Of a DNA stretch of 64,000 bases, positions 1-64,000 are shown piece by piece. This DNA comes from Thermophilibacter gallinarum (GTDB taxonomy: Bacteria > Actinomycetota > Coriobacteriia > Coriobacteriales > Atopobiaceae): positions 186,001 through 250,000 of the forward strand of contig NZ_JADCJZ010000001.1 of the NCBI RefSeq assembly GCF_014982725.1, read 5' to 3'. Position 1 is the stretch's first letter. Each line of letters opens with the position of its first letter. Position numbers and translations under genes: made by a program. Below the pieces are notes generated by a model. It had not been told where the DNA came from, did not search any database, and was given only the letters and a program-made list of their open reading frames with translations.

Positions 1-18
1 TAGAATATCCCACCGCTA

Positions 19-95
<77 letters not shown>

Positions 96-103
96 CGTAC
101 GTT

Positions 104-138
104 CAGGGGCCGTCGGCAGTGCGCCGGCGGCCCCTTTC
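104..138 (+). terminator. Terminator after tRNA-Pro
   Basis: A GC-rich stem (AGGGGCCG on the left, CGGCCCCT on the right, with an inner GGC/GCC pairing) is followed by TTTCTC. It lies 9 bases after the tRNA. It may also serve the convergent glycerate kinase gene. Confidence 0.75.
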
Positions 139-165
139 TCGTCGCTGCTGCTCTGATGCCTGCGA

Positions 166-1311
166 CTAGCCCGTGAGCGAGACTCCCAGCTCAAGAAGCG
201 AGAAAAGCCGCTCGGCGGCCAGCGCGTAGAGCTCCTCGGCATGCCCGAGCGCCTCCTCGAGCGGCATCGCGTCAATCGCCGTGGGCACCATCGCCGAGAG
301 CCCGGGCACCTCCGCGGCGTCCGCGCTCATGCCGCCCACCACGGCGACGCAGGGCACGCGGCGTCGCGCGCATGCCGCCGCCACCCCGGAGACGACCTTG
401 CCGCGCGCGGTCTGCGCGTCGGCGTGCCCCTCGCCCGTGACGCAGAGGTCCGTGTCGGCGAGAAGGGCGTCGAAGCCCGTGAGCTCGAGAACGCGCGCCA
501 CGCCGCTCACGGCCTCGGCGTCGAGAAGCGCGAGGCACGCGGCGCCGAGGCCGCCCGCCGCTCCGGCGCCCGGCACGTCGAAGCCGCGGCCGAGCGTCTC
601 CTCCAGCACGCGCGCCCAGTTCCTCATGCCGTCGTCGAGCCGGCGCACGACCTCGGGCGAGGCGCCCTTCTGGGGGCCGAACACGAAGCTCGCGCCCTCG
701 GGCCCCACGAGCGGGTTGTCGACGTCGCACATCATGCGGAAGCGTGCCCCCGCGAGCGCCGGGCTCAGCCCGGAGAGGTCAACGGAGGCAACGCGCTCCA
801 GGTCAGAGCCCCGTCCGGCAAGCTCCTGGCCGTCCGCGTCGAGCAGGCGCGCGCCGAGTGCCCGCGCGAGGCCCATGCCGCCGTCGTTGGTGGCGCTGCC
901 ACCCAGCGCGATGGTCACGTCCCGCGCGCCGTGGGCGAGGGCGTCGGAGACGAGCTGGCCGGTGCCGTAGGTGCTCGTGGCGAGCGGGTCGCGCTCCTCG
1001 GGCGCGAGCAGGGGGAGACCGGACGCGGCGGCCATCTCGATGACGGCGCGGCCGCCCGGCAGCAGTGCGTAGGAGGCCTCGACCGGACGGCCAAGCGGGT
1101 CGGCGACGAGCGCGCCGACCTTCTCGCCCCCGCAGGCGGCGACGAGCGCGTCGACCGTCCCCTCGCCGCCGTCGGCCATGGGGACCGCCGTCCAGGAGCA
1201 GCCGGGGAAGTGCCGCTCGGCGGCGGCCCCGAGCAGGCGCGCCGTGTCCGCCGAGGACAGCGTCCCCTTGAGCGAGTCGGACGCGAAGACGAACCTCGGC
1301 GCGCGCTTCAT
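166..1311 (-). CDS. glxK: Glycerate kinase (glycerate 2-kinase, type 1)
   Basis: This 381-residue protein should phosphorylate D-glycerate with ATP in the cytoplasm, feeding it into glycolysis. It shows the family landmarks: DSLKGTLS near residue 12, PMADGGEGT at about 44-52, GGSATNDGGMG at about 138-148, CDVDNPL at about 195 and PGAGAAGGLG at about 247. The frame is open further upstream, but the ATG at 1311 is chosen. It follows a GGGAGGGAG ribosome site at normal spacing and gives the usual family length. The gene stands alone and converges on tRNA-Pro. No glyoxylate or tartronate pathway genes are nearby, so the source of glycerate is not visible. Confidence 0.9.
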   Translation of the reverse strand: MKRAPRFVFASDSLKGTLSSADTARLLGAAAERHFPGCSWTAVPMADGGEGTVDALVAACGGEKVGALVADPLGRPVEASYALLPGGRAVIEMAAASGLPLLAPEERDPLATSTYGTGQLVSDALAHGARDVTIALGGSATNDGGMGLARALGARLLDADGQELAGRGSDLERVASVDLSGLSPALAGARFRMMCDVDNPLVGPEGASFVFGPQKGASPEVVRRLDDGMRNWARVLEETLGRGFDVPGAGAAGGLGAACLALLDAEAVSGVARVLELTGFDALLADTDLCVTGEGHADAQTARGKVVSGVAAACARRRVPCVAVVGGMSADAAEVPGLSAMVPTAIDAMPLEEALGHAEELYALAAERLFSLLELGVSLTG

Positions 1312-1506
1312 GCTGGCTCCCTCCCGCGATGTTTCCCTCATTGTAGGGTCCCGCCGCCGCACCCCGCGAGCGCTCGCACATATCCCGAAGTTCAAAACCG
1401 ACCAAAACTCGGTTTCACCAGCTCACGGGCTTGAGGGTCGAAAACGAACTCTGACTTATGCGAGAGCGCGCCCCCGCGGCGGCATCCCGACCGGGCCGCC
1501 ACGCCC

Positions 1507-1512
1507 TATACT
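1507..1512 (+). promoter_or_regulatory. Possible -10 box ahead of the HAD phosphatase gene
   Basis: TATACT lies 33 bases before the TTG start. No recognisable -35 box is found 16-18 bases upstream. The same CTATACT string recurs before tatA, disA and cysS, which supports a promoter role. Confidence 0.4.
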
Positions 1513-1544
1513 GTCGCCGTGAGACGACGAGAAGGACGGCGGCA

Positions 1545-2393
1545 TTGATCAAGCTCTTCGCGAGCGACCTCGACGGGACGCTCCTCAACCTCATCCACGA
1601 GACCGACGGCGGCATCCTGCGCCGGCTGCGCGCCGCGCTCGACGCCGGACGCCACGTGGCGCTGGCGACGGGCCGCTGCGTGCGACGGCCGGCGGACATG
1701 GGGTTCGCGGGGCTCCCGGTCGAGTCGATCGGCGCCAACGGCGCGCACATCGTGGGCCCAGGCGGCGAGGTGCTGCGCCACGTTGCCGTGGACCCGGCCG
1801 CGCTGGAGGAGCTGCTCGTCGCCTTCCCGCAGGTCTGCTTCATCTGCGTGGGGCGCGACCGCACCTACGTGCGCGGCACGACGGAACAGCGCAACGCGAG
1901 CTACGTCGGCGCGCGCGGTCCGGTCGGCGTGCTCATGCGCCGGCGCTTCCGCAAGACCGGGTTCGGCGAGGTGGAGCTTCTCGACCAGACCAACGCCGAC
2001 GTGCTCGGGCAGGACATCTGCAAGGTGAACTTCCGCGTCACCGACGAGGGCCTACGCCGCGACCTCGAGGCGTTCGTCGACGAGCATGCCGGCTCCTTCG
2101 TGAACGCCTCCTTCGACGGCGTCCTCTTCGAGCTCACCGACGCGTGCGTCAACAAGGGCGAGGCCGTGGCGTGGCTGGCCGGCGAGCTGGGGATCGCCGA
2201 GGACGAGGTGGCCGTGTACGGGGACGGCGGCAACGACCTGGCCATGCTCGAGCGCTTCTCGCACGCCTACGCCACGCGCGGCGCGAGCGCCGAGGCAAAG
2301 CGCGCCGCCGGGACCGTCATCGGCAGCTGCGCGCTGCACGCGGTGCCCCGTCACATCCTGCGCACCGTCCGCCGCGAGGGACCGCTGCGCTGA
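1545..2393 (+). CDS. Cof-type HAD-superfamily phosphatase
   Basis: This is a 282-residue soluble hydrolase of the haloacid-dehalogenase superfamily, Cof/IIB subgroup. Motif I is DLDGTLL at residues 8-14, carrying the nucleophile and acid/base aspartates. The C-terminal metal motif is GDGGNDLAML starting near residue 226. Members dephosphorylate sugar phosphates or nucleotide and cofactor phosphates, and the substrate cannot be read from sequence. The open frame extends to 1458, but the TTG at 1545 is preferred. It follows a GAGAAGGA ribosome site, and the DLDGT motif then falls at its usual place near the N terminus. Confidence 0.88.
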   Translation: MIKLFASDLDGTLLNLIHETDGGILRRLRAALDAGRHVALATGRCVRRPADMGFAGLPVESIGANGAHIVGPGGEVLRHVAVDPAALEELLVAFPQVCFICVGRDRTYVRGTTEQRNASYVGARGPVGVLMRRRFRKTGFGEVELLDQTNADVLGQDICKVNFRVTDEGLRRDLEAFVDEHAGSFVNASFDGVLFELTDACVNKGEAVAWLAGELGIAEDEVAVYGDGGNDLAMLERFSHAYATRGASAEAKRAAGTVIGSCALHAVPRHILRTVRREGPLR

Positions 2394-2440
2394 GGCCCTT
2401 CTCGCCGCGCGTCGCGCCCGCGCTCCCGCGTCCCGTCCGG

Positions 2441-2498
2441 TGACAGGATTTGCCGCTCGTGCGACCGATCCGCCGCCCGCGAGCCGCAAAACCTGTCA
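2441..2498. repeat. 58-bp palindromic element, copy 1
   Basis: An imperfect inverted repeat: TGACAGGATTTGCCGCTCG on the left and CGAGCCGCAAAACCTGTCA on the right. It lies between two convergent genes. Copies of identical length occur at 15537-15594 and 41624-41681 and share the right end (CGCGAG, then AAAACCTGTCA). It could act as a bidirectional terminator, but there is no T tract. Confidence 0.8.
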
Positions 2499-2546
2499 GC
2501 GTGGCCGGCCCGGGCCCGGATCCGGGCGAGAAGAACCGTCTGCCCG

Positions 2547-3395
2547 CTACCGCACCACGCGCGCGGCGCGCGGCATGACGCCCCGGGCGCTCGTCGCCAG
2601 CAGCACGTTGTTGCCGGGCTTGTGCGGCTCGTCAGGCCACTCGGCGACGTAGCCCACGTGCGCGAACTCGTGACCAAACGCGTCCACGACCTCGTCCAGA
2701 GCCCGCGCGCGACGCCCCTCGCAGGCGCAGCGCACGTTGGCGAGGTAGACGCCGTCCGCGGCGAGGTGCTCGCGCACCACCCGCGCGCCCTCGGCGCCCG
2801 TGAGCGGCCCGAGCGGTCGGTTGCCGGAGAAGGCGTCGTTCACGATCACGTCATAGGGCTCGGCGGCGGCGCGCACGAAGGCCCACGCGTCGTCGTTGAC
2901 CAGGCGCAGGCGCCCGTCCTTCTCGGCCCCCGTCTTCTTCAGGCACTCGTCGAGGAAGAAGAACTCGCGCGCCAGCTCGGTCATCGCGGGGTCGATCTCC
3001 ACCACGTCCACGCGGGCCTCCGGCACGTACGCCGCCAGGTACTTGGGCAGCGAGTAGCCGCCCCCGCCCATGACCAGCACGCGCAGCGGGCTCTCGGCCG
3101 TGCGCCCGCGCTCGGCGACCAGGTCCTCGATCACGCGGGCCATCTCGCGGTGGTACTCGCAGGCCAGCTGGAAGCGCAGGTCCTCGGGCACGTAGCAGCC
3201 GCTCTGGAAGGTGCCGTTGACGTTGATCAGGCGCACGGGCGTGCCGTCGGCGTTCTCCGCGTCAAAGACCAGCGTCACACCGAACTTGGTCCGGCGCATC
3301 TCCACGTTGCGCTTACGCAGGAGCCACGGCATCGCGGCGAGAAACACCGTGCACACGACGGTCAGCACGGCAAGGGCGATCAGGATCTCTCTCAA
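2547..3395 (-). CDS. Membrane-anchored spermidine-synthase-like protein
   Basis: This 282-residue protein has one N-terminal membrane segment (residues 3-24) followed by a Rossmann methyltransferase fold of the spermidine synthase family. A glycine-rich loop (VMGGGGYSL, about 108-116), the acidic VVEIDP strand (about 131) and VNDAFSG (about 185) are visible. True aminopropyltransferases carry a catalytic aspartate pair that is not obvious here. With no speD or speB nearby, polyamine synthesis is unproven. The TTG at 3395 is chosen because GGAGG lies just upstream. The longer open frame would run back through the tatA promoter and gene. Confidence 0.75.
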   Translation of the reverse strand: MREILIALAVLTVVCTVFLAAMPWLLRKRNVEMRRTKFGVTLVFDAENADGTPVRLINVNGTFQSGCYVPEDLRFQLACEYHREMARVIEDLVAERGRTAESPLRVLVMGGGGYSLPKYLAAYVPEARVDVVEIDPAMTELAREFFFLDECLKKTGAEKDGRLRLVNDDAWAFVRAAAEPYDVIVNDAFSGNRPLGPLTGAEGARVVREHLAADGVYLANVRCACEGRRARALDEVVDAFGHEFAHVGYVAEWPDEPHKPGNNVLLATSARGVMPRAARVVR

Positions 3396-3446
3396 GGGGC
3401 CTCCCAAGTGGCGCGCGAGAAACCCGGGCTTCTCGCGTTTTAGAGA

Positions 3447-3476
3447 TTGTGAGTAGCACGTAACCTCGGCTATACT
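3447..3476 (+). promoter_or_regulatory. tatA promoter
   Basis: TTGTGA (3447-3452) and TATACT (3471-3476) are separated by 18 bases. The tatA start lies 61 bases downstream of the -10 box. Confidence 0.6.
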
Positions 3477-3536
3477 AGCTGATGCTGTATTGGGCCTAGC
3501 GCCCGCCTGTGACATCGCATCGGAAGGACACTTCAC

Positions 3537-3866
3537 ATGATTTTTGGTATGGGCCCCATTGAGCTGCTTCTCATCGTCGTCGTCGTGCTCGTCATCTTTG
3601 GGCCCAAGAACCTGCCCAAGATCGGCTCCGCCCTCGGCAAGACCGTGAAGAACGTCCGCGAGGGCATGGAGGAGGGCTCCGAGGACAAGTCCGACGAGGC
3701 CGGCTCGCCCATCGAGTCCCACGACGACGTCGAGGTCATCGAGGACGACGATGACGCCGACGCCCCCGAGGCTGCCGCCTCCGACGCCGTCTTCTGCTCC
3801 CAGTGCGGCGCCAAGAACGCGGCCGGCGCTGCCTTCTGCTCCAAGTGCGGCAACAAGCTCAACTAA
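3537..3866 (+). CDS. tatA: TatA-type twin-arginine translocase subunit with C-terminal zinc ribbon
   Basis: This 109-residue protein has the TatA plan. A short membrane segment (residues 7-21) leads into FGPKNLP and an amphipathic helix (about 24-44), then an acidic linker (about 46-80). TatA forms the pore of the Sec-independent export system for folded proteins. Unusually, the tail ends in a zinc-ribbon-like knuckle with cysteines 87, 90, 101 and 104 in two CxxC pairs, and TatA proteins normally lack one. No tatC is in the window, and greA follows after 39 bases. It may be a regulator or assembly protein built on a TatA-like anchor. Confidence 0.8.
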   Translation: MIFGMGPIELLLIVVVVLVIFGPKNLPKIGSALGKTVKNVREGMEEGSEDKSDEAGSPIESHDDVEVIEDDDDADAPEAAASDAVFCSQCGAKNAAGAAFCSKCGNKLN

Positions 3867-3905
3867 GCGCAACTAGCGGCACACGGCAGGCAGGAGTCAT
3901 CGCAC

Positions 3906-4382
3906 ATGGATAACGCCAAGAAGATCGAGCTCACCGCCGAGGGGCGTCAGAAGCTCGTCGACGAGCTCGAGTATCGCGAGGGCGAGAAGCACGACGAGAT
4001 CGTCGAGCGTATCAAGGAGGCCCGCGGCTTCGGCGACCTCTCGGAGAACTCCGAGTACGACGCCGCCAAGGAGGAGCAGTCCAAGAACGAGTCCCGCATC
4101 AACGAGATTCGCCAGATCCTCTCCGTGGCCACGGTCGTCGAGGACCAGGGCCACGCCATGACCGTCTCCATCGGCACCACGGTGGAGCTCAAGGACGGCA
4201 AGGGCAAGAAGTCCACCTTCAGCATCGTGGGCACGACCGAGACCAACTCGCTCGAGCACCGCATCTCCGTCGAGTCCCCGGTGGGCAGCGCCCTTGTGGG
4301 CCACAAGAAGGGCGACAAGATCGAGGTCGTCACCCCGTCCGGCAAGACCAGGAAGTACACCATCACGGGGATCTCCCGCTAG
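3906..4382 (+). CDS. greA: Transcription elongation factor GreA
   Basis: This 158-residue protein matches full-length GreA. An N-terminal antiparallel coiled coil (about 1-75) carries the acidic tip within GFGDLSENSEYDAAKEEQ, and a C-terminal FKBP-like domain ends in GKTRKYTITGIS. It enters the RNA polymerase secondary channel and stimulates cleavage of backtracked transcripts. It lies 39 bases after tatA and 87 bases before lysS. A shared transcript with tatA is likely. Confidence 0.95.
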   Translation: MDNAKKIELTAEGRQKLVDELEYREGEKHDEIVERIKEARGFGDLSENSEYDAAKEEQSKNESRINEIRQILSVATVVEDQGHAMTVSIGTTVELKDGKGKKSTFSIVGTTETNSLEHRISVESPVGSALVGHKKGDKIEVVTPSGKTRKYTITGISR

Positions 4383-4407
4383 AGCTACTTCCCACCGAGC
4401 AAGCGAG

Positions 4408-4441
4408 CGCCCCGTGTCTGCGAGATCGCAGGTGCGGGGCG
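4408..4441 (+). terminator. Hairpin between greA and lysS
   Basis: A two-part stem (CGCCCCG/CGGGGCG outside, CTGCGA/TCGCAG inside) is followed by TATCTATCT. It ends 28 bases before the lysS start. It could end the greA transcript or attenuate lysS. Confidence 0.55.
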
Positions 4442-4469
4442 TATCTATCTGAAACCCGAAAGGACCCCC

Positions 4470-6677
4470 ATGGCCGAGAACGCCACCACCACCGACGAGC
4501 GCACGATGCGCCGCGCGCGCCGTCAGGCCCTCATCGACGCCGGCGTGAACCCCTATCCCATCGCGTCCGAGGTCACGGCCCACGCCGGCGAGCTTGACGA
4601 GAAGTACGCCGGGCTCGCGGATGGAACCGACACCGAGGACGTGGTGAGCGTCGCCGGTCGCATCCGGGCGCTGCGCAAGCAGGGCAAGGCCGCCTTCGTC
4701 GTGCTCGAGGACGTGAGCGGGTCCATCCAGCTCTTCTGTCGCCACGACGTGCTCGGCGACGAGGGCTGGTCGCTGCTCTCCAACCTCGACCTCGGCGACA
4801 TCCTGGGCGCCACGGGCACGGTGCTGCGCACGCGCCGCGGCCAGCTCTCCGTCTCGCCCACGTCGCTCACCGTGCTCTCCAAGTCGCTCCGCCCCTTGCC
4901 CGAGAAGTTCCACGGCCTCACCGACCGCGAGGTCCGCTACCGCCAGCGCTACGTCGACCTCATCATGAACCCCGAGGTCCGCGACGTCTTCCGCAAGCGC
5001 AGCCAGATCGTCTCCCTCATCCGCCGCTACATGGAGGCCGACGGCTACATGGAGGTCGAGACGCCGATGATGCACGCCATCCTCGGCGGCGCCAACGCCA
5101 AGCCCTTCGTGACGCACTTCAACGCGCTCGACCGCGACTTCTACCTGCGCATCGCCACCGAGCTGCCGCTCAAGCGCCTCATCGTGGGCGGTCTGGAGCG
5201 CGTCTTCGAGATCGGCCGCAACTTCCGCAACGAGGGCATGGACCTCACGCACAACCCCGAGTTCACCTCGATGGAGGCCTACTGCGCCTACTCCGACCTC
5301 GAGGGCATGAAGCGCCTGTCCGAGGGCCTGTTCAAGACCATCGCCCGCGAGGTCTGCGGCTGCGAGGAGGGCCACGAGATCATCACCTACCAGGGCCAGG
5401 AGATCGACATGTCCGGCATCTGGGCGAGCCGCCCGCTCTCCGAGATCGCCTCCGAGTGCGTGGGCGAGCACGTTGACATGGACACCCCCATCGAGCGCCT
5501 CCGCGAGCTCTGCGAGAAGCACGGCATCGAGACCCAGTCCAACTGGGGTGCCGGCAAGCTCCTCTTTGAGCTCTACGACGAGCTGGGCGAGAAGACCATC
5601 GTCAACCCCACGTTCGTGTGCGACTACCCGGAGGAGGTCTCCCCGCTCTCCAAGCGCAAGGCCGAGGACCCGCGCCTCACCGACCGCTTTGAGCTGGTCA
5701 TCGCCGGCCACGAGTACGCCAACGCCTTCTCCGAGCTCAACGACCCCGTCGACCAGGCCGGCCGCTTCGCCGAGCAGGTCGCGGCCAAGGGCATGGGCGA
5801 CGACGAGGCCATGGGCTACGACTACGACTACGTGCGCGCCCTCGAGTACGGCATGCCGCCGGCGGGTGGCATCGGCTACGGCATCGACCGCATGGTCATG
5901 CTGTTCTGCAACCAGCCGGCCATCCGCGACGTGCTGCTCTTCCCGGCGATGAAGCCCGAGGCGATCACCAAGGCCGACATCCAGGCCCAGGTCGCCGGTG
6001 CCGTGACCGACAACGCTGCGGCGTCCGTGGACGACATCGCCGCCGACAGCGAGAAGGTCACGGCCGCGGCGGCGGAGGCCCCGGCGGCGCTTGTCGCCGG
6101 CATCGACCGCGACGCCGCGCTCGCACTTCTCGCCGAGCACAACCACGAGGAGTTCCACATCGAGCACGGCCAGACCGTCGGCGGCGTGATGCGCGTCTTC
6201 GCCGAGGAGATGGATCCCGACAACGCCGACTTCTGGGAGGTCGTGGGCATCCTGCACGACCTCGACTGGGAGGAGCACGCCGACGACCCGGCCAACCACA
6301 CGGTCTACGCCGCGGAGCTTCTCGAGGCCGCGGGCGGCAGCGCCGAGCTTGTGCGCGCCATCCAGTCGCACAACTCCGACAACAACCCCGAGCTGCCCGC
6401 CCCCGAGCTTCCCATGGAGAAGGTCCTCTTTGCCGTGGACGAGCTCACGGGCCTCATCGGCGCGGCCGTGATCATGCGCCCGAGCAAGTCCGTCATGGAC
6501 TTCGAGGTGAAGTCGCTCAAGAAGAAGTTCAAGGACAAGCGCTTCGCCGCCGGCTGCAACCGCGACGTCATCCGCAAGGGCGCCGAGCTCTGTGGCTGGG
6601 AGCTCGACGAGCTCTTCTCGCGCACGATCGACGCGATGAAGGCCATCGCCCCCGACCGCGACACGTTCGGGAAGTAG
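4470..6677 (+). CDS. lysS: Lysyl-tRNA synthetase fused to a C-terminal HD domain
   Basis: Residues 1 to about 495 are a complete class II lysyl-tRNA synthetase. It has an N-terminal OB-fold anticodon domain, motif 2 around FEIGRNFRNEGMD and HNPEFTSMEAY, and motif 3 GIGYGIDRMVMLF. It charges tRNA-Lys in the cytoplasm. An alanine-rich linker (about 500-545) leads to an HD-type metal phosphohydrolase-like domain. Its candidate ligands are His563/566, His596-Asp597, His634 and Asp657. Ordinary LysRS proteins stop near 490-510 residues; this one has 735. The frame is continuous with no stop or composition change, so the fusion looks genuine. The role of the HD part is unknown. Confidence 0.93.
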   Translation: MAENATTTDERTMRRARRQALIDAGVNPYPIASEVTAHAGELDEKYAGLADGTDTEDVVSVAGRIRALRKQGKAAFVVLEDVSGSIQLFCRHDVLGDEGWSLLSNLDLGDILGATGTVLRTRRGQLSVSPTSLTVLSKSLRPLPEKFHGLTDREVRYRQRYVDLIMNPEVRDVFRKRSQIVSLIRRYMEADGYMEVETPMMHAILGGANAKPFVTHFNALDRDFYLRIATELPLKRLIVGGLERVFEIGRNFRNEGMDLTHNPEFTSMEAYCAYSDLEGMKRLSEGLFKTIAREVCGCEEGHEIITYQGQEIDMSGIWASRPLSEIASECVGEHVDMDTPIERLRELCEKHGIETQSNWGAGKLLFELYDELGEKTIVNPTFVCDYPEEVSPLSKRKAEDPRLTDRFELVIAGHEYANAFSELNDPVDQAGRFAEQVAAKGMGDDEAMGYDYDYVRALEYGMPPAGGIGYGIDRMVMLFCNQPAIRDVLLFPAMKPEAITKADIQAQVAGAVTDNAAASVDDIAADSEKVTAAAAEAPAALVAGIDRDAALALLAEHNHEEFHIEHGQTVGGVMRVFAEEMDPDNADFWEVVGILHDLDWEEHADDPANHTVYAAELLEAAGGSAELVRAIQSHNSDNNPELPAPELPMEKVLFAVDELTGLIGAAVIMRPSKSVMDFEVKSLKKKFKDKRFAAGCNRDVIRKGAELCGWELDELFSRTIDAMKAIAPDRDTFGK

Positions 6678-6707
6678 CCGCCCGGGAGCGCCGGGGGCGG
6701 AGCCGGC

Positions 6708-7011
6708 GTCCCGGAATCGCCGACGTTCCCCGGCCGCCCCGAGCGCGCGTCCCAAAATCCGGGACGTTCTCCGGTCCTGCCGCCCCGGCGTCCCGGAATC
6801 GCCGACCTTCTCGGGGTGCTGTCCCAGAATCGCTGGGGTTCTCGCATCGGCGACCCCCTGGGACGGGGAACGTCGCCACTTTTGGAACGCGATCGCCTCC
6901 GGGCTGCGGAACCCCGCCGATTCTGGGACGAGAAGCGCCCTCATGACGAGAACCCCGCCAATTCCGGGACGCGCTTCTCGCCCCGTCGGAGAAGGCCGCC
7001 GATTCCGGGAC
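6708..7011. repeat. Seven-unit convergent repeat array between lysS and clpC
   Basis: Four forward units start at 6708, 6749, 6790 and 6821. Three reverse-complement units lie at 6908-6929, 6948-6970 and 6989-7011. The consensus is GTCCCGGAATCGGCGG, then variable G/C, then TTCTC. The first three starts are 41 bases apart. This occupies most of the 439-base gap after lysS, and no coding frame is convincing there. Confidence 0.85.
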
Positions 7012-7028
7012 GGCCGCCCGCAGGGCGA

Positions 7029-7081
7029 GATACGCGGCGTCGCTTAGCGCGTTTGCGCGGGCGGCGCCGTGGGTACAAACT
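7029..7081 (+). promoter_or_regulatory. Possible clpC promoter region
   Basis: GATACGC (7029-7035) is followed after 17 bases by TTGCGC (7053-7058), then 17 bases, then CAAACT (7076-7081). The match to -35/-10 consensus is modest. No CtsR-type or CIRCE operator was recognised. Confidence 0.35.
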
Positions 7082-7116
7082 AGTACCGTGAAGCTGCCGT
7101 GCGGAAGGATGCACGT

Positions 7117-9702
<2,586 letters not shown>

Positions 9703-9710
9703 CCCACGGG

Positions 9711-9790
9711 CTCAGCGGTCAAGTCCCGCCGCGAGTTCTTGCCGCGCCCTCTGCGGCAAGCTGTCCGAGCGCCGGGGCTTGACCGCCGAG
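9711..9790. terminator. Long inverted repeat after clpC
   Basis: Outer arms CTCAGCGGTCAAG (9711-9723) and CTTGACCGCCGAG (9778-9790) enclose an inner hairpin CTTGCCGC/GCGGCAAG. There is no T tract. It probably marks the end of the clpC transcript and resembles the long hairpins after rpoC, rpsJ and rplX. Confidence 0.6.
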
Positions 9791-9814
9791 GACGTGGGCG
9801 GCGGGCGCCGGCGC

Positions 9815-9820
9815 TATACT
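9815..9820 (+). promoter_or_regulatory. Possible -10 box ahead of disA
   Basis: TATACT in the context GGCGCTATACT lies 31 bases before the disA start. No clear -35 is present. The same string precedes cysS. Confidence 0.4.
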
Positions 9821-9851
9821 CGTAATCGACCGCCGACAGAGAGGGGCGCAC

Positions 9852-10928
9852 GTGGACGTCACCCAGCTCGACCCAGCAACCGAGCACGAGCAGCGCTTCG
9901 ACGACGCGATCAGGAAGACCGCGCCGGGGACGCCGCTGCGCACGGCCCTGGACATGATCCTGGCGGGCCACCTGGGCGCCCTCATCTGCGTGGGCGACTC
10001 GGAGAACGTCCTCGCCGCCGGCGACGACGGCTTCAAGCTCGACGTCTCGTTCACCGCGAACCGCCTCTTCGAGCTGTGCAAGATGGACGGCGCCGTGGTC
10101 GTCGACCGCGACCTCACCAAGATCCTGCGCGCCAACTACCACTTGAACCCGGACCCATCGCTGCCCACCTCCGAGACGGGCATGCGTCACCGCACGGCCG
10201 CCCGCATGAGCCTGCTCACCAAGGCCACGGTCATCTCGGTCTCCGCCCGTCGCTCGGTGGTCAACGTCTACGTCGACGGCAGGGGCTTCGAGCTCAAGAG
10301 CGTGAGCGACCTGCTCACGACCGTGAACCAGCTCACGGTCGCCATGCAGAACACGCGCAACCAGCTCGACCGCAGCCTCCTGCGCCTCACGAGCCTCGAG
10401 CTGGACAACTGCGTCACCCTGGGCGACCTCACGAGCGTCTTCTACCTCTTCGAGGTCCTGCAGTCCGCCGGCGACGAGCTGGGATCTTGCATCGAACAGC
10501 TCGGCAGCGAGGGCAAGGTCGCGCGGATGCAGGGCGAGGAGTACCTGGCCGGCCTGGACGAGGCCTACCTCCTCATGATCCGCGACTACGCGGCGGACTC
10601 CTCTGAGGAGACGGCGCGCGTCATCCGCCGGCAGCTGCACGATACCGTGAACACCCAGCTGCGCTCCGCCAAGTTCGTGGCCAGGCTGCTCGGCTACGAC
10701 GACGAGCGCGGCGAGGACTCCATCATGACCCCGCTCGGCCTGCGCACGCTCTCGCGCGTGCCGGTGGTGCGCGACGGCATGGCCGACAAGATCGTCGACG
10801 AGTACGGCTCGCTCCAGGAGGTCCTCGAGGCCGTCGACGACGACCCGTCGCGCCTCGGCGAGATCGGCGTCAAGAACCCCGGTGTCCTCGCCAACAGCCT
10901 CCACCGAATGTGGGACAAGGGCGAGTGA
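9852..10928 (+). CDS. disA: Diadenylate cyclase / DNA integrity scanning protein DisA
   Basis: This 358-residue protein matches DisA. The N-terminal diadenylate cyclase domain carries the signature DGA (79-81) and RHRTA (112-116), which together make cyclic di-AMP from two ATP. A helical linker follows. The C-terminal helix-hairpin-helix region (about 290-358) binds branched DNA. DisA couples chromosome integrity to c-di-AMP signalling. The GTG start follows AGAGAGGGG. Its stop overlaps the ispD start, so the two genes share a transcript. No other diadenylate cyclase is seen in the window. Confidence 0.95.
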   Translation: MDVTQLDPATEHEQRFDDAIRKTAPGTPLRTALDMILAGHLGALICVGDSENVLAAGDDGFKLDVSFTANRLFELCKMDGAVVVDRDLTKILRANYHLNPDPSLPTSETGMRHRTAARMSLLTKATVISVSARRSVVNVYVDGRGFELKSVSDLLTTVNQLTVAMQNTRNQLDRSLLRLTSLELDNCVTLGDLTSVFYLFEVLQSAGDELGSCIEQLGSEGKVARMQGEEYLAGLDEAYLLMIRDYAADSSEETARVIRRQLHDTVNTQLRSAKFVARLLGYDDERGEDSIMTPLGLRTLSRVPVVRDGMADKIVDEYGSLQEVLEAVDDDPSRLGEIGVKNPGVLANSLHRMWDKGE

Positions 10929-11698
10929 TGGGCGCGCGGACGCCCGACCTGAGCGCGTGCGCCTGCCCCGAGCGGGTGGGGGAGGCCGCGCTCGGCGCCG
11001 ACACCTGCGCGATCGTCGTCGCCGGCGGATCCGGCGAGCGCTTCGGCGACCCCCGCGGCAAGCAGTTCGTCGACCTTGCGGGGATGCCGCTCATGTGCTG
11101 GTCCGTCGCCGCCCTCGACCGCTGCCCGTCCGTCGCCCGTCTCGTGGTCGTGTGCGCCCCGGACAGGGCGCGGCAGGTCGAGGAGGACGTGCTCTCGCGA
11201 CTCTCCCTGGCCAAGCCCGTCGTGCTCGCGCCCTCCGGGGAGACGCGCCAGGGGTCGGTGCTCTCGGGCCTCTCCGTCGCCCCCCGCGACCTCGAATTCG
11301 TTGCGGTCCACGACGCGGCTCGCCCCCTCGTCGAGGTGGAGCAGGTCGAGGCCTGCATCGCCGCCGTCCGCGCGGACGAGGCACTGGCCGGCGCCATCCT
11401 CGCCTCTCGCTGCACGGACACGCTCAAGCTCGTGGAGGGCGAGAAGATCGTGGCCACGCCCGACCGCTCGTTCTATTGGGCGGCGCAGACCCCCCAGGTC
11501 TTCCGTCGCCGCGCCCTTCTCGCCGCGCACAAGGCGGCGGCCCGCGACGAGTACCTCGGCACCGACGACGCCTCCCTCGTGGAGCGCATGGGCGGGCGCG
11601 TCCGCGTCGTGGAGTCCACGCGCGACAACATCAAGGTCACGCTGCCCGAGGACCTCGCCCTCGCCGAGGCCACCCTCGAGCGGCGCCTGCTGGGCTGA
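10928..11698 (+). CDS. ispD: 2-C-methyl-D-erythritol 4-phosphate cytidylyltransferase
   Basis: This 256-residue enzyme of the MEP isoprenoid pathway makes CDP-methylerythritol from MEP and CTP. The nucleotide loop is GGSGERFG (33-40) with the following Lys45, and VHDAARP (127-133) is the second family motif. About 25 extra residues precede the usual start of the fold (AIVVAGG). The ATG at 10928 is coupled to the disA stop (TGATG), which supports this start. ispF lies 309 bases downstream, separated by a repeat array. Confidence 0.93.
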   Translation: MGARTPDLSACACPERVGEAALGADTCAIVVAGGSGERFGDPRGKQFVDLAGMPLMCWSVAALDRCPSVARLVVVCAPDRARQVEEDVLSRLSLAKPVVLAPSGETRQGSVLSGLSVAPRDLEFVAVHDAARPLVEVEQVEACIAAVRADEALAGAILASRCTDTLKLVEGEKIVATPDRSFYWAAQTPQVFRRRALLAAHKAAARDEYLGTDDASLVERMGGRVRVVESTRDNIKVTLPEDLALAEATLERRLLG

Positions 11699-11705
11699 GC
11701 GGCTG

Positions 11706-11929
11706 CTTAAGAAATCGGGGTTGTTGTAGCCCCGCGGTCACGGCTCGCTTAGGAAATTGGGGTTGTTGCAGGTTGACGGTTCTTCTCGGCGGGCATGCCA
11801 CGAAGAAACCCCAGTTGACACGCGTCCTTATCGCCGTCCGGCGCGCCGAGAAGGACGTGGAGGGTTCAACAACTCCCAAATTCTAAGCATCCCAAGCGCG
11901 CCGAGGCACAACAACTCCGATTTCCTAAG
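11706..11929. repeat. Four-unit convergent repeat array between ispD and ispF
   Basis: Forward units lie at 11706-11727 and 11748-11769 (consensus CTTAGGAAATCGGGGTTGTT). Reverse units lie at 11867-11887 and 11909-11929. Units within each pair are about 42 bases apart. A weaker related piece lies near 11806. The 309-base gap holds no credible coding frame. Confidence 0.8.
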
Positions 11930-12007
11930 CGCCTGCGCCCCGGCAACCGTAATCGCGTGCCTGGCATGTGCTACGTTGGAACCCCACCCAACGGAGAGGG
12001 GCCGAAC

Positions 12008-12487
12008 ATGCTTCGCATCGGACATGGGTTTGACGTGCACGCGTTCGCCGAGGGGCGGCGTCTGATTTTGGGCGGCGTCGACGTACCGTGCGAGCGCGGT
12101 CTCGCCGGGCACTCGGACGCAGACGTGGTCGCGCACGCCCTCATGGACGCCGTGCTTGGGGCGTTGCGCGCCGGCGACATCGGCAAGCTCTTCCCGGACA
12201 CCGACCCAGCCTACGAGGGCGCGGACTCCCTGGTCCTGATGCGCCACGTGACCGATCTCGCCCGTTCCCGCGGCTGGCGCGTCGCCGACGTTGACTGCAC
12301 CATCGCGGCGCAGGCCCCCAAGCTCGCCCCCTACCGCGAAGAGATGCGCGCCAACATGGCGGATGCGCTCGGCATCCCCGTCGACGCCGTCGGCGTCAAG
12401 GCCACCACGACCGAGCACCTCGGCTTCGTGGGCCGCGAGGAGGGCATCGCCGCCTGGGCCGTCGCCCTGCTCGAGAGCATCGAGTAG
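12008..12487 (+). CDS. ispF: 2-C-methyl-D-erythritol 2,4-cyclodiphosphate synthase
   Basis: This 159-residue MEP-pathway enzyme cyclises CDP-methylerythritol 2-phosphate with release of CMP. Zinc ligands are visible as Asp9 and His11 in GFDVHAF, and His43. The conserved GHSDAD (34-39) and DIGKLFPDTD (57-66) are intact, as is the C-terminal TTTEHLGFVGR. The frame is open from 11957, but the ATG at 12008 follows GGAGAGGGG and gives the standard MLRIGHGFD start. IspE and the other MEP enzymes are not in the window. Confidence 0.95.
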   Translation: MLRIGHGFDVHAFAEGRRLILGGVDVPCERGLAGHSDADVVAHALMDAVLGALRAGDIGKLFPDTDPAYEGADSLVLMRHVTDLARSRGWRVADVDCTIAAQAPKLAPYREEMRANMADALGIPVDAVGVKATTTEHLGFVGREEGIAAWAVALLESIE

Positions 12488-12510
12488 CGGCCCTTCTCGC
12501 CCGCCGGCGC

Positions 12511-12516
12511 TATACT
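12511..12516 (+). promoter_or_regulatory. Possible -10 box ahead of cysS
   Basis: TATACT in GGCGCTATACT lies 36 bases before the cysS start. CCCTTCTCG lies just upstream but not at -35 spacing. No T-box leader is present. Confidence 0.4.
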
Positions 12517-12552
12517 GGTCCAACGCAAGACAGCCAACCGCAAGGAGCACGC

Positions 12553-14031
12553 ATGCTCGTCTACAACAGCCAGACGCACAAGAAGGAGGAGCTCGTCCCC
12601 ATCGAGCCCGGCAAGATCCGCATGTACGTCTGCGGCCCCACCGTCTACGACCAGATTCACATCGGCAACGCGCGCACGTTCCTCGCGTTCGACGTGATCC
12701 GTCGCTACCTCATGTACAAGGGCTATCAGGTCACCTTTGCCCAGAACCTCACCGACGTGGACGACAAGATCATCAACCGCGCCAACGAGACCGGGCGCAG
12801 TGCCGCCGAGGTCGCCGAGGAGTGCTCGGCGGCCTTCATCGAGCAGATGCACCGCTTCGGCGTGCTCGACCCGGACATCCGCCCGCGCGCCACGCACGAG
12901 ATCGAGGCCATGCAGGAGATGATCTCCCTGCTCATCGAGCGCGGCGTGGCCTATCCCGTGCCCTCCGGCGACGTCTACTTCTCTGTGCGCGCCGACCACA
13001 ACTACGGCATCCTCTCCGGCCGCAGCCTCGACCAGATGCGCGCCGGCGAGCGCGTGGAGGTCAACGACGAGAAGCGCGACCCCTTCGACTTTGCCCTCTG
13101 GAAGGCCGCCAAGCCCGGCGAGCCCAGCTGGCCCAGCCCCTGGGGCGACGGCCGCCCCGGCTGGCACACCGAGTGCTGCGCGATGATCCACCGCTACCTG
13201 GGCACTCCGATCGACATCCACGGCGGCGGCGCCGACCTCATCTTCCCGCACCACGAGAACGAGACCGCCCAGGCCATGTGCGCCTGGGACGCCGCGCTCG
13301 CCAACACCTGGATGCACACCGGGATGCTCCGCGTCGACGGCGAGAAGATGTCCAAGAGCCTCGGCAACTTCTACACGCTCAAGGAGGTGCTCGACAAGTA
13401 CCCTGCGGACGCCGTGCGACTGCTCATGCTTCAGACCCACTATCGCGCGCCGCTCGACTTCTCCTTCGAGCGCCTCGAGGGCGTGGCCGGCACGCTCGAG
13501 CGCCTGGAGACCTGCGTGCGCAACCTCCGCTGGGCGGCGGAGCGCTCCCCGCAGGACGGCGAGCTCAACGACGCTGACCGCACCCTCGGCGCGCAGATCG
13601 ACGCCGCGCGCGAGGAGTTCTGCCGCCAGATGGACGACGACTTCAACACCGCCGGCGGCCTCGCTGCGATCTTCTCGCTCGTGACCGCGGCCAACACCTA
13701 CCTGGCCGACGCCGCCGACGACACCTCTACGGCCGTCTGCCTGCGCGCTGCCGACATGCTCACCGAGCTCGCGGACGTCATGGGCATCAACCTCTCCCGC
13801 TCCACGGGCGAGGACGACCTGCCCGCCGGCCTCGTGGACCTCGCGCGTGACCAGGCCGGCTACGAGGGCTCCTCTGCCGCCGAGGCGGCCGAGGTTCTTC
13901 TCGCCGCACGCCAGCAGGCCCGTGCAGAGAAGAACTGGGGTGTCGCCGACGCCATCCGCGACGGCATCACCGCGCTCGGCCTCGTGGTCGAGGACACCGC
14001 CGCCGGCGCCCGCCTGCACCGCAAGGAGTAG
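12553..14031 (+). CDS. cysS: Cysteinyl-tRNA synthetase
   Basis: This 492-residue class I synthetase charges tRNA-Cys. The HIGH-type motif is HIGN (36-39) and the KMSKS loop is at 265-269. Zinc-site residues include Cys27, and the family signature LGTPIDIHGGGADLIFPHHENE is recognisable near 216-238. The C-terminal DALR helical domain is complete. AAGGAG precedes the ATG. rlmB starts 6 bases after the stop and yacP overlaps rlmB, giving a conserved cysS-rlmB-yacP operon also common in Firmicutes. Confidence 0.97.
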   Translation: MLVYNSQTHKKEELVPIEPGKIRMYVCGPTVYDQIHIGNARTFLAFDVIRRYLMYKGYQVTFAQNLTDVDDKIINRANETGRSAAEVAEECSAAFIEQMHRFGVLDPDIRPRATHEIEAMQEMISLLIERGVAYPVPSGDVYFSVRADHNYGILSGRSLDQMRAGERVEVNDEKRDPFDFALWKAAKPGEPSWPSPWGDGRPGWHTECCAMIHRYLGTPIDIHGGGADLIFPHHENETAQAMCAWDAALANTWMHTGMLRVDGEKMSKSLGNFYTLKEVLDKYPADAVRLLMLQTHYRAPLDFSFERLEGVAGTLERLETCVRNLRWAAERSPQDGELNDADRTLGAQIDAAREEFCRQMDDDFNTAGGLAAIFSLVTAANTYLADAADDTSTAVCLRAADMLTELADVMGINLSRSTGEDDLPAGLVDLARDQAGYEGSSAAEAAEVLLAARQQARAEKNWGVADAIRDGITALGLVVEDTAAGARLHRKE

Positions 14032-14037
14032 GCGACC

Positions 14038-14955
14038 ATGGCAAAGAACCAGTCCCGCACGCCCGGTCGCGACGTTCGCGGCGGCAAGGGCAAGGGCGGC
14101 CGTCCCTTCCGTCCCGCCTCCGGCAAGGGGCAGCACGGCGAGAAGGGCCGCGGCACCCGTCCGGTCCCGGGCGCGGCGCGCCGCGGGCCGCAGCAGCGCG
14201 ATCGCTCCGACCTCATCGAGGGCCGGCGTGCCGTCGAGGAGGCGCTGGCCTGCGGGATGCCGCTGCGCTCGGCGCTCGTTCAGGAGCGCTCCGGTGAGCG
14301 CGACCAGGCGCTCGAGAAGATCGCCGCCCGGCTCGACGAGGCCGGCGTCCCCGTCGAGCGCGTGCCGCGCGCCCGCCTGGACGCGCTCTCCAGCCATGGC
14401 GCCCACCAGGGCATCGTCGTGCGGACCCGACCTTTCGAGTACGCTGAGCTCTCCGACGTGATCGCCGCGGCGGGGGAGGGCGACGCCCTCGTCGTCGTGC
14501 TCGACCACGTGACCGACCAGGGCAACTTCGGTGCCATCGTGCGCACGGCAGAGGTCGTGGGCGCGGCGGGCGTCGTCGTGGCCAAGGCACGCGCCGCCTC
14601 CGTGGGCGTGGGCGCGTACAAGACCTCCGCGGGTGCCGTCATGCACCTGCCCATCGCGCAGGTCCCCAACCTCGCGCGCGTGATCGAGGAGCTCCAGGCC
14701 GCCGGCTTCTGGGCCTGTGCGGCCACCGAGCACGCGACCGAGGACGTCTGGCACGCTCCCATGGGCGGGCGCCTGGCCCTGGTCATGGGCTCCGAGGGTG
14801 AGGGCATCTCGCGCCTGGTGGCCGAGAAGTGCGACTTCTCCTGCCGTCTGCCGCAGCGCGGGCGCGTGGAGTCGCTCAACGTCGCCCAGGCAACGACCGT
14901 GCTCTGCTACGAGTGGCTGCGGCGCGTCGAGTGTGGCGGCGAGGCCGATGCCTAG
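14038..14955 (+). CDS. rlmB: 23S rRNA (guanosine-2'-O-)-methyltransferase RlmB
   Basis: This 305-residue SPOUT methyltransferase belongs to the TrmH family. A very basic, glycine-rich N-terminal tail (about 1-55) precedes the substrate-binding domain. Three SPOUT motifs follow: DQGNFGAIVRTAE near 160, GSEGEGISRL near 251 and SLNVAQATTVL near 279. The likely target is G2251 of 23S rRNA, by family knowledge. Some relatives modify other sites. It is translated between cysS and yacP, and its last 8 bases overlap yacP. Confidence 0.9.
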   Translation: MAKNQSRTPGRDVRGGKGKGGRPFRPASGKGQHGEKGRGTRPVPGAARRGPQQRDRSDLIEGRRAVEEALACGMPLRSALVQERSGERDQALEKIAARLDEAGVPVERVPRARLDALSSHGAHQGIVVRTRPFEYAELSDVIAAAGEGDALVVVLDHVTDQGNFGAIVRTAEVVGAAGVVVAKARAASVGVGAYKTSAGAVMHLPIAQVPNLARVIEELQAAGFWACAATEHATEDVWHAPMGGRLALVMGSEGEGISRLVAEKCDFSCRLPQRGRVESLNVAQATTVLCYEWLRRVECGGEADA

Positions 14956-15487
14956 GGCTGCCGCCCCGCGCGAGCTGCTCGTGGTTGACGGCTACAACGT
15001 CATCTACAAGTCCGAGCGCTACCTCGCCCGCATGGACGAGACCGCCGAGGGCGACCCCTTCGAGCAGGCGCGCGACCTGCTCGTCGCCGACGTGGCCGCC
15101 TATGCCAAGGGCCGCTACGAGCCCGTGATCGTCTTCGACGCGGCGGGCAACGTCTCACCGGAGCGCCCCGACCTCTCCAAGGCCGGCGTGCGCCTGGTCT
15201 TCTCGCCCGCCGGCGAGTCCGCCGACACCGTGATCGAGCGCCTAGTCACCGAGGCGCGCCTCGCCCCGCAGGCCGTGACGGTGGTCACCTCGGACAACAC
15301 CATCAGGGCCACGGTGGGCGGCATCCCCGTGACGCGCGTCTCGAGCGACGTGCTCGTGACCAACATGGACGCGCTGGACGTCGAGTACCGCCAGGCCAAC
15401 GCCGAGCGCCAGACCCAGCACATGCGCCTCGAAGACCGCATCGACCCGGCAGCCCGCGAGAAGCTCTGGCGCCTCCTGCGCGGGTGA
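14948..15487 (+). CDS. yacP: NYN-domain (YacP/Rae1-type) ribonuclease-like protein
   Basis: This 179-residue PIN-like protein starts with the family signature VVDGYNVIY around Asp14 and carries acidic residues such as VFDAAGN. In Bacillus the homologue (Rae1) is a ribosome-associated endonuclease. That role is transferred here by family only. The ATG at 14948 lies inside the end of rlmB, so translation is probably coupled. A GTGAGACAAA/TTTGTCTCAC hairpin begins at its stop codon. Confidence 0.85.
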   Translation: MPRAAAPRELLVVDGYNVIYKSERYLARMDETAEGDPFEQARDLLVADVAAYAKGRYEPVIVFDAAGNVSPERPDLSKAGVRLVFSPAGESADTVIERLVTEARLAPQAVTVVTSDNTIRATVGGIPVTRVSSDVLVTNMDALDVEYRQANAERQTQHMRLEDRIDPAAREKLWRLLRG

Positions 15488-15516
15488 GACAAAGGGGACA
15501 GGTACATTTGTCTCAC
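15484..15516 (+). terminator. Hairpin at the end of yacP
   Basis: Perfect 10-bp arms GTGAGACAAA and TTTGTCTCAC flank the 13-base loop GGGGACAGGTACA. The structure starts at the yacP stop codon and probably ends the cysS-rlmB-yacP transcript. There is no T tract. Confidence 0.6.
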
Positions 15517-15536
15517 GTCCTTCTGACCCTCCTGAC

Positions 15537-15594
15537 TGACTACTTTTGCGGCTTGCGACCCCGGATCGGGCCGCGCGAGCGGGAAAACCTGTCA
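15537..15594. repeat. 58-bp palindromic element, copy 2
   Basis: The left arm TGACTACTTTTGCGGCTTG is a diverged version of the copy 1 arm. The right arm CGAGCGGGAAAACCTGTCA is well conserved. The length equals copies 1 and 3. It lies after yacP and before the tRNA-Thr gene. Confidence 0.75.
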
Positions 15595-15624
15595 CCGTTC
15601 CACGAGGCAGCGAGAAGAACGCAC

Positions 15625-15653
15625 TTCTCGCCGTCCGCCGGACCCGCTATCAT
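15625..15653 (+). promoter_or_regulatory. Possible promoter of tRNA-Thr(TGT)
   Basis: TTCTCG (15625-15630), 17 bases, TATCAT (15648-15653). The -10 lies 11 bases before the tRNA. The -35 assignment is weak because TTCTCG is a widespread string in this genome. Confidence 0.4.
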
Positions 15654-15663
15654 GAACGAACAC

Positions 15664-15738
15664 GCCGGCATGGCTCAATGGCAGAGCAACGGTTTTGTAA
15701 ACCGTGGGTTGGGGGTTCGACTCCCTCTGCCGGCTCCA
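15664..15738 (+). tRNA. tRNA-Thr (anticodon TGT)
   Basis: The acceptor GCCGGCA pairs with TGCCGGC, the anticodon loop TTTGTAA reads TGT, the discriminator is T, and CCA is encoded. The cloverleaf is complete over 75 bases. Confidence 0.95.
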
Positions 15739-15794
15739 GGAGCTCAGGGGCTGCGACTTCACGGTCGCGGCTCTTATCCTTAGAGGGGGGCGGG

Positions 15795-16286
15795 ATGGCA
15801 GACGATTTCAGCGAGTGGGCGTCAGATGCCCCGCTGCGAACGCCGGACGGGTTCTCTGAAGTTGTCACGGCGGCTGGGGTGGCCGTCTCAGCCATAGAGC
15901 GCAACGAGATGCTTGCGTATGCGTCCAGGACGTTTGTCGGGGTGCACGAGCCACTGCTGAGGCGCATCCTCGCCGGCTACCAGAGCGCAAAGAGGCTGCA
16001 GCTGCTTGGGATGGCGGGCTATGTGGTCGCTGCGCTGGTGGTGCTCGCTGTCGTGCTAGCGCTGCCGCTCCAGATGGAGGCGGAGCTCAAGGCAATTGCA
16101 TGGGCCGGGGTTGCCGCTCTTGCTTTCATAGCGTTCATTCCGGCGTGGATCCTGCTCTGCAACCACGTGCTGGTGCCGGATTGGAACACCTACGCAACGT
16201 GGTATCGTCGCCGCGACCGCAAGGGACTCGGCTTTGCGGACCTTTACGAATCGTTTGGTATGGCGTATCCGCTTGCACGTGGCTGA
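15795..16286 (+). CDS. Hypothetical membrane protein with two membrane segments
   Basis: This 163-residue protein matches no family I recognise. An acidic N-terminal region (1-50) precedes two hydrophobic helices (about 71-91 and 102-122). They are followed by a basic, tyrosine- and tryptophan-rich tail (NTYATWYRRRDRKG). The start at 15795 is supported by GAGGGGGGCGGG directly upstream. Codon choice is less GC-biased than in neighbours, and the gene sits between two tRNA genes, a common place for acquired DNA. It is a single gene with no partner. Confidence 0.7.
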   Translation: MADDFSEWASDAPLRTPDGFSEVVTAAGVAVSAIERNEMLAYASRTFVGVHEPLLRRILAGYQSAKRLQLLGMAGYVVAALVVLAVVLALPLQMEAELKAIAWAGVAALAFIAFIPAWILLCNHVLVPDWNTYATWYRRRDRKGLGFADLYESFGMAYPLARG

Positions 16287-16336
16287 CAGACAAACGGTGG
16301 TGGCGCTGACCTGCGGATGTGTGCGCCTCGTGACAA

Positions 16337-16392
16337 TAGATACGCCCGGCAGCGGGGTATACGTTGACAAGTTTTTTGCCACGTCGTAATCT
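16337..16392 (+). promoter_or_regulatory. Strong promoter of the tRNA-Tyr/Thr/Met-tuf cluster with upstream motif
   Basis: TTGACA (16364-16369), a 17-base spacer and TAATCT (16387-16392) form a near-consensus promoter. The motif TAGATACGCCCGG begins at 16337, ending its GATACGC core 18 bases before the -35. The same motif precedes rpsL at almost the same distance. Confidence 0.8.
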
Positions 16393-16443
16393 ATCTTCCG
16401 CTTGCGAGGGAGAACGTGCCTCGTGAGTGGCTGAAAACGGAAT

Positions 16444-16527
16444 GGGGATGTGGCACAGCGGCAACTGCGGCGGACTGTAAATCCGCTCCCTCTGGGTTCC
16501 TTGGTTCGAGTCCAAGCATCCCCACCA
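16444..16527 (+). tRNA. tRNA-Tyr (anticodon GTA)
   Basis: A class II tRNA of 84 bases with a long variable arm. The acceptor GGGGATG pairs with CATCCCC, the loop CTGTAAA reads GTA, and A plus CCA are encoded at the end. Confidence 0.95.
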
Positions 16528-16530
16528 TCC

Positions 16531-16606
16531 GCCCGTGTAGCTCAGTCGGTAGAGCACTTCGTTGGTAACGAAGAGGTCACCGGTTCAAATCCGGTCGCGG
16601 GCTCCA
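16531..16606 (+). tRNA. tRNA-Thr (anticodon GGT)
   Basis: The acceptor GCCCGTG pairs with CGCGGGC (one wobble pair), the anticodon loop TTGGTAA reads GGT, the discriminator is T, and CCA is encoded. It starts 3 bases after tRNA-Tyr, so the two are co-transcribed. Confidence 0.95.
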
Positions 16607-16631
16607 TTTCCGCCTTTCAGCGCACGCACCT

Positions 16632-16708
16632 GCCGGTGTAGCTCAGTTGGTTAGAGCACGCGGCTCATACCCGCGATGTCACTGGTTCGAGTCCAGTCAC
16701 CGGTACCA
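16632..16708 (+). tRNA. tRNA-Met (anticodon CAT), elongator type
   Basis: The loop CTCATAC reads CAT. The anticodon stem CGCGG/CCGCG lacks the three G-C pairs of initiator tRNA. The acceptor GCCGGTG pairs with CACCGGT, which makes position 1-72 a G-T wobble. The D arm is of the elongator methionine type. A tRNA-Ile2 with modified C34 is the alternative. Confidence 0.88.
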
Positions 16709-16799
16709 GAGTTCCATGGCGGCGCCTCGGCGCCGCTTGGCATAAGTGTTGCAGTTTTAGAGGATTGGCCGCGAGGTCGGTTCCAGAAGGAGGATGGCA

Positions 16800-18005
16800 A
16801 TGGCCAAGGAGAAGTTTGATCGTTCCAAGCCCCACGTAAACATCGGTACCATCGGTCACGTCGACCACGGCAAGACCACCACGACCGCGGCCATCACCAA
16901 GGTCCTCTCCGAGACCGAGGGCTGCAAGGCTGACTACACCGCCTTCGAGAACATCGACAAGGCTCCCGAGGAGCGTCAGCGCGGCATCACCATCAACGTT
17001 GCCCACATCGAGTACGAGACCTGGGAGCGTCACTACGCCCACGTCGACTGCCCGGGCCACGCTGACTACATCAAGAACATGATCTCCGGTGCGGCTCAGA
17101 TGGACGGCGCCATCCTCGTCATCGCCGCCACCGACGGCCCCATGGCCCAGACCCGCGAGCACATCCTGCTCGCCCGTCAGGTCGGCGTCCCCTACATCAT
17201 CGTCTTCCTGAACAAGTGCGACATGGTTGACGACGACGAGCTCATCGACCTCGTCGAGATGGAGACCCGTGACCTCCTCTCCGAGTACGGCTTCCCCGGT
17301 GACGACCTGCCGATCATCCGCGGCTCCGGCCTCGGCGCCCTCAACGGCGAGCAGAAGTGGGTCGACTCCATCATCGAGCTCATGCACGCCGTCGACTCCT
17401 ACATCCCGACGCCGCCGCGTGACAACGACAAGCCGTTCCTGATGGCCATCGAGGACGTCATGACCATCTCCGGCCGCGGCACCGTCGCCACCGGCCGTGT
17501 CGAGCGCGGCGCCCTGAAGCTCAACGAGCCGGTCGAGATCATCGGCATCCGCGAGAAGCAGACCTCCGTTGCCACCGGCATCGAGATGTTCCGCAAGACC
17601 ATGGACTACTGCGAGGCTGGCGACAACGTCGGCATCCTCCTGCGCGGCATCAAGCGCGAGGACATCGAGCGCGGCCAGGTCATCTGCAAGCCCGGCACCG
17701 TCACCCCGCACAAGAAGTTCACCGGTGAGATCTACGTTCTCACCAAGGAGGAGGGCGGCCGTCACACCCCGTTCTTCGCCGGCTACCGTCCGCAGTTCTA
17801 CTTCCGCACCACGGACATCACCGGTGACATCTCCGAGCTCACCGACTCCAACGGCACCAAGGTCGAGATGGCCATGCCGGGTGACCACGTGACCGTCACC
17901 TGCGAGCTCATCCACGAGATCGCCATGGAGCAGGGCGACAAGTTCGCCATCCGCGAGGGCGGCCACACCGTCGGCGACGGCCGTATCTCCACCATCCTCG
18001 AGTAG
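16800..18005 (+). CDS. tuf: Elongation factor Tu
   Basis: This 401-residue GTPase delivers aminoacyl-tRNA to the ribosome. The P loop is GHVDHGKT (19-26), with DCPGHADY and NKCD further along. Domains 2 and 3 are complete, ending GRISTILE. An in-frame ATG at 16794 abuts AGAAGGAGG, so the ATG at 16800, with proper spacing, is the start. tuf is separated from rpsL-rpsG-fusA (25 kb away) and instead follows three tRNA genes. A strong terminator follows. Confidence 0.98.
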
Positions 18006-18024
18006 TCTCCACTCACTCGAACCC

Positions 18025-18057
18025 AAGGGGCCCGGCACCCAGTGCCGGGCCCTTTTT
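18025..18057 (+). terminator. Intrinsic terminator of tuf
   Basis: The stem GGGCCCGGCAC/GTGCCGGGCCC with loop CCA is followed by TTTTT. This is the classical form and is one of only two clear T-tract terminators in the window. Confidence 0.95.
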
Positions 18058-18077
18058 CGGCCCTGCGAGGCACCGTC

Positions 18078-18118
18078 CTTCTCGGCTCTGTGCATTTTGT
18101 GATTGAAGAGCCGAGAAG
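18078..18118. repeat. 12-bp perfect inverted repeat built on CTTCTCG
   Basis: CTTCTCGGCTCT (18078-18089) and AGAGCCGAGAAG (18107-18118) flank a 17-base AT-rich loop. It lies between the tuf terminator and the rpmG promoter. It may be a second terminator or a protein-binding site. Confidence 0.6.
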
Positions 18119-18127
18119 AGCGTTGCC

Positions 18128-18157
18128 TTGACAAGATCAAAGGTCCGATGGTAGTGT
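18128..18157 (+). promoter_or_regulatory. rpmG promoter
   Basis: TTGACA (18128-18133), an 18-base spacer and TAGTGT (18152-18157). It probably drives rpmG, tRNA-Trp, secE and nusG as one unit. Confidence 0.7.
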
Positions 18158-18190
18158 TTACCACCGCGTCACATTCATTCAGGAGGATTC

Positions 18191-18340
18191 ATGCGTACTC
18201 TGGTTACTCTCGCCTGCACCGAGTGCAAGCGCCGCAACTACACCACGGACAAGAACAAGTCCAACAACCCCGATCGCATGGAGTTGAAGAAGTACTGCCC
18301 GTGGTGCAAGAAGCACACGCTGCACCGGGAGACCCGCTAG
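18191..18340 (+). CDS. rpmG: Ribosomal protein L33
   Basis: This 49-residue protein of the large subunit is too short for ordinary gene-length cut-offs. It begins [17 protein letters not shown] and ends [14 protein letters not shown]. Cysteines 9, 12, 36 and 39 form the zinc-binding (C+) version of L33. AGGAGG lies at normal distance before the ATG. The rpmG-tRNA-Trp-secE-nusG order is the standard bacterial arrangement. Confidence 0.95.
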
Positions 18341-18358
18341 CAGGTGGGCTTTCCAAAC

Positions 18359-18434
18359 AGGCCAGTAGCTCCAATGGTAGAGCGGCGGTCTCCAAAACCG
18401 TTTGTTGAGGGTTCGAGTCCTTCCTGGCCTGCCA
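18359..18434 (+). tRNA. tRNA-Trp (anticodon CCA)
   Basis: The acceptor AGGCCAG pairs with CTGGCCT, the loop CTCCAAA reads CCA, the discriminator is G, and CCA is encoded. It lies between rpmG and secE. Confidence 0.95.
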
Positions 18435-18507
18435 GATTTCACCACCGGCTTTCCCTTCGGGGTTAGCCGGTTTCCATGTAAGGAACGTCTTCGAGGGAGT
18501 CAGATCG

Positions 18508-18873
18508 ATGGCCAACAAGGACCGCAACAAGAGGAGCGTCCGCAAGGCACGGGCCGAGGAGCGCGCCCGCGTCGAGGCCGCCCAGGCCACCTCTGCGCCC
18601 GAGGCCTCGGGCAAGCCCGCGAAGGCAGTCGCCAAGACCGAGAAGAAGCCCGAGAAGAAGTCGGACAAGAAGCTCGGCGTCTTCCGTCGCCTTCTCAACT
18701 ATCTCGGCGAGGTCCGCTCCGAGATGAGGCGCGTCGTCTGGCCGTCGAAGGAGGAGCTCAAGAGCTACTCCTCCGCCATCATCGTCATGCTCATCATCTT
18801 CGGCGTGATCATCTGGCTCGTTGACTCCGGCATCGTCGCCGTGCTCGTGGGCTACACGGGCCTCAGGGGGTAG
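18508..18873 (+). CDS. secE: Preprotein translocase subunit SecE
   Basis: This 121-residue clamp subunit of the SecYEG channel has a lysine- and alanine-rich cytoplasmic extension (1-55). The conserved amphipathic helix with VVWPSKEEL follows (76-84), then one membrane helix (about 88-108). The essential C-terminal part is complete. nusG starts 2 bases after its stop, so the two are translated together. Confidence 0.95.
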   Translation: MANKDRNKRSVRKARAEERARVEAAQATSAPEASGKPAKAVAKTEKKPEKKSDKKLGVFRRLLNYLGEVRSEMRRVVWPSKEELKSYSSAIIVMLIIFGVIIWLVDSGIVAVLVGYTGLRG

Positions 18874-18875
18874 AC

Positions 18876-19424
18876 ATGGCTAAGCGCTGGTACGTGATTC
18901 ACACCTACTCGGGCTACGAGAACAAGGTCAAGGCCGACCTCGAGCACCGCATCGAGACCTACGGCCTCTCCGACCAGATCGTGGACATCCAGATCCCGAC
19001 CGAGGAGGTCACGGAGATCAAGGACGGCGGCAAGCGCGAGACCAAGGAGTCCAAGGTCCTGCCGAGCTACGTCCTGGTCCGCATGGAGGGCAACGACGAC
19101 ACCTGGTCCTTCGTCCGCAACACGCCGGGCGTCACGGGCTTCGTCGGCCCCGACGGCAAGCCGTCCCCGCTGCGTCGCAGCGAGTTCGATAAGATCATGC
19201 GCCGCACCGGCGCCCGCGGCACCACCCCCGCGGTGCCCAAGCGCACCTCCACCTCGCTCGAGGTCGGCCAGTCCGTCCGCGTGGTCTCCGGGCCGCTCGC
19301 GGACTTCGACGGCCAGGTCTCTGAGGTCATGCCCGAGGCCGGCAAGGTCAAGGTCATGCTCATGATCTTCGGTCGCGAGACCCCGGTCGAGCTCACGCTC
19401 GAGCAGGTCACCGCAATCGCGTAA
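18876..19424 (+). CDS. nusG: Transcription termination/antitermination factor NusG
   Basis: This 182-residue protein has the NGN domain (starting KRWYVIHTYSGYENKVK) and a C-terminal KOW domain around VVSGPLADFDGQVSEV. NusG binds the RNA polymerase clamp and links it to Rho or ribosomal S10. The gene lies between secE and rplK as in most bacteria. It has no large insert in the NGN domain. Confidence 0.97.
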   Translation: MAKRWYVIHTYSGYENKVKADLEHRIETYGLSDQIVDIQIPTEEVTEIKDGGKRETKESKVLPSYVLVRMEGNDDTWSFVRNTPGVTGFVGPDGKPSPLRRSEFDKIMRRTGARGTTPAVPKRTSTSLEVGQSVRVVSGPLADFDGQVSEVMPEAGKVKVMLMIFGRETPVELTLEQVTAIA

Positions 19425-19516
19425 GGAAGGAGCCTCCGCCCGCCCGTATCGGTGAGGATTGCTTCTCGGGCGCGGCGCAGACATAGCAAGCAAGGAACCC
19501 CTCAAGGAGAAGAACC

Positions 19517-19945
19517 ATGGCCAAGAAGAAGGTCGTCAACTTCATCAAGCTCCAGATCCCGGCCGGCGGCGCCAACCCCGCGCCTCCCGTCGGTCCCGCC
19601 CTCGGTGCCGCCCAGGTCAACATCATGCAGTTCTGCCAGGCGTTCAACGCCGCCACGCAGGACAAGGCCGGCGACATCATCCCCGTCGAGATCTCGGTCT
19701 ACGAGGACCGCTCCTTCGACTTCGTCTGCAAGACCCCGCCTGCTGCCGAGCTCATCAAGAAAGAGCTGGGCCTCAAGGGCGGCTCCGGCGTCCCCCAGCG
19801 CGACAAGGTCGGCCAGCTCTCCCAGGAGCAGCTCACCAAGATCGCCGAGATCAAGATGCCGGACCTCAACGCCAACGACATCGAGGCCGCCAAGAAGATC
19901 GTCGCCGGCACCGCCCGCTCCATGGGCGTGACCATCGCCGAGTAG
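19517..19945 (+). CDS. rplK: Ribosomal protein L11
   Basis: This 142-residue large-subunit protein of the GTPase-associated centre starts [20 protein letters not shown], with the proline-rich PPVGPALGA segment that thiopeptides contact. The C-terminal RNA-binding domain ends with [18 protein letters not shown] lies upstream of the ATG. rplA follows after 88 bases. Confidence 0.98.
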
Positions 19946-20033
19946 CAAGCGTCTAAGCGCCGAGGGGGACGGTCCCTCCCGGCACACGATGTGGGAGGGC
20001 GCAAACGCCCGCTGACCACAGGAGGTTCGCAAC

Positions 20034-20741
20034 ATGCCCAAGCACGGAAAGAACTACAAGGCCGCTGCCGCCAAGGTTGAGAGCACCAAGCTCTACGCGC
20101 CGAAGGCCGCCATGGAGCTCGCCAAGGAGCTCGCTCCCGCCAAGTTCGACGAGACCGTCGAGGTCCACGTCCGTCTCGGCGTCGACACCCGCAAGGCCGA
20201 CCAGAACGTCCGCGGCTCCATCTCCCTGCCCCACGGCACCGGCAAGAGCGTGCGCGTCGCCGTCTTCGCCGAGGGCGAGAAGGCCCGCGAGGCCGAGGCC
20301 GCCGGCGCCGACGTCGTGGGCTCCGACGACCTCGTTGCCCAGATCCAGGCCGGCGAGATCAACTTCGACGCCGCCATCGCCACGCCCAACATGATGGGCA
20401 AGGTCGGCCGCATCGGCAAGATCCTCGGCCCCCGCGGCCTCATGCCCAACCCCAAGCTCGGCACCGTCACCATGGACGTCGCCAAGATGGTCAGCGAGCT
20501 CAAGGCCGGCCGCGTCGAGTACCGCGCCGACCGCTACGGCATCTGCCACGTCCCCATGGGCAAGGTTTCCTTCGACACCGAGAAGCTCGTCGAGAACTAC
20601 GGTGCGCTGCTCACCGAGCTCATCCGCGTGAAGCCGTCCAGCGCCAAGGGCAAGTACGTCAAGTCCGTCGTCGTCTCCACCACGATGGGCCCTGGCATCA
20701 AGGTCGACCCCGCCCGCACGCGCAACTTCATGGAGGACTAG
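20034..20741 (+). CDS. rplA: Ribosomal protein L1
   Basis: This 235-residue protein of the L1 stalk contains the conserved [13 protein letters not shown] around residues 138-150 and the MGPGIKVDP near the end. It binds 23S rRNA and, in many bacteria, represses its own rplK-rplA mRNA. The start follows AGGAGG. A hairpin and the rplJ promoter begin within 10-20 bases of its stop. Confidence 0.98.
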
Positions 20742-20759
20742 CGCGTATTTCCCGTCAGC

Positions 20760-20788
20760 TTGACGGGCTTCTCGCCGCGTGACACAAT
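20760..20788 (+). promoter_or_regulatory. rplJ promoter overlapping a small hairpin
   Basis: TTGACG (20760-20765), 17 bases and CACAAT (20783-20788). The -35 lies in the right arm of CCCGTCA/TGACGGG (20751-20767). So the end of rplK-rplA and the start of rplJ-rplL share DNA. Confidence 0.6.
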
Positions 20789-20818
20789 GTCCCGTGCGAG
20801 ATGCCCGTCTCGCGCCTG

Positions 20819-20950
20819 TTTCACTGCATGTCCGCTGCCAAAGACAGCCGGTGCCGCAAGGCTCAAAGGGGAAACCCGCCTGCCGAGGTGGTCTCAGAGA
20901 TAAGCATCCTCGAGGACCCCGCTTTGGCAACGCCGAAAGCGGGGTCTTCT
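20819..20950 (+). ncRNA. L10 leader with downstream attenuator hairpin
   Basis: The untranslated leader contains the recognisable L10-binding fold (CCGCTGCCAAAGACAGCCGG, GCAAGGC, CCGCCTGCCGAGG). A stem GACCCCGCTTT/AAAGCGGGGTC (20915-20946) followed by TTCTC comes next. By family knowledge, the L10(L12)n complex binds here to repress rplJ-rplL. The hairpin would serve as the attenuator. Confidence 0.85.
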
Positions 20951-21010
20951 CATGCGGAAGGCCCGCCCGTCGGCGGCATGCCCGACCGCAGCAAGAGGAG
21001 GTGTAACAAC

Positions 21011-21532
21011 ATGCCATCCAAGTCCAATGTCGAGATGCTCGAGAAGGTCTCCGGTTCCATCGAGAACGCCGGCGGCCTGTTCGTGGTCGACTACCGTGGC
21101 CTCTCCGTCAAGGAGACCCAGGAGGTCCGTCGCGCCCTGCGCGCCGCCGGTGCCGAGATGAAGGTGTACAAGAACAACATCGTCAAGATCGCTCTTGAGA
21201 ACGCCGGACTCCCCAACATCGACGACATGCTCGCCGGCACCTGCGCCTACGTCTTCTACGGCGAGGATCCCGTGGAGCCCGCCAAGGTGATCAAGGAGCA
21301 GTCCGAGAAGCTCAAGAAGATGAACTTCATCGGTGCCATCGCCGACGGCAAGGCCCTCACGGCCGACGAGGCCAAGGCCTACGCCGACCTGCCCAACCGC
21401 GAGCAGCTCATGGCTCAGGTCGCTGGTCTCATCAGCGGCTTCGCCCGCGACATCGCCGTCTGCATCAACGGCGTGCCCTCCGGCCTCGCCCGTGGCATCA
21501 ACGCCGTGTCCGAGCAGAAGCAGGCTGCCTAG
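21011..21532 (+). CDS. rplJ: Ribosomal protein L10
   Basis: This 173-residue protein forms the base of the L7/L12 stalk. It begins MPSKSNVEMLEKVSGSIENA, contains VDYRGLSVKETQEVRRALR, and carries the C-terminal helix that binds L12 dimers. An open frame runs back through the leader to 20801, but the ATG at 21011 follows GAGGAGG and gives the usual length. It is co-transcribed with rplL. Confidence 0.97.
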   Translation: MPSKSNVEMLEKVSGSIENAGGLFVVDYRGLSVKETQEVRRALRAAGAEMKVYKNNIVKIALENAGLPNIDDMLAGTCAYVFYGEDPVEPAKVIKEQSEKLKKMNFIGAIADGKALTADEAKAYADLPNREQLMAQVAGLISGFARDIAVCINGVPSGLARGINAVSEQKQAA

Positions 21533-21614
21533 CAGCCAACCGGGGAGGCGTCCGCCTGCCCGCACCCGCAAACGCAAATCCGCGCACGTCGCGCGGGACC
21601 GAAAGGATTGAGAA

Positions 21615-21998
21615 ATGGCTAAGCTTACCACCGAGGAGATCATTGACGCCCTCAAGGAGATGACCCTGCTCGAGGCTTCCGAGCTCGTCAAGGCCATCGA
21701 GGAGACCTTCGGCGTCTCCGCCGCCGCCCCCGTCGCCGCCGTCGCCGCCGCTCCGGCTGCCGGCGCTGCCGCCGAGGAGGAGGAGAAGACCAACTTCGAC
21801 GTCGTGCTCGAGGGCTTCGGCGACAACAAGATCGCCGTCATCAAGGTCGTCCGCGCTCTGACCAACCTCGGCCTCAAGGAGGCCAAGGAGGTCGTCGAGG
21901 GTGCCCCCAAGGCCGTCCTCGAGGGCGCCAAGAAGGAGGACGCCGAGGCCGCCAAGAAGCAGCTCGAGGAGGCCGGCGCCACCGTCACCCTCAAGTAA
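21615..21998 (+). CDS. rplL: Ribosomal protein L7/L12
   Basis: This 127-residue stalk protein recruits translation GTPases. An N-terminal dimerisation domain (1-35), an alanine-rich hinge (about 36-55) and a C-terminal factor-binding domain with [20 protein letters not shown] are all present. It follows rplJ by 82 bases. A strong terminator lies 36 bases after the stop and limits read-through into rpoB. Confidence 0.98.
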
Positions 21999-22033
21999 GT
22001 CTCCTTACCTCGGGTTACGCGCAACGCGCAGAC

Positions 22034-22067
22034 AAGGGGTCGGACCTGCGGGTCCGGCCCCTTTTTC
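22034..22067 (+). terminator. Intrinsic terminator after rplL
   Basis: GGGGTCGGACC/GGTCCGGCCCC with loop TGCG is followed by TTTTT. This is a classical strong terminator. Confidence 0.95.
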
Positions 22068-22095
22068 GTATGCGCCGTCTGTCCACGCGCGCAGG

Positions 22096-22192
22096 AAACC
22101 CGTCCCGTGTACCGGTCGGCTGGGGCAAGACCGGTACACGGGACGGGTTTTCTCAGCGAAAGGGCCCAAAACCGGTACACGGGGCCGGTTTT
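22096..22192. repeat. Three-unit convergent repeat array upstream of rpoB
   Basis: The forward unit AAACCCGTCCCGTGTACCGG lies at 22096-22116. Reverse units lie at 22130-22150 and 22171-22192. The reverse units carry ACCGGTACACGGG, then G or A/C changes, then GGTTT. The gap between rplL and rpoB is 412 bases, and this array plus the rpoB promoter fills most of it. Confidence 0.8.
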
Positions 22193-22328
22193 GCACGCGA
22201 GGGGGCCGTTCTTCTCGACGGCGTCACCGAACCTCCACAACAGGGTGGGACGAGAAGTACGTTTCCGCAGGTAGATTTGGCGAGAAGAACCAGCTACTAA
22301 AAACAGGGGCGCAAGTCAAGGGTTTTCG

Positions 22329-22357
22329 TTGACCGGCCAGGTGCGTTTCGGTAGATT
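22329..22357 (+). promoter_or_regulatory. rpoBC promoter
   Basis: TTGACC (22329-22334), 17 bases and TAGATT (22352-22357), 54 bases before the rpoB start. With the rplL terminator upstream, rpoBC has its own promoter. Confidence 0.8.
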
Positions 22358-22410
22358 ATTACGTTGCGACAATTGCCGCCTTCCACCCTTTTAGAAGGAG
22401 GAAAAGCCTG

Positions 22411-25929
<3,519 letters not shown>

Positions 25930-25934
25930 CGACT

Positions 25935-30356
<4,422 letters not shown>

Positions 30357-30361
30357 GCGCT

Positions 30362-30467
30362 CGTTCCATACGCACCTGAGGGACCGCCCGCCCTTCTCAC
30401 CGGCTCACTGAGCTTCGCTCAGAAGTCGCCGGTCGAGAAGGGCGGGCGGTCCGTGCGTATGGGACGA
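30362..30467. terminator. Long (about 105-bp) inverted repeat after rpoC
   Basis: Arms 30362-30405 and 30428-30467 pair over nearly their whole length (CCATACGCAC with GTGCGTATGG; GGACCGCCCGCCCTTCTC with its complement). The tip is CTGAGC-TTC-GCTCAG. No T tract follows. It begins 5 bases after the rpoC stop and probably ends the rpoBC transcript. Confidence 0.7.
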
Positions 30468-30519
30468 GGGTCGCCGACCGGGGGTTTCTCGGTCGAAATC
30501 CCTCCTGGGAAGCCCCTTC

Positions 30520-30630
30520 TCCGGGTGTGTACGAAGTTGTAAAGTTGATGCAGAATGCCACAAGACATCTACCTGCGACTATTCGATTGCATGGTACCCA
30601 ATCAATTATTTAACTGTGTACACACCCGGA
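30520..30630. repeat. 111-bp AT-rich element with 13-bp terminal inverted repeats
   Basis: TCCGGGTGTGTAC (30520-30532) and GTACACACCCGGA (30618-30630) are perfect inverted repeats. They flank 85 bases that are strikingly AT-rich for this genome. The right arm encodes the last residues (RVCTQLNN) of birA. No target duplication was recognised. Confidence 0.65.
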
Positions 30631-31447
30631 AGGATGGGCCGGAAGGCTGGATCGGAAGGCTAGTCGGAGGGACGGGATCGAGGGGACGCAGGGAGGCCTG
30701 CTCGGCGGCGTAGGCGATGCCGTCGACGACGGCGCGGCCCCAGGGGTCGACGGTCTCGAACGTGCCGCGTGCCAGCTCGGAGCCGTCCTCGGCGGCGAGC
30801 ACGCGGACCTTCTCGCCCAGCCAGGCGAGGCGGGACAGGTAGTCGTCTCGGACGCCGTCGAGCGGTCGGTCGCCGCCCGCTGCCGCCCAGGCGTCGACCC
30901 GGCCGACGACCGCGTCGCGCAGGGACTTCGCCAGGGGCGAGAAGGACGGTGCCTCGCCCAGCTCCGCGAGGGAGATCGCGCCCAGGTCGCGCGGCGCGCT
31001 CACCACGTTCACGCCGATCCCGCAGACGGCGAACGTGTCGCCGGCGTCGTCGCGCGCCGCCTCCACGAGGGCCCCGGCGAGCTTGCGCCCGCGGGCGAGA
31101 AGGTCGTTGGGCCACTTGAGCCGCGCCTCCCGCAGCACGTCGGCCGCCCCGAGCCCGCAGACCGCCGCCAGGCCCGGGAGGCGCGTCGGCGCCACGGCGG
31201 GGCGCAGCACCACGGAGAGGTAGAGGTTGCCGGCGGGAGACTCCCACACGTGGCCCCGGCGCCCGCGCCCCGCCGTCTGGCGCCGCGCGGCGACGGCCGT
31301 GCCGTGCGGCGCCCCGGCACGCCCGAGCCCGAGCGCGTCGTCGTTGGTGGAGCCGGTCTCCTCGAGTACTGTGAGTAGCTGCTTTGCCGTCATGCCGACC
31401 TGTTCGTCGGGGGTGGGTCCGTCACGGAGCATGTTAACGTTACCCAT
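30602..31447 (-). CDS. birA: Biotin-protein ligase (BirA)
   Basis: This 281-residue monofunctional ligase activates biotin as biotinyl-AMP and attaches it to the AccB lysine encoded 5 kb away. Visible motifs are ETGSTNDDA, GRGRRGHVWESPAGNLYLSV (the biotinyl-AMP loop) and KWPNDLLARGRKLAGALVE. There is no N-terminal DNA-binding domain, so it is the non-repressor type. The C-terminal tail after about residue 272 is coded by the right end of an AT-rich inverted-repeat element and may be a late extension. It is divergent from fabH. Confidence 0.93.
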   Translation of the reverse strand: MGNVNMLRDGPTPDEQVGMTAKQLLTVLEETGSTNDDALGLGRAGAPHGTAVAARRQTAGRGRRGHVWESPAGNLYLSVVLRPAVAPTRLPGLAAVCGLGAADVLREARLKWPNDLLARGRKLAGALVEAARDDAGDTFAVCGIGVNVVSAPRDLGAISLAELGEAPSFSPLAKSLRDAVVGRVDAWAAAGGDRPLDGVRDDYLSRLAWLGEKVRVLAAEDGSELARGTFETVDPWGRAVVDGIAYAAEQASLRPLDPVPPTSLPIQPSGPSFRVCTQLNN

Positions 31448-31512
31448 GTGTAGACCTCATGGCAAAATCGCCCAACCGGCATAAGACCGCGTTCAGCTTC
31501 GCGTCTTTTGCT

Positions 31513-31544
31513 AGCCTACCAAAGAGATGTTGACGCGTTAACAA
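31513..31544. promoter_or_regulatory. Divergent birA/fabH promoter region with GTTAAC site
   Basis: For birA (minus strand): TTAACG at 31541-31536, 17 bases, TAGGCT at 31518-31513. For the fab operon a -35-like TTGACG lies at 31530-31535, without a clear -10. GTTAACAA (31537-31544) overlaps the -35 region of birA. A second GTTAAC lies at 31433-31438 inside the birA start. A regulator binding GTTAAC could control both directions. Confidence 0.45.
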
Positions 31545-31579
31545 TTTGGCGCCAACCACGAACCAAGACGGGAGGCGAC

Positions 31580-32536
31580 ATGGGGTTCTGCGTACTGGGT
31601 ACCGGCTCCGCTCTGCCCGAGCGTGCGGTCACCAACGACGAGCTCTCCGAGTTCCTCGACACCTCTGACGAGTGGATCTCCCAGCGCACCGGCATCTCGG
31701 AGCGCCGCCTGTGCACCACCGAGACTCTGGACGACCTTGCCGTCGCCGCCAGCCGTGTCGCCCTCGAGGCCGCCGGCGTGACGCCCGACCAGCTCGACCT
31801 CATCGTCTGCTCCACCACGAGCGGCGACCACCTCATGCCCGCCGAGGCCTGCGCCGTCGCGGAGCTTCTCGGCGCCTCCTGCCCCGCCTTCGACGTCTCC
31901 GCCGCGTGCGCGGGCTTCGTCTTCGCGATGGACGTGGCGGACGGCTATCTGTCCCGGGGCCGCGCGGAGCGCGTGCTCGTGGTCGCGGCCGAGAAGGTCA
32001 GCCGCCTCGTGGACTGGTCCGACCGTGCCACGTGCGTCCTCTTCGGCGACGGAGCCGCGGCCGCCGTGCTCGGCGCCGGCGGGGAGAACCCGCTCTCCGT
32101 CCGTCTCACCACCGATCCCACCGTCGAGGTGCTCCACGTCCCCGGAGTCCCCGGCACCTCCCCCTACGACAAGACCGACCGCCCCGAGCCGCACCTCGCG
32201 ATGGAGGGCCGCCGCGTCTTCAAGTTCGGCGTGAACGCGATCGTGACCTCCGTCACCGAGCTCTGCGAGGAGGCCGGCGTCTCCGTCGACGACGTCGATC
32301 ACTTTGTCTTCCACCAGGCCAACGAGCGCATCCTCTCGTCGGCCGTGAGCCGTCTGGGCATCGACGACGCCAAGGTGGCGCGCGCCCTCGCCGAGACCGG
32401 CAACATCTCGAGCGCCTGCATCCCGCTCGCGCTCGACCGCCTCGCCCGCTCGGGCTCCCTCGAGCGCGGCCAGCTCGTCGCCCTCGTCGGCTTCGGCGCG
32501 GGCCTCGACACGGGGGCGTGCCTGCTGCGCTGGTAG
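31580..32536 (+). CDS. fabH: Beta-ketoacyl-ACP synthase III
   Basis: This 318-residue condensing enzyme starts fatty-acid synthesis by joining acetyl-CoA (or a branched primer) to malonyl-ACP. The Cys110, His245 and Asn275 triad is present within SAACAGF, VFHQAN and TGNISSA. The open frame runs to 31508, but the ATG at 31580 follows GGGAGG. It is the first gene of an eleven-gene fatty-acid operon that runs to degV. Confidence 0.96.
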   Translation: MGFCVLGTGSALPERAVTNDELSEFLDTSDEWISQRTGISERRLCTTETLDDLAVAASRVALEAAGVTPDQLDLIVCSTTSGDHLMPAEACAVAELLGASCPAFDVSAACAGFVFAMDVADGYLSRGRAERVLVVAAEKVSRLVDWSDRATCVLFGDGAAAAVLGAGGENPLSVRLTTDPTVEVLHVPGVPGTSPYDKTDRPEPHLAMEGRRVFKFGVNAIVTSVTELCEEAGVSVDDVDHFVFHQANERILSSAVSRLGIDDAKVARALAETGNISSACIPLALDRLARSGSLERGQLVALVGFGAGLDTGACLLRW

Positions 32537-32605
32537 CGCGGCCCGCCCCGGCCAACCGTCCATTGGAGCGCCCGACGGGCGCATGGAGAAAAAGGAGTAC
32601 CAACA

Positions 32606-32842
32606 ATGGCAGACCAGACCACCTTCGACCGCGTGTGCGCCATCGTCCGCGAGCAGGCCGGCCTTGACGACGTCGAGCTGACCGCCGAGACCAAGCTCTC
32701 CGAGGTCGGTCTCGACAGCCTCGCCACCGTCGAGGCCGTCATGGCGTGCGAGGACGAGTTCGGCATCGAGATCGACGCCGAGTCCAACCCCGCCACCATC
32801 GGCGAGTTCGTCTCCATGGTCGAGTCCCTCCTGGAGAACTAG
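32606..32842 (+). CDS. acpP: Acyl carrier protein
   Basis: This 78-residue acidic helical protein carries the growing acyl chain. Ser38 in GLDSLATVE receives the phosphopantetheine arm. AAAGGAG precedes the ATG. It sits between fabH and fabK, a common place in FabK-type clusters. Confidence 0.96.
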   Translation: MADQTTFDRVCAIVREQAGLDDVELTAETKLSEVGLDSLATVEAVMACEDEFGIEIDAESNPATIGEFVSMVESLLEN

Positions 32843-32844
32843 TC

Positions 32845-33789
32845 ATGCTGCGCACCCCCATCTGTGACCTTCTCGGCATCGAGAAGCCCGTGTTCCAGGG
32901 CGGCATGGCCTGGATCGCCGACGCGAGCCTCGCCGCGGCGGTCTCCGAGGCCGGCGGCCTCGGCATCATCGCGGCCATGAACGCCAACGCCGACTGGCTG
33001 CGTGACCAGATCCACGAGCTCCGCGAGAAGACCGACAAGCCCTTCGGCGTGAACGTGATGCTCATGAGCCCGTTCGCGGAGGAAGTGGCCCAGGTCGTCA
33101 TCGACGAGCACGTCCCCGTGGTCGTGACCGGCGCCGGCAATCCCACCAAGTACATGAAGGCCTGGAACGCCGCGGGCATCAAGGTCATCCCCGTCGTCGC
33201 CTCCGTGGCCATGGCCAAGCTCGTCCAGCGAGCGGGCGCCGTGGCCGTCGTGGCCGAGGGCACCGAGTCCGGCGGGCACATCGGCGAGACCACGACCATG
33301 GCCCTCGTGCCGCAGGTCGTCGACGCCGTGAAGATCCCCGTCATCGCCGCCGGCGGCATCGCCGACGGGCGCGGGGTCGCCGCCGCCCTCATGCTCGGCG
33401 CCGTGGGGGTCCAGGTGGGGACGCGCTTCCTCGTGGCCGACGAGTGCACCGTCTCCGACAAGTACAAGGAGATGGTCCTCAAGGCCAACGACATCGCCAC
33501 GCGCGCCACGGGCCGCTCGACCGGACACCCGGTCCGTGCTCTCAAGAACCCGTTCTCCAACAAGTACGCCCAGATGGAGTCCTCGGGCGCGCCCGAGGAG
33601 GAGCTCAACGCCTTCGGCACCGGCGCCCTGCGCAAGGCCGCCAAGGAGGGCGACTACGAGAACGGAAGCTTCCTCTGCGGTCAGATCGCCGGCATGGTCT
33701 CCGAGCGCCAGAGCGCCCTTGAGATCGTCGACGACCTCGTGAACGGGGCCGAGAAGGTCCTGGCTGGAGCGATGCAATGGGTAAAGTAG
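32845..33789 (+). CDS. fabK: Enoyl-ACP reductase II (FabK, FMN-dependent)
   Basis: This 314-residue TIM-barrel flavoprotein of the nitronate monooxygenase family carries out the last reduction of each elongation cycle. It shows KPVFQGGMAWIADASLAAAVSEAGGLG at the N terminus, GTESGGHIG near 145 and AAGGIADGRG near 175. Because FabI is absent from the operon, FabK is probably the enoyl reductase, which would predict triclosan tolerance. The ATG at 32845 lies 2 bases after the acpP stop, and its ribosome site is within acpP. An upstream open frame is only read-through. Confidence 0.93.
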   Translation: MLRTPICDLLGIEKPVFQGGMAWIADASLAAAVSEAGGLGIIAAMNANADWLRDQIHELREKTDKPFGVNVMLMSPFAEEVAQVVIDEHVPVVVTGAGNPTKYMKAWNAAGIKVIPVVASVAMAKLVQRAGAVAVVAEGTESGGHIGETTTMALVPQVVDAVKIPVIAAGGIADGRGVAAALMLGAVGVQVGTRFLVADECTVSDKYKEMVLKANDIATRATGRSTGHPVRALKNPFSNKYAQMESSGAPEEELNAFGTGALRKAAKEGDYENGSFLCGQIAGMVSERQSALEIVDDLVNGAEKVLAGAMQWVK

Positions 33790-34712
33790 CCTTCCTCTTC
33801 GCCGGCCAGGGCGCCCAGCACCCCGGCATGTGCGCGGACCTGATCGAGTCCGAGCCCGCGGCCAAGGCCGTCTTCGACGTCGCCGACGCCGTGCGCCCCG
33901 GCACCACCGAGCAGTGCCTTTCCGGCACCAAGGAGGAGCTGGCGCAGACCATCAACACGCAGCCCTGCGTCTTCGCCGCCGACCTCGCGTGCGCCCGCGC
34001 GCTCGCCGCGCGCGGCGTGACGCCGGACGTGGTGGCGGGCTTCTCGCTCGGCGAGGTCGCCGCGCTCACCTTCGCCGGCGCCTACACCGACGAGCAGGGC
34101 TTCGAGCTCGTGTGCCACCGCGCCGAGCTCATGGCCGACGCCGCCGAGAAGAACCCCGGCGCCATGCGCGCCGTCGTGAAGCTCGACGCCGAGACCGTCG
34201 AGCGCCTCGCCGCCGAGGCGGGGGAGGCCTGGCCCGTGAACTACAACAGCCCGCTGCAGACCGTCGTCGCGGGCACCGAGGAGGCCTGCGAGAGGCTCGA
34301 CCTTCTCGTCAAGGAGGCCAAGGGTCGCGCGATGAAGGTCGCCGTCTCGGGCGCCTTCCACAGCCCGTTCATGGCCGACGCCGAGAAGGGCCTCGCCGCC
34401 TACCTCGCCGGCGGCCACGCCCCGGCGCAGCCGTCCGTCCCCGTGCTGGCCAACCGCACGGGAGAGGCCTACCCGGCCGACGAGGCCGGGCGCGTGGCGC
34501 TGCTCTCCAGCCAGGTGGCCAACCCCGTCCAGTGGGTCCGCACCCTACAGAACATGGCCTCCGACGGCGTCGACACCTTCGTCGAGGTGGGCCCCGGCAA
34601 GACCCTGACGGGTCTCGTCTCCCGCACGCTCGAGGGCGTCACGGCGCTGCCGTGCGAGACCGTCGAGCAGCTCGAGGCGGTCCTCGCCGCGCTGGCGGAG
34701 AAGGGGGAGTAG
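33777..34712 (+). CDS. fabD: Malonyl-CoA:ACP transacylase
   Basis: This 311-residue enzyme moves malonyl from CoA to ACP. GQGAQ (10-14), the nucleophile Ser90 in GFSLGEVAAL and His195 in AFHSPFM are present. Its first 13 bases overlap the end of fabK, indicating coupled translation. fabG follows after 2 bases. Confidence 0.96.
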   Translation: MGKVAFLFAGQGAQHPGMCADLIESEPAAKAVFDVADAVRPGTTEQCLSGTKEELAQTINTQPCVFAADLACARALAARGVTPDVVAGFSLGEVAALTFAGAYTDEQGFELVCHRAELMADAAEKNPGAMRAVVKLDAETVERLAAEAGEAWPVNYNSPLQTVVAGTEEACERLDLLVKEAKGRAMKVAVSGAFHSPFMADAEKGLAAYLAGGHAPAQPSVPVLANRTGEAYPADEAGRVALLSSQVANPVQWVRTLQNMASDGVDTFVEVGPGKTLTGLVSRTLEGVTALPCETVEQLEAVLAALAEKGE

Positions 34713-34714
34713 CC

Positions 34715-35485
34715 ATGGCAGAGAAGACCGGGGCCATCGAGCGCGACGCCGAGCGCCGCGTGGCCCTCGTGACCGGCGCCTCCCGCGGCATCGGCCGCGC
34801 CATCGCCGAGGGGCTCGCCGCCGACGGCTTTGACCTCGCGCTCGTCTACGCGGGCAACGAGGCCGCGGCCGCCGAGGCCGTCGCCGCCTGCGAGGCCGCC
34901 GGCGCCACCGCGCGCGCCTATCGCTGCGACGTCTCCGACCCCGAGGCCGTCAAGGCCACCGTCGATGCGGTCCTCGCCGACTTCGGGAGCGTCTGGGCTC
35001 TCGTCAACAACGCGGGCGTCACCCGTGACGGCCTGCTCGTGCGCATGAGCGACGAGGACTTCTCCCGCGTGATCGACGTCAACCTCAAGGGCGCCTTCCA
35101 CACCGCCCGCGCCCTCACGCGCGCCTTCATGCGCCAGCGCGGCGGTCGCATCGTGAACATGGCCTCCGTCGTGGGCCTCATGGGCAACGCCGGCCAGGCC
35201 AACTACGCCGCCTCCAAGGCCGGCCTGATCGGCCTCACCAAGTCGCTGGCGCGCGAGCTCGCGCCGCGCGGCGTCACGGTGAACGCGATCGCGCCCGGCT
35301 TCGTGGAGACCGACATGACGGCCGTGCTCTCCGAGGGCGTGGTCGAGAGCTACGAGAAGCAGATCCCGCTCGGCCGCCTTGCCAGCGCGGACGAGGTCGC
35401 GGCCGTCACCCGCTTCCTGGTGAGCGACGCCGCGTCCTACGTGACCGGCGAGGTCATCCGCGTCGACGGCGGCATGGCGATGTAA
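34715..35485 (+). CDS. fabG: 3-oxoacyl-ACP reductase
   Basis: This 256-residue short-chain dehydrogenase reduces 3-ketoacyl-ACP with NADPH. TGASRGIG (20-27) is the cofactor loop, NNAG follows, and Ser151, Tyr164 and Lys168 make up the active site. A longer open frame upstream is read-through from fabD in another phase. The ATG at 34715 follows GGGGGAG. Confidence 0.96.
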   Translation: MAEKTGAIERDAERRVALVTGASRGIGRAIAEGLAADGFDLALVYAGNEAAAAEAVAACEAAGATARAYRCDVSDPEAVKATVDAVLADFGSVWALVNNAGVTRDGLLVRMSDEDFSRVIDVNLKGAFHTARALTRAFMRQRGGRIVNMASVVGLMGNAGQANYAASKAGLIGLTKSLARELAPRGVTVNAIAPGFVETDMTAVLSEGVVESYEKQIPLGRLASADEVAAVTRFLVSDAASYVTGEVIRVDGGMAM

Positions 35486-35540
35486 AGGTCAAAGGGGAAC
35501 GGCCTCCTTCTGACCCACTTATGATCCGTTGGGAGTTGAG

Positions 35541-36788
35541 ATGGAACACAGGGTTGCAATCACCGGCATCGGCGCGGTCTCGCCGCTCGGCAACACCGCC
35601 AAGGAGACCTGGGAGGGAATGGTGGCCGGCCGCTGCGGCATCGGCCCCATCACCCACTTCGACACCGAGGCCTTCAAGGTCAAGGTGGCCGCCGAGGTGA
35701 AGGGCTTCGACGGCGCCGCGCTTCTCGGCAGGCAGGAGGCCGCGCACCTGGACCTCTTCGCGCAGTACGCGCTCGTCGCCTCCGACGAGGCCATGGCCGA
35801 CGCCGGGCTCGACGCCGAGGGCGCGGTCGACCACGAGCGCCTGGGCGTCTACGTCGGCTCCGGCGTGGGCGGCATCAACACGTTCGCGGACAACGTCCAC
35901 ACCATCTCCGACCGCGGCCCGCGCCGCGCCTCCCCGTTCATGATCGCCGCCATGATTCCCAACATGGCCGCCGGCAACATCGCCATCCGTCACAAGGCCT
36001 ACGGCCCCACGCTGCCCGTCGTGACCGCCTGCGCCACCTCCGCCCACGCCGTGGGCGAGGCCTTCCGCGCGGTCAAGCACGGCTACGCCGACGCCATCCT
36101 CGCCGGCGGCGCCGAGGCGGCCATCATGCCCGAATCCATCGCCGGCTTCACGAGCTGCCGCGCCCTCACCACCAACCCCGACCCCGACACGGCCTGCCGC
36201 CCGTTCGACGCCGACCGCGACGGCTTCGTCATGGGCGAGGGCGCCTGCGTGCTTGTCCTCGAGGAGTGGGAGCACGCCGTCGCGCGCGGCGCCCACATCT
36301 ACGCCGAGGTCGTGGGCTACGGCAACACCGACGACGCCCACCACATCACCAGCCCCGACCCCGAGGCCGCCGGCATCACCCGCGCCATTCGCCTGGCCGT
36401 CGAGGAGGGCGGCGTGAAGCCCGAGGAGGGCCTCTACATCAACGCCCACGGCACCTCCACCAAGCTCAACGACTCCTCGGAGACCAAGGGCTTCAAGCAG
36501 GCGCTGGGCGAGGAGAACGCGCGCGCCGCGCACGTCTCGTCCACCAAGTCGATGACCGGCCACATGATCGGCGCCACGGGCGCCGTGGAGGTCATGGCCT
36601 GCGCCCTGGCGCTCGAGAACGGCGTGGTGCCGCCCACAATCAACTACCGCACCCCCGACCCGGAGTGCGACCTGGACTATACGCCCAACGAGGCCGTGAG
36701 CTGCGAGCTTACGTGGGCGCTCTCCACCAACCTCGGCTTCGGCGGCCACAACGCGGCCATCGCGCTGCGCGCGGCCGGAAGGGAGTAG
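35541..36788 (+). CDS. fabF: Beta-ketoacyl-ACP synthase II
   Basis: This 415-residue elongating condensing enzyme has the Cys164, His303 and His341 triad (TACATS, NAHGTST, SMTGHMIGA). The ATG at 35541 is preferred over the TTG at 35529 because GGGAGTTGAG fits as its ribosome site. The 55-base gap after fabG is the longest inside the first half of the operon. Confidence 0.96.
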   Translation: MEHRVAITGIGAVSPLGNTAKETWEGMVAGRCGIGPITHFDTEAFKVKVAAEVKGFDGAALLGRQEAAHLDLFAQYALVASDEAMADAGLDAEGAVDHERLGVYVGSGVGGINTFADNVHTISDRGPRRASPFMIAAMIPNMAAGNIAIRHKAYGPTLPVVTACATSAHAVGEAFRAVKHGYADAILAGGAEAAIMPESIAGFTSCRALTTNPDPDTACRPFDADRDGFVMGEGACVLVLEEWEHAVARGAHIYAEVVGYGNTDDAHHITSPDPEAAGITRAIRLAVEEGGVKPEEGLYINAHGTSTKLNDSSETKGFKQALGEENARAAHVSSTKSMTGHMIGATGAVEVMACALALENGVVPPTINYRTPDPECDLDYTPNEAVSCELTWALSTNLGFGGHNAAIALRAAGRE

Positions 36789-36790
36789 AC

Positions 36791-37264
36791 ATGGACTCCG
36801 AGAAGATCGCCCAGATCGCGGACATCATGGAGAGTCGCGGACTCACCCGCGTGCGCGTCGAGGAGGGTGACGGCTCTGCCGTCGAGCTCGAGCGCGGGTT
36901 CGCCGCGCCGGCCACCCCGGCCCCCGTGCCGGCGGCGCCCGTGAGCGCCCCCGCGCCCGCAACGGTCCCGGCTCCCGCACCGGCCCCCGCCCCGGCGGAG
37001 CCCGGCGACGAGGCTCTCGACATGGCCCACACCACGGCCGTCCGCGCCCCCATGGTCGGCGTCTTCTACGCCGCTCCCGCCCCCGGCGCCGAGCCCTTCG
37101 TGCACGTGGGCTCCAAGGTCAAGAAGGGCGAGACCCTCTGCGTGATCGAGGCCATGAAGGTCATGAACGAGGTCACCGCCGAGGCCGACGGCGAGATCGT
37201 GGACATCTGCGTGAAGGACGGCGACCTCGTCGAGTACGGCTGCTGTCTCATGAAGATCTACTAG
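36791..37264 (+). CDS. accB: Acetyl-CoA carboxylase biotin carrier protein
   Basis: This 157-residue protein carries biotin on Lys123 in the EAMKVMNEV motif. A proline/alanine-rich flexible linker (about 38-75) connects a short N-terminal region to the C-terminal biotinyl domain. The divergent birA product should modify it. It starts 2 bases after fabF. Confidence 0.95.
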   Translation: MDSEKIAQIADIMESRGLTRVRVEEGDGSAVELERGFAAPATPAPVPAAPVSAPAPATVPAPAPAPAPAEPGDEALDMAHTTAVRAPMVGVFYAAPAPGAEPFVHVGSKVKKGETLCVIEAMKVMNEVTAEADGEIVDICVKDGDLVEYGCCLMKIY

Positions 37265-37277
37265 GGGAGGGCGCCGC

Positions 37278-37706
37278 ATGAACAAGGAGGAGCTCAAGGG
37301 CCTGCTGCCGCATCGCGAGCCGATGCTTCTGCTCGACGAGGCCGAGGTCGTGGACGGGGAGGCCCACGGGCGCGTCACCATCACCGGCGACGAGTTCTTC
37401 GTCCAGGGCCACTATCCCGGCAACCCCATCGTCCCCGGCGTCATCCAGTGCGAGATGCTCGCCCAGAACTGCTGCGTGCTTCTCGCCGACGACCTCGCCG
37501 CCCAGGGCGCGACCCCGCTCTACACGGGACTGGACAAGGTCCGCTTCAAGCGCCCGGTGCGCCCCGGCGACACCGTGGAGCTCACCTGTCGCATCACGCG
37601 CAGCCGCGGCCCCTTCCGCTTCGCCTCCGGCGAGGCGCGCGTGGACGGCGAGCTGTGCTGCAAGGCGGAGATGTCCTTCGCACTCATGCCCGCCAGCAAG
37701 GCCTAG
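37278..37706 (+). CDS. fabZ: 3-hydroxyacyl-ACP dehydratase FabZ
   Basis: This 142-residue hot-dog-fold enzyme has the catalytic His45 in HYPGNPIVPG and Glu59 in VIQCEML. It makes trans-2-enoyl-ACP for FabK. No FabA-like isomerase is present in the operon, so the route to unsaturated fatty acids is not visible. Confidence 0.95.
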   Translation: MNKEELKGLLPHREPMLLLDEAEVVDGEAHGRVTITGDEFFVQGHYPGNPIVPGVIQCEMLAQNCCVLLADDLAAQGATPLYTGLDKVRFKRPVRPGDTVELTCRITRSRGPFRFASGEARVDGELCCKAEMSFALMPASKA

Positions 37707-37753
37707 CGAGAAGCGCCCCAGACCAGCAAGTCATAACGCGCCAGGAGGCGACG

Positions 37754-39083
<1,330 letters not shown>

Positions 39084-39091
<8 letters not shown>

Positions 39092-40805
39092 GCGCGAGAA
39101 GAGCGTCAACGCCCTCGAGGGCCCGGTGACCGAGGTCGCCGCGGAGTTCCCCGAGCGCCACGTGCTGATCAAGTGCCCCGGCTGCCGTCGCGTGATCGAC
39201 CAGGCCAAGCTGGCCGAGAACCTCGACGTGTGCCCGCGCTGCGGACGCCATCTGCGCGTCTCCGGTCGCAAGCGCATGCGCATGACCGTCGACGCCGGCA
39301 CCTTCGAGGAATGGGACCGCGAGCTCGCCGCCACGGACTTCCTCGAGTTCCCCGGCTACGCCGAGAAGCTCGCGGACGCCCGCGAGAAGAGCCACGAGAA
39401 CGACGCCGTGGTCTGCGGCCGCGGCAAGGTCGGCGGCCACGACTGCGCCCTGTTCTTCATGAGTGCCGACTTCATGATGGGCTCGATGGGCTCCGTCGTC
39501 GGCGAGAAGATCACGCGGACCTTCGAGCGCGCCACCGAGCTCGGCCTGCCGGTCGTGGGCTTCACGGTCTCCGGCGGCGCCCGCATGCAGGAGGGCACCA
39601 CGTCGCTCATGCAGATGGCCAAGGTCTCCGCGGCGGTGCGTCGTCACGGCGAGGCCGGCCTGCCCTACCTGACCGTGCTCACCGACCCCACCACCGGCGG
39701 CGTCACCGCGAGCTTCGCCATGGAGGGCGACGTCATCCTCGCCGAGCCGGGCGCGCTCGTGGCCTTCGCGGGCCCGCGCGTGATCGAGCAGACCACGCAC
39801 AAGCGCCTGCCCGCCGGCTTCCAGCGCTCCGAGTTCCTGCTCGAGCACGGCTTCTGCGACCTCATCGTCGAGCGCAAGGACATGGTCGCCACCATCGCCG
39901 AGCTTCTCGCCCTCCACGAGGGCAAGGTGCCGGGGCCGGGCGCGCCGCACGCGCTCGCCCACGAGGAGCCCCGCCGCGGGCGCGGCGCGCGCCCCAAGCG
40001 CACCCCCGCGCCCGAGAGCGCCTACGACATCGTCAAGCTCACCCGCTCCACGGAGCGCGCCACCGCCCTCGAGCTGATCGAGCGCGGCTGGGACGGCTTC
40101 GTCGAGCTCCACGGCGACCGCCTCTACGCCGACGACGCCGCCATCGTGGCCGGCATCGCCTGGAAGGGCGAGCGCGTCATGACCGTGGTCGCCATCGAGC
40201 GCGGCAACTCTACCAAGGAGCGCGTGCGCCGCAACTTCGGCATGGCGCACCCCGAGGGCTATCGCAAGGCCCTGCGCCTCATGCGGCAGGCCGAGAAGTT
40301 CGGCCGGCCTGTCGTCTGCCTCGTGGACACCTCCGGCGCCTACTGCGGCATCGGCGCCGAGGAGCGCGGCCAGGGCGAGGCCATCGCCACCAACCTCGTG
40401 GCCATGAGCGGCCTCAAGACGCCCGTCGTGAGCGTCGTGGTGGGCGAGGGTGGCTCGGGCGGCGCGCTGGCGCTCGCCGTGGCCGACCGCGTCTACATGC
40501 TCGGCAGCGCCGCGTACTCCGTGGTGAGCCCCGAGGGCTGCGCCTCGATCCTCTGGAAGGACACCAAGCGCGCCGACGAGGCGGCCGCGGCCCTGCACGT
40601 CACGGCCGAGGACCTCTCGCGCCTGGGGTTGATCGACGGCGTGGTGGCCGACCTCGGCCTCACGCACACCGAGATCGCCCACGACCTCGTGCGCGAGGTC
40701 GAGCTCGCCCTCGACGAGCTGGGAGGCCTCTCGCCCGACGAGCTCGTGGCACGCCGCTACGACAAGTTCCGCGCGATGGGAGGCGACCGCACATGCTCGC
40801 TCTAG
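39084..40805 (+). CDS. accDA: Fused acetyl-CoA carboxylase carboxyltransferase, beta plus alpha (AccD-AccA)
   Basis: This 573-residue protein joins both carboxyltransferase subunits. The N-terminal AccD part (1 to about 280) has the zinc finger with cysteines 31, 34, 50 and 53 and the GARMQEG block. A basic, proline-rich linker (about 281-312) follows. The AccA part (about 313-573) shows FVELHGDR, HPEGYRKALRLM and GEGGSGGALAL. In most bacteria these are separate genes. The fusion completes the AccB-AccC-AccDA set. It overlaps accC by 8 bases and degV by 13. Confidence 0.94.
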
Positions 40806-41599
40806 TCACCGACTCCACCTGCGGCCTCACCCGCAACGAGGCCGCCGAGCTCGGCGTCGACGTGCTGCCGATGGGCTACGTGTCCGGCGGCGTGCGCCAC
40901 GCGGAGGGCTTCATGGGGGAGAACGGCAGCTATGGCCGCGACGTCATCGTGAGCACCGAGGCCGTCCGCCCCTCGGCCTTCGAGGCCGCGTTCCGCCGCC
41001 ACCTCGACGCCGGCGACGAGGTCCTCTGCCTCACGATCTCCGCGCGCCTCTCGGGCACGTTCCGCAGCGCCGAGCAGGCCGCCGAGGCTCTCGGCGACGC
41101 CCGCGTGACGCTGCTCGACTCCTGGGGCACGGCCGGCGCGCTCGAGTTTCTCGTCCGACGCGCCCGGGCGCTCGCCAACGCGGGCAGCTCCGTCGCCCAG
41201 ATCGTCGACGAGCTCTCGGCGCTGCGCGCCTCCACGCGCATCGTCTTCAGCGTCCCCGACATGGTCGCCCTCTCCCGCAGCGGCCGCCTCGGCGCGATCC
41301 GTCGCGCGGTGGCCACCAAGCTCAACCGCTATCCCGTGATGACGCTCTCCGAGGGCGCCATCGTCAAGCTCGACGACGGCCGGGGCGCCCGCGGCATGGC
41401 CGAGGCGCTCGTCTCCCGCGCGCCCGAGGGCGCGTCGGAGCTGCTCGTCTCGCACTTCGGGGAGCGCGGGGTCGAGGCGCGCGAGGTCCTTCTCGCCGCC
41501 CGGCGCGCCTTCCCCGAGGCCCACATCCGCGTCAAGGACGGCGGCCCGGTGCTCGCCAAGCACCTCGGGATCGGCGCCGTGGCGCTCTCCTGGGCGTAG
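40793..41599 (+). CDS. DegV-family fatty-acid-binding protein
   Basis: This 268-residue protein has the DegV signature LVTDSTCGL at the N terminus, ISARLSGTFRSAE and the SRSGRLGA region. DegV/FakB proteins bind a fatty acid and present it to the kinase FakA for incorporation into phospholipid. Its place as the last gene of the fatty-acid operon fits that role. No fakA (DAK-type kinase) gene is in the window. The ATG at 40793 uses GGGAGG inside accDA. Confidence 0.88.
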   Translation: MLALVTDSTCGLTRNEAAELGVDVLPMGYVSGGVRHAEGFMGENGSYGRDVIVSTEAVRPSAFEAAFRRHLDAGDEVLCLTISARLSGTFRSAEQAAEALGDARVTLLDSWGTAGALEFLVRRARALANAGSSVAQIVDELSALRASTRIVFSVPDMVALSRSGRLGAIRRAVATKLNRYPVMTLSEGAIVKLDDGRGARGMAEALVSRAPEGASELLVSHFGERGVEAREVLLAARRAFPEAHIRVKDGGPVLAKHLGIGAVALSWA

Positions 41600-41623
41600 C
41601 CGCCCGCATCACCCAGTACGTAC

Positions 41624-41681
41624 TGACAGGTTTTACGCCCCATCCGAGTCGTTTTGCGCTCGCGAGGCGTAAAACCTGTCA
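41624..41681. repeat. 58-bp palindromic element, copy 3
   Basis: Perfect 16-bp arms TGACAGGTTTTACGCC and GGCGTAAAACCTGTCA. It has the same length as copies at 2441 and 15537. It follows degV by 24 bases. The remaining 41682-41760 holds several CGAGAAG strings but no gene. Confidence 0.85.
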
Positions 41682-41760
41682 CTCGTTCGAAGGGGGCGAG
41701 AAGAACGTGGGCGCGCGCGGCGAGAAGAACCGCGGCCGTGCGTGGACGTACGGTGAAGAA

Positions 41761-41814
41761 TGGATACGCCCGGCCCCGTGGCGTTTTGACAACTGGAGCG
41801 GGCGCGCGTAAAGT
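41761..41814 (+). promoter_or_regulatory. rpsL (str operon) promoter with upstream motif
   Basis: TTGACA (41786-41791), 17 bases and TAAAGT (41809-41814) form a strong promoter. TGGATACGCCCGG starts at 41761, its GATACGC core ending 16 bases before the -35. Confidence 0.85.
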
Positions 41815-41907
41815 TCATCCTCGCGTCAATCCGGGGCAGAGGTGCTGCTCAGCCCTTGAATACGGGTTACAACAGGCACGTTGTCGATAGTATAGAAGGA
41901 GAGAGCT

Positions 41908-42279
41908 TTGCCTACTATCAACCAGCTCGTCCGCAAGGGCCGCATGAGCGTCAAGGCCAAGTCCAAGAACGCCGCCCTGCAGCACAACCCCCAGAAGCGT
42001 GGCGTCTGCACCCGCGTCTTCACCACCACGCCGAAGAAGCCGAACTCCGCCCTTCGTAAGGTCGCCCGTGTGCGCCTCGTGAACGGCATCGAGGTCACGG
42101 CCTACATCCCCGGCGAGGGCCACAACCTCCAGGAGCACTCGATCGTCCTCATCCGCGGCGGCCGCGTGCGTGACCTCCCCGGTGTCCGCTACAAGATCAT
42201 CCGTGGCGCCTACGACTGCGCCGCCGTCCAGAACCGCCAGAAGGCCCGTTCTCGCTACGGCACCAAGCGCCCCAAGTAG
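41908..42279 (+). CDS. rpsL: Ribosomal protein S12
   Basis: This 123-residue protein of the decoding centre contains [12 protein letters not shown] (residues 40-51), with the lysine whose change gives streptomycin resistance still wild type. The TTG start follows AGAAGGAGAG. It is the first gene of the rpsL-rpsG-fusA-rpsJ unit. Confidence 0.98.
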
Positions 42280-42321
42280 TCCCGCCGCGTACCTGATCGC
42301 ACTCACTGAAGGAGATACACC

Positions 42322-42798
42322 ATGCCGCGTCGTGCAGCAGCCAAGAACCACCGTCGTGAGGTCCAGCCTGACGCCGTTTACAACAACCGTCTCGTGACCC
42401 AGCTCATCAACAAGGTCCTTCTCGACGGCAAGAAGTCCACCGCCGAGCGCATCGTCTACGGTGCCTTCGACATCGTCGCCGAGAAGAGCGGCGAGGACGC
42501 CCTCACCGTCTTCAAGAAGGCCATGGACAACGTCCGCCCGACCCTCGAGGTCAAGCCCAAGCGCGTGGGCGGCGCCACCTACCAGGTGCCGATGGAGGTC
42601 AACTCCCGTCGTGCCACCACCCTTGCCATCCGCTGGATCGTCAACTTCTCGCGTGCCCGCAAGGAGAAGACGATGGCCGAGCGTCTTGCCAACGAGATCC
42701 TCGACGCCTCCAACGGCGTCGGCGCCTCTATCAAGAAGCGCGAGGACCTCTTCAAGATGGCCGAGGCCAACCGCGCCTTCTCTCACTACCGCTTCTAG
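42322..42798 (+). CDS. rpsG: Ribosomal protein S7
   Basis: This 158-residue head protein of the small subunit starts [18 protein letters not shown] and includes the conserved [13 protein letters not shown]. In E. coli it represses its operon, and that control is not visible here. It follows rpsL by 42 bases. Confidence 0.98.
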
Positions 42799-42822
42799 TC
42801 CGCGAGACCGAGGAGAAGCCAC

Positions 42823-44919
42823 ATGGCAAAGGTTAAGTACAAGCTCGAGGACCTCCGCAACATCGGCATCATGGCCCACATCGACGCCGGTAAGACCACC
42901 ACGACGGAGCGCATCCTCTACTACACGGGCAAGACCCACAAGATCGGCGAGGTCCACGACGGTGCCGCCACCATGGACTGGATGGTCCAGGAGCAGGAGC
43001 GCGGCGTGACCATCACCTCCGCGGCCACCACGTGCTTCTGGAAGGACCACGTCATCCAGATCATCGACACCCCGGGCCACGTCGACTTCACGTCCGAGGT
43101 CGAGCGTTGCCTGCGCGTCCTCGACGGTGCCGTCGCGGTCTTCGACGCCGTCGCCGGCGTCCAGCCGCAGTCCGAGACCGTCTGGCGCCAGGCCACGACC
43201 TACGGTGTTCCCCGCATCGCCTTCATCAACAAGTACGACCGCGTGGGCGCCGACTTCTTCCACGCCATCGAGACCATGAAGGACCGTCTGCACGCCAACG
43301 CCGTGGCGGCTCAGATCCCCATGGGCTCCGAGTCCAACTTCTGGGGTCTCGTCGACCTGGTCACCATGACCGCGTGGGACTTCAAGGAGGACGCCAAGGG
43401 CATGATCTACCCCGAGGCCATGGACGCCATCCCCGACGAGTTCATGGACCTCGCCCAGGAGAAGCGCGAGGAGCTTCTCGACGCCGCCTCCAACTTCTCC
43501 GACGAGATCATGGAGGCCGTGCTCGAGGAGGCCGAGATCGACGTCGACACCCTCAAGGCGGCTCTCCGCAAGGGCGTCATCGACGGCGAGCTCAACCTCG
43601 TCTTCGTCGGCTCCGCCTACAAGAACAAGGGCATCCAGGAGCTTCTCGACGCCGTCGTGGACTACCTGCCGAGCCCGCTCGACGTCACCGAGATCGACGG
43701 CACCAACCTCAAGGGTGAGCCCGAGGTCCGTCACGCCGACCCCAAGGAGCCCTTCGCGGCCCTCGCCTTCAAGATCATGACCGACCCCTACGTCGGCAAG
43801 CTCACCTACATCCGCGTGTACTCCGGTCAGGCGGAGGCGGGCTCCTACGTCTACAACTCGGTCAAGGACAACCGCGAGCGCCTCGGCCGCATCCTCGAGA
43901 TGAACGCCAACGAGCGCGTCGACCGCGACGAGTGCTCCGCCGGCGACATCGTCGCCTGCGTCGGCCTCAAGAACACCACCACCGGCGAGACCCTCTGCGA
44001 CGAGAAGCACCCGGTCATCCTCGAGTCCATCGAGTTCGCGACCCCGGTCATCTCCGTTGCCGTCGAGCCCAAGACCAAGGCCGAGCAGGACAAGATGTCC
44101 GTGGGCCTGGCCAAGCTCGCCGAGGAGGACCCGACCTTCCAGGTCCACACCGATCACGAGACCGGTCAGACCATCATCTCCGGCATGGGCGAGCTGCACC
44201 TGGAGATCATCGTCGACCGCCTGCGCCGCGAGTTCAAGGTCGACTGCAACGTCGGCAAGCCGCAGGTCGCCTACCGTGAGACCGCCGGCAAGGCCGTCAT
44301 GCACGCCGAGGGCAAGTTCGTCCGCCAGTCCGGCGGCCGCGGCCAGTACGGCCACGCGATCATCGACATGGAGCCCAACGAGGAGGGCAAGGGCTACGAG
44401 TTCGAGAACGCCATCGTCGGTGGCGTCATCCCGAAGGAGTACATCCCCTCCATCGACAAGGGCATCCAGGAGGCGCTCGAGAGCGGCGTCATCGCCGGCT
44501 ACCCGGTCGTCGACATCAAGGTCAAGCTCATCGACGGCTCCTACCACGAGGTCGACTCCTCTGAGGCCGCCTTCAAGATCGCCGGCTCCATGGCGATCAA
44601 GGACGCCCTGAAGAAGTCCGACCCGGTCCTTCTTGAGCCGATCGAGGAGGTCGAGGTCGAGACGCCCGAGCAGTACATGGGCGACGTCATGGGCAACCTC
44701 TCCTCCCGCCGCGGCAAGATCGAGGGCATGGAGGACCGCCGCGACACCAAGGTCATCCGCGCCAAGGTGCCCCTGGGCGAGATGTTCGGCTACGCCACCG
44801 ATCTCCGCTCCCAGACGCAGGGTCGCGCGAGCTACACCATGCAGTTCGACTCCTACGAGCCCGTCCCGAAGAACATCCGTGACGAGATCGTCGCCAAGAA
44901 CGGCGGAACCGCTTCCTAA
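42823..44919 (+). CDS. fusA: Elongation factor G
   Basis: This 698-residue translocation GTPase has the P loop [15 protein letters not shown], then [12 protein letters not shown] and NKYD. The GRGQYGHA block of domain IV is also intact. It lacks the signature changes of the FusA2 paralogues, so it is the main EF-G. tuf does not follow it, and rpsJ lies 41 bases downstream instead. Confidence 0.98.
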
Positions 44920-44959
44920 GTCAACGACCACCGAGCCCTAGCTCATTTGGAGGTACACA

Positions 44960-45268
44960 GTGTCAAGCCAGAAGATCAGGATTCGCCTCAAGGGCTACGA
45001 CCACGAGGTCGTTGATCAGTCCGCGAAGCTCATCGTCGACACCGCCCAGAAGACGGGCGCCCGCGTGTCCGGCCCCATCCCCCTGCCCACCGAGCGCAAC
45101 CTCTACACGGTCATCCGCTCGCCGCACAAGGACAAGGACTCCCGCGAGCAGTTCGAGATGCGCACCCACAAGCGCCTCATCGACATCCTCGACCCGGCTG
45201 CCGCCACGGTTGACTCGCTCATGCGTCTCGACCTCCCGGCCGGCGTGGACATCGAGATCAAGCTCTAA
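44960..45268 (+). CDS. rpsJ: Ribosomal protein S10
   Basis: This 102-residue small-subunit protein also binds NusG/NusB. It contains [23 protein letters not shown] and ends [11 protein letters not shown]. The GTG start follows TTTGGAGG. It normally heads the S10 operon, but here it ends the str operon. It is cut off from rplC by 3.4 kb holding four unrelated genes. Confidence 0.98.
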
Positions 45269-45285
45269 GTCCTAACGCTCAAGGG

Positions 45286-45360
45286 GGAGCCCCCGTCGTT
45301 CCACGCAAGAGTGTTCGCGCTTCGCGCTCAGAACTCTTGCTTAGGAACGGCGGGGGCTCC
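45286..45360. terminator. 75-bp inverted repeat after rpsJ
   Basis: Arms GGAGCCCCCGTCGTTCC plus GCAAGAGT (left) and ACTCTTGC plus GGAACGGCGGGGGCTCC (right) surround a GCGC-TTC-GCGC tip. No T tract is present. It lies between convergent genes and could stop transcription from both sides. Confidence 0.7.
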
Positions 45361-45385
45361 ACGCGTATACAGCCTTGAGTTGCCG

Positions 45386-46315
45386 TCAGATGCTCTGCTC
45401 CTCGCCGCGGACGAGGACCAAAAGGAACGTGAGGGTGAGGGCGAGAAGGACGTGGCGTCCGTGCGGCACGCGCAGGCGTGCGTCCTGCCCATTGAACTCG
45501 ACAGACGCTATGGGGCGGTTGGCCTGCGCGAGCTCGACCTTCTCGCCCAGCCAGTCGCCCTCCACGCTGACGTCGCAGCCCTCGAGCTCCCAAACCTCCG
45601 CAATGCCCGCGCGCATGCGCAGACTCTTACGCATTGTTACGGTGCCGACGCCGTCGATCTTCGCCTCGAGCGAGGGGAGCGGCGCGCCCGTCATGATGAG
45701 GCGATACGCCACTCGCGCGACCCTCGCGCCGGAGGCGTCCTCGATCTTCCAGCGCTCCCCGCGCGGCACGCTGGCGGTATGGCGAATGAGGCAGGGCTGC
45801 TCGTTCTTCTCGTCCAGAACCGTGACCATAAGATCATGCAGGCTGCCCTCTGTGTGGAGTCGCAGCTCGACGTTGCTCCCCAGCGCCCCTCGCAGCACGT
45901 GCAGAGAGGCGCTGCCGGCTGCGCGCGCTCGTGAGACGCCTGCGACGGCGAGTGCCGTCACGACCGGCGCCAGCGAGAGCGCCCCGCCGAGTGCCCCGAG
46001 CTCAGCCACGAGCGCCGGCGCCACGACCGCGGCGCCGACCATCCCGATGCCCGACGCGGCCGCATAGCTCACGCGCGCCCTTCTCCGTTCCTGGGCCTCG
46101 ACCGCGACCACCGTCTCGACGTCCCCTCTGACCAGCTCGTCAATCGTGACATCGAAGAGCGCGCTCATCAGGAGCAGCGACTGCGCGTCCGGCGTCGTCC
46201 TACCGGACTCCCAGTGCGAGATGGTCTGCCTGCTCACGAACAGCGCCGCAGCGAGTTCTTCCTGCGTGAAGCCCCGGGCCTGCCTGAGCTCCCGGATGCT
46301 TGAGCCTACGTCCAT
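45386..46315 (-). CDS. XRE-type transcriptional regulator with two membrane helices and a LURP/tubby-like C-terminal domain
   Basis: This 309-residue protein starts with an XRE helix-turn-helix (about 6-60: LRQARGFTQEELAAALFVSRQTISHWESGR). Two hydrophobic segments (about 84-125) follow. The C-terminal part (about 135-309) consists of beta-strand-like repeats ending in another hydrophobic stretch, HVLLALTLTFLLVLV. It resembles LURP-one/tubby-like phospholipid-binding folds, but that match is tentative. It could be a membrane-tethered regulator sensing lipid or envelope state. AAGGGGGG precedes the ATG. The glutaredoxin gene lies 81 bases upstream on the same strand. Confidence 0.75.
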   Translation of the reverse strand: MDVGSSIRELRQARGFTQEELAAALFVSRQTISHWESGRTTPDAQSLLLMSALFDVTIDELVRGDVETVVAVEAQERRRARVSYAAASGIGMVGAAVVAPALVAELGALGGALSLAPVVTALAVAGVSRARAAGSASLHVLRGALGSNVELRLHTEGSLHDLMVTVLDEKNEQPCLIRHTASVPRGERWKIEDASGARVARVAYRLIMTGAPLPSLEAKIDGVGTVTMRKSLRMRAGIAEVWELEGCDVSVEGDWLGEKVELAQANRPIASVEFNGQDARLRVPHGRHVLLALTLTFLLVLVRGEEQSI

Positions 46316-46396
46316 GGCGCCCCCCTTCGTTGGCGAGAGTGTACCCGGCCTCGAGCTATGCGTCTGTCAAATGTGATGTACAGATGCGCTGAGCTG

Positions 46397-46639
46397 CTAG
46401 TTCTCAAAACCCTTGGAAAGACGGGCGATGATGTCGTCCGACTCGTACAGCGGGACGCCGTCGATGAACAGGCAGGGGACCTGCGGCTTGCCGCCCGCGC
46501 GAACGAGCTCCTCGCGGGCGTCAGGGTCGCAGGTGATGTCGCGCAGGGGCATCTCGATGCTGCAGCGCTCCATGAAGCGCAGGACCTTCTGGCAGTAGGG
46601 GCAGGCAGGCATGATGAAGAGCTCGTAGCGACGTGCCAT
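46397..46639 (-). CDS. Glutaredoxin-like thiol oxidoreductase
   Basis: This 80-residue thioredoxin-fold protein has the dithiol motif Cys13-Pro-Tyr-Cys16 and the cis-proline segment QVPCLFIDG. It probably reduces disulfides or passes electrons to a client. The thiol donor in this organism (glutathione, mycothiol or thioredoxin reductase) is not shown by the sequence. AAAGGA precedes the ATG. It may share a transcript with the XRE gene. Confidence 0.85.
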   Translation of the reverse strand: MARRYELFIMPACPYCQKVLRFMERCSIEMPLRDITCDPDAREELVRAGGKPQVPCLFIDGVPLYESDDIIARLSKGFEN

Positions 46640-46750
46640 GGGCGTCCTTTCGGTCGACGGCGGGGCATTCTTCAGGGACTTGTACCCCGCGGTGGTCCCT
46701 CCGCGCCTTCGGATGGATAAAACCGGCTTTCGTGCAACATAACTCCGATT

Positions 46751-46951
46751 TCAAAATCAAAACGTCGACTCGTGTAGCGTGGTTTTGTCCCAAGCCAGCA
46801 AAACGATTTAATAATGCATATGCTCAACTGGGCAAATTTGAACAGCCGGCGTCGCGGGCGACAAAATTTGGGAAATCTGCGCTACACGAGCGGGCGTTTT
46901 GATTCCCAAACAGGGTCCGACGCAGCACGAGCGGCCGTTTTGGACAATTCG
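46751..46951. repeat. Three-unit convergent repeat array between the glutaredoxin gene and thrH
   Basis: The forward unit at 46751-46779 contains AATCAAAACG and CTCGTGTAGCG. Reverse units lie at 46880-46910 and 46921-46951 (CGCTACACGAG, then CGTTTTGATT; CGCAGCACGAG, then CGTTTTGG). A second inner pairing (TTTTGTCCCAA with GACAAAATTTGGG) lies between. The middle, near 46800-46840, is AT-rich. This fills a 394-base gap between divergent genes, with no gene seen. Confidence 0.75.
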
Positions 46952-47033
46952 ACGCCGTCCGCCGCCCGTTGCGAAACCGAAACCATTGCTGTGTATGATG
47001 GCGAGAAGAAGACGGCTCGACGAAGGAGCATCC

Positions 47034-47633
47034 ATGAACATCGTCTGCCTCGACCTTGAGGGCGTGCTCGTCCCGGAGATCTGGATCGCGTTCTCCGAAG
47101 AGTCCGGCATCCCGGAGCTCTCCCGCACCACGCGCGACGAGCCGGACTACGACAAGCTCATGGCCTTCCGCATCGCCACGCTGCGCGAGCATGGGCTGGG
47201 GCTGCCCCAGATCCAGGAGGTCATCGCTCGTATCGACCCGCTGCCCGGCGCGCGCGAGTTCCTGGACGCGCTGCGCGAGCGCACACAGGTCGTGATTCTC
47301 TCCGACACGTTCGAGGAGTTCGCGCGCCCGCTCATGGCCAAGCTGGGCTGGCCCACGCTGCTGTGCAACTCGCTCGAGGTGGCCCCGTCCGGCGAGATCC
47401 TCGCCCACCGCATGCGCTGCGAGAACTCCAAGCTCACGACCGTCCGTGCGCTCCAGAGCTGCGGCTTTGACACCATCGCCGCTGGCGACTCCTTCAACGA
47501 CCTCGCGATGATCCGCGCGAGCAAGGCGGGCTTCCTTTTCCGCAGCACGCCGCAGATCCAGGCGGACAACCCCGACCTTCCGGCGTTCACCGAGTACGCG
47601 GACCTTCTCGCTGCCGTGACGGAGGCGCTCTAG
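47034..47633 (+). CDS. thrH: HAD phosphatase, ThrH type (phosphoserine phosphatase / homoserine kinase-like)
   Basis: This 199-residue protein starts MNIVCLDLEGVLVPEIW, where DLEG replaces the usual DxDG of phosphoserine phosphatases. That is the hallmark of ThrH. GDSFNDLAM near 151-159 is the metal motif. ThrH can dephosphorylate phosphoserine and transfer the phosphate to homoserine, and which activity matters here is unknown. The open frame starts at 46899, but the ATG at 47034 follows AAGGAG. A possible -10 TATGAT lies at 46994-46999. Confidence 0.88.
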   Translation: MNIVCLDLEGVLVPEIWIAFSEESGIPELSRTTRDEPDYDKLMAFRIATLREHGLGLPQIQEVIARIDPLPGAREFLDALRERTQVVILSDTFEEFARPLMAKLGWPTLLCNSLEVAPSGEILAHRMRCENSKLTTVRALQSCGFDTIAAGDSFNDLAMIRASKAGFLFRSTPQIQADNPDLPAFTEYADLLAAVTEAL

Positions 47634-47634
47634 C

Positions 47635-48243
47635 ATGTCGACGCTCTACGTGCTCCGCCACGGCCAGACCGAGTTCAACCTGCAGAAGCGGGTCCAGGGA
47701 CGCTGCGACTCGCCGCTCACCGAGCTGGGCGTCGAGCAGGCGCGCGGCGCGGGGCGCTGGCTCGCCGCACGGGGCGTTCGCTTCGACCGGATGTGCACCT
47801 CGCCGCTCGGCCGGGCGGTCTCGACGCTCGAGGTGGTGCGCGAGGAGCTGCGCGCCGCGGGCGAGAAGGACCTGCCGCCCGTGGAGCCCATGGACGGCCT
47901 CATGGAGCGCAGCTACGGCGTGTTCGAGGGCGGGCCGCAGGCGGACGTGCCGACGGAGCTGTGGGACCCGGGCGAGTCGCTCGTCCCGTACGGCGGGGAG
48001 GGGAGCGTCGCCCTGCGAAAGCGTGTCGTCGCCGCCATGACCGATGTCATGAGCGCGCCGGGCGTCGACTGCGCGCTGGCGGTCTGTCACGGATCCGCCA
48101 CGCTGCAGTTCAAGCTCGCCTGGGAGGGGCTCGCGCGCTGTCCCCAGGATGTGCGTCTCGGTAACTGCTGCGTGCTGGTCTACGAGTTCGACCCCGAGGC
48201 GCTCACCTTCGCGTGCGAGAAGATCGTGAACCAGGAGGCGTGA
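47635..48243 (+). CDS. Histidine phosphatase (phosphoglycerate-mutase-like) family protein
   Basis: This 202-residue protein has RHGQT (8-12) with the phospho-accepting His9. MERSYGVFEGG and the second catalytic histidine in CHGSA are also present. It could be a phosphatase for sugar phosphates or a cobalamin-pathway phosphatase. True glycolytic mutase is unlikely, given the length and missing signature segments. It starts 1 base after thrH, so the two are co-translated. Confidence 0.85.
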   Translation: MSTLYVLRHGQTEFNLQKRVQGRCDSPLTELGVEQARGAGRWLAARGVRFDRMCTSPLGRAVSTLEVVREELRAAGEKDLPPVEPMDGLMERSYGVFEGGPQADVPTELWDPGESLVPYGGEGSVALRKRVVAAMTDVMSAPGVDCALAVCHGSATLQFKLAWEGLARCPQDVRLGNCCVLVYEFDPEALTFACEKIVNQEA

Positions 48244-48254
48244 CGCCCCGCGCC

Positions 48255-48367
48255 CGGGTTAGAAATAACGCATCGTCCCCGTCCGAAGCGCATCTCGGAG
48301 GGGGACGATGCGGTCGTTTTAACCCAAACGGCGGCGCGGACGGGGACGATGTGGTCGTTCTAACCCG
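48255..48367. repeat. Three-unit convergent repeat array upstream of rplC
   Basis: The forward unit is at 48255-48284 (CGGGTTAGAAATAACG, then CATCGTCCCCGTCC). Reverse units are at 48301-48325 and 48338-48367. The 384-base gap between the phosphatase gene and rplC holds this array, the GATACGC motif, the promoter and a leader. Confidence 0.8.
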
Positions 48368-48391
48368 CCCGGCACGCGTCGCCACACCCCA

Positions 48392-48412
48392 TGGATACGC
48401 CCGGGAGCGCGG
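48392..48412 (+). promoter_or_regulatory. GATACGC motif upstream of rplC
   Basis: TGGATACGCCCGG, then GAG, then CGCGG. It matches the motif before tRNA-Tyr, rpsL and rplB. Here it lies 56 bases before the recognised -35. Confidence 0.5.
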
Positions 48413-48456
48413 AACGTGCCGCCGCAGCTCAGCGCACCTAAAAAATGTATGGAGAC

Positions 48457-48500
48457 ATTGTGCAGCCGCGCTGGCGCGTGTAGACTAGACGGGCTGCACA
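48457..48500 (+). promoter_or_regulatory. rplC promoter inside a perfect 10-bp inverted repeat
   Basis: TTGTGC (48457-48462), 17 bases and TAGACT (48480-48485). TTGTGCAGCC (48457-48466) and GGCTGCACAA (48491-48500) are perfect inverted arms. They cover the -35 and the expected transcription start, an operator-like arrangement. Confidence 0.65.
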
Positions 48501-48627
48501 AAAGGGGACAGCTGTGCCGAGAGGCCATGAAATACCCTTTGAGCAGCAGATACAGGACGTGGTCCGCTGGGGACGGGCGCAAGGGGCGCCCGACAGATCC
48601 CATGACCACCGAGGGTTAGGAAAGCGT
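48501..48627 (+). promoter_or_regulatory. Untranslated leader of the rplC operon
   Basis: About 130 bases separate the promoter from rplC. GGGCGC/GCGCCC can form a small hairpin near 48575-48592. An open frame runs through it in phase with rplC, but it has no convincing ribosome site. An autoregulatory role like the E. coli S10 leader is possible but unproven. Confidence 0.4.
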
Positions 48628-49248
48628 ATGGTCAGCACGATCCTTGGCCGCAAGCTTGGGATGACGCAGATCTGGGACGAGAACGACAACGTCGTGCCCG
48701 TCACCGTCATCCAGGCTGGCCCCTGCACTGTCTCGCAGGTCAAGACGAAGGCGACCGACGGCTACGACGCCGTCCAGATCGGCTTCGGAGACATCTCCGA
48801 CAAGCACGTCAACAAGCCCATGGCCGGCCACTTCAAGGCCGCCGGCGTCGAGCCGATGCGCTACCTCCGCGAGGTCCGCGTCGAGAACGGCGAGGAGCAC
48901 AAGACCGGTGACGTGGTCACCGTCGCCGACTTCGCCGACGTCAAGTCCGTCGACGTCATCGGCACCTCCAAGGGCAAGGGCTTCCAGGGCACCATCAAGC
49001 GCTGGAACTTCTCCCGCGGCCCCATGACCCACGGCTCCCGCAACCAGCGCCGCCCGGGCTCCATCGGCCAGTGCGCCTACCCCGCGCGCGTCCGCAAGGG
49101 CCTGCACATGTACGGCCACATGGGCGACGAGCGCGTGACGGTCAAGAACCTCAAGCTCGTCCGCATCGACGCCGAGCAGAACCTCATGCTCGTCAAGGGC
49201 GCTGTCCCCGGCGGCAAGAACGCTCTCGTCCAGGTCCGCATGGCCTAA
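48628..49248 (+). CDS. rplC: Ribosomal protein L3
   Basis: This 206-residue protein near the peptidyl-transferase centre starts MVSTILGRKLGMTQIWDEN and includes KGKGFQGTIKRWNFSRGPMTHGSRNQRRPGSIG. An upstream in-frame start at 48514 would add 38 unrelated residues and is rejected. It is the first gene of the main ribosomal superoperon in this genome, since rpsJ lies elsewhere. Confidence 0.97.
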   Translation: MVSTILGRKLGMTQIWDENDNVVPVTVIQAGPCTVSQVKTKATDGYDAVQIGFGDISDKHVNKPMAGHFKAAGVEPMRYLREVRVENGEEHKTGDVVTVADFADVKSVDVIGTSKGKGFQGTIKRWNFSRGPMTHGSRNQRRPGSIGQCAYPARVRKGLHMYGHMGDERVTVKNLKLVRIDAEQNLMLVKGAVPGGKNALVQVRMA

Positions 49249-49285
49249 GTGCCAGGAAATCTCTTAGGCTAACAAGGAGGACAGA

Positions 49286-49912
49286 ATGTCCAAGTACGCA
49301 ATCAAGAACGTCGAGGGGGCTGAGGTCGGCCAGGCCGAGCTCTCCGCCGACGTCTTCGGCATCGAGCCGAACATCCCCGTCATCCACCAGGTCGTGGTCT
49401 GCCAGGACAGCTGCGCTCGTCAGGGCACCCACGCCGTGAAGAACCGTCACGACGTCTCTGGCGGCGGCGCCAAGCCCTACCGTCAGAAGGGCACCGGCCG
49501 CGCTCGCCAGGGTTCCACCCGCGCCGCGCAGTGGACCGGCGGCGGCGTCGTCTTCGGTCCCACCCCGCGCACCCACAACAAGCGCATCAACAACAAGATG
49601 GTGAAGCTCGCCATGCGCTCCGTGCTCTCCGGCAAGGTTGCCGACCAGGAGCTCGTGCTCGTCGACGCCCTCTCCTTCGAGAAGCCGTCCACGAAGCAGG
49701 CCAAGGCCCTTCTCGGCGCCCTCGGCATCGGCGACAAGCGCGTGACCATCGTCGTCCCCGACGATGACGTCAACACCTACCTCTCGTTCCGCAACCTCGC
49801 CGGCGTCAACGTCATCGGCGTCTCCGAGGCCACCACGCGCACCCTCATCGACAACGGCGCGCTCGTCATGACCGCCGACATCGCGAATCAGTTCGGGGAG
49901 GTGCTCGCATAA
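49286..49912 (+). CDS. rplD: Ribosomal protein L4
   Basis: This 208-residue protein has the long exit-tunnel loop around [40 protein letters not shown] precedes the ATG. In E. coli L4 represses the S10 operon. Its stop overlaps the rplW start by one base. Confidence 0.97.
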
Positions 49913-50214
49913 TGAACTCCGCCTACGACGTGATCATCCGCCCGATCGTCTCCGAGCGTTCCTTCGACCTCATGGAGCAGGGCAAGTACACCTTCGAGGT
50001 GGCCAAGTCCGCCCCCAAGGAGGAGATCGCCAGCGCCGTGGAGAAGCTCTTCGGCGTCCACGTGGTCAAGGTCAACACGCTCAACGTCTCCGGCAAGAAG
50101 AAGCGCGTCCGCTACCAGACCCCTGGTACCACGCGCTCCTGGAAGAAGGCCGTCGTGACCCTCGCCGCCGGCGAGACGATCGAGATCTTCGGCAACCAGC
50201 AGGCCGCTGAGTAG
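49912..50214 (+). CDS. rplW: Ribosomal protein L23
   Basis: This 100-residue protein at the tunnel exit docks trigger factor and SRP. It begins [28 protein letters not shown]. The ATG overlaps the rplD stop (TAATG), giving tight coupling. A 136-base gap with a hairpin and a GATACGC motif separates it from rplB. Confidence 0.97.
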   Translation: MNSAYDVIIRPIVSERSFDLMEQGKYTFEVAKSAPKEEIASAVEKLFGVHVVKVNTLNVSGKKKRVRYQTPGTTRSWKKAVVTLAAGETIEIFGNQQAAE

Positions 50215-50221
50215 CGCTTCC

Positions 50222-50246
50222 GCCCGGGCCCCGCTTGGGGCTCGGG
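50222..50246 (+). terminator. Hairpin between rplW and rplB
   Basis: GCCCGGGCCCC and GGGGCTCGGGC around a GCTT loop. No T tract follows, so it may be a processing or pausing site within the operon. Confidence 0.45.
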
Positions 50247-50263
50247 CAGCATGCCGCGCAGGA

Positions 50264-50284
50264 TGGATACGCGCGGTACCGTGG
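50264..50284 (+). promoter_or_regulatory. GATACGC motif upstream of rplB
   Basis: TGGATACGCGCGG, then TAC, then CGTGG. It is nearly identical to the element ahead of rpsL. No clear -35/-10 pair follows. It lies 67 bases before the rplB start. Confidence 0.5.
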
Positions 50285-50350
50285 TAATCCGGTGTCGGTC
50301 CGCCACTCCCTGAGCGGGCCGGCCAACGGAACAGAAGGGAAAGGTTTTAC

Positions 50351-51187
<837 letters not shown>

Positions 51188-51217
51188 TCGGAACACGAGT
51201 AGTAGGAGATAGAAAGC

Positions 51218-51478
51218 ATGAGCAGAAGTCTCAAGAAGGGCCCGTTCGTGGAGACTCGCCTCCTCGCGCGTGTCGCCGCTCAGAACGAGGCCGGCACCAA
51301 GGAGGTCATCAAGACCTGGTCGCGCTCCTCGACCATCTTCCCCGAGATGGTCGGTCACACGATCGCCGTCCACGACGGCCGCAAGCACGTGCCTGTGTAC
51401 GTCACCGAGTCCATGGTCGGGCACAAGCTGGGCGAGTTCGCCCCCACCCGCACGTTCCGTGGCCACAAGGCCAACTAG
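51218..51478 (+). CDS. rpsS: Ribosomal protein S19
   Basis: This 86-residue head protein of the small subunit begins [19 protein letters not shown] and ends [15 protein letters not shown]. Its normal partner order (rplB-rpsS-rplV-rpsC) is kept. Confidence 0.97.
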
Positions 51479-51493
51479 GGAGGTAGGAGCTAG

Positions 51494-51853
51494 ATGCCTC
51501 AGAACAACACCAACGAGGTTCGCGCCACGGCCAAGTACGTGCGCATCGCGCCGCGCAAGGCCCGCGCCGTCGTCTCGCTGATCCGCAACCTCCCCGTTGA
51601 GAAGGCCCTCGAGGTCCTGCAGTTCTCGACCCGCGCCGCCTCCGTCGACGTGGCCAAGGTCCTGCGCTCCGCGATCGCCAACGCCGAGAACAACAACGGC
51701 ATGCGCGCCGAGAACCTCTTCGTCAAGCTTGCCTACGTTGACGAGGGCCCCACCCTCAAGCGCATCCGTCCGCGCGCCAAGGGCTCTGCCTCCCGCATCA
51801 ACAAGCGCATGAGCCACATCACCGTCGTCGTCGCTCCTCGAAAGGAGGCGTAA
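51494..51853 (+). CDS. rplV: Ribosomal protein L22
   Basis: This 119-residue protein lines the exit tunnel with its beta hairpin (LKRIRPRAKGSASRINKRMSHI), where macrolide-resistance changes occur in other species. The start follows GGGAGGTAGGAG. rpsC begins 6 bases after the stop. Confidence 0.97.
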   Translation: MPQNNTNEVRATAKYVRIAPRKARAVVSLIRNLPVEKALEVLQFSTRAASVDVAKVLRSAIANAENNNGMRAENLFVKLAYVDEGPTLKRIRPRAKGSASRINKRMSHITVVVAPRKEA

Positions 51854-51859
51854 GCGAGC

Positions 51860-52995
<1,136 letters not shown>

Positions 52996-52998
52996 TCA

Positions 52999-53214
52999 AT
53001 GAAGTACAAGGACATCCAGGCCATGAGCGACGACGAGCTCGCCAAGAAGCTGGAGGAGGGCCGCGCTGAGCTCTTCAACCTCCGCTTCCAGATGGCCACG
53101 AGCCAGCTCGACAACACGGCTCGCGTCAAGACCGTGAAGAAGGACATCGCGCGCGTCCTCACCGAGCAGCGCGCCCGTCAGATCGCCGCGGAGAAGTCCG
53201 CTGCCCAGAACTAA
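52999..53214 (+). CDS. rpmC: Ribosomal protein L29
   Basis: This 71-residue protein is two helices near the tunnel exit, with [33 protein letters not shown]. It begins 3 bases after rplP. GGGGAGGAA at the end of rplP is its ribosome site. Confidence 0.96.
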
Positions 53215-53228
53215 CCAGGAGAATGACT

Positions 53229-53495
53229 ATGGCTGAGACCGAGAAGAGGAACGCGCGCAAGGTCGTCACCGGGACGGTCGTCTCCATCTCTGGCGACAAG
53301 TCCATCACGGTGAAGATCGACTACCGCAAGCGTCACCCCAAGTACGGCAAGATGATGACCATCTCGAAGAAGCTCCACGCCCACGACGAGAAGAACGAGT
53401 GCGGCATCGGCGACCTCGTGACCGTCATGGAGACGCGTCCGCTCTCCAAGACCAAGCGTTGGCGTCTCGTGGAGATCGTCGAGCGCGCTAAGTAA
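53229..53495 (+). CDS. rpsQ: Ribosomal protein S17
   Basis: This 88-residue OB-fold protein of the small subunit contains [27 protein letters not shown] and [16 protein letters not shown]. An ATG at 53223 abuts AGGAGA, so the ATG at 53229, with proper spacing, is preferred. Confidence 0.96.
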
Positions 53496-53571
53496 GTATC
53501 AGTGACAAGCTCCCCAAGTGCGTCGCGCGTGTGGGCGCACCTCTGGGAGGCACACGTTCGGAGGAACACCA

Positions 53572-53940
53572 ATGATTCAGATGGAGACCATGCTCAACGT
53601 CGCTGACAACAGCGGCGCTCGGCGCGTGAAGTGCGTCAAGGTCCTCGGTGGCTCCAAGCGTCGCTACGCCGGCCTTGCCGACGTCATCATCGGCGCCGTT
53701 CAGGAGGCCACCCCGGGCGGCTCGGTGAAGAAGGGCGACATCGTCCGCTGCGTCATCGTGCGCACCACCAAGGAGACCCGCCGCAAGGACGGCAGCTACA
53801 TCAAGTTCGACCAGAACGCCTGCGTCCTGGTCGACAAGGAGGGCGAGCCCAAGGGCACCCGTATCTTCGGGCCCGTCGCTCGTGAGCTCCGCGACCACAA
53901 GTACATGAAGATCGTCTCGCTCGCGCCTGAGACGCTCTAG
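53572..53940 (+). CDS. rplN: Ribosomal protein L14
   Basis: This 122-residue protein begins [19 protein letters not shown], the universal L14 start, and has exactly the usual length. The ATG at 53572 follows GGAGG. The open frame upstream to 53518 is not part of the gene. Confidence 0.98.
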
Positions 53941-53953
53941 GGAGTGAGTGAAT

Positions 53954-54271
53954 ATGGCGAAGATGAACGTGAAGACGGGCGACAAGGTCGTCGTCCTCTC
54001 CGGTAAGGACAAGGGCAAGGAGGGCCAGGTCATCCGCGCCCTTCCCGCCGAGGGCAAGGTCATCGTCGAGGGCGTCGCCGTCGTCAAGAAGGCCGTCCGC
54101 CCGACCGCCCAGAACCAGCAGGGTGGCTTCGTCGAGAAGGAGGCGGCCATCGACGTGTCCAACGTCATGCTGGTCTGCCCCAAGTGCGGCAAGCCCGCGC
54201 GCGTCGGCCACGACGTCAACGACAAGGGCGACAAGGTCCGCGTCTGCAAGAAGTGCGGCGCCCAGTTCTAA
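53954..54271 (+). CDS. rplX: Ribosomal protein L24 with C-terminal zinc ribbon
   Basis: This 105-residue assembly-initiator protein has the KOW motif at its N terminus (VKTGDKVVVLSGKDKGKEGQV). Its C-terminal part carries cysteines 75, 78, 98 and 101 in two CxxC pairs, the zinc-binding version of L24. The ATG at 53954 is chosen over the GTG at 53948 for spacing to GGAG. A long inverted repeat and 481 bases without a gene follow. Confidence 0.95.
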   Translation: MAKMNVKTGDKVVVLSGKDKGKEGQVIRALPAEGKVIVEGVAVVKKAVRPTAQNQQGGFVEKEAAIDVSNVMLVCPKCGKPARVGHDVNDKGDKVRVCKKCGAQF

Positions 54272-54295
54272 GAGCCTGACCTGAGTGCCATCCGG

Positions 54296-54361
54296 GAGGC
54301 CCCCGGTTCATCTCCGAGAAGTGCGCTGCGCGGAACTTCTCTCCGATGAACCGGGGGCCTC
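54296..54361. terminator. 66-bp inverted repeat after rplX
   Basis: Left arm GAGGCCCCCGGTTCATC plus CGAGAAGT and right arm AACTTCTC plus GATGAACCGGGGGCCTC. There is no T tract. It splits the ribosomal operon between L24 and L5. Confidence 0.7.
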
Positions 54362-54415
54362 TCTGCGTTGACGCGCGGGGTCAGGCTCGTTCTTGTCGCC
54401 GCACTGGTCTTTCTC

Positions 54416-54521
54416 GTTAGGAAAACGGGCGCGTCCCCGTCTGGGCGGCGAGAAAAACGGGGACACGCCAGGATTACTAACCCGGAAACGTTTCCGGAGG
54501 GGGATGGGCGCCAATTCCTAA
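54416..54521. repeat. Three-unit convergent repeat array between rplX and rplE
   Basis: The forward unit GTTAGGAAAACGGGCGCGTC starts at 54416. Reverse units are at 54457-54481 (ACGGGGACACGCC, then ATTACTAAC) and 54500-54521 (GGATGGGCGCCAATTCCTAAC). The unit core GTTAGGAA is shared with the 11.7 kb array. The rest of the gap to 54752 holds no gene that I can see. A promoter for rplE is expected there but is not clear. Confidence 0.7.
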
Positions 54522-54752
54522 CCGGTCATCGGGAGCGCGGTGGCGAGAAGGACCGTGCGCTCGAATGTGCAGGAACGGTGCCGCCGAGTTCGTCGTTCCC
54601 TTTTGTGGAGAAAGGGCGTAATATGTTTCCTTGCGTCTGTAGGTAGGGAGGATTCTGCCTCGGGCGCATGACAAGGCTCCCGGCCCCGCCAAGGCAGGGA
54701 GGTACGAGGTTGGAAACCCCGTGCTGAGAACCCCAGGATCTAAGGAGCGAAC

Positions 54753-55310
54753 ATGGCAGACAAGTACGTCCCGCGTCTCAAGGAGCAGTATTTCGCCACC
54801 GTGCGTGACGAGCTCCAGAAGCAGTTCGGCTACAAGAACGTCAACCAGATTCCCAAGATCGAGAAGATCGTGGTGAACATGGGCGTCGGCGAGGCCGCCA
54901 CGGACGCCAAGGCCATCGACGGCGCCGTCGCCGACCTGCGCGCCATCACCGGCCAGCAGCCGCTGATCACCCACGCCCGCAAGTCCATCGCCACCTTCCA
55001 CCTGCGCGCCGGCATGCCGATCGGCGCCAAGGTCACCCTCCGCGGCGACCGCATGTGGGAGTTCCTCGATCGCCTGATCTCCATCGCCATCCCGCGCATC
55101 CGCGACTTCCGCGGCATCTCCCCGAAGAGCTTCGACGGCCGTGGCAACTTCTCCATGGGCGTCACCGAGCAGCTCATCTTCCCGGAGATCGACTTCGACA
55201 AGATCGATCACACCCGCGGCATGGACATCACCATCGTGACCACCGCCCAGACCGACGACGAGGGCAAGGCGCTTCTCAAGGCCTTCCACTTCCCGTTCAA
55301 GGCTGAGTAG
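54753..55310 (+). CDS. rplE: Ribosomal protein L5
   Basis: This 185-residue protein binds 5S rRNA and contains [34 protein letters not shown] and [27 protein letters not shown] precedes the ATG. It starts the second half of the ribosomal cluster after an unusually long gap. Confidence 0.98.
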
Positions 55311-55325
55311 GTCGTATATCAACAA

Positions 55326-55349
55326 GACGCCCCGCGCGAACGGGGCGTC
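55326..55349 (+). other. Hairpin between rplE and rpsN
   Basis: GACGCCCCG and CGGGGCGTC around a CGCGAA loop. There is no T tract. It is probably an RNA stability or processing site. Confidence 0.5.
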
Positions 55350-55372
55350 GGGATTGCACTGAAGGAGGATTT

Positions 55373-55558
55373 GTGGCTAAGACATCGATGATCGTCAAGG
55401 CGTCGCGCGAGCCGAAGTACTCGACCCGTACGCAGAACCGTTGCCAGCGCTGTGGGCGTCCCCACTCCGTCTATCGCAAGTTCGGCCTCTGCCGCGTGTG
55501 CTTCCGCGAGCTTGCGAGCAAGGGCGAGCTTCCTGGCGTCCGCAAGGCCAGCTGGTAG
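55373..55558 (+). CDS. rpsN: Ribosomal protein S14, zinc-binding type
   Basis: This 61-residue protein is the short C+ form. Cysteines 24, 27, 40 and 43 (CQRC, CRVC) bind zinc. The GTG start follows AAGGAGG. It lies in the usual place between rplE and rpsH. Confidence 0.97.
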
Positions 55559-55647
55559 GACGGCAGGGCTCTGGCGCCCAGGCGCGCGCGCCACGGGTGC
55601 GTGCGAACCGGGCACTCAGGTTCATCATTACCGAAGGAGAATGATCC

Positions 55648-56046
55648 ATGAAGATCACTGATCCCATTTCCGACATGCTGACGCGCATCCGCAACGCGAA
55701 CGCAGCCAACAAGGCCGAGGTGTCCATGCCCTCGACCAAGGTGCTCGTCGAGGTTGCCCGCGTCATCTGCGAGGAGGGCTACATCGCGGGTTATGAGGTC
55801 GAGGACACGACCCCGCAGAAGACCCTCCACATCACCCTCAAGTACGGCGCCCGCCACGCCAAGGTGATTCGCGGCATCCGTCGCATCTCCAAGCCTGGCC
55901 TGCGCATCTACTCCACCGCGGACAAGCTTCCGCGCGTGCTCGGCGGTCTCGGCACCGCCGTCATCTCCACCTCCAAGGGCATGATGTGCGACCGCGACGC
56001 CCGCAAGCAGGGCATCGGCGGCGAGGTCATCGCCTACGTCTGGTAA
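55648..56046 (+). CDS. rpsH: Ribosomal protein S8
   Basis: This 132-residue protein begins [21 protein letters not shown] and ends with [26 protein letters not shown]. It binds helix 21 of 16S rRNA, and in E. coli it represses the spc operon near rplE. GAAGGAG precedes the start. Confidence 0.98.
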
Positions 56047-56074
56047 CTCTCGGCAGGAATGAAAGGAGACAGCC

Positions 56075-56611
56075 GTGTCTCGAATTGGTAAGCAGCCTGT
56101 CCAGGTTCCGGCCGGAGTCACTGTGACAGTCAACGGCGCCACCGTCACCGTCAAGGGTGGCAAGGGCGAGCTCACCCGCACCTTCTCCGACCTCGTGGAG
56201 ATCAAGCAGGAGGGCGAGGAGCTTCTCGTCGTCCGCGTGGATGAGTCCACCGCCTCCAACGCGCAGCAGGGTCTCACCCGTACCCTCCTGCACAACATGG
56301 TCGTCGGCGTGTCCGAGGGCTTCGAGAAGAAGCTCGAGCTCACCGGCGTCGGCTACCGCGCTACGCTCAAGGGCAAGGACCTCGACCTCTCCCTCGGCTA
56401 CTCTCACCCGGTGCTCTACCCGGCCCCCGAGAACATCACCTTCGAGGTTCCCGACAACACCCACATCACGGTGAAGGGCATCTCCAAGGAGCAGGTCGGC
56501 CAGGTCGCCGCTGAGATCCGCATGAAGCGCCCGCCCGAGCCGTACAAGGGCAAGGGCATCCACTACGAGGGCGAGCACATCCGCAGGAAGCTCGGCAAGG
56601 CCGCCAAGTAG
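56075..56611 (+). CDS. rplF: Ribosomal protein L6
   Basis: This 178-residue protein has two repeated domains and begins MSRIGKQPVQVPAGVTVTV. The C-terminal KRPPEPYKGKGIHYEGE is intact. The GTG start follows AAAGGAG. Confidence 0.97.
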   Translation: MSRIGKQPVQVPAGVTVTVNGATVTVKGGKGELTRTFSDLVEIKQEGEELLVVRVDESTASNAQQGLTRTLLHNMVVGVSEGFEKKLELTGVGYRATLKGKDLDLSLGYSHPVLYPAPENITFEVPDNTHITVKGISKEQVGQVAAEIRMKRPPEPYKGKGIHYEGEHIRRKLGKAAK

Positions 56612-56670
56612 CCTCGAGGCTTATAAAAGACCATCACCCCGTCAGGTGATGGCACGTCTAAGGAGAAGGA

Positions 56671-57039
56671 ATGAACAAGCAGCAGGCGAAGAAGGCCGGT
56701 CTCAAGCGCCGCGAGCGCCGCGTCCGCGCCAAGATCTTCGGCACCGCTGAGCGTCCGCGCCTCAGCGTGCACCGTACCAACGCTCACATCTATGCCCAGG
56801 TCATCGATGACGCCGACGGCAAGACCATCTGCTCTGCCTCGACCCTCGACCCCGAGTTCCGCGCCACGGGCAAGCTCGGCTCCAACAAGGAGGCCGCTGA
56901 GTTCGTCGGCGAGCTCGTGGGCAAGCGCGCCCTGGAGAAGGGCGTCACCGAGGTCACGTTCGACCGCGGTGGCCGTATCTATCACGGCCGTGTCAAGGCT
57001 CTGGCAGACGGTGCCCGCAACGCGGGCCTGAAGTTCTAG
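56671..57039 (+). CDS. rplR: Ribosomal protein L18
   Basis: This 122-residue 5S rRNA-binding protein contains [24 protein letters not shown] and [24 protein letters not shown]. It lies between rplF and rpsE as expected. AAGGAGAAGG precedes the ATG. Confidence 0.97.
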
Positions 57040-57048
57040 GAGGATTCA

Positions 57049-57570
57049 ATGGCACGAGATCGCAAGCGCCAGCAGGACACGGATCTTCAGGAGCGCGTCG
57101 TCTTCATCCACCGTGTCTCCAAGACCGTCAAGGGCGGCCGTCGCATGTCCCTCGTGGCCCTCGTGGCCGTGGGTGACGGCAAGGGCAACGTCGGCCTCGG
57201 CATGGGCAAGTCCGCCGAGGTGCCCCTGGCCATTTCCAAGGGCGTCGAGGACGCCAAGAAGAACATGTTCCACGTTCCCGTCACCGAGGCGGGCACCATC
57301 CCGCACGCCGTCGAGGGCCACTACGGCGCCGGCCACGTGCTGATCAAGCCGGCCATCGAGGGTACCGGCGTCATCGCGGGCGGCCCCGTCCGTCCGCTCT
57401 TCGAGCTCGCGGGCATCACCAACGTGCTCTCCAAGTCCCTCGGCACCAGCAACGCCATGAACATCATCAAGGCCGCCGCCGAGGGCCTCAAGGAGCTCTC
57501 CAGCCCCGCCGAGACCGCCGAGCGTCGCGGCATCACGGTCAGCGAGATGTTCGCCGGGAAGGAGAACTAA
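57049..57570 (+). CDS. rpsE: Ribosomal protein S5
   Basis: This 173-residue protein has the double-stranded-RNA-binding fold ([29 protein letters not shown]) and the second domain up to GLKELSS. It takes part in decoding accuracy and helicase activity at the mRNA entry. AGGAGG lies in the gap after rplR. Confidence 0.97.
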
Positions 57571-57572
57571 CG

Positions 57573-57758
57573 ATGGCTCAGTCCCTCAAGATCAAGCTCG
57601 TCAGGAGCGCCGTCGCCTCCGTCAAGAAGGACCAGACGGCCACCTGCCGCGCCCTCGGCCTCCGCAAGATCGGTGACGTCGTGGAGCAGCCGGACAACCC
57701 GAGCATCCGTGGAATGATCTTCAAGGTCAAGCACCTTGTCGAAGTGGAAGAGAACTAG
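57573..57758 (+). CDS. rpmD: Ribosomal protein L30
   Basis: This 61-residue large-subunit protein contains [44 protein letters not shown]. It starts 2 bases after rpsE, with its ribosome site (GGGAAGGAG) in the end of rpsE. Confidence 0.96.
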
Positions 57759-57767
57759 GAGTCACTC

Positions 57768-58217
57768 ATGCAGCTCAACGATCTGCGTCCCGCTGAGGGC
57801 TCGCGCAAGAACCGCAAGCGGATCGGTCGCGGCAACTCGTCCGGTCACGGCACCACCGCTGGTCGCGGCACCAAGGGCCAGCTCTCCCGCTCCGGCGGCG
57901 GCAAGGGCAAGGGCTTCGAGGGCGGCCAGCAGCCGCTCGCGATGCGCCTCCCCAAGCTCCCCGGCTTCAAGAACCACAACCGCGTCGAGTACGCCCCGGT
58001 GAACGTCGCCCGTCTCGACGCGCTGTTCGCCGACGGTGAGACCGTCGACGCCGATACCCTGGTTGCCAAGGGCGTCATCAAGCACAACTATGTTCCCGTG
58101 AAGGTCCTCGGCGACGGCGAGCTCACCAAGAAGCTCACCGTCAAGGTGGACAAGGTCTCCGCCTCTGCCCAGGCCAAGATCGAGGCGGCCGGAGGAAAGG
58201 TCGAGCAGGCGTGCTAA
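57768..58217 (+). CDS. rplO: Ribosomal protein L15
   Basis: This 149-residue protein has the glycine/arginine/lysine-rich N-terminal extension ([22 protein letters not shown]) and the C-terminal globular domain. Its last 7 bases overlap secY. Confidence 0.97.
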
Positions 58218-59488
58218 AGGGAATCGCCAACGCGTTCCGCGTCCCGGAGCTCAGGAACAAGCTGCTCCTCACGGCAGGCATTCTGCTGCTGTACCGTTTC
58301 GGCGCGTACCTGCCCGTTCCGGGTGCCCCGTTCCAGGACCTGCTCGGCGCCTACCAGGCCGGCCTGTCCGAGAGCGGTGCGATGGCGGTGCTCAACCTGT
58401 TCTCGGGTGGAGCACTCTCCCGCATGTCCGTCTTCAGCCTGGGAATCATGCCCTACATCACGGCGCAGATCATCTTCCAGCTGCTCCAGGCCGTGATTCC
58501 CTCCCTTGGCGAACTTGCCCGCGAGGGCGAGGCCGGTCAGCGCAGGATCACGCAGTACACGCGGTACCTCACGATCGGTCTCGCCCTGCTCAACGCCATC
58601 GGCTACCTGTTCATGTTCAGGAGCTACGGCGTCAACCTGTCCGCGGCCGGCGTGCCCGAGGCGCTGCTTGACGTCATGATCGTCTTCACGATGCTCGTGG
58701 GCGCCATCGTCATCATGTGGCTCGGCGAGATCATCACCCAGAACGGCGTCGGCAACGGCATGTCGCTGATCATCTTCTGCAACATCATGTCCGGCGTGCC
58801 CACCTCGCTGATCTCCTCGATCACCGGCACCGGCAACGTGGTGCTCACCGTGGTGACCATGGTGGTCATCATCGCCATCATCCCGCTGATCGTCTTCGTG
58901 GAGCGCGGTCAGCGCCGTATCCCGATCCAGTACGCCAAGCGCGTCGTGGGCCGTCGCATGATGGGTGGCCAGTCCACCTACCTGCCGATCAAGGTCAACA
59001 CCGCGGGCGTCGTGCCGATCATCTTCGCCTCCGCGATCCTGTACCTGCCGGCCCAGCTGGCGGTCTTCTTCCCGAGCGTCGAGTGGGTCCAGGCGTTCGC
59101 CAACGCCCTCTCCTCGGGCTGGATCAACTGGGTGCTTTCCGTGCTGCTGATCGTGGCCTTCGCGTACTTCTACTCGTCGATGGTCTTCAACCCCACGGAG
59201 ACGGCCGACCAGCTCCGCAAGCAGGGCGGCTTCATCCCCGGCGTCCGTCCGGGCGCCGCCACCGCGGCCTACATCAAGAGCGCCATCGACCACGTAACGC
59301 TCCCGGGCGCCCTCTTCATGGCCGTCCTGGCCGTGGTCCCCACGATCATCTTCTGGTTCACGGGCAACTCGCTCGTCCAGTCGTTCGGCGGCACCTCCGT
59401 CCTGATCATGGTCGGCGTCGCCATGGACACGCTCTCCTCCATCGAGAGCCAGCTCAAGATGCACAACTACGACGGGTTCTTCAAGTAG
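58211..59488 (+). CDS. secY: Preprotein translocase subunit SecY
   Basis: This 425-residue channel protein has ten membrane helices and begins [21 protein letters not shown]. The plug region is near [23 protein letters not shown], and the cytoplasmic loop [16 protein letters not shown] contacts SecA and ribosomes. The GTG start uses GGAGG in the end of rplO. It works with SecE, encoded near 18.5 kb. Confidence 0.97.
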
Positions 59489-59538
59489 GGCACGTCGTCG
59501 GCAGGTAGGGAAAGCAGCTAGGAAAGGCGGTCCGCATC

Positions 59539-60165
59539 ATGAACATCGTTCTTCTCGGCGCCCCCGGCGCAGGCAAGGGTACCCAGGCCCAGAAGCTCGT
59601 GGCCGAGTACGGCATTGCCCACATCTCCACCGGCGACCTGCTTCGCGCCGCCATCAAGGAGGGCTCCAAGCTCGGCAAGAAGGCCAAGGGCTACATGGAC
59701 GAGGGCAAGCTCGTTCCCGACGAGCTGGTCATCGACCTCGTCAAGGAGCGCCTCGAGGCCGACGACGCCCAGAAGGGCTTCATCCTCGACGGCTTCCCGC
59801 GCAACACCGCCCAGGCGGTCACCCTCGACTCCGAGCTCGCCGCCATGGGCCGCACGCTCGACGCCGCGCTTCTCGTGGCCGTCGAGCCCAGCGTCATCGT
59901 CGAGCGCCTGAGCTCCCGTCGCACCTGCCGCTCCTGCGGCTACACCGCGCCGGCCGGCGTGGACACCTGCCCGCGCTGCGGCGGCGAGATGTACCAGCGT
60001 GATGACGACAAGCCCGAGACGATCCAGCACCGCCTCGACGTCTACAAGTCCCAGACCGCGCCGCTCGTCGAGTACTACCGCGGCCACTCCATCCTGAAGG
60101 AGGTTGACGGGGACCGTCCCGTCGACGAGGTCTACGCCGACGTCAAGGTCCTTCTCGGTCTATGA
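59539..60165 (+). CDS. adk: Adenylate kinase
   Basis: This 208-residue enzyme interconverts ATP, AMP and ADP. The P loop is GAPGAGKGT (7-15). The lid carries cysteines 130, 133, 144 and 147 and is therefore the zinc-binding type. AGGAAAGGCGG precedes the ATG. Its stop overlaps the map start (ATGA). Confidence 0.97.
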   Translation: MNIVLLGAPGAGKGTQAQKLVAEYGIAHISTGDLLRAAIKEGSKLGKKAKGYMDEGKLVPDELVIDLVKERLEADDAQKGFILDGFPRNTAQAVTLDSELAAMGRTLDAALLVAVEPSVIVERLSSRRTCRSCGYTAPAGVDTCPRCGGEMYQRDDDKPETIQHRLDVYKSQTAPLVEYYRGHSILKEVDGDRPVDEVYADVKVLLGL

Positions 60166-60953
60166 TCAAGATCAAGACTCCAGAACAGATCGAGCAGATG
60201 AAGGCCGCCGGGGCTCTGTCCAAGGCGGCCCTTCGTCGTGCCGGGGCCCTCGTGCGCCCCGGCGCGACGACGATGGAGATCGACCAGGTCGTCGAGGGGT
60301 TCATCAGGCTCCACGGCGCCACGCCGACCTTCAAGGGCTACGGCGGCTTCCCGGGCAGCATCTGCTCCTCGGTCAACGAGCAGATCGTCCACGGCATCCC
60401 GTCCAGCTCGGTGATCCTCCAGGAGGGGGACATCGTCTCCATCGACACCGGCGCCACCTACCAGGGCTGGGTCGGTGACAACGCCTGGACGTTCTACGTC
60501 GGCACGCCCTCCGAGGAGTGGCGGGCGCTCTGCGAGTGCACGCGCGACTGCCTCAAGGCCGCCATCGAGCAGGCCGTCCCCGGCAACCGCCTGGGTGACA
60601 TCGGCGCCGCGGTCCAGGAGCTCGCCGAGGGCAACGGCTACGGCGTGGTCCGCGACTACGTGGGTCACGGCGTCGGCTCCGTCATGCACGAGGAGCCCGA
60701 GGTGCGCAACTACGGCAAGCGCGGTCGCGGCATCAAGCTCCAGGCGGGCATGGTCATCGCCATCGAGCCCATGATCACGCTCGGCACCTACGAGTGCCAC
60801 ACGCTCGGCAACGGGTGGACCGTCGTGACCGACGACGGCAAGCCCGCCGCGCACTACGAGAACACGGTCGCCATCACCGAGGACGGCCCCGTGATCCTCA
60901 CCCAGGACGACGAGGGCCCGTGGTGCCCGATGCAGGGAGGCGCGAGCGCATAG
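60162..60953 (+). CDS. map: Methionine aminopeptidase, type I
   Basis: This 263-residue metalloenzyme removes the starting methionine from new proteins. [32 protein letters not shown] and [13 protein letters not shown] hold metal ligands. It lacks the N-terminal extension of the actinobacterial MapB type. It is co-translated with adk. Confidence 0.97.
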
Positions 60954-61016
60954 CGTCTCTTGTGTGCGTCTCATGCAGCGCGAGAAGTGCTGTGTGGAAC
61001 GCTCGTGGATTTTAGG

Positions 61017-61022
61017 TATGAT
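61017..61022 (+). promoter_or_regulatory. Possible -10 box ahead of infA
   Basis: TATGAT lies 35 bases before the infA TTG start. The -35 is unclear. The 103-base gap after map is compatible with an extra promoter here. Confidence 0.35.
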
Positions 61023-61056
61023 ATTTGGTCGCTGTCGGAGTGGAGAGGTAGTCAAT

Positions 61057-61275
61057 TTGAGCAAGCAGGACGCAATCGAGCTGGAGGGCAAGGTCGTCGA
61101 GCCGCTGCCCAACGCCATGTTCAACGTTGAGCTCGAGAACGGAAAGACCATTCTCTGCACCATTTCGGGCAAGATCCGGATGAACTACATCCGCATCCTC
61201 CCGGGCGACAAGGTCGTCGTGGAGATCTCCCCGTACGACCTCACCAGGGGGCGCATCACCTACCGCTACAAGTAG
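61057..61275 (+). CDS. infA: Translation initiation factor IF-1
   Basis: This 72-residue OB-fold protein occupies the ribosomal A site during initiation. It ends with the diagnostic [24 protein letters not shown]. The TTG at 61057 follows GGAGAGG and gives exactly the standard length. The upstream in-frame extension (to 60964) is not conserved-looking. Confidence 0.95.
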
Positions 61276-61362
61276 GCGAAGCACCCACACAGTCTCGGAT
61301 ATTCTCGCCAGCGGCTGGGCGTGTAGATAGGAACGCAAGCAGCACTACCGGAAGGAAGACGC

Positions 61363-61476
61363 ATGAAGGTACGTCCTTCGGTCAAGAAGATGTGCGACAA
61401 GTGCAAGATCATCCGTCGCCATGGCAAGGTTTACGTCATCTGCGAGAACCCGCGCCACAAGCAGCGTCAGGGCTAA
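61363..61476 (+). CDS. rpmJ: Ribosomal protein L36
   Basis: This 37-residue protein, below usual size cut-offs, begins [20 protein letters not shown]. Cysteines 11, 14 and 27 with His32 make the zinc-binding C+ form. GGAAGGAAG precedes the ATG. It lies between infA and rpsM as in most bacteria. Confidence 0.96.
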
Positions 61477-61491
61477 GGAAGGAGCTCCAAG

Positions 61492-61863
61492 TTGGCCCGT
61501 ATCAACGGCGTCGACCTGCCGCGCGACAAGCGCGTTGAGGTCGGACTCACCTACATCTACGGCATCGGCCAGACCCGCGCCACCAAGATCTGCGCGGAGG
61601 TTGGTGTCAACCCCGATACCCGCGTCAAGGACCTCACCGAGGACGAGGTCACCAAGATCCGTGACTTCATCGACGCGAACTACACCACCGAGGGCGACCT
61701 TCGCCGCGAGGTGCGTCAGAACACCGCCCGCATGATGGAGATCGGCTGCTACCGCGGCCTCCGTCACCGCAAGGGCCTTCCTGTCCACGGTCAGCGCACC
61801 CACACCAACGCTCGCACCCGCAAGGGTAAGAAGCGTCAGATCGGTGCCAAGAAGAGGGGCTAG
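61492..61863 (+). CDS. rpsM: Ribosomal protein S13
   Basis: This 123-residue head protein contains [19 protein letters not shown] and the basic tail [21 protein letters not shown]. The TTG start follows AAGGAAGGAG, and the second residue is alanine as in most S13 proteins. Confidence 0.97.
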
Positions 61864-61873
61864 GGAGTAGACA

Positions 61874-62275
61874 ATGCCGCAGAAGAAGAACGCTCGCACC
61901 ACGCGCGTCCGCCGCTCCGAGCGCAAGAACATCGCCGTGGGCCAGGCCCACATCAAGAGCACGTTCAACAACACGATCGTCTCGATCACCGACCCGCAGG
62001 GCAACGTGATCTCCTGGCAGTCCGGCGGCACCGTCGGCTTCAAGGGCTCCCGTAAGTCCACGCCGTTCGCCGCCCAGCTCGCCGCCGAGGCCGCTGCCAA
62101 GGCGGCCATGGAGCACGGCCTGCACAAGGTCGCCGTGTTCGTCAAGGGCCCCGGCTCCGGCCGCGAGACCGCCATCCGTTCCCTCCAGGCCGCCGGCCTC
62201 GAGGTTTCGGGCATCCAGGACAAGACCCCCATCGCGCACAACGGTTGCCGTCTGAGCAAGCGTCGCCGCGTGTAG
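61874..62275 (+). CDS. rpsK: Ribosomal protein S11
   Basis: This 133-residue platform protein contains [30 protein letters not shown] and ends [23 protein letters not shown] precedes the ATG. It is followed by rpsD after 15 bases. Confidence 0.97.
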
Positions 62276-62290
62276 CTAGGAGGAATATCA

Positions 62291-62884
62291 ATGGCTATCG
62301 ATAGGACTCCCGTCCTCAAGAGGTGCCGTCAGCTCGGCATCGACCCCGTTGTGATGGGCATCAACAAGACCTCTAACCGCGAGCCCAAGCGTCGTCGTCG
62401 CCAGGAGAGCGAGTACGGCATCCAGCTCCGCGAGAAGCAGAAGGCCAAGTTCATCTACGGCGTTCTCGAGAAGCAGTTCCACGGCTACTACGTCCGCGCC
62501 CTCAAGCGCGAGGGCATCACCGGTGACAACCTGATGACCCTGCTTGAGTGCCGTCTCGACAACGTCGTCTTCCGTCTCGGCTTCGCCCGCACCCGCAAGG
62601 AGGCCCGTCAGACCGTCCGTCACGGCCACATCACCGTGAACGGCAAGCGCGTCGACATCCCCTCCTACCAGGTGAAGGCCGGCGACGTCATCGCCGTCGC
62701 CGAGAAGGCCCGTGACCTTCTCCCCATCAAGGAGGCCCTCATCTCCTCCGAGCACATGGCCGTGCCGGCCTGGCTCGAGGTGGACATCGAGAAGCTCAAG
62801 GGCACCGTCCTCCAGCTCCCCACGCGCGATCAGATCGACCTCGACATCGACGCGCAGCTGATCGTCGAGCTCTACTCCAAGTAG
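62291..62884 (+). CDS. rpsD: Ribosomal protein S4
   Basis: This 197-residue protein is the C- type, without the N-terminal zinc cysteines. The S4 RNA-binding fold (RLDNVVFRLGFARTRKEARQTVRHGHITVNGKRVDIPSY) is intact. It helps nucleate 30S assembly. Confidence 0.97.
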   Translation: MAIDRTPVLKRCRQLGIDPVVMGINKTSNREPKRRRRQESEYGIQLREKQKAKFIYGVLEKQFHGYYVRALKREGITGDNLMTLLECRLDNVVFRLGFARTRKEARQTVRHGHITVNGKRVDIPSYQVKAGDVIAVAEKARDLLPIKEALISSEHMAVPAWLEVDIEKLKGTVLQLPTRDQIDLDIDAQLIVELYSK

Positions 62885-62908
62885 GCCCGACCAGATTTGG
62901 AGGTAGCA

Positions 62909-63850
62909 ATGTCCGAATTCATTCGACCCCAGGTGTCGGTCGAGGAGATCAACGAGAACCTCGCCCGCGTGAGCGCCGAGCCGCTCGAGCGCGGCTACGG
63001 TGACACGCTCGGCAACTCCCTGCGCCGCGTGCTCCTGTCGTCGCTCTCGGGTGCTGCCGTGGAGGCCATCCAGATCGATGGCATCCAGCACGAGTTCACC
63101 ACCGTCGAGGGCGTCTACGAGGACGTCACCGATATCGTCCTCAACGTCAAGGGCCTGGTGTTCCGCTCCATGGGCACCGGCGACGAGGCCGAGGCGTCCA
63201 TCTCCATCGACGGTCCCGCCACGGTCACCGGCGGCGACTTCGAGGTCCCCGCGGAGTTCGAGCTCGTCAACCCCGAGCACGTGGTCTGCACCCTCGGTGC
63301 CGGCGCCCACCTGACCATGCGCATGCGCATCGGCGTGGGCCGCGGCTACGTCTCCGGCGAGGACAACGAGCGCGAGAACGACCCGATCGGGATCATCCAC
63401 GTCGACTCGCTCTACTCGCCCGTGCGCCGCTGCGCCAAGGCCGTCGAGGCCTGCCGCGTCGGCCGTCACACCGACTACGACCGTCTCGTTCTCGAGGTGG
63501 AGACCAACGGCTCCATCTCCCCGCGCGACGCCGTCGTCGAGGCCGCCAACATCATCAACCAGCACATGACTGCGTTCATGGGCCTGGCCGAGGAGGACGA
63601 GCCCGTCGAGGACGCCTCCATCTTCGCGACGGGCGCCGTCGAGGACAACGTCGAGCTTGACAAGCAGATCGAGGACCTGGACCTCTCCGTCCGCTCCTAC
63701 AACTGCCTCAAGCGCGCCGGCATCCACTCGGTCCGCCAGCTCGTGGAGTTCTCCGAGAACGACCTTCTCAACATCAGAAACTTTGGCGTCAAGTCCATCG
63801 AGGAAGTCAAGGACAAGCTCGAGACCATGGGCCTGTCCCTCAAGGCCTAG
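62909..63850 (+). CDS. rpoA: RNA polymerase alpha subunit
   Basis: This 313-residue protein has the assembly domain (1 to about 225, with LERGYGDTLGNSLRRVLLSSL) and a C-terminal domain (about 245-313, VRSYNCLKRAGIHSVRQLVEFSENDLLNIRNFG). The C-terminal domain contacts upstream promoter DNA. The ATG at 62909 follows TTTGGAGG. The TTG at 62897 is part of that ribosome site and is not the start. Confidence 0.98.
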   Translation: MSEFIRPQVSVEEINENLARVSAEPLERGYGDTLGNSLRRVLLSSLSGAAVEAIQIDGIQHEFTTVEGVYEDVTDIVLNVKGLVFRSMGTGDEAEASISIDGPATVTGGDFEVPAEFELVNPEHVVCTLGAGAHLTMRMRIGVGRGYVSGEDNERENDPIGIIHVDSLYSPVRRCAKAVEACRVGRHTDYDRLVLEVETNGSISPRDAVVEAANIINQHMTAFMGLAEEDEPVEDASIFATGAVEDNVELDKQIEDLDLSVRSYNCLKRAGIHSVRQLVEFSENDLLNIRNFGVKSIEEVKDKLETMGLSLKA

Positions 63851-63877
63851 GCGCGCCGGATTTAGGAGTATCGAGAA

Positions 63878-64000
63878 ATGCGACACAACAAGAAGAGGGG
63901 CATGAAGCTCGGCACCGACGCCAGCCACACCAAGGCCATGAAGCGCAGCCTGGTTCGCGCCCTGTTTGAGAACGACCGCATCAAGACGATCGACGTCCGC
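63878..64000 (+). CDS. rplQ: Ribosomal protein L17 (partial, cut by window end)
   Basis: The first 41 codons read MRHNKKRGMKLGTDASHTKA and continue with RSLVRALFENDRIKT, the standard L17 N terminus. TTTAGGAG precedes the ATG. The gene runs off the right edge. Confidence 0.95.
   Translation, partial: MRHNKKRGMKLGTDASHTKAMKRSLVRALFENDRIKTIDVR

Follow-up and report, generated by a model that had tools for sequence, protein, structure and literature searches.

A family of fixed-length 58-bp palindromic repeats, possibly REPIN-like, at gene ends in Thermophilibacter

Why should a palindrome recur at exactly the same length at separate places in one short stretch of a bacterial chromosome? The window, a 64,000-nucleotide stretch from a gut actinobacterium of the genus Thermophilibacter (Atopobiaceae, Coriobacteriia; genome G000, 1.85 Mb, 3 contigs), holds three palindromes (no strand assigned), at 2441–2498, 15537–15594 and 41624–41681. 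As the sequence-only reading had it, each is exactly 58 bp, and all three carry TGAC at the left end and CGCGAG...AAAACCTGTCA at the right. Copy 1 lies between convergent genes, a HAD-type hydrolase gene (1458–2393, + strand; PF08282, E = 4.4e-27) and a spermidine-synthase-domain gene that approaches from the right to within 48 nt (2547–3872, − strand; PF01564, E = 6.7e-10). Copy 2 occupies the gap from a YacP-like NYN-domain gene (14717–15487, + strand; PF05991, E = 6.2e-29) to tRNA-Thr (TGT; 15664–15738, + strand; ARAGORN, Rfam). Copy 3 lies between a DegV-family gene (40796–41599, + strand; PF02645, E = 5.1e-47), whose start was set from the domain match at residues 542–807 of a longer ORF (39173–41599), and rpsL, encoding ribosomal protein S12 (41908–42279, + strand; PF00164, E = 4e-40). 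All three thus follow gene ends, 47, 49 and 24 nt after the stop codons, respectively. The perfect 16-bp outer stem ascribed to copy 3 was borne out; a few positions are mismatched in copy 1, and pairing in copy 2 is plainly imperfect, with a degenerate left arm and TAC opposite CCT at positions 5–7. Folded as single strands, the 64-nt stretches with copies 1 and 3 do better than their shuffles (z = −4.8 to −8.8), and that with copy 2 does so weakly (z = −2.7 and −1.1).

A covariance model of 58 columns was built from 42 copies, and scores the three window copies at 63.6 bits (E = 1.2e-8), 48.5 bits (E = 8.9e-6) and 56.4 bits (E = 2.8e-7). The genome-wide search with such a model that had been proposed from the sequence found further copies, with 15 places at E ≤ 0.01; of a few weaker matches, two have a counterpart at the corresponding position in the sister species, giving about 17 copies in this genome. 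At all eight genomic places with AAAACCTGTCA, TGAC (once CGAC) stands at exactly 58 bp. Eight of the 31 genomes of the genus have matches at E ≤ 0.01: five hold about 15–25 copies each (hereafter the carriers), three have only 1–3 matches that are weaker or possibly acquired, and the other 23 have no copy. The best pattern match in one genome (G027, locus L015) resembles a RAYT-type repeat instead. Among 250 genomes of the class, the search returned only this genus and one weak match of different sequence (G164), and no relative was found in the phages, plasmids and viral contigs searched. Two matches outside the genus, in Bryobacterales and Anaerolineaceae, from a scan of named genomes, keep the end letters and not the stem, occur in near chance number and were rejected. 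No element reached the gathering score of an Rfam family, and a relaxed scan gave one sub-threshold microRNA hairpin over an element; we found no description of such a family in Coriobacteriia in the literature searched. The 58-bp palindromes are a real, well-delimited and previously unlisted repeat family.

Because the first searches had a fixed spacing, the length was re-examined in the 31 genomes by pairing GTGACnnnTTT with its complement across all 29 spacings between 24 and 52. The 43 matches, 40 at 58 bp and three at 57 bp, were confined to the five carriers, with none in the 26 other genomes and none in a reversed-pattern control. This rigid length under free spacing is the strongest single result and, together with the AAAACCTGTCA/TGAC spacing, excludes a chance origin. 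The unit consists of two inverted half-sites with a half-site consensus common to both arms. In the window's clade (clade A; G000 and G004) the half-site is TGACRGGTTTTRC followed by a GC-rich stretch, and in clade B (G012, G018 and G023) it is GAGTGACnnnTTTYGGACGGAYGAGGCC, so that the added GAG/CTC ends make a 64-bp palindrome there. Half-sites are also found singly, or as direct repeats near full copies (L125 at 1338 and 1379; L111 at 1459 and 2763).

We take the 58-bp palindrome to belong to a non-autonomous, REPIN-like repeat family that was amplified separately in two lineages, and give this reading a probability of about 0.55. REPINs have two inverted conserved ends, a spacer of set length, the capacity to form a hairpin and frequent compensatory changes (PMC3116915). 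The 58-bp element resembles those of Pseudomonas fluorescens SBW25 (PMC3116915) in its conserved, inverted ends a fixed distance apart, its less conserved, pairable spacer, its common compensatory changes, its intergenic position and its occurrence as singlets, clusters and doublets; as with REPs and REPINs generally, it is hairpin-capable, extragenic, repeated in the genome and mostly downstream of genes. It differs from REPINs in that no RAYT carries it, that there are about 17–25 copies rather than hundreds, these being strongly diverged, and that the palindrome is continuous to its ends. In the position profile, no conserved unpaired GTAG or CGTC tag was seen outside the palindrome. In the REPIN-like reading, the copies would have been placed in the ancestors of the two clades by a putative DNA enzyme needing both ends at that spacing, which probably recognizes the DNA as a folded single strand, the mode of recognition proposed for RAYTs and REPINs. 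Most of the copies may then have come to rest beyond gene ends, where they would do the least harm and be tolerated, and the family would now be mostly static, with the arms re-matched by template switching during replication.

Were the element a true REPIN, a RAYT present in the genus would move it. RAYT genes (PF01797) are present in 28 of the 31 genomes, including all five carriers, and the anatomy of the element is REPIN-like, but non-carriers have RAYTs equally often. At the 17 carrier RAYT loci, the best match of the model was a 44-nt stretch in L212 (E = 0.006), and the adjoining copy of the same repeat that is expected at a REP/REPIN-mobilizing RAYT gene was not found. Every readable RAYT of the carriers (L073, L078, L099, L211–L220 and L222) is instead flanked by inverted repeats of its own (e.g. 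GTGCAAAAGGGACAGGCACTTTTGCAC and TTGCCTAAAAGGGGACAGGCCCCTTTTAGGCAA), most of which belong to the GGGGACAG type; the 58-bp element flanks none of these RAYTs. G000 itself retains only a truncated RAYT match. Ownership of the element by a RAYT is thus not supported, and mobilization by one is very improbable; despite REPIN anatomy and place, assignment to the RAYT-moved class fails on this defining feature. The strict length without a matching RAYT raises the question of which protein reads the 58-bp element.

Repeats bearing a GGGGWSAS motif are known around RAYT/TIRYT genes (PMC3733652), and the GGGGACAG repeats, which are comparable to these TIR families, share both genomes and gene-end gaps with the 58-bp element. 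They flank RAYT genes, whereas the 58-bp element neither carries GGGGACAG nor flanks RAYTs. The three clade B genomes hold dozens of copies of RAYT-flanking repeats, and several RAYT/repeat systems stand side by side within one genome. The truncated RAYT match of G000 (C2:479406-479639, L087) covers positions 7–84 of 121 and lies beside an amino-acid ABC transporter gene, in a gene gap where relatives have an intact RAYT. Within the window, a RAYT-type repeat, GTGAGACAAAGGGGACAGGTACATTTGTCTCAC, at 15484–15516 overlaps the stop codon of the YacP-like gene and ends 20 bp before copy 2; a near-identical version flanks the RAYT gene of G004 (L099).

The gene-end position seen in the window is general. 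Among 73 classifiable copies, 34 lie between convergent, 35 between tandem and four between divergent gene pairs, as classed with a simple codon-usage gene caller; most start 20–60 nt past a stop codon, and divergent promoters are avoided. Gene-end placement of the same kind has been reported for REPs (PMC3733652). It would also suit a hairpin at transcript 3′ ends, acting as a bidirectional terminator without a U-tract or as an exonuclease block: the clustering of stop-to-element distances, the dominance of convergent and tandem sites and the strong predicted stems of copies 1 and 3 are what such a role predicts, and one relative (G024) has an ordinary terminator-like hairpin at the copy-1 site instead. 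Intrinsic (Rho-independent) terminators likewise place a hairpin 20–60 nt past stop codons, but the 58-bp element has the T and A runs swapped, with a T-run on the 5′ arm and an A-run on the 3′ arm, and a T-tract follows in only four of 87 gene-end cases. The wrong polarity and the missing T-tract exclude an intrinsic terminator. Nor does a terminator need a fixed length or fixed letters, and a separate canonical terminator is present at 17 of the 87 gene ends, about as often as at control ends. On the sense strand, G-U mismatches slightly exceed A-C mismatches at tandem sites (64:45) but not at convergent sites (48:57), giving no clear leaning to RNA. We therefore consider a role in forming or protecting transcript ends unlikely.

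The sequence-only reading took preserved pairing despite sequence change as pointing to selection on a hairpin, and held that a lack of further copies and of paired substitutions would count against it. Both exist, so that test was passed, and the excess of compensatory change that it proposed to look for is present: in the outer 16 bp of orthologues, both arms changed together in 25 cases versus 8.2 expected (inner 12 bp, 16 versus 13). Pooled copies show 78% pairing, compared with 67% in shuffles, and have a covariation score of 0.341 versus 0.173, in a pooling that mixes two clades differing in consensus letters. The arms were accordingly re-dealt among copies within each clade, with one copy per site. 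In clade A (18 non-orthologous copies), symmetric arm identity equalled that of re-dealt arms (z = 0.4); pairing here is no stronger than would be expected if each arm were an independent copy of the half-site. In clade B, arm identity was above that of re-dealt arms (z = 5.9), at positions 3, 5, 6, 8, 9, 11, 13 and 26, with the strongest coupling at 5, 6, 8, 9, 11 and 13.

At three orthologous sites (L041/L104, L115/L132 and L103/L026), the core or the whole element is inverted in place, with 12 of 12 core bases matching inverted versus six colinear at L041/L104, and 57 of 64 versus 45 at L115/L132. Template switching between inverted repeats is known to invert the spacer and homogenize the arms (PMC8604942, PMC8794818), and the core inversions between orthologues thus indicate template switching, which is able to couple arms without selection. 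Coupled arm change is therefore real, yet no proof by itself of selection on pairing; the paired substitutions noticed at the outset stand, while the step from them to hairpin selection is weakened by the clade A result and by template switching. The element resembles quasipalindromes under template switching (PMC8794818, PMC8604942) in its homogenized arms and cores inverted in place, but template switching is a mutation process and does not account for dispersed copies having letters and length in common. With coupled arm changes and core inversions both present among orthologous copies, the family is a clean natural case for telling hairpin selection from template-switch mutation.

Selection is most visible at particular letters (TGAC, TTT) rather than in pairing. 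Substitutions per site between orthologues were 0.05 and 0.04 in the two clades at consensus positions, a rate biased low because the copies were found by those letters, and 0.16 and 0.17 at other stem positions; the DNA adjoining the copies differed by 0.146 in the window's clade. The low rate at consensus letters suggests a present function rather than mere relics, which counts against the REPIN-like reading. One site (L021) in G012 and G023 holds a degenerate 64-bp palindrome that the model missed, with its ends changed symmetrically from TGAC to CGGC.

Conservation of letters above pairing, the arms of clade A behaving as two copies of one half-site, the rigid length and the half-sites in direct repeats would all be expected of a dyad-symmetric binding site, in which a putative dimeric or bridging protein, for example a nucleoid or chromosome-organizing protein, reads (G)TGACnnnTTT on both arms at fixed spacing and the hairpin is incidental. 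The TTT centres are about 41 bp apart (arithmetic from the position profile), near four helical turns, which also fits. Against this, a plain operator would not be expected to show the arm-to-arm coupling seen in clade B at positions 5–9 and 13, sites differ between species by gain or loss, most of the genus lacks the element and no candidate protein was found; we regard a plain binding site as doubtful. Similarly tentative is the idea that gut Coriobacteriia have a mobile or architectural system based on an undescribed, non-RAYT enzyme or bridging protein that measures the 58–64 bp palindrome and couples its arms; two lineages would each have kept this system on their own, with half-site sequences that co-evolved.

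The REPIN-like reading also draws on the history of the copies. The carriers fall into two separated groups, each with its own consensus. Protein context identifies 11 sites common to G000 and G004, and a flank search adds three, with G004 orthologues of window copies 1, 2 and 3 at L047, L089 and L014, respectively, and the clade B genomes share many sites among themselves; copies are thus retained vertically. Only one site is common to both clades. The neighbouring proteins of G004 there are 93–97% identical to those of clade B, compared with a between-clade identity of about 63% at the copy-1 gene, so the block at this site is best read as a probable horizontal transfer.

In the nearest non-carrier (G025) the element is absent at alignable sites, with junctions that are not clean. 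Other results tell against the REPIN-like reading: no excess of direct repeats was seen at any boundary, as a target-site duplication would give, and the orthologous gaps of relatives (carriers only, for the L018 site beside an ABC-transporter gene) gave no clean empty-site footprint, because these gaps differ by more than the element. Some of them hold other repeats or, as at L021, a degenerate palindrome. Lacking target-site duplications and clean empty sites, the element was rejected as a MITE or insertion sequence derivative. Within-genome identity between copies averages about 60–75%, which argues against a recent burst, apart from one block in G004: 129 bp including the element are identical at two places with different surroundings (L025 and L094), a hint of copying in what is a metagenome assembly. 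The right border of this block is the GGCGAGAAGGAC motif.

The window contains three more long near-perfect palindromes, at 22093–22153 (61 bp), 48256–48325 (70 bp) and 54296–54361 (66 bp), of sequence unlike the 58-bp family. GCGAGAAGAAC, with one mismatch allowed, occurs at 39 places in the window (e.g. 2526, 15610, 41696 and 41720) versus 1.6 expected, an excess due in part to the favoured codons GAG AAG AAC. The motif sometimes lies, as GTTCTTCTCGCC on the sense strand, directly past stop codons, in non-carrier species too.
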